Assembly (NCBI RefSeq): GCF_025356155.1 | Contig: NZ_JANXUQ010000290.1 | Span: forward strand, 1 to 52,850 | Origin: Rhodoferax sp. | GTDB lineage: Bacteria; Pseudomonadota; Gammaproteobacteria; Burkholderiales; Burkholderiaceae_C | DNA: 52,850 nt | Direction of reading: 5' to 3' | Shown here: one piece after another, positions 1-52,850 of the stretch | Layout of the letters: every line of letters starts with the position of its first letter | How positions within the stretch are numbered: the stretch's first letter is position 1 | The notes under the pieces: model-generated | What the model was told of the DNA's origin: nothing | Database searches by the model: none | The model's input: the letters and a program-made list of their open reading frames with translations, nothing else | Made by a program: the position numbers and the translations under genes

Positions 1-204
1 ACCACCCCCCCCCCCCCCCCGTCAACTACATTCGCAGTTCAAAAAAATAAGGTTGTCTGCATGAACGTGTTTCAGGGGGAAGTCTATATTGTCTGCGCCA
101 GCTTTCGGCAAAGCCGCATGCGCGTGTCTGGGTCACGATTACCCAAGTCGGTCGCGACCGGAGTGACGCCACTACACTGTTACGGCTGCGACGCGCTTTA
201 GCCT
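1..204. other. Left-edge non-coding stretch with poly-C tract
   Basis: The window opens with 16 consecutive C residues (5-20), which could be a true homopolymer, a phase-variable tract or a contig-end artefact. A small open frame (61-201, 46 codons, ATG start, TAG stop) has a weak AAGG about 10 nt upstream and ends just before the hlyD-like gene. I do not recognise its product and it has no Gly-Gly leader. A 12-bp palindrome (149-160, CGGTCGCGACCG) is nested inside GTCAC...GTGAC (132-167), a possible operator for the export operon. No convincing promoter is visible. Confidence 0.35.
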
Positions 205-1488
205 GTGACAGGCACCAAGATTCCGCTCTTCCGCCAGGCGGCGCTGGACGCCCAAGCCAACCAAAGCCTGGGCAGCATTCTTCTCGTCCGCCCCATCTCC
301 TTCACAGCCATGGCCACTCTGGCCTTGGTCTGCGCCGGCGTGATCGTGACCTTTCTGTTCGTAGGCGACTACACAAAGCGCGCACAAGTAGTGGGCCTGC
401 TGGTGCCCGACTCCGGCCTTATCCGAGTGTCCTCCCCCGTAGCCGGCGTGGTCATCGCACAGCACGTCAAAGAAGGCCAAAAGGTTGTTTCCGGCCAAGC
501 GCTGTTCGTCCTCAATGCAGAAAAGCAACTGAGCCAAGCCAACGGCACAACCGTCTCCGCCAATGGCGCGTTGGACGACCTGTTTCGCGATCGCATCCGC
601 AGCCTGGCTCTGGAGAAACAACAACAAAGCCTGCTGACCGACCAAAGCCGCAAACAATCGAGTGCCGGCCTGCAATCCATGCGCACCGAGCTGACCCATC
701 TGGAACAACAGATCGCCACCCAGACCGAACGGGTAGCGTCCAGCCAAGCCCAACTCCAGCGCTGGCAAAACCTGACCGAGCAACGCTTTGCGTCGGAACT
801 AACCCTGCAGCAACACCGGGACGAATTGCTGGAGCAGCGCGCACGCTTGCAAACCCTGGAGCAATCGCGCATACGCCTGTCGCGTGAAGAAGCCGCATTG
901 GCCAGCGACCTGTTGCAACTCGGCAACCGAGCCGCGCGTGAGCACGAACAATTGCAGCGCGCAAGCACCGAAATCAAGCAGGCACGAATCAACGGACAAA
1001 TCCAAGCCCAGGTGGTCGTGACCGCCCCCATCAGTGGCACCGCCACCACCACCCTGGTGGAGGTAGGCCAAACCGTGGGCACGCAAACCCTGGTCAGCAT
1101 CGTGCCCGAAGACGCACAACTACAAGCCCACCTCTACGCACCCAGCCGCGCCGCCGGTTTCGTCGAAGCCGGGCAAACCGTGCGCCTGCGTTACGCCGCC
1201 TACCCGTATCAAAAGTTTGGCCAATATGCAGGCCAAGTCCTAGCCGTATCCCGCAGCCCCGTTTCCAGCCAAGAGCTACCAGCCGCCCTGGCCAACCTGG
1301 GCCAGCAACTGGGCGGCGAGGGCGTCTACCGCATCACCGTGCAGCTTGCCAGCCAAAGCGCCAACGTCTACGGCAAGGCACAAGCCCTACAAGCCGGCAT
1401 GCAACTGGAGGCCGATGTGCTGCAAGACACCCGCCACATCATTGAGTGGATGTTTGAATCCGTGCTCAGCTTGAAGGGCAAACTGTGA
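205..1488 (+). CDS. HlyD-family membrane fusion protein (peptide export adaptor)
   Basis: This is the periplasmic adaptor of a type I-like export system, linking the inner-membrane ABC exporter to an outer-membrane TolC channel that is not encoded here. The 427-aa product has one N-terminal membrane helix (about residues 34-55). The first half of a lipoyl/barrel-sandwich domain follows (SSPVAGVVIAQHVKEGQKV), then a long Gln-rich coiled coil (about 110-260). The second lipoyl half (VVVTAPISGTATTT) and a beta-barrel domain come last. The gene starts at GTG 205 because an in-frame TAG lies at 199-201. Its stop overlaps the start of the ABC gene by 4 nt (GTGA), indicating translational coupling. 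The family is the CvaA/MchE-like group; the assignment is firm but the exported substrate is inferred from context. Confidence 0.93.
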   Translation: MTGTKIPLFRQAALDAQANQSLGSILLVRPISFTAMATLALVCAGVIVTFLFVGDYTKRAQVVGLLVPDSGLIRVSSPVAGVVIAQHVKEGQKVVSGQALFVLNAEKQLSQANGTTVSANGALDDLFRDRIRSLALEKQQQSLLTDQSRKQSSAGLQSMRTELTHLEQQIATQTERVASSQAQLQRWQNLTEQRFASELTLQQHRDELLEQRARLQTLEQSRIRLSREEAALASDLLQLGNRAAREHEQLQRASTEIKQARINGQIQAQVVVTAPISGTATTTLVEVGQTVGTQTLVSIVPEDAQLQAHLYAPSRAAGFVEAGQTVRLRYAAYPYQKFGQYAGQVLAVSRSPVSSQELPAALANLGQQLGGEGVYRITVQLASQSANVYGKAQALQAGMQLEADVLQDTRHIIEWMFESVLSLKGKL

Positions 1489-3713
1489 GCCAGACCACCA
1501 CCGCACAACCCCAACCGCACAGCCACCCCGCACGCACGCTCACACAAGGTCTCACGGACCGTCTGCACTTCACCTGGGCCGCCCAGCTACCGGTCATCCT
1601 GCAAACCGAAGCCGCTGAATGCGGCCTGGCCTGCCTTGCCATGGTGGCGGGTTACCACGGCCACCGGGTGGACCTAGCCACTTTGCGCCAGCGCTTTGGC
1701 ATGAGCCTGAAAGGCGCAACGCTCAAGACCGTGATGGGCGTCGCCACGGCCATGCAAATGACCCCTCGGGCACTCAAGCTGGACCTGGACCACCTGCAGC
1801 AACTCAAACTACCCTGCATCCTGCACTGGGACATGCAGCACTTCGTGGTGCTGCGCAGCATAGTGCGCGACGTGGTCGAAATCCACGACCCCGGCCGTGG
1901 GCTGGTCAAGCTGCCTCTGACGGAGGTCTCCACCCACTTCAGCGGCGTAGCGCTGGAGCTCACCCCTACCGACGCCTTCGAGAAACGCGAAGAAACCCAA
2001 ACCCTGCGCCTGCGGCAGATGATGGGTCGGGTTACCGGGCTCAAGCGCTCACTGGGCCAAATCCTGCTGCTGGCCGGTGCACTGGAGGTGTTTGCCTTAG
2101 TCGCACCCTTCTTCATGCAGTGGGTGATCGACTTTGCCATCGTCAGCGCAGACCGCAATTTGTTGACCGTGCTGGCCCTGGGTTTTTGCCTGCTGGCCGT
2201 TGTGCAGACGCTCATAGGCCTGGTGCGCTCCTACGTGGTGCTGTACATGGCAACCCACGTCAACCTGCAATGGGTGGCCAATGTCTTTACCCACCTGATG
2301 CACCTGCCGGTAAGCTACTTTGAGAAACGCCACCTGGGTGACGTGGTATCGCGCTTTCGGTCGATTGACACCATACAGAGGGCACTGACCACCAGCTTTG
2401 TCGAAGCCTTGGTGGACGGCCTGATGGCGGTGGCCATGCTAGTGGTCATGGCCTACTACAGCCTGCTGCTGTGCGCGGTGGTGCTGGTTGCCATTGCGGT
2501 CTATGGCCTGTTGCGTTGGCTCAGCTATGGCCCACTGCGCCATGCCACCGAAGATCAGATCGTCCTGCAGGCCAAGGAGCAAAGCCTGTTCCTGGAATCT
2601 GTGCGCGGGGTGCAGGCTATCAAGCTCTTTGGGAACGAGGCCGACCGCACCGGCCGCTGGCTCAATGCCGTGGTGGACGCCATGAACCAGGCCTTGGCCA
2701 CTCAAAAGCTCAACATCGGCGTGCAGGGCAGCCACCAAATACTCTCCGCCCTGGAAAATATCGTGGTTGTGTGGCTCGGTGCCCGCCTGGTCATGGACAA
2801 CCAATTCACCGTCGGTATGCTGACCGCCTTCATCAGCTACAAAACCACCTTTGCCCAGCGCGTGCATTCGCTCATCGACAAGTTTGTGGAGCTGATCATG
2901 CTCAAGGTGCAAGGCGCGCGCCTGGCCGACATTGTGCTAGCACAACCCGAACCCCAGGCCCTAGGCCTGCTGCCACCGGATGACCTGACCCTCACACTCA
3001 AAGACGTGTGGTTTCGCTACAGCGAATCCGACCCCTGGGTACTGCAAGGCGTGGACCTGACCATAAAGCCCGGTGAATCGGTTGCCATTGTGGGCGGCTC
3101 GGGCTGCGGGAAAACCACCTTGCTGAAACTGTTGCTGGGGCTGATGGCACCCAGCAAGGGAGAAATCAGCCTGGGCGGGGTGTCACTGGCAACCCTGGGA
3201 CCATCGGGCTACCGGCCACTGATTGGTGCGGTCATGCAAGACGACATGCTGCTGGCGGGCACGCTGATGGAAAACATTGCCTTCTTTGACCAGCAGTCCG
3301 ATATGCAGCGCGTGGCAGCGTGTGCCCATGCGGCCGCCATCCACCAGGATATTCTGGCCATGCCCATGAACTACAACACGTTGGTGGGGGATATGGGTAG
3401 CAGCCTGTCGGGTGGACAAAAACAGCGTGTGCTGCTGGCGCGTGCGCTGTACAAAAACCCCAAGCTTTTATTTCTGGATGAAGCCACCAGCCATCTGGAT
3501 GCGCAGCGGGAGGAGTTGATCAACGAGGCAGTCAAGCAACTGCACCTGACCCGAATCATTGTGGCCCATCGGCCGACGACGATTGCAGCGGCGCGGCGGG
3601 TTATTGAGCTGGTGGACGGGTGTGTGGTGCGAGACACCCTACAGTGCGTCGTCACACAGCAAGTATCACCAAGGAATCGTGAAGCGCAGGAGCAGGACAC
3701 TGCTGCTGCATAG
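1485..3713 (+). CDS. C39-peptidase ABC exporter for double-glycine leader peptides
   Basis: This 742-aa protein is a peptidase-containing ATP-binding transporter that cuts Gly-Gly leaders on the cytoplasmic side and exports the mature peptide. Its N-terminal C39 domain has all expected catalytic residues: oxyanion Gln40, Cys46 (TEAAECGLACLAM), His119 (HWDMQHFVVL) and Asp135 (HDPGRG). A six-helix membrane domain follows (about 185-465). The nucleotide-binding domain has a Walker A motif (GGSGCGKTT, about 536-545), a signature motif (LSGGQKQR), Walker B (LLFLDEATS) and the switch His (AHRPTT). Length and order match CvaB/RaxB-type exporters. The intact C39 site implies a Gly-Gly substrate, and one is encoded 74 bp downstream. 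Confidence 0.95.
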   Translation: MSQTTTAQPQPHSHPARTLTQGLTDRLHFTWAAQLPVILQTEAAECGLACLAMVAGYHGHRVDLATLRQRFGMSLKGATLKTVMGVATAMQMTPRALKLDLDHLQQLKLPCILHWDMQHFVVLRSIVRDVVEIHDPGRGLVKLPLTEVSTHFSGVALELTPTDAFEKREETQTLRLRQMMGRVTGLKRSLGQILLLAGALEVFALVAPFFMQWVIDFAIVSADRNLLTVLALGFCLLAVVQTLIGLVRSYVVLYMATHVNLQWVANVFTHLMHLPVSYFEKRHLGDVVSRFRSIDTIQRALTTSFVEALVDGLMAVAMLVVMAYYSLLLCAVVLVAIAVYGLLRWLSYGPLRHATEDQIVLQAKEQSLFLESVRGVQAIKLFGNEADRTGRWLNAVVDAMNQALATQKLNIGVQGSHQILSALENIVVVWLGARLVMDNQFTVGMLTAFISYKTTFAQRVHSLIDKFVELIMLKVQGARLADIVLAQPEPQALGLLPPDDLTLTLKDVWFRYSESDPWVLQGVDLTIKPGESVAIVGGSGCGKTTLLKLLLGLMAPSKGEISLGGVSLATLGPSGYRPLIGAVMQDDMLLAGTLMENIAFFDQQSDMQRVAACAHAAAIHQDILAMPMNYNTLVGDMGSSLSGGQKQRVLLARALYKNPKLLFLDEATSHLDAQREELINEAVKQLHLTRIIVAHRPTTIAAARRVIELVDGCVVRDTLQCVVTQQVSPRNREAQEQDTAAA

Positions 3714-3786
3714 GGAGTTTGGCCGTGTTGGCCGAAACGCCGTTGGTGCCGGGGCGTAACTGGCACCGAATTTGAAGGAAAATCAA

Positions 3787-3945
3787 ATGCAAGAAATGAC
3801 TATGATGGAGATCGAAGAGGTTTCTGGTGGGGAGCCTGGCCCTCACGATAATGCAAGCTATACGGGGACGGATGAGCCCGGCTTAGGATATTGGACTTGC
3901 GACTCTGCTGCAGCCACTAATTGCTATTGGCATATCGTCCAGTAG
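3787..3945 (+). CDS. Double-glycine leader peptide precursor (putative microcin/bacteriocin or secreted signal)
   Basis: This 52-codon gene sits 74 bp after its presumed exporter. A good ribosome-binding site (GAAGGA, 3774-3779) lies 7 nt before the ATG, and two tandem stops (TAG TAA) end it. The first 15 residues, MQEMTMMEIEEVSGG, match the canonical Gly-Gly leader pattern (M-x-E-[LM]-x-x-x-E-I-x-x-V-S-G-G), so the C39 domain should cleave after Gly15. The predicted mature peptide has 37 residues. It is acidic and Gly/Pro-rich in its first half (EPGPHDN... TGTDEPG). The second half is aromatic, with Cys38 and Cys46 (YWTC...TNCYWHIVQ), which could form one disulfide. I recognise no known bacteriocin family in the core. 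The leader and position are seen directly; antimicrobial or signalling function is inference. Confidence 0.85.
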   Translation: MQEMTMMEIEEVSGGEPGPHDNASYTGTDEPGLGYWTCDSAAATNCYWHIVQ

Positions 3946-3975
3946 TAACGACCGACATTCATAGGTGAATAACCC

Positions 3976-4003
3976 AATGCCTCGAATTTTATTTCGAGGC
4001 ATT
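3976..4003 (+). terminator. Perfect 11-bp hairpin after the Gly-Gly peptide gene
   Basis: AATGCCTCGAA (3976-3986) pairs perfectly with TTCGAGGCATT (3993-4003) around a 6-nt loop. It starts 28 nt after the second tandem stop of the peptide gene. No run of T follows, so it is a weak intrinsic terminator. It may instead stabilise the peptide mRNA or attenuate transcription into the protease gene at 4027. Confidence 0.55.
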
Positions 4004-4026
4004 CTCATACAAGGTAAATACGAAAA

Positions 4027-4758
4027 ATGTATAAATGGATAGCGCTTGTATTGCTAATGCAACTCCAAAACTCAGCATGTGCAACTGTTCGCGTAGAGAA
4101 AAATATTTTATATATTACGGATGGCGTGGGTGGTGTGGGTATTGATGATGCCAAGAAAATAACTGAAGACCAAGCGTTCCAGAGTGTCGATCGAGTGATT
4201 ATCTCCTCCGGAGGCGGGAGGATGTTGGCGGCAATCATTATTGCGAATTGGATACACGATAAAAAACTGGATGTCGAGATTCAAAAATTCTGTGTTTCAT
4301 CATGTGCGAACTATATTTTCCCAGCCGGAAGAAAGAAAACCATTGCAGATGGGGCATTGTTAATTTGGCATGGCGGTGCATTTCAGAGTAACTTTGTGAC
4401 GACGGTAAATGGCTATGAAAAATCCTTTGTTGCGCAAGAATTAAGCTCATATCCCGATAAAAACACATTTTTCGCAAGTAAAGACAGTACTCACTATCAA
4501 AACTTAAAAATAGAACAATCATTAGAAACTTCCTTCTACAGAAAAATTGGCGTAAACCCGGGGTTGCCCACGGTTGGCCAGCGTGCAGGCGCCAACCTGC
4601 CACCTTGGACTTTGTCTATTGAAGATATGGAAAAGTTGTTCATAACAGACATTCAGTATCCGGTGGGTTACGGAACTGACGAATATCTCAAAAAATGGCT
4701 TGCGCGAACAAACGCGCCGACGCCAGTTAGGTTGTTAAAAAACTGGGTTAATGAGTGA
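4027..4758 (+). CDS. Secreted ClpP-fold serine protease-like protein (COG3904-like)
   Basis: The 243-aa product has a cleavable signal peptide (hydrophobic about 4-13, cleavage near SACA). It then shows the ClpP/crotonase fold signature of predicted periplasmic COG3904 proteins: an oxyanion-hole segment ISSGGG (about 59-64), a Cys-flanked nucleophile motif CVSSCA (Ser91 likely nucleophile, Cys89/Cys93 possible disulfide) and a downstream His115 (LLIWHGG). The start is supported by AAGGTA 11 nt upstream. The gene is clearly more AT-rich than the rest of the window, which suggests acquisition by transfer. It lies between the Gly-Gly peptide gene and an IS630 element, so a role in processing, activating or resisting the peptide is possible. 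That role is inference, and no experimentally known partner of this type is known to me. Confidence 0.75.
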   Translation: MYKWIALVLLMQLQNSACATVRVEKNILYITDGVGGVGIDDAKKITEDQAFQSVDRVIISSGGGRMLAAIIIANWIHDKKLDVEIQKFCVSSCANYIFPAGRKKTIADGALLIWHGGAFQSNFVTTVNGYEKSFVAQELSSYPDKNTFFASKDSTHYQNLKIEQSLETSFYRKIGVNPGLPTVGQRAGANLPPWTLSIEDMEKLFITDIQYPVGYGTDEYLKKWLARTNAPTPVRLLKNWVNE

Positions 4759-4791
4759 CCCTTGTGAAGCTGAGGTAGATGTCGTGTTGCA

Positions 4792-5971
4792 TACTAGCGT
4801 GGTGTTTCACGCTGTTTGAACCGTATTGAGCTTTGCCTTGGCCCGGATGACTTTCTCCAGAATGTCACGCGCGCTTGCCGTCCAGATGAAGGGCTTGGGA
4901 TTCTCGTTGTGTGCGAGCACGAAGAGCTCGATTGCAGTGACCAACTCGTCAACACTTCTAAACGCCCCGCGCTTGAGTCGATCCTCGCTGAGGTTTCTGA
5001 AGAAACGCTCCACCATGTTCATCCATGAGGCGCTGGTTGCGGTGAAGTGCATGTGAAAGCGGGGTCGCTTGGCCAGCCACTTCAATACCTTGGGATGTTT
5101 GTGCGTGGCGTAGTTGTCCAGCACCACGTGGATTTGCAAGTCTGACGCCACGTTGGCATCGATTTGCTTTAGAAACTTCAACCACTCAATGTGCCGGTGG
5201 CGCGCCTGGCACTGTGAGATAACACTGCCATCCAACATGTTGAGCGCCGCAAACAGCGTGGTCGTTCCATGGCGCTTGTAGTCGTGGGTCATGGTTTGGG
5301 CCCGTCCACGCTTGAGCGGCAAGCCCGGCTGGGTACGATCCAGTGCCTGCACCTGGCTCTTCTCGTCGCAGCACAACACCACAGCGCGTTCTGGCGGGCT
5401 CATGTACAGCCCAACGATGTCGGTGAGCTTTTCCTCGAACCGGATGTCATTGGAGACTTTGAAGGTCTTGCTCAAATGGGGCTTGAGTCCGTGGCTGCGC
5501 CAAATGCGCGATACCGTGGCCGCGCTGGCTCCGGCTTCTTTGGCCATGGTGCGTGTGCTCCAGTGGGTGGCCGCCTCGGGCTGGGTTTGCGTGGTCAACT
5601 CAATAACCCGTTGTACGCTTACCTTGCGCGGGCGCCCACCACGAGGGGCGTCTTTCTCCAACCCCGCAAGGCCCAGCTTGACGTAGCGGGCCACCCAGCG
5701 GCGCACCCGGGGTGCGCTCACGCCAATCTCTTTCGCGATCACGCTGTCAGTAAACCCTGTGGCCGCCATCAACACCATGTTGGCTCGTACTGCGCAACGA
5801 ACGCTGGTCAGGCTCGATGTACTCCAACGCAGCAAGCTATCCAAGTCATCTTTGCCAAACTCGACGAGTACTTTGCGATTGATCACTTTGATGCCCCTTA
5901 AAACTGAAAGGTCCTCGCTTGGAGAAGAGTATCCAGAAAAGGTTCAATATATATGAAGCACTACACTAGTA
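4792..5971. mobile_element. IS630-family insertion sequence, apparently complete
   Basis: Terminal inverted repeats flank the transposase gene. TACTAGCGTGGTGTTTCA (4792-4809) matches the reverse complement of 5954-5971 at 15 of 18 positions. A further TTGAACC match lies inside both ends (4818-4824 and its counterpart near 5940-5946). TA dinucleotides, and CTAG, occur at both ends, consistent with TA target duplication by IS630/Tc1-mariner elements; the exact outer base pair is uncertain by a few nt. The element interrupts the space between the peptide island and the flavodoxin-like gene. Confidence 0.85.
4807..5886 (-). CDS. IS630-family transposase
   Basis: This 359-aa DDE transposase has an N-terminal helix-turn-helix region (about 30-110) with a basic GGRPRK linker. 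A winged-helix segment follows (STRTMAKEAGASAATVSRIW). The RNase H-like catalytic domain carries Asp in VVLCCDEKSQ, Asp in IHVVLDNYATH and Glu in SWMNMVERFF, the IS630/Tc1-mariner triad. Length is normal and no frameshift is seen, so it may be active. The start is a GTG (5884-5886). Confidence 0.95.
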   Translation of the reverse strand: MINRKVLVEFGKDDLDSLLRWSTSSLTSVRCAVRANMVLMAATGFTDSVIAKEIGVSAPRVRRWVARYVKLGLAGLEKDAPRGGRPRKVSVQRVIELTTQTQPEAATHWSTRTMAKEAGASAATVSRIWRSHGLKPHLSKTFKVSNDIRFEEKLTDIVGLYMSPPERAVVLCCDEKSQVQALDRTQPGLPLKRGRAQTMTHDYKRHGTTTLFAALNMLDGSVISQCQARHRHIEWLKFLKQIDANVASDLQIHVVLDNYATHKHPKVLKWLAKRPRFHMHFTATSASWMNMVERFFRNLSEDRLKRGAFRSVDELVTAIELFVLAHNENPKPFIWTASARDILEKVIRAKAKLNTVQTA

Positions 5972-6206
5972 TTTCAGCACGCAGATAGAGGGTGTTTCGA
6001 AATGTTCGGCATCGCCTTTGACTAGTCTTTCGACGGCAGAGCTTGCATGTCCACAGCGGATGGGCAATGCCCTTTTTGCAGTGAGGGAAGAAAGCCAGGG
6101 ATTGCCCCCTCGAGATATTTGCCTACAACAGGTTGCTGAAATAAATCTCTCCAACGTCTACCCTGGTGTCATGGCAGCCGCCGCCGAGCGCGCCTGGGCT
6201 ACCGTC
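5972..6206. other. Intergenic spacer right of the IS, no gene recognised
   Basis: A 62-codon open frame exists on the minus strand (5966-6154) but it runs into the IS terminal repeat and has no ribosome-binding site. It may be a remnant of an older element or of whatever lay here before the IS inserted. I cannot assign it. Confidence 0.3.
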
Positions 6207-6761
6207 TCAACCTTTGAAGCGATTGGCCAATGCCGCAATGCGCACACCAAACAGGCGACCAGTTTCCAGATCACCCGCATTCATTTCTGCACCACTGGCA
6301 TCCCCCGGCGTCTGTGCCATCGGCCCCGCACTGGACGCCAGGTAGTTCACATCGCTACGCTGCGAAGCCTTGGTGTTGTTGTAATTCAGGCCCGTGCCCG
6401 CCCACAAACCGCCGTGCTGCATGGCCAACGTCATGAAGTAGTGCAGTGTGGAATGCTTGTCGCCATTGACATTGGCGCTGGCCGTAAAGCCGCCAAAAAT
6501 CTTGTCTTTCCAGCTCTGGCTGTACCAGGGCTTGCTGCTGGCGTCGGCAAATTTTTTGAATTGCCAGCTGACACTGCCCATGTAGGTGGGCGAGCCAAAA
6601 ATGATGGCATTCGCTGCGGCCAGCGTCTCCCATGCGCCGTCGGGCAGGTTGCCGTCCGCATCGATGGCGATCAGTTCGGCATTGGCGCCCTGCGCCACCG
6701 ATTGCGCCAAGCGCTGGGTGTGACCGTAACCCGAATGAAAAATCACGACTACTTTTGCCAT
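6207..6761 (-). CDS. Flavodoxin-family NAD(P)H:quinone reductase-like protein
   Basis: The 184-aa protein has a flavodoxin fold. The N-terminal FMN phosphate loop follows the first strand (KVVVIFHSGYGHTQRLA). The second FMN loop is IIFGSPTYMGSVSWQFKKF, and the region around GGFTASANVNGDKHSTL resembles WrbA-type quinone reductases. It is slightly shorter than WrbA (about 198 aa), so I leave the symbol empty. A very strong AGGAGGT precedes the ATG. It is 41 bp downstream of the pirin gene on the same strand, so both are probably one transcript. A role in two-electron quinone detoxification during oxidative or electrophile stress follows from the family. Confidence 0.85.
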   Translation of the reverse strand: MAKVVVIFHSGYGHTQRLAQSVAQGANAELIAIDADGNLPDGAWETLAAANAIIFGSPTYMGSVSWQFKKFADASSKPWYSQSWKDKIFGGFTASANVNGDKHSTLHYFMTLAMQHGGLWAGTGLNYNNTKASQRSDVNYLASSAGPMAQTPGDASGAEMNAGDLETGRLFGVRIAALANRFKG

Positions 6762-6802
6762 TTCAAAACCTCCTGTTGTTAAAAAAACTAACGCGCTGAC
6801 CT

Positions 6803-7504
6803 TCAGGCCTTCAAATCAAAGAACAAAACTTCGGCATCCTGGGCCTGGTCCAGGTTCACCTGGGCTTCGCCCTCCAGCAAAGCAGCATCACCGCCGCTGA
6901 GCGCCACGCCATTCACCGACACTGCCCCCCGCACCACATGCACATAGGCCTTGCGCTTGGGGTCCAATGCCAACGCAGCACTGTGCGCACTGTCGAACAG
7001 GCCACTGTACAAGCGCGCGTCGGCATGGATCAGCACCGAGCCCTGCGCGCCGTCCGGCGAGGCCACCAGGCGCAGCACGCCCTGCTTTTCTGCATCGCCG
7101 AACGCTTTTTGCTCGTAGCTTGGCGGGATGCCAGTCACATTGGGCTCGATCCAGATTTGCAGGAAATGCGTGGTGTCATTCGGCGCATGGTTGAACTCGC
7201 TGTGCTGCACACCACGGCCTGCACTCATGCGCTGCACATCACCGGGTGGAATGCCCTTGATGTTGCCCATGCTGTCCTTGTGCGCCAGGTTACCTGCCAG
7301 CACATAACTGATGATTTCCATGTCGCGGTGGCCGTGCGTGCCGAAGCCGGTGCCGGGAGCAATGCGGTCTTCGTTGATGACGCGCAGGTTGCCCCAGCCC
7401 ATGTGCTCGGCGTCGTAATAACCAGCGAAAGAAAAGCTGTGAAAAGACTTGAGCCAGCCATGGTCTGCATAGCCGCGGTCGGAGGATTTGCGTACGGTCA
7501 ACAT
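6803..7504 (-). CDS. Pirin-family bicupin protein (YhhW-like)
   Basis: This 233-aa bicupin matches the pirin/YhhW group. The metal-binding N-terminal cupin has HGHRDMEIISYVLAGNLAHKDS and HSEFNH, supplying the His/Glu ligands. The C-terminal cupin is degenerate. E. coli YhhW has quercetin dioxygenase activity in vitro; the physiological role of most bacterial pirins is unclear. An AAAGGTAG ribosome-binding site precedes the start. The gene is divergent from a LysR-type regulator and is followed by a flavodoxin-like quinone reductase, a common stress-response arrangement. Confidence 0.9.
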   Translation of the reverse strand: MLTVRKSSDRGYADHGWLKSFHSFSFAGYYDAEHMGWGNLRVINEDRIAPGTGFGTHGHRDMEIISYVLAGNLAHKDSMGNIKGIPPGDVQRMSAGRGVQHSEFNHAPNDTTHFLQIWIEPNVTGIPPSYEQKAFGDAEKQGVLRLVASPDGAQGSVLIHADARLYSGLFDSAHSAALALDPKRKAYVHVVRGAVSVNGVALSGGDAALLEGEAQVNLDQAQDAEVLFFDLKA

Positions 7505-7632
7505 AGTGCTACCTTTAAGTGTTGGGGACAGAGCTTGCGGCCGGGCCGCTGCGGACTGTCCCGCAAGCTTTCATAAAGGTTGAATTTTGCGGCCGCCAAA
7601 GCCTATTTCTGTCCACGCTGATTGATGGCATC

Positions 7633-7649
7633 ATTCAAATAATTTCAAT
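7633..7649. promoter_or_regulatory. Putative LysR operator between pirin and its regulator
   Basis: A 17-bp near-palindrome (ATTCAAATAATTTCAAT) lies 16 nt before the LysR start, in the 160-bp divergent spacer. It fits the T-N11-A interrupted dyad style of LysR sites. Its closeness to the regulator start suggests autoregulation. The assignment is by position and symmetry only. Confidence 0.4.
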
Positions 7650-7664
7650 TTATTGAGGCTATTC

Positions 7665-8609
7665 ATGCAAACCGCACGCGATGTCCTGACGCCAGACGCA
7701 CTGGCCATGTTGCAGGCCATAGCTGAGGCGGGCAGTTTCGCAGCAGCCGCCCGCTCCATGGGCATGGTGCCCAGCGCGCTGACCTACCGGGTACGCCAGA
7801 TTGAGGACGCGCTGGACGTGCTGCTATACGACCGCAGCGCACGCCAGGCCAAGCTTACGCGCGCCGGTGCCGAGCTGCTGCAAGAAGGCGCGCGCCTGTT
7901 GCAGGAGATAGATGCGGTGGCTAACCGGGTCAAACGCGTGGCCACGGGCTGGGAATCTCAGCTCACCATTGCACTGGACACGGTCATCTCTAAGGGCACA
8001 GTGATGGAACTGTGCGAAAGCTTCTTCAGCCTGAACCCACCGACCCGCATCAAGCTGCGTGACGAAGCCTTGAGCGGCACACTGGAAGCGCTTACCTCTG
8101 GTCAGGCCGATCTGGCTTTGGGCGTGGCGTTGGATGCGGCCAATATTGCGGGCATACAGAGCAAGCCATTGGGCAGCATGGAGTTTGTCTACGTGGTCGC
8201 GCCCCACCACCCCTTGGCCAACACCGCTGGGCCATTAAGCGATGCGCTGATCCAGCAGCACCGCGCCGTAGCAGTGGCTGACTCCATCCAACGCGGGGCT
8301 GGTGCGACCTTTGGCCTGCTCAGTGGGCAGGATGTTTTCACAGTCGGCACCATGCATGCCAAGCTGGACGCCCAGTTGCGCGGACTGGGCGGCGGCTACC
8401 TGCCGCTTTGCATGGCAGGTGCGTATATCGAAACCGGCCGCCTGGTCGTCAAGAAGACCGAACGCCCGCAACGCCAGGTATCGCTGAGCTTCGCATGGCG
8501 CGGTGCCACCGCATCCACCCAGGGCCGCGCCCTGCAGTGGTGGCTGCAGCAGATGGAAAGCCCCCTGACCCGCGCCGCCCTGCTCGAACAACACCGCGGA
8601 AATTCCTAG
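7665..8609 (+). CDS. LysR-family transcriptional regulator
   Basis: This 314-aa regulator has an N-terminal winged helix-turn-helix (LAMLQAIAEAGSFAAAARSM... VPSALTYRVRQIEDAL) and a periplasmic-binding-like effector domain. I prefer ATG 7665, with GAGG 6 nt upstream, over a TTG at 7653. It diverges from the pirin and flavodoxin-like genes and likely controls them, as linked LysR genes usually do. Effector unknown. Confidence 0.92.
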   Translation: MQTARDVLTPDALAMLQAIAEAGSFAAAARSMGMVPSALTYRVRQIEDALDVLLYDRSARQAKLTRAGAELLQEGARLLQEIDAVANRVKRVATGWESQLTIALDTVISKGTVMELCESFFSLNPPTRIKLRDEALSGTLEALTSGQADLALGVALDAANIAGIQSKPLGSMEFVYVVAPHHPLANTAGPLSDALIQQHRAVAVADSIQRGAGATFGLLSGQDVFTVGTMHAKLDAQLRGLGGGYLPLCMAGAYIETGRLVVKKTERPQRQVSLSFAWRGATASTQGRALQWWLQQMESPLTRAALLEQHRGNS

Positions 8610-8666
8610 CGGCGTGCCACACGCGTATAAACTGGCACAAACAACTCAACTCTTGGAGACAACCCC

Positions 8667-9710
8667 ATGACCGCTTCCAGACACATTGCCATCATTGGCG
8701 CCGGGATGGCCGCTGTCACCTGCGCACGCACCCTGGTGCAGGCGGGCCACCGGGTCACCGTGTTCGAGAAGAGCCACACCGTGGGCGGACGCATGGCCAC
8801 GCGCAATAGCGCCTTTGGCACCTTCGACACCGGCGCGCAATACTTCACGGTGCGCGACCCGCGCTTCATGCTGGCGATGCAAACCACACCCGCAGTCGGC
8901 AAACGCTGGAGCGCCAACACCGTGCAAGTGCTGGATGCCCATGGCCGCGTGGCCGCCGCTGGCCTGCCCGCGCGCGAACCGCATTGGGTGCCCAGCCCCG
9001 GCATGAGCGCCCTGGTGCGCCGCTGGGCACAACCGCTGGTGGCAAGTCAAAGCCTGGAGCTCAATACCCAGGTCAACCACATCGAACGCGACACGCTGAA
9101 CAAGGCGCAGTGGCAATTGCGCACCACCGGTGCGGGTGACAGTAGCCATGTCTACGGCGGCTTTGATGCGGTCGTGCTGGCCGTGCCCTCCCCCCAAGCC
9201 CAAGCCCTGCTGGGGAACACACCCAAGGCCGCCAGCCTGGCCAAGAAAATCAGCCGCGTCACCGTATCTCCCTGCTGGACGCTAATGCTGGCGTTTCCGC
9301 AGGCCATGCAGCCCGGCATGTCGGCGCTGGGGCCCCAGTGGAACGCAGCGCGCAGCACCCACCACCGCATCGCGTGGATGACACGCGAATCCAGCAAACC
9401 CGGCCGTGGCGCTGTTGAGCGCTGGACCGTGCAGGCCAGCGCCGCTTGGTCCCAAGAGCATTTGCACGACGACCCCAAACGCGTGCAGGCCAAGCTGACC
9501 AAGGCTTTTGCCGAGGTCACCGGCATTCGCGCCCAGGCCGCCCACGCCGACACCAAACGCTGGCTGTATGCCAAGACCGATCAGCCGCTGGGCCAATCCC
9601 ATCTGTGGGACGCCAAAACCGGTATTGGCCTGTGTGGTGACTGGTGCATTGGGCATCGCGTAGAAGATGCGTTTGTGTCGGGGCTGGAACTGGCGCTTTC
9701 CATCATTTGA
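8667..9710 (+). CDS. Renalase-like FAD-dependent amine/NAD(P) oxidoreductase
   Basis: The 347-aa protein begins with a dinucleotide-binding motif ([18 protein letters not shown]) and the GGRMATR motif typical of the amine-oxidase/renalase group. It ends with the FAD-contacting segment [23 protein letters not shown] ribosome-binding site precedes the start. The substrate is not identifiable. Its stop overlaps the likely TTG start of gluQ, suggesting co-translation. Confidence 0.85.
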
Positions 9711-10726
9711 GTCCAGCGACGATTTATAGGGGCCGATTCGCCCCCTCCCCAACCGGCCCGCTGCACGCGGGCTCACTAGTGGCGGCGCTGGCCAGCTGGC
9801 TGGATGCGCGGGCCCACGGCGGCCAATGGCTGGTGCGCATTGAAGACGTTGACACGCCGCGCACGGTGGCAGGCGCCACCGACCGCATCGTGCAGCAGTT
9901 GAGCGACTGCAGACTCCTGTCCGATGAGGCCATAGTTCATCAGTCCACCCGTTCCGCGCTGTACCAGCAGGCTCTTGCGCAACTAATCGCCATCCATCGG
10001 GCCTATCCCTGCTGCTGCTCCCGCAAAGACATAGAGGCTGCCATCCAGGGCCAAGGCAAAACCCGACAGCGGCATGCAGAGCTGATCTACCCCGGAACCT
10101 GCCGCCAGGGCATGCGGCCTGCGACCGATCTCAGCGGCGTGCCCGACCCAACACCTGCAACCCATGCCTGGCGGCTTCTGACAGAACTGCTTAAGGGAAA
10201 TGAGCCGCTAGCCCTCGTAAAATATACGCATATCGCTATCAAAAACATAGCATTCTATAAAACGCACTGGATGGACAGACGAATGGGCGTGCAAGATCAG
10301 AACGTGGCCCAACAGGTCGGCGACTTTGTATTGAAACGCGCCGACGGCTGCTTTACCTACCAACTGGCCGTCGTGGTGGACGACGGCGCACAAGGCATCA
10401 CCCACATCGTGCGCGGCATGGACTTGGCAGACAACACGGCGCGCCAGGTGGTGTTGCAGGGCGCGCTGGGCCTGCCCACACCGAAGTACCTGCACACACC
10501 ACTGGTGCTGGGTGCGAATGGCGAAAAACTGTCCAAGCAAAACGGGGCGCAGGCACTGGATACGTCCAGCCCCGCCGCCGCTCTGGCCGCCTTGCAGCAA
10601 GCGGCCCGGGCACTGGGCTTGCCTGCCAGCGCGCACAACACCATGCCGCAAGCCTTGGCCGATTGGACAGCCGCCTGGCACAACGCCTATCTTGCAACCG
10701 CGGTCCGCATGGACCGCGACACGTAA
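9707..10726 (+). CDS. gluQ: Glutamyl-Q tRNA(Asp) synthetase, with repeat-derived insertion
   Basis: GluQ (YadB) attaches glutamate to the queuosine base of tRNA(Asp). The product has the class I HIGH-like signature [17 protein letters not shown] and RIEDVDTPR, a Cys-rich zinc-like cluster (CCCSRKD plus PGTCRQG), the [11 protein letters not shown]... YQLAVVVDD core and the KLSKQNGA (KMSKS-like) loop. The best start is TTG 9707, overlapping the previous stop, because homology begins right after it; the ribosome-binding site is poor. Residues about 166-182 are encoded by a dispersed repeat (10202-10252) and lengthen the protein (339 aa against about 300 usual). Its last 40 bp overlap the natB-like gene on the other strand. 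Confidence 0.9.
10202..10252 (+). repeat. Dispersed palindromic repeat, copy A (in-frame in gluQ)
   Basis: The copy begins GAGCCGCTAGCCCTCGT (10202-10218), continues through an AT-rich AATATACGCATAT stretch and ends with a GCTAT-CAAAAAC-ATAGC hairpin (10235-10251). The 15-nt core is identical in copy B inside trmB. It is stop-free in the gluQ frame. Its AT-rich centre contrasts with the surrounding gene. Confidence 0.8.
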
Positions 10727-11865
10727 ACCAGGCACACCACCGTCAACAAAGCGCCGACCAGCACGCCCGGCAACACGCGCGCCAGCGTCAGCGCCTCCCC
10801 CTTGAGCACCAGCATCATCAAGGTGTTCTGGGCCAGGCCCGGCACCCACAGGTACCAGGGCGCATCGCCGCCCGGGTTCAGCATGCTGACCATGGGCGCC
10901 AGCCCCACCAACGTGACCACCAGTGCACTACCGGCTTGGGCCTCCTTGAAGGTTTTGGAACGAATGGCCAGCGCCATCAACACCGCTCCCAAGCCCGCCG
11001 CCAGCGGCAATTGCAGCAGCAAGAAGGCCACGACCTCAAACCAGCCAAACTGGAACATGGCCTGCAGGCTGTCGCTGCGCAGCAACCACTGCGCCGGGAC
11101 AAAACTCAAATTGGCCAGTAGAGCCACTGCCATGCCCAGCAGCGCCACCGCGCCCCACTTACCCAGCACCAGTGCAAAGTGCTGTACCGGGTTCATCAGC
11201 AGGGGCTCCAGCGAGCCGCGCTCGCGCTCGCCCGCCGTACTGTCCAGCGCAGCCGTGAGCGCACCGTAGAGAACAGCCATGATGATGAACATGGGAATGA
11301 CGCCGGTCAGGCGGGCGGCGCGGGCCTGTGCACCAGCAAGATCGCGCTCTTGCACATCCACCGCTTGCAGCAAATCGGTGGACACGCCGCGCAACGCCAT
11401 GCTCATCGTCGCCCGCTCGCGGTTAAAGCCTTGCAACAGCCGCTGCAACGTCGGCACGCCGGCGCCGGCGCGCTGGTTGGCGCTGTCACTCACCACCTCG
11501 ACCGTAGGCCGCTCACCGGCGCGCAGCTCGGTCTCGAAGTCCTTTCCAATCACCATCACCGGGTCGAGCAGCGTTGTGGCGCGCAGCTTAGCCTCATAGT
11601 CCGCCGGTGCGGGTTTGAGCGAGTAGGTCTGGCGCTCCAGAAAGTTGCGCAGCGTTGGCGCGTACTCAATGCCCACCACCAATACCTCACGCTTCTCAGC
11701 CCGCTCTTCCAGCGACAAGATCAGGGAAGAGAGTGCCAGCAGCAACAGCGGCCCCATCAAAACGGCCGGAACCAACAGGCGCAACAGCGTCCGCCGGTCG
11801 CGCAGGGCGTCAAACACTTCCTTGGTGAAGACAATCCAGAAACTTTTGAACAGGCCTGTTTTCAT
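10687..11865 (-). CDS. ABC-2 type permease (NatB-like)
   Basis: This 392-aa membrane protein has one N-terminal helix (about 30-50), a long extracytoplasmic domain (about 55-185) and five or so C-terminal helices (from [19 protein letters not shown]). It contains the [15 protein letters not shown] motif typical of the NatB/YhaP group of ABC-2 exporters. Its ATG overlaps the stop of the ATPase gene by 4 nt (ATGA). It would pair with the ATPase to export an unknown substrate; in Bacillus NatAB exports Na+, but the family is broader. Confidence 0.88.
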
Positions 11866-12653
11866 GCTGTCACCTCTGCTGCGGTGTGGGGAAACGCGAG
11901 CTTGACAAAGGCGTCTTCAAACCGTGTTTCTCCGGCCTGTTCCAGCAGCTCTTGCACGGTACCCTGGGCCACGCTGCGGCCCTGCGCGACCACCACCACG
12001 TGTTCGCACAACTGCTCCACTTCTTGCATGATGTGGGTCGAAAACACGATGCATTTGCCGCCGCCTGCGGGCGAGCGCAAATGCCGCAAGGCCTCACGCA
12101 ACGCACGCGTGGCCAGCACGTCAAGACCGTTGGTGGGCTCGTCCAGCACGATGTTGGCCGGGTCGTGCACCAGTGCGCGGGCCAAGGCAGTCTTCATGCG
12201 CTCGCCTTGGCTAAAGCCCTCGGCGCGCCGGTCCAGAATCGTGCCCATGTCTAACAGATGGGACAGCTCTTCTGCACGCGCACTGGCCGCGTCTGCCTCC
12301 ATGCCCTGCAGGCGGCCAAAGTAGATAATGTTTTCGCGTGCCGACAAGCGCGGGTATAGGCCGTGTGCATCCCCCAGAATGCCCATGCGCGCCAGGGCTG
12401 TGCGGGGCGCCTGGTCTACGGCAATACCGTCGACCGTGATGCTGCCGCTATCGGGCTTGAACAAGCCGCCCAGCATGCGCAGCGTGGTGGTTTTGCCCGC
12501 ACCATTCGCCCCCAGCAGGCCAGTGATACGGCCGCTGGCCGCGTGCATCGTGACACCCTGCACTGCATGCACTATTTGCTTGGTAGCCCGTCTGACCAAT
12601 GAACCGCCGCTACGGGCGATGAAATGTTTGCTGACGTTCTCAATCTGGATCAT
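11862..12653 (-). CDS. ABC transporter ATP-binding protein (NatA-like)
   Basis: This 263-aa ATPase starts MIQIENVSKHF. It has Walker A GANGAGKTT, Q-loop region, signature FSQGERMK, Walker B NIVLDEPTNGLD and switch His STHIM. The signature is FSQGE rather than LSGGQ, as is common in NatA-type ATPases. I start at 12653, not at the longer open frame, because the family N-terminus begins there and it overlaps the peptidase stop by 4 nt. It forms a three-gene operon with the peptidase upstream and the NatB-like permease downstream. Confidence 0.9.
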   Translation of the reverse strand: MIQIENVSKHFIARSGGSLVRRATKQIVHAVQGVTMHAASGRITGLLGANGAGKTTTLRMLGGLFKPDSGSITVDGIAVDQAPRTALARMGILGDAHGLYPRLSARENIIYFGRLQGMEADAASARAEELSHLLDMGTILDRRAEGFSQGERMKTALARALVHDPANIVLDEPTNGLDVLATRALREALRHLRSPAGGGKCIVFSTHIMQEVEQLCEHVVVVAQGRSVAQGTVQELLEQAGETRFEDAFVKLAFPHTAAEVTA

Positions 12654-14206
12654 GGTTTTTGCACTCCAGACGACAGGGGCGCCGCCGCGCCGGCCGCACC
12701 TGTCTGGGCGGGAACAAACACGCCGGGGCGGGGTATCTTGGTAGCGCACGCCGCGTCCTGCGGCAGTGCTGCGCTGTTTTTCTTGGCGTCTATGAAACGA
12801 AATAGCACTTCGGTCATGCAACCCACGCCGGCCACGCCGTGGCCCGCCTGCGGCACCACGATGTGCTGTACCAAAGACTTGTCTTGTGCACCCAGCGCCT
12901 GGGCAATACGCTCGCCATGGCGTGGTGGCGTTGCGGGGTCGGCCCCACCGCTCAGCACCAACACGGGTGAGTGGGTGGCAGGCACGGTGTAGAACTCGGG
13001 CGGCACAGCGCCCCTCGCCCAGTTCTTGCAAGCCTCTGTGTAGAAAGCGGCATCAGCACTGCCAAAGTCACCACCCGGCTTGTCAGCTGCAGCCGCCAGA
13101 CGCGGCACATCCTCCGCACACACCACCGAGAAATGCATGCCCATGGCTACGCGCATGCCTTTGCGGGTGGATACCGCGCTGCCCAGCCCCAACAAGCCCT
13201 CGAACCGCCCCTGACTGGCCGCCTGTATGGCGGCTGGCAAGGCGGCAGTCAACGTAGGCACATACAGCGGCATACGCACACTGCGTAGCAGAAGTTCGCG
13301 TGTCAGCGTGAAGCGCTCAGGCAAACCGGTTACCGGGTGGTTCACGCTGACCGCCCGTGGAAGACCTTGCAGCAAAGCCGCCCACTGTCGCCGCAATTGC
13401 GGGTACTGCAGAGCGCAAGCGGGCTCTTGCTCGCAAGCCAACAAGCTTGCATCCAGCGCGGACTGCCCGTCGGTAGAAAAGCTGGCGGGCAACACCATAT
13501 CGGGCGGCGCCACACCGTCCAGCACCGTGCGGCGCACTTTGTCGGGGAACTGGCGCAGGTATTCAAGCGCGGCGCGGGTGCCATAGGAGGCGCCGATCAG
13601 GTTCCACTGCGGCGCGCCCAGTTGCTGGCGCACGGCCTCAAAATCCTGCATGGCGATGGTCGTGGTGTAAAGGCGCAAATCGCCATGTGGTAGACGCATC
13701 AGCGCGGTACGACAAAGCTCCAGGCGGCGCGCTTGTGCGGAGGGGTCCAGCGCTTGCGCCACGGGCAGTTTGCTGTCGTCGTCACATTGCAGCGGAGCTG
13801 ATTTTCCCGTGCCACGCTGGTCGATAAACACCAAGTCCCGGCGGTAGTTCAAACGCGTGAGCCGTGGCAATACGGCCGAGGCCACGCCGATAGCGCTTTG
13901 CCCGGGGCCACCGGCCAGCAACAGCACCGGGTCGGGCTGCTTGTTGCGCGCCATGGCGGGAACAACCAGGTAGTGCACACCGATCTGCACGCCTTCGGGC
14001 TTAGCGGGGTCCACAGGGCGCTGGATGACGCCGCATTGCAGCTCATTGGGCAGGCCCTCAATGCGACACGCTTGCGTGCCGGGTGCGGTCGCTGGCGGAG
14101 CAGCCTGTGCCGACGCCACGTCAAACAAACATGCTATCGCGAAGCCCATAGTCAAGGTCACGCGGGCGCGTGTGAAGAAAAATCTGCGGTTGGGGTTTCG
14201 TGGCAT
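12650..14206 (-). CDS. Secreted alpha/beta-hydrolase, TAP-like peptidase family
   Basis: The 518-aa protein (start MPRNPNRRFFF) has a signal peptide with a basic N-region and a hydrophobic core ending near ASAQA. It is an alpha/beta hydrolase of the tripeptidyl-aminopeptidase (SCO7095/TAP) type. It shows an oxyanion loop (LLLAGGPGQS), DQRGTGKS, the nucleophile elbow GASYGTR, and a C-terminal TAP-like domain with Asp (LSGGADPATPP) and His (QAGHGVA). It probably trims peptides in the periplasm. It is the first gene of the operon with NatAB, joined by ATGA overlaps at both junctions, so its substrate and the exporter may be linked. Confidence 0.88.
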   Translation of the reverse strand: MPRNPNRRFFFTRARVTLTMGFAIACLFDVASAQAAPPATAPGTQACRIEGLPNELQCGVIQRPVDPAKPEGVQIGVHYLVVPAMARNKQPDPVLLLAGGPGQSAIGVASAVLPRLTRLNYRRDLVFIDQRGTGKSAPLQCDDDSKLPVAQALDPSAQARRLELCRTALMRLPHGDLRLYTTTIAMQDFEAVRQQLGAPQWNLIGASYGTRAALEYLRQFPDKVRRTVLDGVAPPDMVLPASFSTDGQSALDASLLACEQEPACALQYPQLRRQWAALLQGLPRAVSVNHPVTGLPERFTLTRELLLRSVRMPLYVPTLTAALPAAIQAASQGRFEGLLGLGSAVSTRKGMRVAMGMHFSVVCAEDVPRLAAAADKPGGDFGSADAAFYTEACKNWARGAVPPEFYTVPATHSPVLVLSGGADPATPPRHGERIAQALGAQDKSLVQHIVVPQAGHGVAGVGCMTEVLFRFIDAKKNSAALPQDAACATKIPRPGVFVPAQTGAAGAAAPLSSGVQKP

Positions 14207-14340
14207 GTCCGTCCTGCGGTGGCGTTTGCAAAAACACGCCATTATGTGGTGTGCCATACAGCACGCGGGCGGTCACGTCAGTTCATCAAAAAGAGAAGCC
14301 GGTCAAAAGCGCCACGGCGACCTTACCCACCACGCCAATG

Positions 14341-14470
14341 ATGGGAACCGCAACCGACCACAAAGTAACAAAACTCAAGTATGAGTTGGCCAAGACAAAA
14401 GCGGATCTAAGCGCAGACATCGCAAAACTGAGGGCAGACCTCACCGCGCAGACTGTGATGGAATACAGGC
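14341..14470 (+). pseudogene. Possible coiled-coil gene remnant before the kinase gene
   Basis: An open frame reading from ATG 14341 encodes a helical, Lys/Ala/Asp heptad-like run (KLKYELAKTKADLSADIAKL). It resembles the middle of small DUF1640-like coiled-coil proteins but has no membrane anchor and runs into the kinase gene in another frame. It could be a decayed fragment, or simply the kinase leader region. Confidence 0.2.
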
Positions 14471-16312
14471 ATGACCCTGTTTCACAAAGCGCTGACCGTT
14501 TTCACTGCCGCACAAAAGGGCAGCGATGCGCGCGTGGAACGCGACAAGGTAGACCTGCTGGTCAAGGGATTTCGGCTGGCGATCGCGTCCACCATTGTTG
14601 GCCCGGTGCTGACAGCATGGCTGTTTCAGGATTTTATTGGCCCCTGGTTTGCATGGGGCCCCGCAGCCGTCATCTACTTGCTGCACGGTGAGCGCTATTT
14701 TTTCCTGAAGCGCTTTGACATCGCCCGAAGGTCTGCCGACTTTGCACCCGCGCCGTGGCTCGACGGTGTCACTTGGCGGCTGGGCATCATGGGGGGGGTT
14801 TTAGCGCTTTGGAATATGCCAACCGTTGCGAGCGGAAACGGTACGGCCATGTTTTATTCGATCACATTGGCTGCGGTTATGTCAGCCGGTGCATTGACCC
14901 AATTTTGCGTCTACGCCCCTGCTCTATGGGCGTTGGTCACGCCTTTTCTCTTGGGCATCACTGTTCAACTCCTTGTACAGGGCTCGCACAGCACGTTGGT
15001 CAGCGCCGTCTTTTTAGGAGTGATGTGGATCACGCTGGTGATGGCTGCACAACGTTTCTCTGTCGTCATGCGCAGAGACCTGGAGCAACGCTACCGCAAT
15101 GCAGACCTGGTGGCCGAGTTGTCTGCACAAAAAAATGTAGCCGAGGCCGCCAGCCAAGCCAAGAGCCGCTTTCTGGCGGCCGCCAGCCACGACTTGCGGC
15201 AACCGGTGCACGCGGTGGCCTTGCTGGCTTGCGCATTGCAAGCCCATAACGCCGATGCTGCGCAGAGGGTACTGCTGGCGCGCCTGCAGGGTGGCGTGGA
15301 GCATTTCTCAGATGTAGTCGATGAGATTTTGGACATCGCACGCCTTGACTCCAATGTGGTGGCTGCCAACATGCAGGCGGTACCCCTTCAAGGCATCTTG
15401 GACCGCGCTGATGCCACTTACCGCGAGGTTGCAAACGCTAAAGGCATTGGGCTCTTGATTCGCCCGGCTGGCATAGAAAGAGCCATGGTGTATGCCGACT
15501 CTGCCTTGTTGTGGCGCGTTATCAGCAACCTGGTTGGCAACGCCGTACGTTACACACTAAGCGGCAATGTGCTGCTGGCCGTACGGCGTGAAGGTGCGCC
15601 CTCGCCTGGCGCAGTACAAGGACCACCACGTTGGAGAATTGAGGTACGTGACAGCGGACCCGGCATTGCACACGAACAACAGGGTCTGATTTTTGAGGAG
15701 TTTTTCCAGTTGCACAATCCGCAGCGCAGCAGCAAACAAGGGTTGGGCCTGGGTTTGGCGGTTGCCCGCCGCATGGCCAACATGATGGGGCTGGAGGTTA
15801 AGTTGCAGTCGCGAATGGGAGCGGGCTCGGTTTTCTCGGTGTCCTGCACTGCGGTGGACCCTACAGGCCACACCGTTAGGGTAGACGACGGCGCCCAGTC
15901 ACCCCCCCATGCGCGCCCCATCACGCAACTAAAAGTCATGGTCGTCGATGACGACGAGAGCTCGCGCGAGGCCATGGGCGCACTCTTGGGTTCCTGGGGA
16001 ATTCAGGCCGAATTGGCCAGCACCGGTGCAGCCGCAGTTGCCATCATCCAGGAAGACGGATGCATGCCCGACGTTTTGATGACCGACCACTGGCTGGCAG
16101 ACGGTGAAGACGCTTTCAGCGTGGCCGCAAAAGTAACCAATGCCAGGCAACTGGCGGACGCTCCTTTGCACGTGGCGGTATTCACCGGCGACATCAGCCT
16201 ATCGATTGAAACTGCCGTGTCCCAGAAAGGATGGCACTTTTCACCCAAGCCGGTGCGTCCCCTTGCGCTGCGCATGTGGCTAGAAACGCTGGTCGCCAGG
16301 GACCTCACATGA
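14471..16312 (+). CDS. Hybrid sensor histidine kinase/response regulator
   Basis: This 613-aa protein has an N-terminal membrane domain (about six helices, residues 35-200). A short coiled coil leads to a HisKA domain with phospho-accepting His240 (ASHDLRQPVH). The ATPase domain has N box NLVGNAVRYT, G1 DSGPGI and G2 GLGLGLAVARR. A C-terminal receiver domain (about 487-605) has acidic VDDDESS, phospho-Asp in LMTDHWLADG and Lys in FSPKPV. Its stop overlaps the LuxR-type regulator start by 4 nt. The signal is unknown. The SHDLRQP-type H box with a terminal receiver is a common betaproteobacterial architecture. Confidence 0.93.
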   Translation: MTLFHKALTVFTAAQKGSDARVERDKVDLLVKGFRLAIASTIVGPVLTAWLFQDFIGPWFAWGPAAVIYLLHGERYFFLKRFDIARRSADFAPAPWLDGVTWRLGIMGGVLALWNMPTVASGNGTAMFYSITLAAVMSAGALTQFCVYAPALWALVTPFLLGITVQLLVQGSHSTLVSAVFLGVMWITLVMAAQRFSVVMRRDLEQRYRNADLVAELSAQKNVAEAASQAKSRFLAAASHDLRQPVHAVALLACALQAHNADAAQRVLLARLQGGVEHFSDVVDEILDIARLDSNVVAANMQAVPLQGILDRADATYREVANAKGIGLLIRPAGIERAMVYADSALLWRVISNLVGNAVRYTLSGNVLLAVRREGAPSPGAVQGPPRWRIEVRDSGPGIAHEQQGLIFEEFFQLHNPQRSSKQGLGLGLAVARRMANMMGLEVKLQSRMGAGSVFSVSCTAVDPTGHTVRVDDGAQSPPHARPITQLKVMVVDDDESSREAMGALLGSWGIQAELASTGAAAVAIIQEDGCMPDVLMTDHWLADGEDAFSVAAKVTNARQLADAPLHVAVFTGDISLSIETAVSQKGWHFSPKPVRPLALRMWLETLVARDLT

Positions 16313-16980
16313 CCGTCACGCCAACCACCGCCAGAAGCAAGCTGCTGTTGGCAGACGACCATCCGCTGATACGCAGCGGCATGCGCGCACAACTCGAGCC
16401 CCTGGGCAATTTTGAGATCGAGGAAGCCTGGGACGCGCATTCGTTGGAATCCGCACTGTCCAAAGCGCAATCGCGTAAAAACCCCTTCGACCTTGCGTTG
16501 GTTGACGTCATGATGCCCGGCATGCAGGGTATCGAAAGCCTGGTGCATCTGTGCAGTCACTATGCGGACGTTGCATTTATTGTGGTGACCGGGCTGGATG
16601 TGCAAGCCATCATCAGGCGCTGCAGAAACCAGACCAATATTCGCGGCGTGATTGACAAGGGCCGGTCCACATCCGAGCTGCGCAGGCTGGTGGACCTGGC
16701 GATGATGGGAATTCCGATTTGGGCAGACGGCCAGGACATCCGTGCATCCGGGAGCTCGCTGTCCACGCCCGCACCCACTGGTAATTTGCAACCGGCTGCC
16801 CTGTCCGCACGCATGGATGAAGTCGCCAACTGTGTGGCGCGTGGCTTGAGCAATGCGCAGGTTGCCCACGAACTGGGGCTGACTGAAGGCACAGTAAAGG
16901 CCTACCTGAAAGACATCTTCAAGACGTTGGGCGTCAGCAACCGGACCCAGTTGTCCATCAAGATGCAGGAGCGCCGTTAG
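16309..16980 (+). CDS. Response regulator, receiver plus LuxR-type DNA-binding domain
   Basis: The 223-aa regulator starts at ATG 16309 (ATGA overlap with the kinase). The receiver domain has LLLADDHPLIRSG, phospho-Asp in LALVDVMMPGM and Lys in VIDKGRS. The C-terminal NarL/LuxR helix-turn-helix reads VARGLSNAQVAHELGLTEGT then VKAYLKDIFKTLGVSNRTQL. It is the obvious partner of the adjacent hybrid kinase. Confidence 0.93.
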   Translation: MTVTPTTARSKLLLADDHPLIRSGMRAQLEPLGNFEIEEAWDAHSLESALSKAQSRKNPFDLALVDVMMPGMQGIESLVHLCSHYADVAFIVVTGLDVQAIIRRCRNQTNIRGVIDKGRSTSELRRLVDLAMMGIPIWADGQDIRASGSSLSTPAPTGNLQPAALSARMDEVANCVARGLSNAQVAHELGLTEGTVKAYLKDIFKTLGVSNRTQLSIKMQERR

Positions 16981-17020
16981 ACGTTCTGGACGACGCGCGG
17001 TTGGTAGGCGAACGGCTTGT

Positions 17021-17821
17021 CTACTTGCGCACCAGCTCAATCTCAAACAAACGGGGCCAAAGTTTGCCGGTCACAAACAGCCGGTGTGCTTTGGCGTCGA
17101 AGGCAATGCCGTTGAGCACATCGGCATTGCGGATACCCTTCCAACGCGGCTCCAGCAGGCCGCCGAGGTCGATCCACCCGACGACGTGACCGCTGGTAGG
17201 GTCGATGCGGGCAATGGTGTCGGTGCCCCATACATTGGCAAATATTTCTCCCTCCACCCATTCCAATTCATTCAAGCGCTCCACGGGCGCGCCATCGGCT
17301 GTCACATCGATGCGCCGAACCTCCGCCAGGGTCGTGGGGTGCAGAACACGGATAGCAGCCGTACCATCACTCATGAACACAAACTGGCCGTTCTGGGTCA
17401 AACCCCAGCCCTCACCGGGATAATTGAACGTGCGTTTGACCTTGAAAGTTTTGATGTCAAACACAAAACCTATGTGGGATGTCCAAGTCAGCCCGATGAT
17501 GTCATTGCCAACCACCGCAATACCTTCGCCAAAGTGGGCACTGTCTATGTCCTGCTTCTGCAGCACCTTGCCGGTTTCCAATTGCACCTTGCGGATGCTC
17601 GAATGGCCATTGAGCCCGGTGCTCTCAAACAACACACCGTCCTTGAACACCAAGCCCTGTGTGAAAGCCTGCGGGTCATGCGGATAAGACTGTTTGACCA
17701 CATAGCCGTAGACGGGGATGGCTGCAAAAGCCCAGTGTGCGCTACAAGCCAACAAGGCCAGCAAAACCTGCACGGTAGACTTACAAAATGCGGGTTTGAA
17801 ATTCAAAGTCGAGTGAAGCAT
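17021..17821 (-). CDS. Glutaminyl-peptide cyclotransferase (plant/bacterial beta-propeller type)
   Basis: This secreted enzyme converts N-terminal glutamine of peptides to pyroglutamate. The 266-aa product (start MLHSTLNFKPA) has a signal peptide ending near HWAFA. It then shows the five-bladed propeller signatures of the papaya QC family: YPHDPQAFTQGLVF, GLTWTSHIGFVFD, LNELEWVEGEIFANVWGTD and LNGIAFD. I use the internal ATG because the signal peptide starts there. Single gene, with no clear partner. Confidence 0.88.
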   Translation of the reverse strand: MLHSTLNFKPAFCKSTVQVLLALLACSAHWAFAAIPVYGYVVKQSYPHDPQAFTQGLVFKDGVLFESTGLNGHSSIRKVQLETGKVLQKQDIDSAHFGEGIAVVGNDIIGLTWTSHIGFVFDIKTFKVKRTFNYPGEGWGLTQNGQFVFMSDGTAAIRVLHPTTLAEVRRIDVTADGAPVERLNELEWVEGEIFANVWGTDTIARIDPTSGHVVGWIDLGGLLEPRWKGIRNADVLNGIAFDAKAHRLFVTGKLWPRLFEIELVRK

Positions 17822-17929
17822 CGCCGAGTGTTCCTGTTTGCAGCAGTAGGGCCACCATTGTCGCAATATCAAAAGCATGGTCGCATGCCGAATGAAGCCG
17901 AGGCGCGCCATATTGACAAGAGTCTCGGA

Positions 17930-20900
17930 TCAATCATAGCGGTGGGTAAATATCAAATCGACAGCGCTTTGTGTCCCGGTCGTTGCGCGCAAGCTGAACC
18001 GGCGCGACAAATCATAAAACACCTGCAGCGTGCCGACTGCTCCAGCGAGCCCGGTTTCGTATGCCACATAGAAGTCTTGCGACAGACGCTTGCCAACGGT
18101 CAGTGTGGCACCGCTGGCCCCCCCATTGGTCGTATTGTTGGCTTCACCCACCGACAACTCATCCAGGCCCACGCGCTGCGCCAGACTGCCCGACGTGCCA
18201 TTGTTCTTGCTGCCCATCAAGGCCAATGCAGCCTGCTGCAGCAGTGCCGTTTCAGCACCCCCACCGGATGGGGACCTGCCCAGCACCAGCCAGGCTAATT
18301 TTTCGGCCTCGGGCAGATCCGGTTCCGCGTACAAGCGCACCACCGGCGCAAGCGCGGTGCCATTGATCTGCACACCGACCCGCTGCGTCAGTTTGGAGCG
18401 CAAGGCCAGCACATTCAACGACGGGTTGTCGAACGGGCCATTGAACCGCAACTCTCCCTCCTCAATGTCAAGCCGTTGACCGTACGCCAGGTAGGTTCCG
18501 CGCACGGTGCTGACCGTGCCGCCCAAACGGGGTTGCCCCTTTGTGTCGGCGGAGCTGGTCAAGGCCAGCTTGCCTGCAAGGCGTGTGGAGAGTCCCCGGC
18601 CCTTGACATAGAAGTTGGAACCAAGATCCAGCGTGATGGCTACATCGGGCGCGATGCGGCTGCCCGGGGCAGCGGGCGGGCGGTTGACGGCTGAGTTGCT
18701 GCCGTTGGCAGGCCCACGGACGATCACATCCTGGCCCAATTGGGGCGCGGAGTCATCGGGCAGGCTGATCTGCGCCTCATCCGTGAGAAGGTCGCCACGC
18801 ATCACCAGTTGGGAGTCGGTCAATCGGGCGCTCAGCTTTCCGGACATGACCAGGCGCCGGTCCGCCCGCGCGCTGAGCCGCAGCGATTTGAGCGAGGCTT
18901 CCAGATCCATATGCAGGCGCGCCAGCGCACCCGGGGCGGAAGCCGCTGCAACCGGGGGGGAAGATGGCGGCAGCCACTCGACCACGCCTTTGAGCGAGAG
19001 TTGCCCACCGTCGGTGCCTGCCCCTTGAATCGCAAACTCACGAATGACCAGGCGCTGACCGTCGAGCTGTGCATTCAATGTGCCGTGGCTGAAGTCGATG
19101 CCGTCCACCACGGATCGCACAGCCATGTCTTTTGCCTGCAGGCTGCCCTGCCACAGAGGGGTTCCCAACGTGCCGGACAGCGTGGCATCGGCATCCACCG
19201 AGCCACTGAGCCGCCAGCCAGGTGGAGCCAACAACGACCACGCGCCCACTGGCGGCAACTTGGCGCTGACCTTGCCGGTCAGTGGCGCGTTGGGGTTCCA
19301 TATCCACTGCCCGTCCTGGATGGGTAGGCGGGTACTGGCCGTGGCGTTGAGTTGCCCCGCCCGCAGGCTGTCCCAAACAAGTGTGGCGCCCAGGCTCTCT
19401 TGATTGGCGGTCAGCACCAAGCGCACATCGCGCAAACCTGCACTCAGAGTGGCCTTCTGTGCGTCGTCTCCCAGTAGTTGCAGGTCGCCGCCGGTGCGCT
19501 CCAGGATGACGCGTAGATTCAGGTCGTCTGCGCTGCTGGCATCCCATTGGCCGCCCACCACCAAGTCACCACGCAGACCCAGATTGGCCAGCTTGGTTTT
19601 CCCAACCAGCTCCAGCCAGCCCACCGGCAGGTTGCGCAATAGGCCGCGTGTGGACCACCGGGTCTGCCCGGTTTTGCCGACGACAGGGCTGGACCACCGT
19701 GCATCCTGCCATTGCAGTTGTGCCGCCCCCGGCACTGGGCCGGTCAAATCAAATTGGCCTGCGCTGAGCTCTACAGTGCGCCGCGCATCGTCTTGCTTCA
19801 GGGCCAACTGTACGGCGCGGGCCAGTTGGGCCGTCCAGGTTCCGGCAATGTCCAGTGCGCGCGCCGTTAGCTTGGCGCTGTCAAGGCTGGCTTGCCACTG
19901 CCCATCCTCCTTTTGCCCAATCCGCAGTCGGGATTGCACAGAGAACTGTTGGCCTGGCGTGTTCAGCTTGGCATCCACCTGCAGGTCCATGGCGCCCAAG
20001 GTTCCAGACAGTGCAGCGTGGGCCTCGCGCAATGCCAATGCGGGTTCGGTCGATTGCGGATCGCGGTACAAATCCAATTTCGGCGTCTGCAGATTTGCCG
20101 TCAGCTGCAGTGCGCGGCCGTGGTCGTGCCAACCGCCGTGCCATTGCGCGCTGAGATCAGCCGCACCCTGCAGCCGAGAGGCAAGCAGACTTGCCGGCAC
20201 GCCAGGCACGCGGGCCAACCACTGCGTTGCCAATGCGGCGTCGCCCAGCGCGACCTGCAACGTCCCCTCGCCCGCCGTGTCGGACAGGTGGCCGTTCACG
20301 GTGGCCTGCAGCCCGGGCAAGCGCAACTCCAAATACCCCTCGCTGGCGAAATCGTGCGTCTGCACCGTCAGCCGGCCTTCGGCTCTGGCATCGCTGGTTT
20401 GCAGCAGCAGTTTGTCCAATTGAACCGTAGGCGCACGCCAAAGGCCACGCGCCTCCACGGTCTGAAGCCGCAGCCCCTGCGGTTTCTGTGGGCGTTGCGC
20501 CGTTTGTTGTCCGGCCGCCTGCAACTTGGCGTCAAAGCGGGTACCGGCGGCGGTTTGCTCGGCCGTCAGTTCGCCATTCAGCGCATCGGCGTCTAGCCGG
20601 GTATCGACCGCAGAAGGGTTGACATGGCGCGCGCTGGCGCTGAGCTTCCAGGCGTTGGTTGCCGCACCCACATCCGTCGCGGGGGAAGCCTCACCATGCG
20701 CCTGTACCTCGCCACCTGCACCTTGAGCATGCAGTGTCTTGAGCAACCACTGCCCCTTGTCGAAGGCCAGCTCGGCATCCACCGATTGCAATGGCAAAGC
20801 ATGCTTGTTCCATGGGCCACTGAGCGTGTTCGTGGCCGCCACGGAAGCCTGCCAGGTCGCGCCGACAGGCGTCACACTGGCGTGCCCGCTCAGCGCCGTC

Positions 20901-21772
20901 TGAGGGGCCTGTGGCCACAAAGTGGCCAGGTCCAGCGCCTCCCACTGCAGCTGTGCCTGCGCCAATGGTTGGGCTTTCCAGGGCTTCAGTTGTACCTCTG
21001 CCAAGGCTTTGGGGCCCGGGACACGCTGGCCACTAGCATCTGCCTGCAAGCGGGCCTGAAGGCGCAGGCTCGCATCAGTCGTGGCCAATGCGCCCTCCAA
21101 ACGCGCCTGGGCTTTGAGCGCCATGCGCTTGCTGGAGCCCGGTACGGCGGTGTCCACCGTTCCATCGAACGTGGCCACCAGCGCCATGGGTGCCAGCCCC
21201 TGCAGCTTGGCCTGCAGACCATACGTGCCCGACGCAATATGCACCTGGCCCACGTCAATGCTGTGTTCTTTGCTATCGTAGTTGTAGCGACCGGTCATGC
21301 CGGTGGCGACCATGGCCGGTGGTCCAACCCACTGCAAAGTGTCGATCGTAAATTGCACATTGACCCGAATGGGCAGCGCCAAATCTACCGGTGGCGCAAT
21401 ATCCTTCGCCACAGTGGGCGCACGACGGTCCTCTATGCGCAGCTGCCCAATGCGGAGGTGGCTGATGCGAAGTTCACGGTCCCACAGGGGTGGCAGCGAC
21501 CATTCCAATTCAACATTTTCAGCCTCCACCAGCAGTTCACCCCGTCGCCAGCGCAGCGAGTCGATGCGCCCTCCAGCGCGTAGCGAACCAGTGACACCCC
21601 GCACGTCCAGCGACTGGCCCGCCGGCAGGTATTGGGCGACACGCGACACCGCGCTGTTGAGCGACTCGGCACTGCCGCCCCAGAACCAGGCACCCGCCAG
21701 CAACGCAATGGCAAGCAACAACAAGGTGAGCAGGCCGAGCAGGCCAAAGCGGAAAAAGCGAAGTACCCGCAT
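17930..21772 (-). CDS. tamB: Translocation and assembly module inner-membrane protein TamB
   Basis: TamB is a long periplasm-spanning protein of the TAM complex, now tied to outer-membrane protein insertion and phospholipid transport. The 1280-aa product has an N-terminal membrane anchor (about 5-28). A long repetitive beta-rich AsmA/TamB-like region follows. The conserved C-terminal TamB domain (DUF490) includes LAYGQRLDIEEGELRFNGPF and WLVLGRSPSGGGAETALLQQ. The gene directly follows tamA with a 1-nt stop/start overlap (TGATG), the classical tamAB operon. Confidence 0.95.
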   Translation of the reverse strand: MRVLRFFRFGLLGLLTLLLLAIALLAGAWFWGGSAESLNSAVSRVAQYLPAGQSLDVRGVTGSLRAGGRIDSLRWRRGELLVEAENVELEWSLPPLWDRELRISHLRIGQLRIEDRRAPTVAKDIAPPVDLALPIRVNVQFTIDTLQWVGPPAMVATGMTGRYNYDSKEHSIDVGQVHIASGTYGLQAKLQGLAPMALVATFDGTVDTAVPGSSKRMALKAQARLEGALATTDASLRLQARLQADASGQRVPGPKALAEVQLKPWKAQPLAQAQLQWEALDLATLWPQAPQTALSGHASVTPVGATWQASVAATNTLSGPWNKHALPLQSVDAELAFDKGQWLLKTLHAQGAGGEVQAHGEASPATDVGAATNAWKLSASARHVNPSAVDTRLDADALNGELTAEQTAAGTRFDAKLQAAGQQTAQRPQKPQGLRLQTVEARGLWRAPTVQLDKLLLQTSDARAEGRLTVQTHDFASEGYLELRLPGLQATVNGHLSDTAGEGTLQVALGDAALATQWLARVPGVPASLLASRLQGAADLSAQWHGGWHDHGRALQLTANLQTPKLDLYRDPQSTEPALALREAHAALSGTLGAMDLQVDAKLNTPGQQFSVQSRLRIGQKEDGQWQASLDSAKLTARALDIAGTWTAQLARAVQLALKQDDARRTVELSAGQFDLTGPVPGAAQLQWQDARWSSPVVGKTGQTRWSTRGLLRNLPVGWLELVGKTKLANLGLRGDLVVGGQWDASSADDLNLRVILERTGGDLQLLGDDAQKATLSAGLRDVRLVLTANQESLGATLVWDSLRAGQLNATASTRLPIQDGQWIWNPNAPLTGKVSAKLPPVGAWSLLAPPGWRLSGSVDADATLSGTLGTPLWQGSLQAKDMAVRSVVDGIDFSHGTLNAQLDGQRLVIREFAIQGAGTDGGQLSLKGVVEWLPPSSPPVAAASAPGALARLHMDLEASLKSLRLSARADRRLVMSGKLSARLTDSQLVMRGDLLTDEAQISLPDDSAPQLGQDVIVRGPANGSNSAVNRPPAAPGSRIAPDVAITLDLGSNFYVKGRGLSTRLAGKLALTSSADTKGQPRLGGTVSTVRGTYLAYGQRLDIEEGELRFNGPFDNPSLNVLALRSKLTQRVGVQINGTALAPVVRLYAEPDLPEAEKLAWLVLGRSPSGGGAETALLQQAALALMGSKNNGTSGSLAQRVGLDELSVGEANNTTNGGASGATLTVGKRLSQDFYVAYETGLAGAVGTLQVFYDLSRRFSLRATTGTQSAVDLIFTHRYD

Positions 21773-23607
21773 CAGAAATTGAAGCCCACGTTCATGTGCA
21801 GCCGCAGGCGTTGGGTGTCCACGCCGTAGGCCAGGTCGATCTGCAATGGCCCGATAGGGCTTTTCCAGCGGACACCGGCGCCCACGCCAGCTTTGGTTTT
21901 GAGCCGGCCCGGATCATCAGCCACCGCACCGGCATCCACAAAGACTGCACTCTCCCAGGCCGACACTTGGCCACCAAACACCAGCGGGCGCTGCCATTCG
22001 ACGCCGCCATTGACCATGTAGCGCCCGGGCACGGCCAAGCCGTCGGCCCCGATCACGCCCAACTCCCGGTAGCTGTAGCCGCGCACCGTGGTGTCGCCGC
22101 CGGTCATGAACAGTTGGGTGCTGGGCAGCGAGACGCCATCCTTGGCCCACACAGCCCCGCCCTCGGCGCGCAACACCACACGGCCCGCGCGCAGCTGCGC
22201 CGCAGAACCGTCAGCATGGCTGGCCAAGGAGACGTAGTACCTGCCGCGCGCGAGCACCCGGGTGAAAATATCCTGCTGCGCACCGAGTGTGGTGCCACCG
22301 CCCACCTCCAGCCCCAGACCCCATCCGTTGGATGGAAACGGCACGTCGTCAAACCGCCGCAAGGTGACTGCGTAATTGACGCTCAGCGACTGGGCCACCA
22401 CCGGCTGGGCGTCGGTGCTGGACGCGGTGTCGGCGCGGTCGTACCCAAGGTAGTAGCTGCGGTCCATGGATTCACTATCCTGGCGTCGGCCACCGCGCCA
22501 GCGCTGGCTGCTGACGTCCACACCATCGGATTTTTGGCGTTGCACCTGGGCAGACGTGATCCAGCGCCAATTGTCCGCATCCGGCGGGGCCGTCAACTCC
22601 GTGCCGATGGACCGCGTCTTATTGTCCAGCGACAGCTTGGACAGCGCACGCCAGCCCAGCCACGGCAGCTTGTGGTTGGTGTGTTCCACTGACAACCGCG
22701 GCCCGCTGTCGGTGCTGACACCCACGCCCAGCACGACCTTTTTCAGCTTGCCTTCGCGCAATTGCACCAGCACGGGCGCACGCTCGGGGTCACCCGTTGT
22801 ATCCAGCGACACATAGGCCGCGTCAAAGTAGCCGCTGCTGGCCAGGCGCTGCTGTGCCGCAACCATGTCGCCCTGGTCATAGTCGGCACCGACGGGCAAG
22901 CGCATCAGCCGGGTCACGAGGTCGGTGTCATACCGCTCCAACCCCGTGATCTGCAGTGCGCCCAGATGGTACGCGGGGCCGGAGTTCAGCGTGACCCGCA
23001 GACTGGCGCTGTGGGCAAGCGGGTCGATGTCTGCCAGCGAGGCTTCGATTTGTGCGGTCGGAAAACGCTCGCGGCTTAACTGCTGCACAGCCTGCAGTTT
23101 GGCCCCGTCCCAGCGGTCCTGGGTAAACCGCATGCCGCTGCGCAGTGACCAGTCGTTCTGGATTTGCTCGCGCATGAGCCGACCGTCCGGGTCCTGGGCG
23201 ATGGCGCCCGTAAACTGCAGCTCGACGTCGCCCACGGCGGCTGGTTCGCCGGGATCGACCGACAGTTTGACCGTGCGCCGCCGCCCACCGACGGGACTGG
23301 TATCGAGCTCAACCTGAATGTCGGGTGTGAAGTACCCTGCAGTGGCCAGCAAGTTGCGGCTGTCTGCCTTGGCGACCTGCATCAAGCGGGTTAATTCGTT
23401 GTCACTCAGATCGGTCAGTTCGCGATAACGAATGATCTCCAGATGGGTGTTCAGCAGATCACGAATCAATGCCGGCGCGTCAATCTGCACATCAAAAGCC
23501 ACATGCGCCTGGTCTGCGTTTGGGCCCGTGGACTCGGCCTTTTGTTGCGCGAACAGACTGACGGAATACCCGAGCAAAAGGGCCGCAAAACAGCATCTCC
23601 ACTTCAT
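21772..23607 (-). CDS. tamA: Translocation and assembly module outer-membrane protein TamA
   Basis: TamA is an Omp85/BamA-family outer-membrane protein. The 611-aa product has a signal peptide (MKWRCCFAALLLGYSVSLFA), POTRA domains (about 35-290) and a C-terminal 16-strand barrel. The barrel has the VRGY lid-lock motif (TTVRGYSYRELG) and a terminal Phe (MNVGFNF) expected for Bam recognition. It is the first gene of tamAB. Confidence 0.95.
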   Translation of the reverse strand: MKWRCCFAALLLGYSVSLFAQQKAESTGPNADQAHVAFDVQIDAPALIRDLLNTHLEIIRYRELTDLSDNELTRLMQVAKADSRNLLATAGYFTPDIQVELDTSPVGGRRRTVKLSVDPGEPAAVGDVELQFTGAIAQDPDGRLMREQIQNDWSLRSGMRFTQDRWDGAKLQAVQQLSRERFPTAQIEASLADIDPLAHSASLRVTLNSGPAYHLGALQITGLERYDTDLVTRLMRLPVGADYDQGDMVAAQQRLASSGYFDAAYVSLDTTGDPERAPVLVQLREGKLKKVVLGVGVSTDSGPRLSVEHTNHKLPWLGWRALSKLSLDNKTRSIGTELTAPPDADNWRWITSAQVQRQKSDGVDVSSQRWRGGRRQDSESMDRSYYLGYDRADTASSTDAQPVVAQSLSVNYAVTLRRFDDVPFPSNGWGLGLEVGGGTTLGAQQDIFTRVLARGRYYVSLASHADGSAAQLRAGRVVLRAEGGAVWAKDGVSLPSTQLFMTGGDTTVRGYSYRELGVIGADGLAVPGRYMVNGGVEWQRPLVFGGQVSAWESAVFVDAGAVADDPGRLKTKAGVGAGVRWKSPIGPLQIDLAYGVDTQRLRLHMNVGFNF

Positions 23608-23714
23608 GGCACTGGGTGTCGCCGAATTGGCCGCCGCAGCAGGATCGACAAAAAAAAATAGTTCAACCGCATGCCGTCCAGTATCGCATCAAGGGGCCGA
23701 GCAATTGTGACCAC

Positions 23715-23742
23715 TGCAGGGCCTAATGCAGGGCCTAATGCA
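23715..23742. repeat. Short tandem repeat (12-bp unit, about 2.3 copies)
   Basis: TGCAGGGCCTAA occurs twice in direct tandem followed by TGCAG, in the spacer between tamA and the PEP-CTERM remnant. No function is apparent. Confidence 0.6.
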
Positions 23743-23837
23743 GCCATTGAATCGGGCTTGATCGCGCCTTTTTTCACCGAGTCTGTGCGCTGTGTCACAG
23801 ATATCCGACAGGTGCCGTCGGCGGCGCGTAGGCGACG

Positions 23838-24253
23838 ATGCTGGTCACCAACACCCCGACCACATCGGTCGATGTCAGCGGCACATTCTTCGGGGGGTCA
23901 CCACATCCACAAATGGCGTTGAACGCTTCGAATTAGGCCTTCGGAATCTTCACAGTCGGAACAGAGCAATCTGACTACGCGGACCGCACTGGGTTTGGTG
24001 TAATTGGTTTTAACTTCGTCGCCAATAGCCAAATTCAAAGATCAATCCTGGCACGACCAGCTTTGTCCAGGTGATCCGCACCAACGCACGCAACTTCCAA
24101 CCGGGCAACTTCGTTCTACTCGACGGCATTGGCGACAACGCGGTCGGCTTTGGCGTGTCTGCGGTACCGGAACCAGAAACCTACGCCATGCTGCTCGCTG
24201 GCATGGGGCTGGTGGGCGCCATCGCCCGTCGCCGTAAATCCAAAGCAACCTGA
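23838..24253 (+). pseudogene. Decayed PEP-CTERM exosortase-substrate gene
   Basis: The last open segment (24071-24253, GTG-led) encodes a textbook PEP-CTERM tail: AVPEPETYAMLLAGMGLVGA followed by RRRKS. Upstream, coding potential continues in other frames: a segment from 23946 in a frame two nt away (TVGTEQSDYADRTGFGVIGF...) and an ATG-led piece from 23838 interrupted by TAG near 23934. Reading across the shift near 24050 restores a continuous Gly/Phe-rich anchor-domain sequence. This looks like a secreted, cell-surface PEP-CTERM protein broken by at least one frameshift and one stop. Its presence implies an exosortase system elsewhere in this genome or its ancestor. Confidence 0.7.
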
Positions 24254-24369
24254 TCTGGAGGTCGCGCGTCAAACGGGGGCTCCGGCCATGCACCGTCATA
24301 TACTGGTCGCTTCGCCGAAATGGAACCGGATTCCGATTGATTCCAATACACCGACGGGAGCTACGTTCT

Positions 24370-25470
24370 ATGATACCAACCCCAAATCCCCTGGAATCGC
24401 CCGAACGCGACCTGACCGACGCGAGCCTGCGCGAGGAACGCGAAAAAGCAGACCGGGAGATGATGGCGAACCGGATGGCCGTAGAAAAAGACGCCGATGC
24501 GGTCGTCGAGCATGCCCGCGAGAACGCTGACGCTGTCATGGTCGCAGCCAGAGAAAAAGCGGACGAGAAAGCAGACAGCGCCGCACCCCAGGCAACACAA
24601 TCCACGATCGCCTTGGATCGGGAGTTCGAAGACCAGGCCCTGCGTGATGAACGGGCTGCCGCAGACAGGAGTGTGCGCCGCGAACGCGACGCCAAGACCC
24701 GCCTGCTCACGCGGCTTTTGCCGCTTGAGCGCGATGCGACCGACCAATACCTGCTGACCGAGCGCGCCCGTTCCGACGACGCTCTGGCGACCCGGGACGA
24801 TTTTCTCGGCATGGTCTCCCATGACTTGCGCGATCTGTTGAACGGCGTCGTGGTGAGCTCGCAGTTCCTCGCGCAAAAGCTTGAAAAACACAGCGACAGT
24901 GCGCAATTGTTGATCGAGACCGCGCGTATCGAGCGCTACGGCGCGCGCATGAATCGGCTCATTGGCGACCTGGTGGATGTCGCCAGCATCGACTCGGGCA
25001 AGTTGGCCATGCACGCGGTTTCCGGCGACGTCAGCGCGCTGGTGGAAGAGGCGGTGGACGCGCTTCAGGTGTCCGCATCGGCAAAGGGCATTTCTCTCGA
25101 AGTACACAATGCGCAGGAACCGTGTGCGGCAGATTTCGACCACGATCGCCTGCTGCAGGTACTCGCCAACCTGATCGCCAATTCGATCAAGTTCACCCCC
25201 AAAGGCGGCAGTATCCGCGTGCATTGCAAAAGCGTGGCTGAGGCGTTTGAATTTTGCGTGGAAGATACCGGAGAGGGTATTCCCATTGCCATGCTGGAGG
25301 CCGTATTCGAGCGATTTTGGCAAGTCGGCAAGAACGACCGGCGTGGACTGGGCTTGGGCCTCTACATCTCACGCTGTATCGTAGAAGCCCATGGCGGCAC
25401 GATCTGGGCGGAAAGTAGCCCCGGGCAAGGGACGCGGATGCTCTTTACTCTGCCCATCAACGCAAAATAG
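24370..25470 (+). CDS. Soluble sensor histidine kinase with charged coiled-coil N-terminus
   Basis: This 366-aa protein has no membrane segment. The first about 140 residues are highly charged and helical with REREKAD/RENADAV-type imperfect repeats, predicted coiled coil. A HisKA domain follows with His151 (VSHDLRDLLNG). The ATPase domain has N box NLIANSIKFT, G1 VEDTGEGIP and G2 GLGLGLYIS. I prefer ATG 24370 (GGGAG 10 nt upstream) over an upstream TTG at 24337. There is no receiver or partner regulator next to it, so it is an orphan cytoplasmic kinase. Similar REREKAD-repeat kinases occur in other betaproteobacteria; their signal is unknown to me. Confidence 0.88.
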   Translation: MIPTPNPLESPERDLTDASLREEREKADREMMANRMAVEKDADAVVEHARENADAVMVAAREKADEKADSAAPQATQSTIALDREFEDQALRDERAAADRSVRRERDAKTRLLTRLLPLERDATDQYLLTERARSDDALATRDDFLGMVSHDLRDLLNGVVVSSQFLAQKLEKHSDSAQLLIETARIERYGARMNRLIGDLVDVASIDSGKLAMHAVSGDVSALVEEAVDALQVSASAKGISLEVHNAQEPCAADFDHDRLLQVLANLIANSIKFTPKGGSIRVHCKSVAEAFEFCVEDTGEGIPIAMLEAVFERFWQVGKNDRRGLGLGLYISRCIVEAHGGTIWAESSPGQGTRMLFTLPINAK

Positions 25471-25770
25471 AGTCACTGTTGGGTTTTGATGCAATGGCCT
25501 GCTCGGCACTGGCCGCGGCCTCGAAGACGGCCTCGGACCAGAAATGCAAGTGAATGCCTTCTATGCCGCTTTCCTGGAAGTGGCACCTGCCCCAGGTTGA
25601 CGCACGCCAGTTGCTACTGCACGCAGGTGACCTGGCCCAGCGGCTCTACTTGATTGACCCCCCAAGGTCGCGAGACGGGTCAAAGGGCCGCCCCGTCCGT
25701 CGCGCTCTGGTAGGCGCGCATTGACCCGCCCAGCAATTGGTCTTCATACCCAGTACATCTTTGCGCTGAG
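25471..25770. other. 300-bp spacer, no intact gene
   Basis: A short stretch at 25599-25658 reads DARQLLLHAGDLAQRLYLID, which resembles the first beta strands of cyclic-nucleotide-binding domains. No start or continuation supports a gene; it may be a fossil of a Crp-like gene. The spacer separates the kinase gene from the convergent tehA-like gene. I see no clear terminator. Confidence 0.3.
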
Positions 25771-26724
25771 TCAACCGTCTATGGCCCGTGGTGAGTGCAA
25801 AAAAGCCCAAATGCTGCCGATAAGCAACAACGCTACCGTGCCATTGGCCAAGAAAAACAATGGGTGCGCAAGCGCCGCTACCGGAGCCGTTGCGCTGTGT
25901 TCCACCCAACGCTGTGCACCCAGGGCCAGTGCGGTCACCCCGAAGCTGATCGCCCAGTACGACATGGACCAGCCCTGTGCACATATCCATTGCAGCAAAC
26001 GCACCAACATCACGACTTGCAGCACAGCATAGCCCAACAGCATATGCACGACCAATGCAGATGGCTCCGGTGTCACGGCCAGGTAGGCAACCAAACCCAC
26101 TGCGGGCGGAGCCAGCTGAATGCCAAACGTGGCACGCAGCGCGACAGGCAAAGGCTCCGCTGTAGCCAGACGGAGCAGTACTACCGACTCCAACACCAGC
26201 CAGGACACCAGGCCTGCTCCAAAGAACAGTTGATCCCAGCCGATCCACCCCAGCGCGTTGCCGACTAGGGCGGCGGCGAAATTGCCTGCCACCCACGGTA
26301 TGTACAGCGCATGGGTGAGATTGGTCATCGCCCCGCTTTCTGTGAACACGCGTCCAACATGCCACAGTGCAAACAGCAACCAACCGGCGAACCCCAGCAG
26401 AAATACAAGGCTGGCAATAGGCTGCGAAACGGGCCACACCGCCAAGGCAATAAGCATGGTGGAGATAGGCAGCAGTGCCACAAAATTACCTTGCACGCCG
26501 TGGTGCATCTCGGCTTTGGCCGCGTCTGGGTTTTGTATCCACTTCAAAGTGTAGAGGAGCAACAACAGCAGCCACACCGCGATGGTACTGGCGTGGATTG
26601 ACTCTCCGACCGCCAGCGGGTACCCCCACAATTGGTGGGCCACGCGCCAGCTATTGCCCAAGCCCACCAGGCCCAGTACCGCACTGAAAAGAGACGCCGG
26701 AATTGTGATTCTTCGTACTTGCAC
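25771..26724 (-). CDS. tehA: TehA/SLAC1-family anion channel-like transporter
   Basis: The 317-aa protein has about ten membrane helices and matches the TDT/SLAC1 family, E. coli TehA in particular. Conserved stretches include ASLFSAVLGLVGLGNSWR, EMHHGVQGNFVALLPISTML, LYIPWVAGNFAAAL and ALRATFGIQLAPPAVGL. Members conduct anions or dicarboxylates; tellurite resistance in E. coli appears on overexpression. A secreted helical protein gene lies 20 bp upstream... relative to the genome map it is at 26744-27400 on the same strand, so the two are probably co-transcribed. Confidence 0.88.
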   Translation of the reverse strand: MQVRRITIPASLFSAVLGLVGLGNSWRVAHQLWGYPLAVGESIHASTIAVWLLLLLLYTLKWIQNPDAAKAEMHHGVQGNFVALLPISTMLIALAVWPVSQPIASLVFLLGFAGWLLFALWHVGRVFTESGAMTNLTHALYIPWVAGNFAAALVGNALGWIGWDQLFFGAGLVSWLVLESVVLLRLATAEPLPVALRATFGIQLAPPAVGLVAYLAVTPEPSALVVHMLLGYAVLQVVMLVRLLQWICAQGWSMSYWAISFGVTALALGAQRWVEHSATAPVAALAHPLFFLANGTVALLLIGSIWAFLHSPRAIDG

Positions 26725-26743
26725 GTCAGGGCCAGTCGTGGGG

Positions 26744-27400
26744 TTATTTGAAACGGTCGGGGAACTGCTTGGCTAGCGCAAAGGTCATTGCATCGGCAAT
26801 GCCGTACATGTGATTCTTCATGGCGTCCCAAGTCTGCACTTCTTGCGCATACTCTTTGTTCTCAAGTTGTTGAATCTGTACTACATGGTGGCCGCCATGT
26901 GCCAGCAGCATCCCGCGTAGAGCGTCGACAGGTAGGTGGGGGTTGGCGGTACTTAAGAAGGTGGCGATCTGGTCGGCGTTCTCAAACATGGCGTTGCGTG
27001 CGGCGTCCTGTGCAGCGCTGTCTTTTGCCTTGGTGGCCAACAGGTATTGCTTGACAGCGGAGTAGTGGCCCGCAAGCAAGGCGAAGGTCTTTTCAGACGC
27101 TGGCTTGCCGTAGAAGGGTTCCAGCGCGGCCGACAAGGATTTCGCGTTATTGACCGCTGCGTTTTCCGCTGCTGCTGCAGCGGCGGCGTTGCCGTTGATG
27201 GTTTCCACTACCACCGCGCGCACCCAAAAAGCATGACCCAGCCAGAGATCGCGCATGGTCGAATCGGTCTGTGTGATCTTGTTGGCCGTGTGCAACGCTT
27301 CGGTGTTTAAACGCGCGGCATGGGCAAAAGCGGGTGCGCCGGATCCTACCAAGGCAGCGAGTGTGAGAGCGGCGATAAGGGTTCTGGGAGTGAATGTCAC
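26744..27400 (-). CDS. Secreted helical-bundle protein, function unknown
   Basis: This 218-aa protein has a clear signal peptide (TLIAALTLAALVGSGAPAFA). The mature part is almost all helical, with conserved features I recognise from an unnamed family of secreted bacterial proteins: LWLGHAFWVRAVVVE, LEPFYGKPASEK, NADQIATFLSTANPHLP and a His-rich LLAHGGHHVVQIQ. A stretch of about seven alanines (about 72-80) forms a low-complexity linker. It is upstream of and co-directional with tehA (20 bp apart). The several His residues suggest possible metal or ligand binding, but function is unknown. Confidence 0.75.
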   Translation of the reverse strand: MTFTPRTLIAALTLAALVGSGAPAFAHAARLNTEALHTANKITQTDSTMRDLWLGHAFWVRAVVVETINGNAAAAAAAENAAVNNAKSLSAALEPFYGKPASEKTFALLAGHYSAVKQYLLATKAKDSAAQDAARNAMFENADQIATFLSTANPHLPVDALRGMLLAHGGHHVVQIQQLENKEYAQEVQTWDAMKNHMYGIADAMTFALAKQFPDRFK

Positions 27401-27458
27401 GTTGGTTCATGGTTGTGTAAAAAAAAGGGTGCTGGCATCTGCTTGTGCAGACGTTTTC

Positions 27459-28085
27459 CTACGCTGAAAGATGTCCGTTCCTGAGCAAAATCATCGTGTC
27501 GCGTTCCGCATAAGGCGCATGCCCGGACCCCGGGTGAAAGCGAATCCAACTGCCCGCTGGGTAGGCGCCGCGTTCATCCCGCAGCTCGCCCGATAGCACG
27601 AAGATCTCCTCGCCATGGGGATGGGTGTGCATGTCCGCCCGCGTGCCCGGCCGCCACTGCACCAGAGACACGCGGTGGTGCAGTTTGGACAGTGGCACGA
27701 CCCGCATACCGGGCACACTGCCGTCCCACCAATCCCACTCATCGCTGGCCCAGGTCTCGTTGCCACTGCTGCGCGCCACGGTGTCGCGGTACCAGAAGAC
27801 AACGCTTCCATCCGCTGCGGCAGTCAATGCAAGCGGCTGATTGCGGCTAAAAAAAGTCCCTCTGGCATGCTGTTTCCCGCGTTCCAGAACGCTGCCCTGC
27901 AAAACATACAAATCGTGGCGCGCGTGGGGTTGCAAGTCCAACGTGTCAAAGGGGGCCAGGGTTTGAATGCCCGCCCAGCGCACATCTTGCGGTGCGGACA
28001 GATGTGTGCACGCGGTGCGCGACGCATTCAACGCGGACCAATCGCACAGTTGACATTCAACCATGGCAGTGCATCGGTCAGGCAT
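27459..28085 (-). CDS. ChrR-like cupin protein
   Basis: This 208-aa protein contains two cupin folds. The C-terminal one is well conserved, with the metal-ligand run MHTHPHGEEIFVLSGEL and GSGHAPY, as in ChrR-type cupins. It lacks the N-terminal zinc anti-sigma domain of true ChrR and no sigma factor is adjacent, so a direct enzymatic or sensory role is likelier than anti-sigma activity. Its ATG overlaps the stop of the AhpD-like gene (ATGCCTGA), so the two are translationally coupled. Confidence 0.82.
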   Translation of the reverse strand: MPDRCTAMVECQLCDWSALNASRTACTHLSAPQDVRWAGIQTLAPFDTLDLQPHARHDLYVLQGSVLERGKQHARGTFFSRNQPLALTAAADGSVVFWYRDTVARSSGNETWASDEWDWWDGSVPGMRVVPLSKLHHRVSLVQWRPGTRADMHTHPHGEEIFVLSGELRDERGAYPAGSWIRFHPGSGHAPYAERDTMILLRNGHLSA

Positions 28086-28638
28086 GTGCCACGGGCGCGG
28101 TGGCCTTGCCCAACGCAGGTGCTGCGGGGAAATCCAGCGCAGGGTGTGCGATTTGCTTGAAGTAGTTGGAAAACACGTTCAGCGCCACATGTGCGACCAT
28201 TTCGCCAATCTCGCTGACGGTCCAACCAACTCCCAGCAAGGCATCGTGCGTAGAGGCAGAGACGACTCCCCTGCCCTTGACCAATTCTTCGACAAATACC
28301 AAAGCTGCATGAATCTGGGGTGAGTTGGACTGGGATAGGCGTGTCTTTGCAAGGTCCTCGGCCGACAAACCAAGCTTGGTGCCACGAAAGCTATGCGCGG
28401 CGACGCAGTAGTCGCAGTCGTTCAACTGCGCTGTCAGCAAAGCAATCCGTTCACACATGGCGTTGTCCAGCAAGCCACCTTGCAAGGCACCGCGAAACTC
28501 CAGGTAAGCACCCAGTGCTTTCGGGCTATTCGCCATTGCGCGATACAGATTGGGCACCCGGCCCAGTTGTTTTTGGGTGGCGTCCAGCAGATCTTTTGCG
28601 GCACCGGTGGCGGTTTGCGGGTCTAGCAGTGCGTACAT
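28078..28638 (-). CDS. Carboxymuconolactone decarboxylase/AhpD-family protein
   Basis: The 186-aa protein belongs to the AhpD-like peroxidase-related family. The catalytic motif is intact: two redox Cys and His in DCDYCVAAHSFRG, with an upstream Glu in CERIALLTAQLND. Members reduce peroxides or act in stress detoxification. It is the first gene of a two-gene operon with the ChrR-like cupin and diverges from a LysR regulator 98 bp away. Confidence 0.88.
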   Translation of the reverse strand: MYALLDPQTATGAAKDLLDATQKQLGRVPNLYRAMANSPKALGAYLEFRGALQGGLLDNAMCERIALLTAQLNDCDYCVAAHSFRGTKLGLSAEDLAKTRLSQSNSPQIHAALVFVEELVKGRGVVSASTHDALLGVGWTVSEIGEMVAHVALNVFSNYFKQIAHPALDFPAAPALGKATAPVAHA

Positions 28639-28715
28639 GGAGTCTTTCCTTTACGGGGTATGAAGAGGACTCCAATGTAGAAAAAACAACCACAGGATTC
28701 AACGGGCCACAATAC

Positions 28716-28732
28716 TTTTAGTTATGATAAAA
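28716..28732. promoter_or_regulatory. Putative LysR operator (TTTTA-N7-TAAAA)
   Basis: A perfect 5-bp-arm dyad, TTTTA GTTATGA TAAAA, lies 4 nt before the LysR start codon in the divergent spacer with the AhpD-like gene. Its position overlapping the translation start region suggests autorepression. This rests on symmetry and location only. Confidence 0.4.
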
Positions 28733-28736
28733 CTGC

Positions 28737-29684
28737 ATGAATAACGGTCTCTTGGAACACCTGCAAGTCTTTGTGGCCATCGCGCAAGCGCGCAGCCTGA
28801 CCGGTGCCGCCATTGCCATCGACATCAACCAGGCCACCATCAGTCGCCAATTGGTGGCGCTGGAAAAGCATCTGGGTTGCCGTCTGTTCCATCGTTCCAC
28901 GCGCGCCATCAGCCTGACAGAGCAGGGCGAGCTGTATTTGCAGCACGCGCAGCGCTTGCTGGAGTTGCACGCAGAGGCATACGCCGCTGTGCAAGAGCGT
29001 GGGTCTAGCCTGCGTGGGCGCTTGCGCGTGGCCTGCTCCAACGGCTTTGGCCGCAAGCTGGTGATCCCCCTGCTGGCGCAGTGGCAGGCCCTGCATCCGC
29101 AACTGCACCTGGAGCTGTCGCTATCAGACCAGTTGTCACCACTGATCGAAGAAAGGATCGACGTGGTCTTTCGAACCGCACCTCTGCAGGAGTCGAGCCT
29201 GGTGGCTAGGGCCATTGGGGTATCGCGGCGCATTGTGGTGGCGTCGCCCGCGTATTTGCAGCGCCATGCACCGGTGACTGAACCCGCGCATTTAGAGAGC
29301 CACCAGTGCATCTTGTTTGGCGGCGCCGAGCGCCCTGCGGTGTGGAGCTTCGACGGCCCCAAGGGCAAAGTCACCGTGCATGTGCACGGGCGCTTGACCC
29401 TGTCCACTGTGGATGCGCTGCAAGACGCAGTCTGTGCCGGTCTGGGCGTTGCCATCATGCCGGAGTGGTTCTGGACCCGTGAACGGCTGGACGGGCAAGT
29501 AGTCCGCATCCTGCAGGACTACGCGCTGCCAGACCAGACCATCCACGCGCTAACCAGCGCCCGCCTGGGCCGCACGAGCAAGGTGCGTCAGTTCGTGGAC
29601 TTTGTAGAACAAGGGCTGCGCGCGACAACAGGCGTTGATTCACCCGAGTTATTTCCCCCAGGCGCATCACGCATCATTGCCTAG
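28737..29684 (+). CDS. LysR-family transcriptional regulator
   Basis: The 315-aa protein has an N-terminal helix-turn-helix (VFVAIAQARSLTGAAIAI then QATISRQLVALEKHLG) and a type 2 periplasmic-binding effector domain (LRVACSNGFGRKLVIPLL, VVFRTAPLQESSLVAR). It belongs to the CrgA/AaeR-like subgroup by overall look. It is divergent from, and probably regulates, the AhpD-like and ChrR-like genes. Confidence 0.92.
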   Translation: MNNGLLEHLQVFVAIAQARSLTGAAIAIDINQATISRQLVALEKHLGCRLFHRSTRAISLTEQGELYLQHAQRLLELHAEAYAAVQERGSSLRGRLRVACSNGFGRKLVIPLLAQWQALHPQLHLELSLSDQLSPLIEERIDVVFRTAPLQESSLVARAIGVSRRIVVASPAYLQRHAPVTEPAHLESHQCILFGGAERPAVWSFDGPKGKVTVHVHGRLTLSTVDALQDAVCAGLGVAIMPEWFWTRERLDGQVVRILQDYALPDQTIHALTSARLGRTSKVRQFVDFVEQGLRATTGVDSPELFPPGASRIIA

Positions 29685-29823
29685 CGTTACCAATCGTTAC
29701 GGATTACACCCATCCAATACGGGGCGCAACGGTATTCGTGGCTGAAAATGCGGGGGCATTGCGAGCCTTGGGCCTACCCAGGGGCGATGGCAAGGTTTCC
29801 ACGATTTTGAAGGGTGTCAGACC

Positions 29824-30366
29824 ATGAAGACAACTACTGCAGCCCTGTTGCTATTGGCAACGCTGGCGAGCGCGACCCACGCACAAGTGCGCAAATGCCT
29901 GCTGCCGGACGGCAAGGTGACCTACAGCGACGTGTTGTGCACCAAAGACGCCGCAAAACAGGCTGATGTCAACTTGGTCGCCAATTCGGTAGACAAATCG
30001 CCAGCGCGTGCAGAGGTGCGCAAATTCGCCATGGAGAAGCTCATATCCCAGGCCAGACAGAAGGAGCCTAGTCGGTGCAAGTTCAGTTTGGAGCCCAGCA
30101 TCCAAGGCGATGGCGATCAACTGGCCGAAGCCGCTACGCATGAATGCTTCTCCAACCTACTAGCCGAGCAAACAGGCAACCCATCACACAACGAGGCGTT
30201 TGAGCGCTGGTTCGAGAACCAGCAACTTGCGCAGGGCAAACGCAGCGCCAGTGCTGCGGACCAGGTCCAGCAAACGGCCCCTGATCAACGCGAGAAAGGC
30301 CCCAACTGCAAGTCCGTCAAAGCCAACGGCGCCTGCAGCAAAGTCGGAACGCCTCGGTCGTCATAG
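29824..30366 (+). CDS. Secreted DUF4124-like protein
   Basis: This 180-aa product has a signal peptide (KTTTAALLLLATLASATHA). The DUF4124 signature follows directly: VRKCLLPDGKVTYSDVLCT, with two Cys likely in a disulfide. The remainder is charged with two further Cys-containing segments (SRCKF, HECFSNLL). DUF4124 proteins are common periplasmic proteins of betaproteobacteria without a firm function. The 5' spacer (29685-29823) holds no other gene. Confidence 0.78.
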   Translation: MKTTTAALLLLATLASATHAQVRKCLLPDGKVTYSDVLCTKDAAKQADVNLVANSVDKSPARAEVRKFAMEKLISQARQKEPSRCKFSLEPSIQGDGDQLAEAATHECFSNLLAEQTGNPSHNEAFERWFENQQLAQGKRSASAADQVQQTAPDQREKGPNCKSVKANGACSKVGTPRSS

Positions 30367-30389
30367 CCCGCGTCTCGCTGCGCGGCTAA

Positions 30390-30690
30390 CTGCCCCAGCT
30401 CCGCTCGCAATTGCGCGACCTTGGCCGCTTCGGTCAGGATGGCGCCGGAGCCCAGCAGCGTCACCTCCTCAAGAAAATCCGGCTCTAGCCCTCGTCGGAA
30501 TTACGTTTTAAGCTACTAAAATTGTAGCAACCCCATACCAAATCGGCCGCCTCACCTTAGGGCAGATCGGGCTGGGCGTAGTTCTCGTTCATCAACCTGA
30601 CGTATTCGTCGAGCATGTCGCTGCGGTCGAAGCCGTCGGTGCCCAAGGTCAGGTAACTGCTGTCCCGCTCCAATACATCCGCAAGTAGCT
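30390..30690 (-). pseudogene. Rearranged fossil fragments of an aceE/mdeB-like gene
   Basis: Two segments match the 3' part of the intact E1 gene at 36556-39177. Positions about 30400-30605 align with 36900-37085, sharing GTAGTTCTCGTTCATCA, GCGCC.GAGCCCA.CAGCGT and TAGCCCTCGTCGG. Positions about 30615-30685 align with 36615-36690 (TCGCTGCGG..AAGCC.TCGGT.CCCAAGGTCA). On the + strand the two segments are in the opposite order from the intact gene, so the fossil is permuted as well as truncated. No open frame remains. It carries the same dispersed repeat (copy D) at the equivalent place as the intact gene. Confidence 0.75.
30479..30533 (+). repeat. Dispersed palindromic repeat, copy D (in the aceE/mdeB fossil)
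   Basis: The copy reads CCGGCTCTAGCCCTCGT, then CGGAATTACG, then a hairpin AGCTAC-TAAAATT-GTAGC followed by AACC. It lies at the position homologous to copy E in the intact E1 gene, so the two are related by descent rather than independent insertion. It is closer to the repeat consensus than copy E. Confidence 0.7.
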
Positions 30691-30819
30691 CCCCAGAAGA
30701 AGTCGCAACGCGCCCTGGTTTTCACTATTGCCAGCCTGCCCGCTGGGATAAACTGCTGCAACTAGGTCCAACACGGACGGTTACAGTCGCCAGAACACAA
30801 CCGATCCACAGGAAGCTAT

Positions 30820-31230
30820 ATGCAGAGATTTTTGAAGATTATTGCTGTCCTCGCGATACTCTATTTTGTCCCGAAAGTTGTGATGAAGGTGATGGGGAAG
30901 GACGAAGCAACAGTTACCAAAAAAGCGATTGCTGAAGCGATGCGGGCAACAAACGCGCAACTGCCAAAATTGGTCGCTCCCGGTATAACAATGAACCAGG
31001 TGGAGTTTCAAAACAATATCTATCGGCTCAATTACGATATCGACAATACCGCCGCGTTCAATCTCAACCAGCGTTCCACCTATGAGGCCAACGCTGTTGC
31101 GATGACTTGTATGGGCGCAATGAAAGAGCTTTCCAAACGAGGGGTGATATTTGAATATCAGTACAACTATGTTGAGAATGGATCAAAGAAAATTCTCACC
31201 TTGACAGTCGCACCGAACAAATGCCAGTAA
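30820..31230 (+). CDS. Small membrane-anchored protein, unknown
   Basis: The 136-aa product has one N-terminal hydrophobic helix (FLKIIAVLAILYFVPKVVMK) that could be an anchor or uncleaved signal. A 100-residue soluble domain follows with two Cys (MTCMGAM... PNKCQ at the C-terminus), possibly a disulfide. AGGAAG sits before the ATG. It is more AT-rich than its neighbours. I do not recognise the family. It lies between the E1 fossil and the three-gene unknown block. Confidence 0.65.
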   Translation: MQRFLKIIAVLAILYFVPKVVMKVMGKDEATVTKKAIAEAMRATNAQLPKLVAPGITMNQVEFQNNIYRLNYDIDNTAAFNLNQRSTYEANAVAMTCMGAMKELSKRGVIFEYQYNYVENGSKKILTLTVAPNKCQ

Positions 31231-31553
31231 CCCCGAGTCTTCCGCGCAGGATCAAGCAATTTATATTGATTTTCCCTGTATTTTTACGCGCAAAAAGCGG
31301 GCAGGCGCTTACCGCTTCAACGAAGCCGACAACTTCGCAAAACGAAGAACTTCGGCAGCTGGCTGCTTGTCCGGCACTGTGTAGCGCGGCTTCACCCAGG
31401 AAAGCCGACCCTTTTTTTGCCTTGTCGGCTGGCATCCGGTGCAATCTGTGCTGTCTGCAATGAACGTCGAAGGATCCGACGGAACCGTCTGGCAATGGGA
31501 CTCAGCGTGCGTAGAATCTGAAGATCAACTCATTCAGTTCAAAAGGGAGAACG
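31231..31553. other. 320-bp spacer with a hairpin, no gene recognised
   Basis: A nested hairpin at 31325-31356 (GCCGA..CTTCG-CAAAA-CGAAG..TCGGC) is the only structure I see. A 7-T run at 31411-31417 is not preceded by a matching GC stem. The ribosome-binding site of the next gene (GGGAGA, 31545-31550) ends the spacer. A promoter for the three-gene block is expected here but I cannot point to clear -35/-10 boxes. Confidence 0.35.
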
Positions 31554-33095
31554 ATGCTTGCTCTTGTCATCATCAAGCGTTCCGTTGTCACGAACGCTGA
31601 CGTCGTAGGCGAGGGTGAAGGGGAAGGCGGTTTGCAAGATGGTTCAACAGCTAATCGAAGCCAAGTCGAGGCGCATGTTGGCCAACGCCAATCCGTGATA
31701 AGGGGCATCGCCGCAGGGCTGCTGGCATGCGCCTGCCTGGCTTCACCTCCGCACGCCATCGCCCAGCACGCGCTGGACATGCGCCCGCTCGCCGAGTGCC
31801 TGAAGGGCTGGGACATCCAGTGGCGCATGCCCTACTACCCGCAACTGTTCCTAAATAAGTGCACTGAGGAAGGCCCCACCGGCAAAGCCCTGATTGCCAA
31901 CGCACCAGAGCGTCGGATGAAGGCCGCGATGAACTTCAGCACCGATGCGTTTCCCCTATCGCCGGGGGAATCGCGGCCCTACGGCGACGCGCCGCAGGCC
32001 TTGTATGCGCACTTCGACAGGTTGCTTGCCGGCCAGGGCTTCAAGAGGGTCGAGGGGCCGGTCATGGGCACGGGCGAAACTCCGATTCCGAAATCGGCCG
32101 CCTACGAACGCGAGCGGGGCAACAGCACGCTCAGGGTCGAACTCTCGATGCTCTACTCGCATACATTCGACCTGGTGTTGGAGGCTCGCGGCCAACTTCA
32201 GGACGCGGCTAAGCTGCCCGCGCCGAAAGCCGACTTTGACATCACGCGGGCGGATGAGTACGCCCCCCTGTTCGTGCTGCCGGGGGCTAAGCTGGTCAGT
32301 GAAGGCATAGTGTGGGAACAACAGGATTTTCCGGACCGGCCGGGTAGCGCGAGTACCGTCCAGGTCTATGTTCCGGCGCGCCAGTTCAGGTATGAGATTG
32401 CGGCCAAGCTCACGCAGAGCGACGCCTTATCGGCGTGGCAGATTGCGCTGCGGCAGGCCGGTTGGACACCCGCCAACACACCCTACTACTGGTCAGGCAC
32501 GACCCGGACGCTCAATTTCAAATTACCCGGTCGAACGCTGGAGGCGGGCTTGTCCGCGTTCGAGGACCAGGGTGTCACGCGCCTGACCGCGGTCCTGATC
32601 GATCCCGGCTTCTGGCCTTCGGTTGTGCCCAGCCTGCGGCAGATGGAATGGACAAAACCCTGGGAATTTGCGCCCGAATTCGACGCCACCGGAAACCCCA
32701 CCGAAGCCACGCGCCGCAAGCTGTTCGCACTCAGCGGGTGGACGCACAACACCGGTCCGGAAAAACTGTATATCGTCCCCGTGGTAGCCGAGAGGCTGCT
32801 GGCCGACAAGGCGGCCGTGGAACGCGCGCGCAAGGCGGCGCAGTGGATGCACGATGAAATACTGCGCGTCGGAATCCATGGCGGCCACCGCAACGCCCCA
32901 TTGAAGGCGATCGACATCCATCCCGATGTCAAACCCACGGCCTTGCCGAAGTTTGAAGTCGAAGTCGGCGCGCGCGTGACCTATCTTCACTGCCGGACAG
33001 TCTCCGACAATCGTCCGACGGGCGAGGTCAAGACCTGTAGTTGCAAGTTCGACCGCGAGACACTGTCGGCGCATCCCGGGGCATGCAGCCCATGA
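31554..33095 (+). CDS. Secreted or lipid-anchored protein, unknown (block gene 1)
   Basis: The open frame from ATG 31554 (513 aa) has a good ribosome-binding site. However, its signal-peptide-like segment (VIRGIAAGLLACACLASPPHA) begins only near residue 48, so a start at GTG 31695 (466 aa) is possible. LLAC within this segment could be a poor lipobox. The mature part has several soluble domains with Cys pairs (CLKGW...NKCTEEG; TYLHCRTV and KTCSCKF near the C-terminus). I recognise no family. The stop overlaps the next gene by 4 nt (ATGA), so it is the first gene of a three-gene operon. Confidence 0.75.
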   Translation: MLALVIIKRSVVTNADVVGEGEGEGGLQDGSTANRSQVEAHVGQRQSVIRGIAAGLLACACLASPPHAIAQHALDMRPLAECLKGWDIQWRMPYYPQLFLNKCTEEGPTGKALIANAPERRMKAAMNFSTDAFPLSPGESRPYGDAPQALYAHFDRLLAGQGFKRVEGPVMGTGETPIPKSAAYERERGNSTLRVELSMLYSHTFDLVLEARGQLQDAAKLPAPKADFDITRADEYAPLFVLPGAKLVSEGIVWEQQDFPDRPGSASTVQVYVPARQFRYEIAAKLTQSDALSAWQIALRQAGWTPANTPYYWSGTTRTLNFKLPGRTLEAGLSAFEDQGVTRLTAVLIDPGFWPSVVPSLRQMEWTKPWEFAPEFDATGNPTEATRRKLFALSGWTHNTGPEKLYIVPVVAERLLADKAAVERARKAAQWMHDEILRVGIHGGHRNAPLKAIDIHPDVKPTALPKFEVEVGARVTYLHCRTVSDNRPTGEVKTCSCKFDRETLSAHPGACSP

Positions 33096-34552
33096 GTGCC
33101 GGCAAGATTCTGCGCGAGGTGTTGCGCAAGGTGGCGATCAGTGCGGCAATCGTCATGGGCTTGCTGCTGGTCGCCGCGGCGCTCCTGACGTGGAACTACG
33201 TCCGGGAACATCGCGACAGCCAGCGTGAAGGCGACGATCCGGTACGGGAGGCTCTGGCCGGACCCGAGCCGGCCGCGCTGCGCGGAATAGCAAGGGCCAT
33301 CAACCAGTTTTCGACGCTGGACGAGGCCGCCGCCGTGGCTCTGCGCGCCAGTTACCATTGCGAGGCCGCACTGCTGCGCCTGCGCGCGGGTGACATGGAG
33401 GGCAAACTGGGCCGGCACTATCTGGAATGCGGGCGGAGCGAAGGCCCTCCTGGCCCCGGCGACACAGTCCTGGTGGTTGGCATCGAGCTGCCGCGGCAAC
33501 GTCCAGTCTCGCTGGAGTTGCGCAAGCTGGCGGGCAAGCGCTGGTTTGGCGGCGGTCTCGACCCCGGGGGCACCGTGGCCAGCGCGAACGGAATCGAGTT
33601 CAAGGAGCCGACGCGGTTTGTCGACCTGGTGCTCGATGCCTATGACGGCGGCATATCGGGCGCCTGTTTTTCGCCATCCAGTTGCGACTATGCTCGGGCG
33701 GAACGCGCGAAGAACGGGCCGCCACGCTGGAATGGTCAACCGAAGAACATGGGGCCGCGCGAGCAGATCGTGCTGCGTCTGGAGCAACTCGGGCTGCAGT
33801 GCTCGCCGCTGCAATCGGAAGGTGGCGGCACGCCGACCGGCGACGACATGCGAATCGTGCGCCGCTGCGGCACCAGGTCGTTTTCCGGCGAGGCGCAGAC
33901 TATCGACCTCGTGTTCGATTCGATGACCGGCGCCGTCACCTCGCTGGATTTTGCCGTTGCTGGAAAGACTCTGCGCGTGCCGACCCCGGGCGACGTCCCG
34001 GAACAGCCGGCGGGTGGCGTGCGCTTGCTGCTACCGGCCGCCACCGGCGAGGTACTGGACTTTCCGCTGGCACCGAACTTTCATTACAACGGAATTGACC
34101 GCCTGAAACGGTTCGACCAGTTAAGCGACGTTTCGCGGCAACGCGTGGTCGGCATCAACTTGAAGCAGGTCACGGACATGCTGGCTGCGCCGGACGCCCT
34201 GCCGGTTGCCCAGTTGCAGAAACTCGATGCTGCGGCGGCACTGCTGGCGCGTTTCGGCGAAGCCGGGCTTGCGCCGGTCAGGGCATCGCTGGCCGAAGCG
34301 CCGCTGCCGGTGGCAAGCGCCATGGCGTTGGCACATTGCGCACTGCGCGAACAAGCGCCGGACTGCCTGGCCCTGGCGACGGTGGCACGGCCGCAGATCG
34401 CTGCTCATCTGCAGTCGGCACACCAGGAGGCGCAAGAGTGGACGCAAGGCTTGGCCGAACAGAATGTCGGCAAGCGCCGCCTGCAACTGCTGAGAGTCCA
34501 ACTGCAGGCGGCGAAGGGAGGAGCTCTCCCTCAACGGTCCAGGCAGGGTTAA
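33092..34552 (+). CDS. Membrane-anchored protein, unknown (block gene 2)
   Basis: This 486-aa product begins MSAGKILREVLRKVAISAAI and has one N-terminal membrane helix (about 13-33) followed by a large periplasmic domain. Cys residues cluster at about 90-115 (SYHCEA, YLECGR), 190-200 (SGACFSPSSCDY) and near the C-terminus (AHCALREQAPDCLALA). I start at the ATG overlapping the preceding stop; an alternative ATG lies three codons upstream (33083). No family recognised. The C-terminal part is Ala/Leu-rich and helical. Confidence 0.72.
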   Translation: MSAGKILREVLRKVAISAAIVMGLLLVAAALLTWNYVREHRDSQREGDDPVREALAGPEPAALRGIARAINQFSTLDEAAAVALRASYHCEAALLRLRAGDMEGKLGRHYLECGRSEGPPGPGDTVLVVGIELPRQRPVSLELRKLAGKRWFGGGLDPGGTVASANGIEFKEPTRFVDLVLDAYDGGISGACFSPSSCDYARAERAKNGPPRWNGQPKNMGPREQIVLRLEQLGLQCSPLQSEGGGTPTGDDMRIVRRCGTRSFSGEAQTIDLVFDSMTGAVTSLDFAVAGKTLRVPTPGDVPEQPAGGVRLLLPAATGEVLDFPLAPNFHYNGIDRLKRFDQLSDVSRQRVVGINLKQVTDMLAAPDALPVAQLQKLDAAAALLARFGEAGLAPVRASLAEAPLPVASAMALAHCALREQAPDCLALATVARPQIAAHLQSAHQEAQEWTQGLAEQNVGKRRLQLLRVQLQAAKGGALPQRSRQG

Positions 34553-34557
34553 CTGCG

Positions 34558-36285
34558 ATGCATCGATCAGACTCTGCGTCGCCCTGGTATGGAAAGCGCA
34601 ACCGGGTGATCTTTCTGAGCACGATTCTGTGCATGCTGCTGGGTCTGGTGGTGCTGGCGATCATCATGTCATTGCTGCCGACCTCGAAGCGCATCGACAG
34701 GACCACAACCGTGCGGCAGGTCGAAGTGACCCAGGCCTATGCGCTGCAATGGGTGGCTTCGTCGAATGCGAGCGAACTGCGCCTCTCGGTCCCGGTGGCC
34801 GATTTCGGCGAATGGGACCAAGGCCGCAATCCCGTCATCGCCGAAACCTCGGACGGACCGCGCAGCATCAGCCTGGTCATACCGGTCCCCGATGGCGACG
34901 GGAAGCTGGACAAAATGGACGCGGGATGCAGCGGCGACGAACTGGCTGCGCACACGTGCGCGCTCGACCGCGGCCGGATGCGGATTGACCGCGATCGCCC
35001 GGAAGGAGCGCACACCGAGGCCGACGCCCACGTCGAAGTGGTCTGGATCAACGAAGTCGAGGGCATGCCCGTTTTTCTCGGCTTCGACTGCGACGGGTCA
35101 TTGCACTGTTTCCGTCCCGCCGGGCTCCAGTGGCTGTTTGGCGGCTGGTTCGGGCTGCGCAAGCTGAAGGTCGAATTTGCAGACAGCAACGCATGCGAGA
35201 GGAAATTCGAATTCCGCGGCCGCCCGGTGGAGGTCGATAGCCGGTTTCCGTGCGGCAGTCCGCAAAGCTGGCTCACCTTCAAGAATTCCATTCAATTGCT
35301 GCGGCGGATGACCCAGGAAGCAGCCATGCCACCAGCGCCGGACAACCTCAGGACGCGCAGCCTACGGGCACTCGACACGTGCCAGACTCTCGATTCGACA
35401 CTGGCGGCGCTGCGCCATAGTAATCTCAGGGATGCGACGGAGAGTACGGGCTGGCTATGCGGCTACGCGTTGCAATTGCTGCGCGTGCGGCTGGAATTTG
35501 CGCCCGAAGAGGTCGCGCCGCAAATGGTAGCGGTGATCGGCCTGCAGGGATATCGGGAAACTCTTTGGGATCGCTGGTATCTGGAGGAGGTGATCCAGGC
35601 GCTACAGAAGGCCGGCAAGGCGGCCTCACCGACAGCGTTTCGGGCGGAGGGCTTGCGTTTTCGGCGCCTCGGCTGGGGCTATCGCGCAGAAGAAGTGGAA
35701 GCGGCGAAGCAATCGCTGGCAACCCTTGCGGCGCGCGTGCCACAGCTGAATTCGCTGGACTACGACCTGTTCGATACCGCCGAACGGGGCCTATGGAGCG
35801 GGGTTCAACCCGAGGGTCGACGCCCGCAGGCGGGGGCTTTTCTGCGGGCCTGGTACGACAAGTCCGGCGCGCTTGCTCCGCAATCCGACGCAGCGCTGAA
35901 GATCAGGAACATCGTTTGCCTCCACATGGCGCTGCGGGGATTCGATCGCGCCTTGCTGAAGCAGTGCGCCGATGCACTGTTGTCCGGGTGGGATCAGAGA
36001 ATCACTGCGGGCCAGCCGATGGGCTTCGAGAAAAAGCCCTGGCTGGCGACGAATCTTGTACGCATGTACCAGGGCTATGGATATGAGACGCGCGATGTTC
36101 CTGGCGCATTGGATGGTTTGCGGCGCATTCGGCAATTCGCCCAACTGCGACTACAGGACGATCTGGAAATTGCACCAGCGCTTGTGGAGCTCACAACCGC
36201 CGAGAAAGACCTCGTGGAGTTTTCGAAGAAAATTGGCGGTGGCTCCAAGCCTGTAGATTCAATGGCACCGAGCGCCTTTCGATAG
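34558..36285 (+). CDS. Membrane-anchored protein, unknown (block gene 3)
   Basis: The 575-aa product starts 5 bp after gene 2. It has one N-terminal membrane helix (VIFLSTILCMLLGLVVLAII), a Cys-containing beta-rich middle (about 120-240: DAGCSGDEL, HTCALD, FDCDGSLHCFRP) and a long helical C-terminal half (about 260-560). Like gene 2 it looks like a bitopic periplasmic protein. I recognise no family. Spacing and shared topology with genes 1 and 2 argue for one complex or pathway in the envelope. Confidence 0.72.
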   Translation: MHRSDSASPWYGKRNRVIFLSTILCMLLGLVVLAIIMSLLPTSKRIDRTTTVRQVEVTQAYALQWVASSNASELRLSVPVADFGEWDQGRNPVIAETSDGPRSISLVIPVPDGDGKLDKMDAGCSGDELAAHTCALDRGRMRIDRDRPEGAHTEADAHVEVVWINEVEGMPVFLGFDCDGSLHCFRPAGLQWLFGGWFGLRKLKVEFADSNACERKFEFRGRPVEVDSRFPCGSPQSWLTFKNSIQLLRRMTQEAAMPPAPDNLRTRSLRALDTCQTLDSTLAALRHSNLRDATESTGWLCGYALQLLRVRLEFAPEEVAPQMVAVIGLQGYRETLWDRWYLEEVIQALQKAGKAASPTAFRAEGLRFRRLGWGYRAEEVEAAKQSLATLAARVPQLNSLDYDLFDTAERGLWSGVQPEGRRPQAGAFLRAWYDKSGALAPQSDAALKIRNIVCLHMALRGFDRALLKQCADALLSGWDQRITAGQPMGFEKKPWLATNLVRMYQGYGYETRDVPGALDGLRRIRQFAQLRLQDDLEIAPALVELTTAEKDLVEFSKKIGGGSKPVDSMAPSAFR

Positions 36286-36555
36286 CCGTGCAACTCCGAG
36301 AACTGGAGTCTCAGCTACCGCCACAGCTTAAACGCCTGACTAGCGATCAAGTAGTTGCTAGCGTCCTGCGCGCCTGCCGGTGTAACTCTCACCCGAAAAC
36401 TCTCTGCGGCCCAATGCCTTAAGCGATCAATTGTTCGGTCGCTGAATTTTTTCATGTTGGTCTTTGAGTGGATCGAATCGACCGGAGATGCGGACTCCCA
36501 CCGATGCAGCAAACCTCCTACTGTGCCGCAGACATGCGAAAGTGCATAAGGCCAA
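36286..36555. other. Spacer between the unknown block and mdeB
   Basis: Two converging genes end on either side. A 46-codon minus-strand frame ending at 36315 starts MKKFSDRTIDRLRHW but lacks support as a gene and may be another fossil. No intrinsic terminator with a T-tract is evident. Confidence 0.3.
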
Positions 36556-39177
36556 TCAGGCCAACTGCCCCAAGGCCGCCCGCACAATACTCGCTGCATC
36601 CACCCCGAAGTAGCCGCGGAGCGCGGCCCGCGTATCGCTGCGGCCAAAGCCATCGGTTCCCAAGGTCAAGTAGCTGCGGTCTGCGGGCAAGAAAGCGCGC
36701 ACGCTTTCCGGTACGGCACACACGTAGTCGGTGGCGGCGATGATGGGGCCGGCGCTGCCTTGCAGTTGCTGCTCGATGAAGGGCATGGGCGCTGATGCAT
36801 CGCCGGCCATCTGGCGCTGCAGGCTGTTGCGGCCATCGCGGGCCAGTTCACTCCAACTGGTGACGCTGTAGACCTCAACGTTGACGCCTTGCAGGGCCAG
36901 CAACTGCGCTGCCTTGACGACCTCGGTCAGAATTGCGCCAGAGCCCATCAGCGTGACGTCCTTAAGAGAATTCTGGCTGTAGCCCTCGTCGGTGCTGCGT
37001 GAGTAGCTCATAAATTTATAGCAACCCTTCACCACATCAACCTCTGCACCTGCGGGCAGATCCGGCTGGGCGTAGTTCTCGTTCATCAGCGTGACGTAGT
37101 AGAAAACGTCTTTCTGCTCCACCAGCATCTCACGCATGCCATGGTCGATGATGACGGCCATCTCACCGGCAAAGGCCGGGTCGTAGGCCTTGCAATTGGG
37201 TATCGTGGCTGCCACCAAATGGCTGCTGCCGTCCTGGTGCTGCAGGCCCTCGCCACCCAGCGTGGTGCGGCCGGACGTGGCACCCAGCAGGAAGCCACGC
37301 GAGCGCTGGTCCGCCGCAGCCCAGATCGCGTCGCCCACGCGCTGGAAGCCGAACATCGAGTAATAAATGTAGAACGGCAACATGGCTAGGCCGTGCACGC
37401 TGTAGCTGGTGGCCGCAGCCGTCCAGCTGGCGATGGCGCCCGCCTCGCTGATGCCCTCTTCCAGAATCTGGCCGTCCATGGCTTCGCGGTAGCTGAGCAC
37501 CGAGCCAATGTCTTCGGGCTCGTAACGCTGGCCGACGCTGGAATAGATGCCCACCTGCTTGAACAGGTTGGCCATGCCAAAGGTGCGCGCCTCGTCGGCG
37601 ACGATGGGCACGATGCGTGGCCCCAGTTCCTTGTCCTTCAGCAGATTGCCCAGCATGCGCACAAAGGCCATGGTGGTGGACATTTCCTTGCCTGCGGCTG
37701 CGGTGGCGAAGGCCGCGTAACTGCTCAGCGCGGGCACCGGCACTACATTGGCAGCCGTCTCCCGACGCGGCAGGTAACCACCGAGTTGGGTACGCTTGGT
37801 GTGCAGGTAGCGCATCTCGGCGCTGTCGTCCGCGGGTTTGAAGAATTCGAGGTTGGCGGCTTGCGCGTCGGTCAGCGGCAGGTTGAAGCGGTTGCGGAAT
37901 TCAATCAGCGCGGCCTCGTCCAGCTTCTTCTGGCTATGGGTGGTCATCTTGCCCTGCCCGGCCTGGCCCATGCCGTAGCCCTTCTTGGTGTGGGCCAGGA
38001 TGACGGTGGGTTGACCGCTGTGCTGCGCGGCCGCGGCGTAGGCGGCGTGGATCTTGACGATGTCGTGGCCGCCGCGTTTGAGGCGGTCGATCTGTTCGTC
38101 CGTCAGGCCCTGGGCCAGTTGCTTCAAAGCTTCGTTCTGCCCGAAGAAGTTGTCGCGGTTGAAGCGGCCATCCTTGGCGGCGAAGGTCTGCATCTGGCCG
38201 TCCACGGTGTTGGCAAAGGCCTGCACCAGGGCGCCCGTGGTGTCGCGGGCGAACAGGCCATCCCAATCGCTGCCCCAGACCAGTTTGATGACGTTCCAGC
38301 CGGCGCCGCGGAACAGCTTTTCCAGCTCGTCGATGATGCGGCCGTTGCCACGCACCGGGCCGTCCAGGCGCTGCAGGTTGCAGTTGACGACCCAGACCAG
38401 ATTGTCCAGCTTTTCGCGGCTGGCGAGAGTCAGCGCGCTCATGCTTTCGGGCTCGTCCATCTCACCATCGCCAAACACGCCCCACACTTTTCTGCCCGCG
38501 CAGTCCTGCAACTGGCGGTGCGACAGGTAGCGCATGAAACGTGCGTGGTAGATGCTGCTGATAGGCCCGATGCCCATGGAACCGGTGGGGAACTGCCAGA
38601 AATCCGGCATCAGCCAGGGGTGGGGGTAGCTGGAGAGGCCGCGTGCACCCTGGTCTGGCGCCGTGATCTCCTGCCGGTAATGGGCCAGGTCGGCTTCGTT
38701 CAACCGCCCTTCCAGAAAGGCCCGCGCATACACGCCGGGTGCGCTGTGGGGCTGGAAGAACACCAGGTCGCCATTACGAGAGCCTTTGAAGAAATGGTTG
38801 AAGCCCACCTCGAACAAATCGGCCGCACTGGCGTAGCTGGCAATATGGCCCCCCAGTTCACCATACGCGCCATTGGCACGCGCCACCATGGCCAGCGCGT
38901 TCCAACGCATCAGAGAAGCCAGTTTTTCTTCAATCGCCAAGTCGCCGGGAAAGCTGCCCTGCTGGTCCACCGGGATGGTGTTGACATACGGCGTGGCCAG
39001 CTCGGGCGACCAACCGACTTGCGCCGTGTGGGCCAGCCGCACCAATTGGTCCAGCACAAAGCGCGCGCGCTCGGCGCCGTGGGTGGCAACGACAGACTGG
39101 AAGGCTTGGGTCCACTCGGCTGTTTCTTGTGGGTCAGCATCGATGGCGGGCGTGGGGATGTGCGAGGTGGTGTTCAT
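36556..39177 (-). CDS. mdeB: Homodimeric E1 2-oxoacid dehydrogenase, probably 2-oxobutyrate dehydrogenase MdeB
   Basis: This 873-aa thiamine-diphosphate enzyme has the AceE fold: FFQPHSAPGVYARAFLEGRL near the N-terminus, the ThDP motif GDGEMDEPES (236-245) with its distal Asn (VVNCNLQRLDG), and ILAHTKKGYGMG. Sequence alone would say pyruvate dehydrogenase E1. It lies directly downstream of methionine gamma-lyase, with a divergent Lrp regulator beyond, exactly as in the Pseudomonas putida mdeR-mdeA-mdeB locus. There MdeB prefers 2-oxobutyrate, the keto acid released from methionine. No E2/E3 genes follow, which also argues against the housekeeping complex. Residues about 715-734 come from a dispersed repeat (copy E). 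Confidence 0.8.
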   Translation of the reverse strand: MNTTSHIPTPAIDADPQETAEWTQAFQSVVATHGAERARFVLDQLVRLAHTAQVGWSPELATPYVNTIPVDQQGSFPGDLAIEEKLASLMRWNALAMVARANGAYGELGGHIASYASAADLFEVGFNHFFKGSRNGDLVFFQPHSAPGVYARAFLEGRLNEADLAHYRQEITAPDQGARGLSSYPHPWLMPDFWQFPTGSMGIGPISSIYHARFMRYLSHRQLQDCAGRKVWGVFGDGEMDEPESMSALTLASREKLDNLVWVVNCNLQRLDGPVRGNGRIIDELEKLFRGAGWNVIKLVWGSDWDGLFARDTTGALVQAFANTVDGQMQTFAAKDGRFNRDNFFGQNEALKQLAQGLTDEQIDRLKRGGHDIVKIHAAYAAAAQHSGQPTVILAHTKKGYGMGQAGQGKMTTHSQKKLDEAALIEFRNRFNLPLTDAQAANLEFFKPADDSAEMRYLHTKRTQLGGYLPRRETAANVVPVPALSSYAAFATAAAGKEMSTTMAFVRMLGNLLKDKELGPRIVPIVADEARTFGMANLFKQVGIYSSVGQRYEPEDIGSVLSYREAMDGQILEEGISEAGAIASWTAAATSYSVHGLAMLPFYIYYSMFGFQRVGDAIWAAADQRSRGFLLGATSGRTTLGGEGLQHQDGSSHLVAATIPNCKAYDPAFAGEMAVIIDHGMREMLVEQKDVFYYVTLMNENYAQPDLPAGAEVDVVKGCYKFMSYSRSTDEGYSQNSLKDVTLMGSGAILTEVVKAAQLLALQGVNVEVYSVTSWSELARDGRNSLQRQMAGDASAPMPFIEQQLQGSAGPIIAATDYVCAVPESVRAFLPADRSYLTLGTDGFGRSDTRAALRGYFGVDAASIVRAALGQLA
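36975..37033 (+). repeat. Dispersed palindromic repeat, copy E (in-frame in mdeB)
   Basis: On the + strand it reads GGCTGTAGCCCTCGTCGG, a diverged centre, then the hairpin GCTCATAAATTTATAGC followed by AACCC. The gene reads it in antisense, adding roughly 12-18 residues (around KFMSYSRSTDEGYSQ) between IIKG-like and LMGSG strands of the C-terminal domain. This is the most diverged copy. Confidence 0.65.
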
Positions 39178-39318
39178 GGGTTCTGACTATACAAACGCAG
39201 GCACCGAATGTGCTGCCAATCTGCATCTAAAAAGTCAGGCCATGCAGCACAAAATGCCAAAAATAGTGTGAGCGGCGGCAGCTTGCACCTGCGGGCGGCA
39301 ATGCACGCGGCTTGGGAC

Positions 39319-39401
39319 CCGTTCGGGCTGAGCCTGGCCTGTCCTGAGCTTGTCGAAGGGTCGAAGCCTTGGCGGCCCTTCGACAGGCTCAGGGCGAACG
39401 G
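39319..39401. repeat. REP-like palindrome (GTTCG...GGGCGAAC type)
   Basis: A left arm (39319-39360) beginning CCGTTCGGGCTGAGCC and ending TGTCGAAGGG pairs with a right arm (39376-39401) CCCTTCGACAGGCTCAGGGC plus GAACGG. The left arm has an extra copy of about 15 bp (CTGTCCTGAGC...), so the two arms match over 26 bp with 3 mismatches when it is removed. This TTCGACAGGCTCAG palindrome is widespread in proteobacteria. It sits in the 239-bp gap between mdeA and mdeB, where it could terminate or stabilise the mdeA transcript. Confidence 0.8.
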
Positions 39402-39416
39402 ATCGGGAGGCTACCT

Positions 39417-40670
39417 TTAAGCGGCTTGCGCCACGGGCATCACACAGCTCAACGCCTGTGTGATGTCCGCCACGATGTCTTCAATATCTTCCAGGCCAAT
39501 CGACAAACGCACCAAACCTTCGCTGATGCCGCATGCGGCGCGCTCTTCGGGTGTGTAGGTAGAGTGGGTCATGCTGGCGGGGTGTTGGGCCAGTGATTCT
39601 GCGTCGCCCAGGCTGACGGCGCGGGTCACCAGTTGCAGCGCATCCATGAAACGGATGCCGGCTTCCATGCCGCCCTTCAGTTCAAACGCGATCATGCCGC
39701 CGAACTGGCGCATCTGGCGCTTGGCCAGGGCGTGCTGGGGGAAGCTGGGCAGGCCGGGGAAATGCACCACGGCGGTGGCGGGATGGGCTAGCAGCAATTC
39801 GGCAACGGTCTGGGCGCTCTGGCAATGGCGGTCCATGCGTAATGTCAGGGTCTTCAGGCCACGCATCACCAGTTGAGCGTCTTGTGCCGACATCACAGCG
39901 CCAGTCATATCTTTCAGGCCGACCAGGCGCACGTGCTTGGCCAGATCAGCATCGGCAAACACCGCAGCGCCGGCAGTCAGATCACCGTGGCCGCCGAGGT
40001 ATTTGGTCATGGAGTGCACGGACACATCGGCGCCCAGCAACAGGGGTTGCTGCAGGTACGGTGTGCAATAGGTGTTGTCGACCACCAGCTTGGCACCGCC
40101 TTTGTGGGCGATATCAGCCACGGCGGCAATGTCCACTAGGCGCATATTGGGGTTGGCAGGCGTCTCGCAGTAGACCACCTTGGTCTTGGGGCCCATGGCC
40201 TGTGCCACCTGCTCTGGGTCGGTCATGTCCACATGGCGCACGGTGACGCCAAAGCGTGTCAGGCCGTGGTTCAAGAAGGCGAAGGTGCAGCCGTACAGCG
40301 TGATGTCGGCCAGTACTTCATCGCCCTGCTCCAGAAGGGACCACATGGTGGCTGTGATGGCACCCATGCCCGAACCAAAGACTACGGCGCCAGCGCCCTG
40401 CTCCAGGCTGGTCAGGCGCGCTTCCAGCAGTGCCAGCGTGGGGTTGGCGATGCGGGTGTAGAAGTAGCCCTGCTCGGTGCCGGCAAAACAGCGTGCGCCG
40501 TAGGCGACGTCGGGGAAAGCAAAGGTGGACGAGGTGTACAGCGGCGGCACCAGTGCGCCCTGGTGGTCGGCCGGGTTGTAGCCCCAATGGATGGCGCGGG
40601 TGCTGAAGCCACCGGACTTGGGCTTGGCGGCTGCGGGGATGGAATCGAATGGCAGGTCGTTGGCTTTCAT
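39417..40670 (-). CDS. mdeA: L-methionine gamma-lyase
   Basis: This PLP enzyme splits methionine into methanethiol, ammonia and 2-oxobutyrate. The 417-aa product follows the P. putida enzyme closely. The phosphate-binding Tyr71/Arg73 (YTRIANP) and stacking Tyr126 are present. The gamma-lyase hallmark Cys128 is there too ([10 protein letters not shown], equivalent to Cys116), as is the Schiff-base Lys223 ([11 protein letters not shown]). The lyase-specific Lys253-Asp254 pair (GLKDMTGAV) completes the set. These separate it from O-succinylhomoserine sulfhydrylase (MetZ), the usual automatic call. It diverges from an Lrp-type gene (mdeR) and is followed by mdeB, reproducing the mde locus. Confidence 0.88.
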
Positions 40671-40700
40671 GGCGCGGTCTCCTATAGGTGTTGTATCGGA

Positions 40701-40742
40701 GAATTTTTATGCAAGCAGCCGGGATAAATTTCGCAAAATTCC
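40701..40742. promoter_or_regulatory. AT-rich inverted repeats in the mdeA-mdeR spacer (possible MdeR sites)
   Basis: GAATTTT (40701-40707) is mirrored by AAAATTC (40735-40741), about three helical turns apart, in the 136-bp divergent spacer. Lrp-family proteins bind such spaced AT-rich half-sites as multimers. The assignment rests on symmetry and position. Confidence 0.35.
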
Positions 40743-40806
40743 AGCTATATGCCATTGATTGGGGTAAAAATCATCACATCAAAGCCATTCAAGGCAAAAT
40801 TCACCC

Positions 40807-41274
40807 ATGAAGCCCTTTGACACCACCGACCAGGCCATTTTGCTGGCCTTGCAGCGCGATGCGCGCCAGACCATGGCCGAGTTGGCCGAGCACGTGTCGC
40901 TTTCCCAATCCCCGTGCTGGCGCCGGGTCCGGCAGTTGGAAGAGTCGGGTGTCATTGAGGGCTACCACGCTGCGCTGAGCCGTAAACACTTGGGTTATGG
41001 CGTGACCGGCTTTATCCACCTGCAAATGCAGAACCACACAGCCGAGGTCGCCGCCGCCTTTGAGCGCGAGGTGGTCGCCCTACCCCAGGTTGTGTCCTGC
41101 CACAACCTGTCGGGCCACTACGACTACCTGATTGAGGCTCTCGAGGTGGACTTGGAAAGCTTCTCGGCGCTCGTGCGCAACAAGATCCGCTGCCTGCCGG
41201 GAGTGAAGGAAATTGCGACTAGCTTTTCGCTGAAGGAAGTGAAGGCCTCGGGCAGCTTGCCGGTCGGCAGTTAG
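40807..41274 (+). CDS. mdeR: Lrp/AsnC-family regulator, probable MdeR
   Basis: The 155-aa protein has an N-terminal helix-turn-helix (AILLALQRDARQTMAELAEH, then SLSQSPCWRRVRQLEESGVI) and a C-terminal RAM effector domain (PQVVSCHNLSGHYDYLIEAL). Length is normal. It diverges from mdeA; in P. putida the equivalent gene mdeR is needed for mde expression. Methionine or a related amino acid is the likely effector, by inference. Confidence 0.88.
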   Translation: MKPFDTTDQAILLALQRDARQTMAELAEHVSLSQSPCWRRVRQLEESGVIEGYHAALSRKHLGYGVTGFIHLQMQNHTAEVAAAFEREVVALPQVVSCHNLSGHYDYLIEALEVDLESFSALVRNKIRCLPGVKEIATSFSLKEVKASGSLPVGS

Positions 41275-41340
41275 CGCGGGCCGCCTCCTTACAATGCAGG
41301 CCACCCCGCTGGCTGCGCGCCAGCCCCTGAAAGACGACGA

Positions 41341-42144
41341 ATGAGCACCCAACTCCCCCCAAACGAGCCCTCCACCGAATCCCCCGCCGTGGCCGATGCC
41401 CAGGGCCAAACGCCCGCCAAGCCGTTCATGCGCACGATCAAGAGCTTTGTCAAACGCGCCGGCCGCACCACCACTGGCCAGGCCAAGGCGTTTGAAGACC
41501 TGGGGCCCCAGTTCCTGCTGCCCTACCAGCAAAGTGCTATCGATTTCGAAGCGGCATATGCAGATTCCACGAGGGCTAGCGGCCAAAATGGCTTAAGCCA
41601 CTCCCCCATCGTGCTGGAAATCGGCTTTGGCATGGGTGAGGCCACAGCACACATTGCCGGCGTGTTGCCCGACACCCGCTTCCTGTGCTGCGAAGTGCAT
41701 GAGCCCGGTGTGGGCGCGTTGCTCAAACGCATTGGCGAGCAGAACCTGACCAACATCCGCATCTGTGCGCACGACGCGGTCGAGGTGATTGACCACATGC
41801 TGCCGCTGGAAAGCCTGGACGGTGTGCACATCTTCTTTCCCGACCCCTGGCACAAGACCAAGCACAACAAGCGCCGCCTGATCCAGTCGCCGTTGGTGGC
41901 CAAGCTGACGCGCCGGCTCAAGGTGGGCGGCTACCTGCACTGTGCCACGGATTGGGCGCCCTATGCCCAGCAGATCCTCGAAGTGCTGACGGCTGAGCCG
42001 CTACTGAAGAACCGCGCGCTGGCCACCCATCCCGAGTTGCAGGGCTACGCGCCCAAGCCGCACTACCGGCCGCTGACCAAGTTTGAGAACCGCGGGATCA
42101 AGCTGGGGCACGGAGTGTGGGACCTGGTGTTCGAGCGGGCGTAG
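41341..42144 (+). CDS. trmB: tRNA (guanine-N7-)-methyltransferase
   Basis: TrmB methylates G46 of tRNAs. The 267-aa product has the SAM-binding motif [17 protein letters not shown], the [12 protein letters not shown] acidic loop and the family signature [18 protein letters not shown]. The C-terminal [19 protein letters not shown] is also typical. An N-terminal Pro/Glu-rich extension of about 30 residues precedes the fold. Residues about 64-82, just before the SAM motif, are encoded by a dispersed repeat (copy B), making this loop longer than usual. Confidence 0.93.
41530..41584 (-). repeat. Dispersed palindromic repeat, copy B (in-frame in trmB)
   Basis: On the minus strand it reads GGCCGCTAGCCCTCGTGGAA, then TCTGCATATGC, then the hairpin GCTTCGAAATCGATAGC. 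The 15-nt core is identical to copy A in gluQ. trmB reads it in antisense and in a different frame from that used by mdeB for copy E. Confidence 0.8.
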
Positions 42145-42181
42145 GTATATGGCCCGCCGCATGACCGCCACCCTCGACACT

Positions 42182-42283
42182 GCCAACGGTCTGGGTGGCA
42201 GTGGGTTTTGCGCAGGTCACGGAGGAGCCCGCAAGGCGGGCGGGGGACACGGAGCAAAACCCGCTGCCACCCAGACCGTTGGC
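42182..42283. repeat. 30-bp near-perfect inverted repeat with internal hairpin
   Basis: The left arm (42182-42211, GCCAACGGTCTGGGTGGCAG...) and the right arm (42254-42283) pair over 30 bp with a single mismatch (a G-T wobble). The 42-nt centre contains a second hairpin, GCCCGC-AAG-GCGGGC (42228-42242). The structure fills the gap between trmB and the RluA-family gene and ends 13 bp before the latter's ATG, so an RNA cruciform would sit next to its ribosome-binding region. It may be a transposable palindrome or a regulator. Confidence 0.85.
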
Positions 42284-42296
42284 CTTCACGCTACCC

Positions 42297-43217
42297 ATGG
42301 CCCTGCACCGGCCTAACCCTCCCCCCAACCGCAACGGCGTGGGCGCCAGTTGTGTGGTGCTGCCTGCTGGATCGTGGGCCCGGGTGATCGACTTTTTGCC
42401 GCAGCGCTTTCCAGGCGTCAGCACGGACACCTGGCTGCAGCGCCTGCAGGCGGGCGATGTGATCGACGACCAGGGCCATGTGCTGGGGCCCGATGCACCC
42501 TACCGCGCTGGACTTCGCCTGTACTACTTTCGCGCCGTTGAAGTGGAGCCGCCCATTCCGTTTGAAGCCACCGTGCTATGGCAAGACGAGCACTTGGTGG
42601 TTGTGGACAAACCGCACTTTCTGCCCGTCATGCCCTCCGGCAAGTACCTGCAAGAAACGGTGCTGGTGCGCCTGAAAAACGCACTGGGGCTCGATGCGTT
42701 ATCCCCCATCCACCGCATAGACCGCGACACCGCAGGCCTGGTGCTGTTCTCCAAACAGGTGGCCAGTCGCGGCGCCTACCAGGAGCTGTTTCGCACGCGC
42801 CAGGTCGACAAAACGTATGAATGCATAGCGCCGTGGAATGCTGACCTGCCTTGGCCGCTGCGCCGTGAGAGCCGCATCGCACCGTCGGCCCACTTCATGC
42901 AACAAACCGAAGTGGATGGTGCGCCCAACGCGCTGACCCACATCGCGCCCATCGAGGTGCTGGGCGCAATAGCCCGCTACGCGCTCAAACCCGTCACCGG
43001 CCAGCGCCACCAGTTGCGTGTGCACATGGCCGCCCTAGGCTTGCCGATGCTGGGCGATGGCATCTACCCGACGCTGACGCCGGAGGGCAATGTTCATTAC
43101 AGCCAGCCACTGCAATTGCTGGCCAAGAGCGCTGCGTTTATCGACCCGCTCAGTGGCGGGCGGCGGGAGTTTCACAGCCAGCGCAAACTGCGTGATCTGG
43201 CAGACCTGTCGCAATAG
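42297..43217 (+). CDS. RluA-family pseudouridine synthase
   Basis: The 306-aa enzyme isomerises uridine in RNA. The catalytic motif HRIDRDTAGLVLFSK (catalytic Asp in RIDRDT) is present, as are VVVDKPHFLPVMPSGKY and the C-terminal KPVTGQRHQLRVHMAALG. I start at ATG 42297 rather than the longer frame from 42195, because the extension is encoded by the inverted repeat. The exact rRNA or tRNA target is not evident from sequence. Confidence 0.88.
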   Translation: MALHRPNPPPNRNGVGASCVVLPAGSWARVIDFLPQRFPGVSTDTWLQRLQAGDVIDDQGHVLGPDAPYRAGLRLYYFRAVEVEPPIPFEATVLWQDEHLVVVDKPHFLPVMPSGKYLQETVLVRLKNALGLDALSPIHRIDRDTAGLVLFSKQVASRGAYQELFRTRQVDKTYECIAPWNADLPWPLRRESRIAPSAHFMQQTEVDGAPNALTHIAPIEVLGAIARYALKPVTGQRHQLRVHMAALGLPMLGDGIYPTLTPEGNVHYSQPLQLLAKSAAFIDPLSGGRREFHSQRKLRDLADLSQ

Positions 43218-43222
43218 AATAG

Positions 43223-43273
43223 GCCGCTAGCCCTGGTGGAATATGCGCAAGGTGCTACAAACCTTGTAGCACC
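43223..43273 (+). repeat. Dispersed palindromic repeat, copy C (intergenic, strong hairpin)
   Basis: The copy reads GCCGCTAGCCCTGGTGGAAT, then ATGCGCAA, and ends in a 10-bp perfect stem GGTGCTACAA-ACC-TTGTAGCACC (43251-43273). It lies between two convergent genes (RluA-family and acyl-CoA synthetase), where the hairpin could act as a bidirectional terminator although no T-run follows. Confidence 0.8.
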
Positions 43274-43285
43274 CTGCAAACACAC

Positions 43286-44965
43286 TCAGCTCCACTGCAC
43301 TTTGTCTTTGCCGCCGTACCAGTTGTCCACCCTGGGGGCGACCTCACCCTCAATACGTGAACGGCGAATCTTCATCGTCGGCGTCAAGAAGCCGTTTTCA
43401 ATCGTCCACGGTTGCTGAGCGATGACGATCAGCTGCAGTTTTTCGTGGGCAACCAGATCGGCGTTCACATCCTTCAGCAACTGGGTCAATTCGGCTTCCA
43501 CGTGCTTGCGGAAGGCCACGTCCTTTTGCTTGGGTCGTACCTCTTCGCCCAGCACCACCAGCGCGTAGGCGGCGGGTTGGCCCGGGCCGGAGACCATGCT
43601 CATTTCGACCAGCGGATGGGAGTTGAGCTTGTTCTCGATCGGTGCGGGGGCCACGTATTCGCCCTTGGACGTCTTGAACAGTTCCTTGACCCGACCGGTG
43701 ATCTTCAACAGGCCATCGGCACGGCGCTCGCCACGGTCACCGGTACGAAAGTAACCGTCTGGCGTGAACACTTCGGCATCCAGATCAGGGCGCTTGTAGT
43801 AGCCCACCAGTTGGCCGGGGGACTTGATCAGGATCTCGCCCTCTTCGCTGATCTTGACCTCTACGCCCGGCAAGGGCAGGCCCACGCAACCGGGTGCATT
43901 CACTTCGGGAGTGGAATTGTGCGAGTAAGCGAAGTCTTCAGACATCGCATAACCCTCTATCAAGTTCAGGCCCAGGCGGCGGTACCAGGTGATCAACTCG
44001 GCAGGAATGGGTGCCGAGCCACTGCCGGCCAGCAGGGCCTGGTCCAGGCCCAGGTTTTTGAGCACCTTGCGTTTGACGATGCCGCTGAGGATAGGAATGC
44101 CGAGCAAACGGTTGAGCTTCTTGGGCGGCATCTTGGTGAACACGCCCTGCTGGAACTTGAGCCACAGGCGCGGCACGGAGATAAAGGTGGTGGGCCGCGC
44201 GCGGTTCAGATCCTTGACAAAGGTGTCCAGCGATTCGGCAAAGTAGACATGGGTTTTGCCATCGACCATGGACGAACATTCCACCCAGGCGCGCTCGAAA
44301 ACGTGGGCCAGTGGCAGGTAGGACAGGATACGGTTGTCATCTATATCGCCAATGCGCGACTTGATGTCTTTGGCGATGTTCTCACTGACCTTGGTGATGC
44401 GCTCAAAGCTGTGCATCACACCCTTGGGGGTGCCGGTGGAGCCGGATGTGTACAACAGGATGGCGATGTCGGTGCCCAGCCGTGCCACACGGCCGGCGAG
44501 CGGCGTGGCGCGGGCCACAACGGTGTCCCAACCCTCGTAGCTGTTCTTCGGTGCCAGGGGGAAAGCGATGCAGGGCAAGGTGGCAGGCACGCCGGGCTTT
44601 TGCTGGTCCCAGGTGTCGAGCTTGCCGACAAACAGCATGCTGGCACCGCTGTGCTCCAGCACATAACCAATCGTCTCGGCGGTCTCGGTAGGGAAGATGG
44701 CGACGGTGGTGCAACCCGCCATCCAGATGGCCAGCTCGGCCATGAAGAAGTGGGCGCAGTTCTTGGACAGGATGGCGATGCGCGAGCCCGGCTCAAACCC
44801 CTGGGCCTTCAGGTGGGTCGCCATGCGGCGCGACTGGTCCAGGGTTTGCTTCCAGGTGTAGTCAATGACCTCGCCACCGCCCGTGGGTTGGGTCAGGTAG
44901 ACCCGGTCGGCCAACTTCGCCTCGTGGTCAAAGACATAGTCCAGAATCAGTTTGGGTTTGGCCAC
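43286..44965 (-). CDS. AMP-dependent long-chain acyl-CoA synthetase-like protein
   Basis: This 559-aa ANL-superfamily enzyme has the P-loop YTSGSTGTPKGVMHSF, the A5 motif NLIEGYAMSE, YFRTGDRGERRADGLLKITG and the LFKTSKGEYVAPAPIE region of long-chain acyl-CoA synthetases. The catalytic C-terminal Lys lies in FLTPTMKIRR. It is somewhat shorter than the typical 600-aa bacterial enzyme of this class. It would activate fatty acids with CoA at the cytoplasmic membrane face. Single gene, convergent with the RluA-family gene. Confidence 0.9.
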   Translation of the reverse strand: MAKPKLILDYVFDHEAKLADRVYLTQPTGGGEVIDYTWKQTLDQSRRMATHLKAQGFEPGSRIAILSKNCAHFFMAELAIWMAGCTTVAIFPTETAETIGYVLEHSGASMLFVGKLDTWDQQKPGVPATLPCIAFPLAPKNSYEGWDTVVARATPLAGRVARLGTDIAILLYTSGSTGTPKGVMHSFERITKVSENIAKDIKSRIGDIDDNRILSYLPLAHVFERAWVECSSMVDGKTHVYFAESLDTFVKDLNRARPTTFISVPRLWLKFQQGVFTKMPPKKLNRLLGIPILSGIVKRKVLKNLGLDQALLAGSGSAPIPAELITWYRRLGLNLIEGYAMSEDFAYSHNSTPEVNAPGCVGLPLPGVEVKISEEGEILIKSPGQLVGYYKRPDLDAEVFTPDGYFRTGDRGERRADGLLKITGRVKELFKTSKGEYVAPAPIENKLNSHPLVEMSMVSGPGQPAAYALVVLGEEVRPKQKDVAFRKHVEAELTQLLKDVNADLVAHEKLQLIVIAQQPWTIENGFLTPTMKIRRSRIEGEVAPRVDNWYGGKDKVQWS

Positions 44966-45181
44966 CGCGTGTCTCCTTATAGATTAGGTCTACAGAATAC
45001 CCGATTACGTGGCCCGAACGGCTGTTAAAAGACTCTAAACCATTTAAGCGTTAATCCCTATGGTTGGTCTTTGAAAGCTGGCGAAGCATCTCGGCAGGTT
45101 TCACCGGTATATTCAACGCTCCGGCCCGCCCGGCCTCCTTTTTTTGCGTCAATCTGCGCACCCTTCTCTGGATGAAATTGT

Positions 45182-47335
45182 TTGAGCTCTGACGAATTGG
45201 CCGACCTGTCTCTAGCGGCTTTTGAAAAAATAGTGGGCGCCACACCCGGCTTCAGGCCCCGTGCTGGCCAACACGAAATGGCAGCCTGTGTGGCCGCCAC
45301 GCTGGCCCGTGCCGACCTCGGCGAGCACCCTACCCCTACCAAGGCCATTGCCGTCGTTCAGGCGGGTACCGGCGTGGGCAAGTCCGCCGCCTATGCGTCC
45401 ACGGCCATCGCGCTGGCCCTGGAGCGCAAGACCCGCGTGTTGATCTCCACCGCGACCGTGGCGCTGCAAGAGCAGTTGATGACCAAGGACCTGCCCGCGC
45501 TGGCGCAGTCCATGGACACGCCGTTCTTGTTTGCGCTGGCCAAGGGCCGCGGGCGTTACGTCTGCAAGCTCAAGCTGGAGCGCCTGGTGGGCAACGGTGG
45601 CAGCGCCGATGACCTGTTTGACGCCGATGACGACGCACCCAAGCCCGCCAAGTTTGGCAACACGCTGTCACAAGAAGAAGCCGAAGAACGCCGCATCCGC
45701 CTCTACGAGACCATGGCCAGCACGCTCGCCACCGGCAGTTGGGATGGCGACCGCGACTCGCTGGCCGAAGCCCCCGACGGCCGCGATTGGGCAGGCGTGG
45801 CCGCCGAGCGCCACACCTGCACCGTGCGGCACTGCCCGCGCTTTCGCGACTGCAGCTACTACGGCGCGCGCACCAAGCTGGCCGAGGCCAATGTCATCGT
45901 CGCCAACCACGATCTGGTGCTGGCATCGCTGGGCATGAAGACCCTGCCCGACCTGGACAACTGCCTGGTGATTTTTGACGAAGGCCACCATTTGCCCGCC
46001 GTGGCGCTGGACCAATTCTCCAGCAGCATGGATTTGAGCAATCTGCGCTGGCTGGACAAGCTGCCCAAGATCGTGGGCGAGGTCAGCAGCGTCCTGCACC
46101 TGCACGCGGGTGAGGACGTAGCCACCGTCACCAGCCAGCTCAAGGGCGCGCTGACCCAACTGGCCCGCATGGCCATGGAGCTGGTGTGGGAGCAGACCGG
46201 CCAAAATGCAGCGGGTGAAGGCCAGGACGGCACGCTGCGCTTTGCGCACGGCGTATTGCCTGAGACATTGACCGAGCCGGTGACACAGATCCAGGCGCAA
46301 GCCACCGGCCTTTCCAAAGTGTTGGAAGCCTTGGGCGTGGATGTCAAAGCCATCGCCAAGGACGACCCGGCACAGGCCACGCTGTGCGCACAGTTGTACG
46401 CCAAGCTGGGCAGCCTGGCCCCACGCCTGGGCGCCATAGTCTCAACGGCCAATCTGTTGTTGGAGCATGGTGACCAGCCCCTGGCCAAGTGGCTGAAGAC
46501 CCAGAGCGAACACGGCTACTTGACCGTGACCGCACATGCCTGTCCCATCGTGCCCGGCGACCTGCTGCGCCAGTTCTTGTGGAGCCAGGTGCGCGGAGCG
46601 ATAGTCACCTCCGCATCGCTGACCAGTTGCGGCAGCTTTGACTACTTTCTGCACGAAGCCGGGCTGATCAACAAACCCTATGTGCAAACGCTGGAAGTGG
46701 CCAGCCCCTTTGACTACGCCAAGCAAGGCGTGCTGACCGTGGTGCTGACACAGGCCGAACCCAAGCAGGCCGATGCCTACACCCGTGAGATGGTGGCCGA
46801 GCTGATGCAGGATTTGAAGGACGTGCGGCGCGGCGCGCTGGTGCTTTTCACGTCACGCGCGCAGATGCGCACCGCGACCGAGGCCCTGCCTGCCAGCCTG
46901 ATGGAAGTGGTGCTGGTGCAAGGCACGCAGTCGCGCATGCGCCTGCTGGGCGCCCACATGGCGCGGGTGGAATCGGGCTTGCCTTCGGTCATATTTGGCA
47001 TGCAGTCTTTTGGCGAGGGCCTGGACCTGCCGGGTGCGCTGTGCGAAACCGTGTTCATCACCAAGCTGCCGTTTGCACCGCCCTCGGAGCCCGTGGACGA
47101 AGCGCGCGCCGAGTGGCTGCGCAGCGTGGGGCGTGACCCGTTTAATGAGCTGGTCATACCCGCCACCGGTATCAAGCTGCTGCAATGGACCGGCCGCGCG
47201 ATTCGCACAGAGGACGACCATGCTGCAGTTATCTGCTACGACAAGCGACTGGTGCAGCAAAGTTATGGCCGTCGCATGCTGGCGGGGCTGCCGCCCTACC
47301 GTTTGGAGCAGCGCAAAAGTCGCGGTATTATTTGA
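45182..47335 (+). CDS. DinG/XPD-like ATP-dependent DNA helicase
   Basis: The 717-aa superfamily 2 helicase has Walker A AGTGVGKS (61-68) and four Cys ligands for a 4Fe-4S cluster (C128, C213, C218, C224; the last three in HTCTVRHCPRFRDC). It also has the DEGH box (266-269) and the C-terminal motifs LPSVIFGMQSFGEGLDLPG and QWTGRAIRTEDD. These match DinG, a 5'-3' DNA helicase that unwinds D-loops and R-loops. The start is probably TTG 45182; no ATG fits because a nearby ATG (45172) runs into a stop. The upstream 216-bp spacer contains no other gene. Confidence 0.9.
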   Translation: MSSDELADLSLAAFEKIVGATPGFRPRAGQHEMAACVAATLARADLGEHPTPTKAIAVVQAGTGVGKSAAYASTAIALALERKTRVLISTATVALQEQLMTKDLPALAQSMDTPFLFALAKGRGRYVCKLKLERLVGNGGSADDLFDADDDAPKPAKFGNTLSQEEAEERRIRLYETMASTLATGSWDGDRDSLAEAPDGRDWAGVAAERHTCTVRHCPRFRDCSYYGARTKLAEANVIVANHDLVLASLGMKTLPDLDNCLVIFDEGHHLPAVALDQFSSSMDLSNLRWLDKLPKIVGEVSSVLHLHAGEDVATVTSQLKGALTQLARMAMELVWEQTGQNAAGEGQDGTLRFAHGVLPETLTEPVTQIQAQATGLSKVLEALGVDVKAIAKDDPAQATLCAQLYAKLGSLAPRLGAIVSTANLLLEHGDQPLAKWLKTQSEHGYLTVTAHACPIVPGDLLRQFLWSQVRGAIVTSASLTSCGSFDYFLHEAGLINKPYVQTLEVASPFDYAKQGVLTVVLTQAEPKQADAYTREMVAELMQDLKDVRRGALVLFTSRAQMRTATEALPASLMEVVLVQGTQSRMRLLGAHMARVESGLPSVIFGMQSFGEGLDLPGALCETVFITKLPFAPPSEPVDEARAEWLRSVGRDPFNELVIPATGIKLLQWTGRAIRTEDDHAAVICYDKRLVQQSYGRRMLAGLPPYRLEQRKSRGII

Positions 47336-47362
47336 AATCACTTGGCTCTCACAAAACCCGCC

Positions 47363-47896
47363 ATGAAAAAGCACAACGCCCTGTTACTGCTGATACCCAT
47401 CCTGCTCGCAGGCTGCGAGTCCATGTCGGTCTCCGAATGCAAGGTGGCCGATTGGGGCCGGGTAGGCTTTGCCGATGGCTCGCGCGGTGACGAAGAACGC
47501 CGTATAGCGGCCTACACCGAGGATTGCGGCAAGGCCGGTGTCGTGCCCAATGCGAAGCTCTATCGATACGGCTGGGACCAGGGCATCGTTCAGTTTTGCA
47601 CCCCCGCCAACGGCTGGCGCGAAGGCACCGAGGGCCACGCCAGCAAGGCATCGGTCTGCCAAGGCCAGGCCGGTTTTGTCGGATTCTCCCGCTACTTGGA
47701 GGCTGGCTTGCAAGTGCACAAAACGCAGGAGCAAATGCACCACAACGCCAGCGAATCCGAACGCCTGCAAAAGCGCCTGGAAGAGTCCAAAAATGACGAC
47801 GAGAAAAAAGATCTGCGAGCAGATTTACGCCAGTTGGACCGCGACCAGGTTCGCTTGCGCAAACGGATGACCGAGCAGACGTTGCTAGGGCCTTAA
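47363..47896 (+). CDS. Lipoprotein, DUF2799-like
   Basis: The 177-aa product has a lipoprotein signal (LLLLIPILLAGC, lipid on Cys18). A DUF2799-type Cys-rich domain follows: SVSECKVADWGRVGFADGSR, YTEDCGKAGV, YRYGWDQGIVQFCTPANGW. The C-terminal third is a charged helix. ATG 47363 is chosen because the signal peptide starts there. It follows the helicase gene by 27 bp, perhaps read through from it. Function unknown. Confidence 0.82.
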   Translation: MKKHNALLLLIPILLAGCESMSVSECKVADWGRVGFADGSRGDEERRIAAYTEDCGKAGVVPNAKLYRYGWDQGIVQFCTPANGWREGTEGHASKASVCQGQAGFVGFSRYLEAGLQVHKTQEQMHHNASESERLQKRLEESKNDDEKKDLRADLRQLDRDQVRLRKRMTEQTLLGP

Positions 47897-47947
47897 AGCG
47901 CCACAACAACTCCGGCTCACAACTTCGGTACAAGACTTTGCTACGGC

Positions 47948-48271
47948 TTAGTCGCCGAGTAGTTCATTCATTTGGCGCTTGCGCAAGCCCTCGGGCATGC
48001 TCAGCGTGGTGCGATCCCAACCCTCTAGCACCAGCACCCGGCCCAAGCACTCCTGCAATTCAGCGTGCGCGACTATAGTGCTGTCGGCGATGGTTTGGTG
48101 AACAATGGTTACGTTGTTGGGGTCCTGCAGGCAATTCAATTGGTACCGATAGAGTTCGCGTAACTTACGCAGGCCATCGGCCACTTGCGCTGGGCAGGCG
48201 CACATGTAGATCAAGCCCTCTTCAACGATGTGTACCAGTTCACCGTCAGTAAAAAGTTCAACGTAGTGCAT
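47948..48271 (-). CDS. Small cytoplasmic protein, unknown
   Basis: This 107-aa protein starts MHYVELFTDGELVHIVEEGL, with a strong GAGGAGG ribosome-binding site about 8 nt upstream. A longer frame reaches 48343 but lacks such a site. It has no signal or membrane segment. An IYMCACPAQV motif with two Cys separated by one residue is notable. I do not recognise the family. It lies 84 bp downstream of, and on the same strand as, the adenosine-kinase-like gene. Confidence 0.65.
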   Translation of the reverse strand: MHYVELFTDGELVHIVEEGLIYMCACPAQVADGLRKLRELYRYQLNCLQDPNNVTIVHQTIADSTIVAHAELQECLGRVLVLEGWDRTTLSMPEGLRKRQMNELLGD

Positions 48272-48355
48272 GTGGGCCTCCTCACTTAGTGCGGCGACGG
48301 TATCACCCGCCAAATAACCGCTCATCTCAGAGACATTGTGCAACGCCTCTCGCAG

Positions 48356-49363
48356 TTAGCCAACCTGCTGGGTAAAACGTGCCTTAACTTGGGCCATCGC
48401 AGCGAGCGAAAGGCGGTTGCCATATTGGCTGACCACCTGCCCAGCGGCCTGGTTGGCCAGTTGGGCTGCACGGGCGTGGTTGTAGCCATGGGTTACGGCG
48501 TACAAGAAGGCACCGGCGAACATATCACCCGCGCCATTCGTGTCCATGGCGACCACGGTGGCAGCAGGCACCGCGGTGCTTTGTCCGCCTTCCAGCACCA
48601 GGCAACCCTTGGCGCCACGTGTCAGGCAGACAACACGGGCACGCGCGCTGAGCTTCGTGCAGTTAGCATCCAAGTCTTTGGAATTGCACCAGACCTGGGC
48701 CTCTTCTTCATTGCAAAAGAGGTAGTCCAAGCCATCGCCCAGCATGGCTTCCAAGCCCGAACGGCAGAAGTTGATCATGCTCATATCGCTCAGCGTGGCG
48801 GCCAGGGCCACGCCCGCTTCCTTGGCAATCGCACGGCCCTTTAGCGCGGCGTCCAGCCCAGTGGGTGACGCGGCCAAATAGCCTTCCATGTAATACACCT
48901 TGGAGCGTGCAATGTCTTGCGGGTGCAGCGACGTATGGTCGATATCTGCTGTTGCGCCGAGGAAGGTGCTCATGCTGCGTTCGGCATCGGGTGTGACCAT
49001 CACCATGCAGCTACCGGTCTGGCCAACGGGCGAGCGGCTGTTGGTCAGGTTGCTGGCTACGCCATTGGCGATCAGGTCGTCACGGTAGAAGGCGCCCAGT
49101 TCGTCATCGGCGACGCGGCACGAGTAAAACGCACGGCCACCCAACTGGGCCAACGCCACCACGGTGTTTCCGGCCGAGCCACCGCCAGTGCGGCGCGAAT
49201 GCTGGCCCTTGACTTGTTCTGTCAAATAGGCCTTGCGCTCGGCGTCGATCAGCGTCATGTGACGCTTTTCAACCCCCATGGTCTCCAACTGCGCATCGTT
49301 CACTTCGTATTCAGAGTCCACCAAAGCGTTGCCAATGGCGTAGAGGTCGTAATGTGTAGTCAT
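48356..49363 (-). CDS. PfkB-family sugar/nucleoside kinase, adenosine kinase-like
   Basis: The 335-aa ribokinase-fold protein has the N-terminal PfkB signature RTGGGSAGNTVVALAQLGGR and the C-terminal signature TNGAGDMFAGAFLYAV with the catalytic Asp. Overall it resembles proteobacterial adenosine kinase-like proteins (YDLYAIGNALVDSEYEV start). Substrate is by family resemblance. It is 14 bp downstream of fpr on the same strand, so possibly co-transcribed. Confidence 0.87.
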   Translation of the reverse strand: MTTHYDLYAIGNALVDSEYEVNDAQLETMGVEKRHMTLIDAERKAYLTEQVKGQHSRRTGGGSAGNTVVALAQLGGRAFYSCRVADDELGAFYRDDLIANGVASNLTNSRSPVGQTGSCMVMVTPDAERSMSTFLGATADIDHTSLHPQDIARSKVYYMEGYLAASPTGLDAALKGRAIAKEAGVALAATLSDMSMINFCRSGLEAMLGDGLDYLFCNEEEAQVWCNSKDLDANCTKLSARARVVCLTRGAKGCLVLEGGQSTAVPAATVVAMDTNGAGDMFAGAFLYAVTHGYNHARAAQLANQAAGQVVSQYGNRLSLAAMAQVKARFTQQVG

Positions 49364-49377
49364 GTTGTACGGGTAAT

Positions 49378-50154
49378 TTACTGCTCGACAAAGGCGCGCT
49401 CGACAACGTAGTCGCCGGGCGATGTGGTGTTACCCTCAACAAAGCCACGTGCGTCCAATAACTCACGCATGTCCTTGTTCAGCGCCGGGCTGCCACAGAT
49501 CATGATGCGGTCGCGTGCCGGGTCTAGCGTGGGCAGGCCCAAATCTGCTTCCAGCTTGCCGCTGGCGATCAAGTCGGTGGCGCGGCCACGGTTCTTGAAC
49601 GGTTCGCGCGTTACGCTGGGGTAGTACAGCAACTGCGCCTTGGCGAATTCGCCCAGAAACTCGTCATTGGGCAGGTCGATATTGATGAAATCAGCATAGG
49701 CCAGTTCTTCGACTTGGCGCACACCGTGGAACAGGATCACCTTTTCGTACTTTTCGTAGGTGGCCGGGTCGCGGATCAAGCACAGGAACGGCGCGAGACC
49801 AGTGCCGGTCCCGAACAGGTACAAATTTTTGCCGGGCAGCAGGTAGTCAATGAGCAACGTGCCGGTGGGCTTGCGGCCGACCACAATCTTGTCGCCTACC
49901 TGGATGTGCTGCAGCCGCGAGGTCAGCGGACCGTCTGGCACCTTGATGCTGAAAAACTCCAGGTGTTCTTCGTAGTTGGCGCTGACGATGCTGTAGGCAC
50001 GCAACAGCGGTTTGCCGTTTTCCTGGCGCAGACCAATCATCGTGAAGTGCCCATTGGAGAAGCGCAGAGACTGGTCGCGGGTGGTTTTGAAGCTGAACAG
50101 ACGGTCCGTCCAGTGGTGGACGCTCAATACGGTTTCTTCCTGGAATGCACTCAT
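49378..50154 (-). CDS. fpr: Ferredoxin--NADP+ reductase
   Basis: The 258-aa flavoprotein has the FAD motif RAYSIVSANYEEHLEFF, the phosphate loop KPTGTLLIDYL and the NADP motif LFGTGTGLAPFLCLIRD, plus MICGSPALNKDMRELL. It transfers electrons between NADPH and ferredoxin or flavodoxin, in line with bacterial Fpr of the same length. The C-terminus ends VVERAFVEQ, close to the typical VEKAFVE. First gene of a short unit with the adenosine-kinase-like gene. Confidence 0.92.
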   Translation of the reverse strand: MSAFQEETVLSVHHWTDRLFSFKTTRDQSLRFSNGHFTMIGLRQENGKPLLRAYSIVSANYEEHLEFFSIKVPDGPLTSRLQHIQVGDKIVVGRKPTGTLLIDYLLPGKNLYLFGTGTGLAPFLCLIRDPATYEKYEKVILFHGVRQVEELAYADFINIDLPNDEFLGEFAKAQLLYYPSVTREPFKNRGRATDLIASGKLEADLGLPTLDPARDRIMICGSPALNKDMRELLDARGFVEGNTTSPGDYVVERAFVEQ

Positions 50155-50274
50155 GGGGGGCCTTGCAATGGTTCAAAAACGGACTTGGGGAAAACCCTTT
50201 AGTGTAAATCGTTCGCGAGGCCCTTCTGTCGCGAGGTTGACCGCTGGGAATTGTGGGCGATGAGATGAAGACAT

Positions 50275-50514
50275 TCACCCCACTTTTGTCATCGGGGCAG
50301 CCAAAGTGGTCCACCACCACGTGCACAGTTGCAAGTATCGGGGATCCAAAACGGCTGGCAGTTCACGCGCGGCGCGGTGCACCTCAAAATGCCATCGCCT
50401 AGCCTTGATCTCTGACAGCAGATTCCTCCAGGCAACCGAGGAAAAGTCCGGCGTGGCCAGGCCCACAAGGAATCCGTTTAAGCCTTGCCGCGCGACGGTG
50501 GATTTTTGGGTCAT
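50275..50514 (-). CDS. Small protein downstream of the ABC operon, unknown
   Basis: A 79-codon frame starts MTQKSTVARQGLNGFLVGLA, with AGGAG 8 nt upstream, just 23 bp after the substrate-binding protein gene. The product is basic and contains a CTWWWTT run near the end. The position and ribosome-binding site favour a real gene in the ABC operon, but I recognise no family and it could be chance. Confidence 0.45.
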   Translation of the reverse strand: MTQKSTVARQGLNGFLVGLATPDFSSVAWRNLLSEIKARRWHFEVHRAARELPAVLDPRYLQLCTWWWTTLAAPMTKVG

Positions 50515-50537
50515 TTTCCATCTCCTGAACACAATGC

Positions 50538-51554
50538 TCAGCTGCCCTTGCGGCTTAGAAAGCTTGGCACAAACATGTCAGACCACTTCGCGGGTTTGGT
50601 CTTTATGGTCTTGGCCTTCTCCATGAAGGTCACGTAGTCCATCATGCCCTGCGGTTCCGTGTTGAACTTCGTATCAGGGTCGGCCAGCATGGCCTCAACG
50701 TCGGTCGCTGCCACCGACAATTTGGAGACGCGGATGAAGGTTTCTGCGGCAGCTTTTCGGTTGGCGGCGATGTAGGTATTGGCTTCCTCCTGCGCGTTCA
50801 TGAATGCTTTGGTGATCTTGGGATTGGCTTCGACAAAGAACTTGGGGGAAAAGACCACGTCCAACGTAATGTGACCCAGCACTTCCGGTGAGTTCAGCAC
50901 CTTGTGAACCTTGGGATCCTTGAGCTCTTGGTAGGAGAAAGGGGGAGTCGAAAAATGCGAAGTGATTTCGGTTTTTCCCGACATCAACGCATTGGTCGCA
51001 TCCGGGTGGCTTAGGCTTACAGTGTAAGGATCGAGCTTCGCGTAGTTCTCGATGCCAAAGACCTTTGCGGCAGCCATTTGCAGCACCACCGCAGCCAGGG
51101 ATGTCTTGATGCCGGGGATGGCGATCTTGTCCTTGGGCGTGAAATCCGCCAAGGATTTCACGCCAGGATTGATGGTCAACAGCGTCAGCCCCGTCGTGCT
51201 CATGGCGCCCAAACTGACCACTTCGGAGCGGGGAATGCCTTGCGCCTTGGACCACAGCGTGATGAACCCGGGCGCGCCGGTGCCTGCGATATCCAGGTTG
51301 CCCGAGAGCATGGCATCGTTGATGACGTTGCCACCGTCCAGAGACATCCAACTGGTCTTGACATCGCCCAATCCCAGGAGCTTTGCATGCTTTTCCAGAA
51401 GTTGCTGATCACGCATCACCATCAGCGGCAGATAGAGAATGCCGTAGCCGTGGGAGAGGCGCACGGTGGAGGCTTCCGAATGCGCATTGGATACCAGGGT
51501 CGAAAGAGCAATGCTTGTGGCTGTCAGCGTTGCGATGAATGTACGGCGTGTCAT
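50538..51554 (-). CDS. ABC transporter substrate-binding protein (nitrate/sulfonate/taurine type)
   Basis: The 338-aa product has a twin-arginine-like or Sec signal (MTRRTFIATLTATSIALS... NAHSEA). An SsuA/TauA/NMT1-type binding fold follows: LSHGYGILYLPLMVMRDQQL, LSGNLDIAGTGAPGFITLW, ALMSGKTEITSHFSTPPFSY. It is encoded after the permease and ATPase (order ATPase-permease-binding protein on the minus strand). The transported compound, probably a sulfonate or similar organic anion, cannot be told from sequence. Confidence 0.88.
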   Translation of the reverse strand: MTRRTFIATLTATSIALSTLVSNAHSEASTVRLSHGYGILYLPLMVMRDQQLLEKHAKLLGLGDVKTSWMSLDGGNVINDAMLSGNLDIAGTGAPGFITLWSKAQGIPRSEVVSLGAMSTTGLTLLTINPGVKSLADFTPKDKIAIPGIKTSLAAVVLQMAAAKVFGIENYAKLDPYTVSLSHPDATNALMSGKTEITSHFSTPPFSYQELKDPKVHKVLNSPEVLGHITLDVVFSPKFFVEANPKITKAFMNAQEEANTYIAANRKAAAETFIRVSKLSVAATDVEAMLADPDTKFNTEPQGMMDYVTFMEKAKTIKTKPAKWSDMFVPSFLSRKGS

Positions 51555-51592
51555 GAGAGTCTCCTGTTTTTTGATAGTAGGTAAGTCGGCAC

Positions 51593-52489
51593 TTAGTGCT
51601 GCATGCCCCAGCGATGGATGGTGCGCTTTTCGATGGTTGCAAAAATGAAGTTTTCAACAAACAAGCCGATCAGGATCACAAAGAACAGTCCGGCGAATAC
51701 GTTCGCAGTCTCCAGCTGGTTGCGATTCTCGAAGATGTACCAACCCAGGCCACCGCTACCGGAGGACACGCCAAACACCAACTCCGCAGCAATCAGCGTG
51801 CGCCATGCAAAAGCCCAACCAACCTTGAGTCCTGTCAGGATGCTCGGGAACGCGGCTGGAATCAAAATGGAACCCACCAGAGAAAAACCGCTGAGGCCAT
51901 AGTTCTGACCGACCATGCGAAGTGTCTTCGACACTGAGCGAAAGCCTGCATGGGTATTCAGTGCGACGGCCCAGAGCACGGAGTGCACCAGCACAAAAAT
52001 GATGCTGTTGGTTCCCAGCCCGAACCAGATCAGCGCCAGCGGCAACAACGCAATGGCGGGCAACGGGTTGAACATGGACGTCAGTGTTTCCAGCAGGTCA
52101 GTACCGATACGTGAGCTGATGGCAACGGTTGTCAGCAAGGCCGCCAAGGCGATGCCAAGACCGTACCCAATCAGCAGTGTTTGCAACGATGACCCGGCTC
52201 GCTGCGGTAGTACGCCGCTGGCTATGTCGGACCAAAATGCACGCAGGGTTTCGGTGAAGCTGGGAAATAGCAAAGGGTTGTTCAACCAACGGCCATAGAT
52301 TTCCCAGATCACGGCCAGCGCAATCAGAATCACCGTTTTTCGCAGCCAGGCGTGACCGTAGAAGGTCTCAAAAATGGACAGGGGCCGCAGCAGTTGGGCC
52401 GCTTCCTCGACCTGGGTGTTCCGAACGATTTCGGGGCGTACAAATGGCTCCATGTGAGCGAGGCTTGTGTTCAGGGTTTTCATGTCCAT
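51593..52489 (-). CDS. ABC transporter permease (SsuC/TauC-like)
   Basis: This 298-aa permease has six or so membrane helices and a typical EAA-loop region (SKTLRMVGQNYGLSGFSLVGSI cut short here as ...LVG, then PAAFPSILTGLKVGWAFAW). About 50 N-terminal residues precede the first helix. It partners the ATPase gene, which ends 2 nt before its start, and the binding protein gene 38 bp downstream. Confidence 0.9.
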   Translation of the reverse strand: MDMKTLNTSLAHMEPFVRPEIVRNTQVEEAAQLLRPLSIFETFYGHAWLRKTVILIALAVIWEIYGRWLNNPLLFPSFTETLRAFWSDIASGVLPQRAGSSLQTLLIGYGLGIALAALLTTVAISSRIGTDLLETLTSMFNPLPAIALLPLALIWFGLGTNSIIFVLVHSVLWAVALNTHAGFRSVSKTLRMVGQNYGLSGFSLVGSILIPAAFPSILTGLKVGWAFAWRTLIAAELVFGVSSGSGGLGWYIFENRNQLETANVFAGLFFVILIGLFVENFIFATIEKRTIHRWGMQH

Positions 52490-52491
52490 CC

Positions 52492-52850
52492 TCAGTGTGC
52501 AAACAGCATGTCGTTGATGCGTTTTTCAAGTTGCGCCTGGCTGGCGGTTCCCATTTCTTCCACGGGGACACTGTTCAGTTCCGCCTTCACCTGCCCTGGG
52601 TGGGGAGATAGCAAAAGAATGCGATTGCCAATACGTATGGCTTCCTCAATCGAATGGGTGACGAACAGCACGGTGAAGCGGGTGTCCTCCCACAAGCGCA
52701 TCAGTTCATCCTGCATCTTGCGGCGGGTTAACGCATCCAGCGCTGCAAAGGGCTCGTCCATCAACAGAACATCAGGTTCCATGGCCATGCCCCGCGCAAT
52801 GGATACCCGCTGCTTCATTCCGCCGGACAGCATATGGGGATAGCTGTCGA
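52492..52850 (-). CDS. ABC transporter ATP-binding protein, 5' end outside the window
   Basis: Only the C-terminal 118 residues are present. They start within DSYPHMLSGGMKQRV (signature motif) and include Walker B VLLMDEPFAALDALT and switch His FVTHSIEEAI, as in SsuB/TauB/NrtD-type ATPases. Walker A lies beyond the window edge. It is the first visible gene of the uptake operon that continues with permease and binding protein. Confidence 0.9.
   Translation of the reverse strand, partial: DSYPHMLSGGMKQRVSIARGMAMEPDVLLMDEPFAALDALTRRKMQDELMRLWEDTRFTVLFVTHSIEEAIRIGNRILLLSPHPGQVKAELNSVPVEEMGTASQAQLEKRINDMLFAH

Follow-up and report, generated by a model that had tools for sequence, protein, structure and literature searches.

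A double-glycine peptide gene beside a C39 exporter in a Rhodoferax contig, and the recurrent pairing of such peptide genes with genes for predicted ClpP-fold proteins

Contig NZ_JANXUQ010000290.1 of Rhodoferax sp. (G000:C263), the whole of which (positions 1 to 52850) was analysed and is called the window here, carries a small, unannotated gene for a double-glycine (GG) precursor peptide between the gene for a C39 peptidase-containing ABC exporter and a gene for a predicted ClpP-fold protein. Pairs of a GG peptide gene and a ClpP-like gene were also found in Azospirillum, in several genomes of the window's family, and on plasmids of Vibrio, Pantoea and Klebsiella, mostly together with HlyD and a C39 exporter. 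The computation established the leader, the exporter triad, a different core at the same position in a related locus, and the recurrent pairing of ClpP-like genes with two-cysteine peptides. As the best explanation we propose, with a probability of roughly 0.5 that includes the immunity role, a microcin-like peptide in the style of class IIa with a ClpP-like periplasmic immunity protease. The ClpP-like neighbour, which was absent from an earlier sequence-only reading of this DNA, points to a toxin-immunity pair. The features of the locus are as follows.

205 to 1488, plus strand: hlyD, encoding the exporter's membrane fusion protein (start codon GTG; Pfam HlyD_3 and HlyD_D23 over cut-off)
1485 to 3713, plus strand: C39 peptidase-containing ABC exporter, 742 aa, overlapping hlyD (from Pfam, catalytic triad and ATPase motifs)
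3775 to 3779, plus strand: ribosome-binding site AAGGA, read off the sequence
3787 to 3945, plus strand: double-glycine precursor peptide, 52 aa (leader 3787 to 3831, core 3832 to 3942, stops TAG TAA)
3976 to 4003, plus strand: hairpin of 11 bp between the peptide gene and the ClpP-like gene (from the fold of 3946 to 4026)
4027 to 4758, plus strand: predicted ClpP-fold protein, 243 aa, candidate immunity protease (from structure model, Foldseek and pairing with GG peptides)
4792 to 5971, minus strand: IS630-family element, right boundary of the cassette (ends placed by eye from the inverted ends)

The genome carrying the contig comprises 5.09 Mb in 318 contigs (completeness 96.7, contamination 6.2). 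The contig starts with a run of C and hlyD begins 204 bp in (1 to 204), and the operon might continue to the left of the contig edge, upstream of hlyD. On the right, the IS630 element starts 34 bp past the ClpP-like gene, and its transposase (4807 to 5886, minus strand) matched transpos_IS630 of NCBIfam with an E value of 2e-78. GC content drops along the locus, being 61% for hlyD and the exporter, 51% for the peptide gene and 42% for the ClpP-like gene, as expected for an exchanged cassette. The region from 3946 to 4026 folded with a z-score of -3.69, none of 200 shuffles being equally stable, and the hairpin within it is possibly an attenuator or an mRNA stabiliser. No sigma-70-like promoter was scored between 3600 and 4850 (mean of the shuffles, 2.2), so the genes are most simply assumed to be transcribed from upstream.

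The peptide ORF consists of 52 codons starting with ATG and followed by the tandem stops TAG TAA, and AAGGA lies 7 nt ahead of the ATG, which confirms the gene described in the sequence-only reading; the adjacency to the exporter given there also stands, and the spacing is corrected from 74 bp to 73 bp (exporter end at 3713, ATG at 3787). The 15-aa leader, MQEMTMMEIEEVSGG, is a canonical double-glycine leader: positions -4, -7 and -12 are hydrophobic, -8 is Glu, and -2/-1 are Gly-Gly. The 37-aa core contains Cys38 and Cys46 and ends in YWTC...NCYWHIVQ, in agreement with the two cysteines and the Trp/Tyr-rich C-terminus noted earlier. Its computed average mass is 4028.2 Da in reduced form; with a pI of 4.1, no Lys or Arg, and five Asp/Glu, the core is acidic. 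An AlphaFold model of the peptide alone (pLDDT 60, pTM 0.30), in which strands 34-38 and 46-50 would bring Cys38 and Cys46 close to each other, was too weak for use.

GG ORFs were scored on leader features, start codon and ribosome-binding site. Among 3000 simulated 500-nt stretches (first-order Markov, local composition), none gave a plus-strand ORF with an equal score, this score being of our own design and made after such leaders had been viewed. Forty simulated windows contained a mean of 0 ORFs at that score; the real window contains one, plus a weaker ORF on the other strand at 4536 to 4652. Judged from these sequence features, the ORF at 3787 to 3945 is genuine and encodes a double-glycine precursor, which is very probably a true exported substrate of the C39 exporter.

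In the exporter, Peptidase_C39, ABC_membrane and ABC_tran were all over their Pfam cut-offs, and Walker A, signature and Walker B were all present. The C39 residues reported as intact in the sequence-only reading are there as Cys46-His119-Asp135, with spacings of 73 and 16 residues, the same as those of the CvaB triad Cys32-His105-Asp121 in the available text of PMC9746304. The best NCBIfam score was that of an NHLP-type exporter, far under cut-off. In a scan of 89 exporter loci, that of the window among them, 60 yielded a total of 98 GG-type ORFs with very diverse cores; the exporters form a family whose cargo is exchangeable. The window's own genome also has a distant C39-type exporter, 29% identical (G000:C18:6557-8671, L132).

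The closest relative of the exporter was found in Rhodoferax MAG bin_229 (locus L005, identical to L142, contig G054:C129), with 84% identity for the exporter and 67% for HlyD. There, an ORF starting MQELNMLEIEEVGAG begins 58 bp past the exporter, in the same place as the window peptide, and it was the sole leader-type ORF reported by a scan of the 18.5-kb contig in which Ala-Gly was allowed. The two leaders share 36 of their 45 nucleotides and 10 of their 15 residues, and the DNA ahead of the ATG is alignable. Past the leader the similarity fades; the L005 core, DAAATRPPGTNSWGEYVSIVGEQWQRWY, is different and has no Cys. Thus, the leader stays with the exporter and the cargo differs. The L005 leader ends in Gly-Ala-Gly, against Ser-Gly-Gly in the window, and, lacking the strict Gly-Gly, may be on its way out. 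Conservation of the leader and of two Cys in related loci, proposed earlier as a check, was thus borne out in this one close locus for the ORF itself but neither for the cysteines nor for the strict Gly-Gly. Cleavage after Gly-Gly and export by the C39 exporter, as previously suggested, are well supported as predictions by the leader, the exporter, the position and the L005 leader. No ClpP-like gene was seen on the L005 contig. Beside hlyD, L005 carries a 178-aa Gly-rich ORF (4051 to 4587, minus strand) that belongs to no Pfam family.

Similarity searches with the peptide gave no match in Pfam and, in NCBIfam, one sub-cut-off match that covered the leader only (TIGR03949, cerein/lactobin-type class IIb bacteriocin; 8.7 bits against a cut-off of 21.5; residues 2-15). 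Four plasmid records were hit at E values of 6 to 8, and one additional place in the window's own genome at 0.4. Matches at E 0.01 were obtained in 3 of 198 genomes of relatives, and matches in 3 of 399 genomes of the order, the window's own genome being among the three in both cases; the four other genomic places were taken as chance, no leader-type ORF containing the match. The window core thus had no relative in the Pfam, NCBIfam, plasmid, 198-relative or 399-genome searches, which counts against the best explanation given above.

The ClpP-like gene starts 81 bp downstream of the peptide gene. Its 243-aa product matched no Pfam family at an E value of 1 and did not reach the gathering cut-off of PF00574, for which a relative in locus L126 (10413 to 11141) scored 17.7 bits (cut-off, 20.2). 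Matches in NCBIfam were weak, the best being to a ClpP-related phage protease (E = 1.5e-4), and no relative was found in phage records at 1e-5. The AlphaFold model (alignment of 11 sequences; mean pLDDT 80.9, pTM 0.79) was compared with solved structures in Foldseek, and the best matches were ClpP (E = 4.1e-6, probability 1.00, TM 0.46/0.56). On the strength of this model the product is assigned a ClpP fold. It would share with ClpP, besides the fold, a Ser and a His in the matching region, as aligned; identity in the listed structural matches was 11-18%. It differs from ClpP in lacking a Pfam ClpP match and in having a hydrophobic N-terminus and a CxSxCANY motif. In nine paired members, including that of the window, G35, S61, G63, G64, C89, S91, C93, A94, N95, Y96, H115 and G116 (window numbering) are invariant, the window protein having C89-x-S91-x-C93-ANY and H115. 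A short hydrophobic N-terminus, recognised by eye, suggests that the protein may be exported or membrane-anchored; the strongest hydrophobic 12-mer in the first 70 residues is not at the N-terminus. We take COG3904 to be a likely home of the family; the papers listed by one open-access literature search contain no mention of COG3904.

The window's own genome has one more ClpP-like gene (G000:C8:16428-17183; L129 8420-9208), which lacks a GG neighbour. Two tandem ClpP-like genes lie beside a Fic/DOC-family gene in L126 (9508 to 13713, G008:C89), directly after hlyD, and in L125 (2313 to 5134, G054:C47), and in the second tandem paralogue the WHG histidine motif is replaced. The Fic neighbours were considered as a sign of a wider operon, and this was rejected because these loci have no convincing GG neighbour.

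The gene arrangements of the other paired loci are as follows.

L037, Azospirillum RU38E: HlyD, two peptides, ClpP-like, exporter
L153, G412: HlyD, peptide, ClpP-like, exporter with two in-frame stops
L157, G279: two peptides, ClpP-like, exporter
L158, G209: peptide, ClpP-like; exporters on other contigs
L160, G329: HlyD, peptide, ClpP-like, exporter
L177, Vibrio maritimus plasmid: peptide, ClpP-like, HlyD, exporter
L172 and L202, Pantoea dispersa plasmids: ClpP-like, peptide, HlyD, exporter
L197 and L198, Klebsiella variicola and K. pneumoniae plasmids: ClpP-like, peptide, HlyD, exporter
L171, second K. pneumoniae plasmid: IS3-family gene right after a shortened peptide; HlyD and exporter missing
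L204, G1513: ClpP-like, peptide, HlyD, exporter

The adjacency of peptide and ClpP-like gene is kept in both gene orders and at varying places relative to the exporter. Of 48 ClpP-like genes (45 loci), 14 had a GG ORF on their own strand no more than 300 bp away, the one in L126 being probably spurious, and 10 of the 12 ClpP-like genes with an exporter within 3 kb had such a neighbour. The L160 peptide was entered by hand, the scorer having chosen a second site in the same ORF; without L160 the counts are 13/48 and 9/12. As background, 903,132 strand-bases of exporter-less loci contained five GG ORFs, which corresponds to 0.0033 per 600 nt of a single strand, and three of the five were themselves paired with ClpP-like genes. 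The exporter-linked ClpP-like genes of L126 and L212 had no convincing GG neighbour. Against the proposed pairing, 34 of the 48 ClpP-like genes have no GG neighbour, so that the family has additional roles, and, seen from the exporter side, a ClpP-like gene was present in only 2 of 110 loci, one of the two being that of the window. Three further loci (L154, L156 and L183), in which no family ORF was called, are outside the 48 and had no GG ORF within 300 bp of the matches. In L153, the exporter (G412:C11:120702-122780) has two in-frame stops, and the peptide and ClpP-like genes are open; the peptide and candidate immunity gene thus seem to outlive the exporter here.

The counts depend in part on how the loci were sampled. 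Alignment A1 was made before the pairing was noticed, and A2 and A3 were made partly or wholly from paired members, so that the counts are partly biased. The least biased subset is the family search with A1, in which 4 of 8 other genomes had the pairing. The genus search with the window protein gave no convincing pairing among nine other places (one doubtful GG ORF, in L126), the class search with A2 gave 0 of 6, and the phylum search with A3 gave 1 of 10. The plasmid search gave six pairings in the 15 records read, out of 18. The Azospirillum locus entered the sample through the exporter search. On a tree of 40 ClpP-like proteins, which left out six near-copies and two rows under 170 aa and in which long branches leave the deep joins unsure, the 10 paired proteins require six changes, against a mean of 9.1 in shuffles (5 of 500 as low); the pairing is clustered yet scattered. 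The window's protein is most closely related to the paired protein of L153 (support 99/94).

Exactly two Cys were found in all 12 distinct full-length paired cores and in 13 of 60 control cores (Fisher p = 3.4e-7), the 12 being partly dependent (L197 and L204 are near-copies, and two loci supply two peptides each). The control cores came from GG ORFs of 46 exporter loci; 58 were distinct, of which 12 had two Cys. Thresholds were a leader score of 8 and a total of 11 for paired ORFs, and 10 and 13 for control ORFs. The IS-cut peptide of L171, with one Cys left, and the doubtful L126 ORF, with none, were left out of the 12. Between the two Cys, the paired cores have 6 to 25 residues. Apart from the two Cys, the window core has no similarity to the paired cores: in comparisons with the 11 others, 103 to 874 of 1000 shuffles scored equally high, and in a multiple alignment of the paired peptides the leaders alone align. 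As the adjacency survives changes of order and place and all 12 cores carry two Cys, the two genes likely form a functional pair. We found no description of this pairing in the open-access literature searched and make no claim to its novelty in print.

For the window system, we infer export, disulfide formation, killing, proteolysis and immunity, the steps of export and action being drawn from known class II microcin systems as described in the available texts of PMC10233263, PMC9746304 and PMC2761928. The C39 domain would bind the leader and cut after Gly15, and the core would be pumped out through HlyD and a TolC-type channel, releasing a 37-residue acidic peptide. Outside the cytoplasm, a Cys38-Cys46 disulfide would probably close a small ring. 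The peptide would enter close relatives and act at the inner membrane as a narrow-range antibacterial. In the producer's periplasm, the exported ClpP-fold protein would meet re-entering or leaked peptide and cleave it, thereby conferring immunity; for MccV, leakage of the microcin into the periplasm during secretion is described (PMC13101503, available part). Core and immunity gene would be swapped as a cassette, with exporter and leader remaining. In a more general and more tentative form, which we hold at slightly under even odds, the pairs would represent a widespread Gram-negative toxin-antidote cassette, in which a short two-Cys GG peptide is accompanied by a dedicated ClpP-fold periplasmic protease that destroys it, and which moves as a unit, in either order, between C39 exporter loci of Alpha-, Beta- and Gammaproteobacteria, leaving leader and exporter behind.

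The same genes could encode a cell-to-cell signal that a ClpP-like periplasmic protease trims or degrades to set the response, which we consider unlikely. The short size and the acidic core without Lys or Arg, unlike typical membrane-active bacteriocins, would suit a signal; C39 exporters carry signals too, and the gonococcal GG peptides, according to the available text of PMC11798529, trigger autolysis and do not kill competitors. However, no receptor or regulator gene was found between 205 and 4758, the rapid exchange of cores between close relatives suits toxins more, and some paired cores are cationic, with pI values of 8.1-9.9 (L157b, L172, L177, L197, L204). It is similarly improbable that the ClpP-like protein serves as a protease in maturation or quality control, or belongs to the exporter machinery, with immunity provided by another gene that perhaps lies beyond the left end of the contig. 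The ClpP fold is that of a general protease, many family members lack GG neighbours, and operon genes may be missing where the contig ends 204 bp ahead of hlyD. In the paired loci, however, the ClpP-like gene follows the peptide and not the exporter genes when the order changes, and it is absent from L005, where the core differs despite the 84% identical exporter. In addition, peptides exported by type I systems mostly skip the periplasm.

Modification of the core before export, as in a RiPP precursor, by enzymes encoded beyond the contig edge is a far less probable explanation: C39 exporters serve modified peptides too, the NHLP-type score of the exporter, far under cut-off as it was, fits this, and the upstream DNA is missing, but no modification enzyme was found between 205 and 4758, and none was recognised next to the paired genes on the annotated plasmids. 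We likewise consider it very unlikely that the locus is a decayed or silent cassette that has lost expression between the contig edge and the IS element. The proximity of that element, the lack of a sigma-70-like promoter in 3600 to 4850 and the loss of Gly-Gly in the L005 leader agree with decay; against it, all four genes are open, and the active-site residues of the exporter and the ClpP-like protein are intact.

The microcin-like reading, with the ClpP-like protein as its immunity protease, was compared with known systems. Like class II microcins, the window system has a double-glycine leader and, in the cluster, a C39 exporter with its triad and a membrane fusion protein; like class IIa, its core has two Cys with a predicted disulfide and no Gly/Ser-rich siderophore tail (C-terminus NCYWHIVQ). 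It thus resembles MccV of class IIa (CvaC, Cvi, CvaB, CvaA) in GG leader, C39 exporter, HlyD-type adaptor and two Cys; class IIa candidates of Pantoea and Erwinia also have two Cys (PMC13174018, available part). Known microcin immunity genes adjoin the microcin gene (PMC10233263, PMC2761928; available parts), MccV-type systems having a small neighbouring one, and the window has a neighbouring candidate in its ClpP-like gene, recurrently paired elsewhere. In the available text of PMC10233263, the ten known class II microcins have core lengths of 60-90 aa, a range that excludes the 37-aa window core, and known immunity proteins have 51-216 aa and are typically predicted at the inner membrane; the window candidate is larger, a 243-aa protein of predicted ClpP fold. 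Because of the core length, and because antibacterial activity is a prediction here, we do not file the system as a class IIa microcin.

Moraxella McbABCI resembles the window in having a GG peptide gene directly after HlyD- and ABC-type secretion genes and, directly after the peptide gene, an immunity gene, which in the window is a candidate one; its McbI, in contrast, is a 74-aa protein, predicted helical and not ClpP-like, and its peptide and immunity genes overlap, whereas the peptide and candidate immunity genes of the window are separated by 81 bp and a hairpin (available text of PMC2761928). Neisseria Nap shares short GG peptides in a Gram-negative host, a C39 peptidase and a putative immunity gene, but its peptides are cationic and autolysis-linked and use another export channel, and a ClpP-like partner is not mentioned in the available text of PMC11798529. 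A combination of GG peptide, C39 exporter and neighbouring immunity gene is thus already known.

A proteolytic antidote also has a precedent. Kim et al. (2024, Cell Host Microbe) reportedly describe, judging by the title, a Vibrio cholerae microcin with proteolytic immunity, in which the immunity protein is said to be a protease that cleaves the microcin. We liken it to the proposed window system at the level of the mechanism and not of the protease sequences.

The part of specialist interest is the recurrent cassette of two-Cys peptide and ClpP-like gene. Cores and immunity genes of class II microcins are too diverged for similarity detection (PMC9746304, PMC10233263), and the ten class II microcins that the 2022 review gives as verified are all from enteric bacteria (PMC10233263; available parts in each case). 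A recognisable ClpP-like partner would be a handle for finding such peptides, very short ones included, beyond enteric bacteria. If the partner cleaves the peptide, the use of a specific immunity protease would amount to a general strategy with more than one case.

The survey of exporter loci also revealed groups of GG precursors with related cores. In 9 of 17 Microvirga loci (L033, L034, L035, L040, L041, L043, L045, L046, L048), GG precursors with cores of about 8-13 residues lie just past the exporter on the opposite strand, at about 8.2-8.6 kb. These cores have RRIIVY in common (RRIIIY in L041), and the precursors look like a conserved short exported signal peptide. GG precursors of L019 and L055 (Janthinobacterium), L056, L059 and L070 (Alteromonas) have cores with at least one AIGE(E/D)GG-type motif; these motifs might be repeat units that are released from a single precursor by cleavage.
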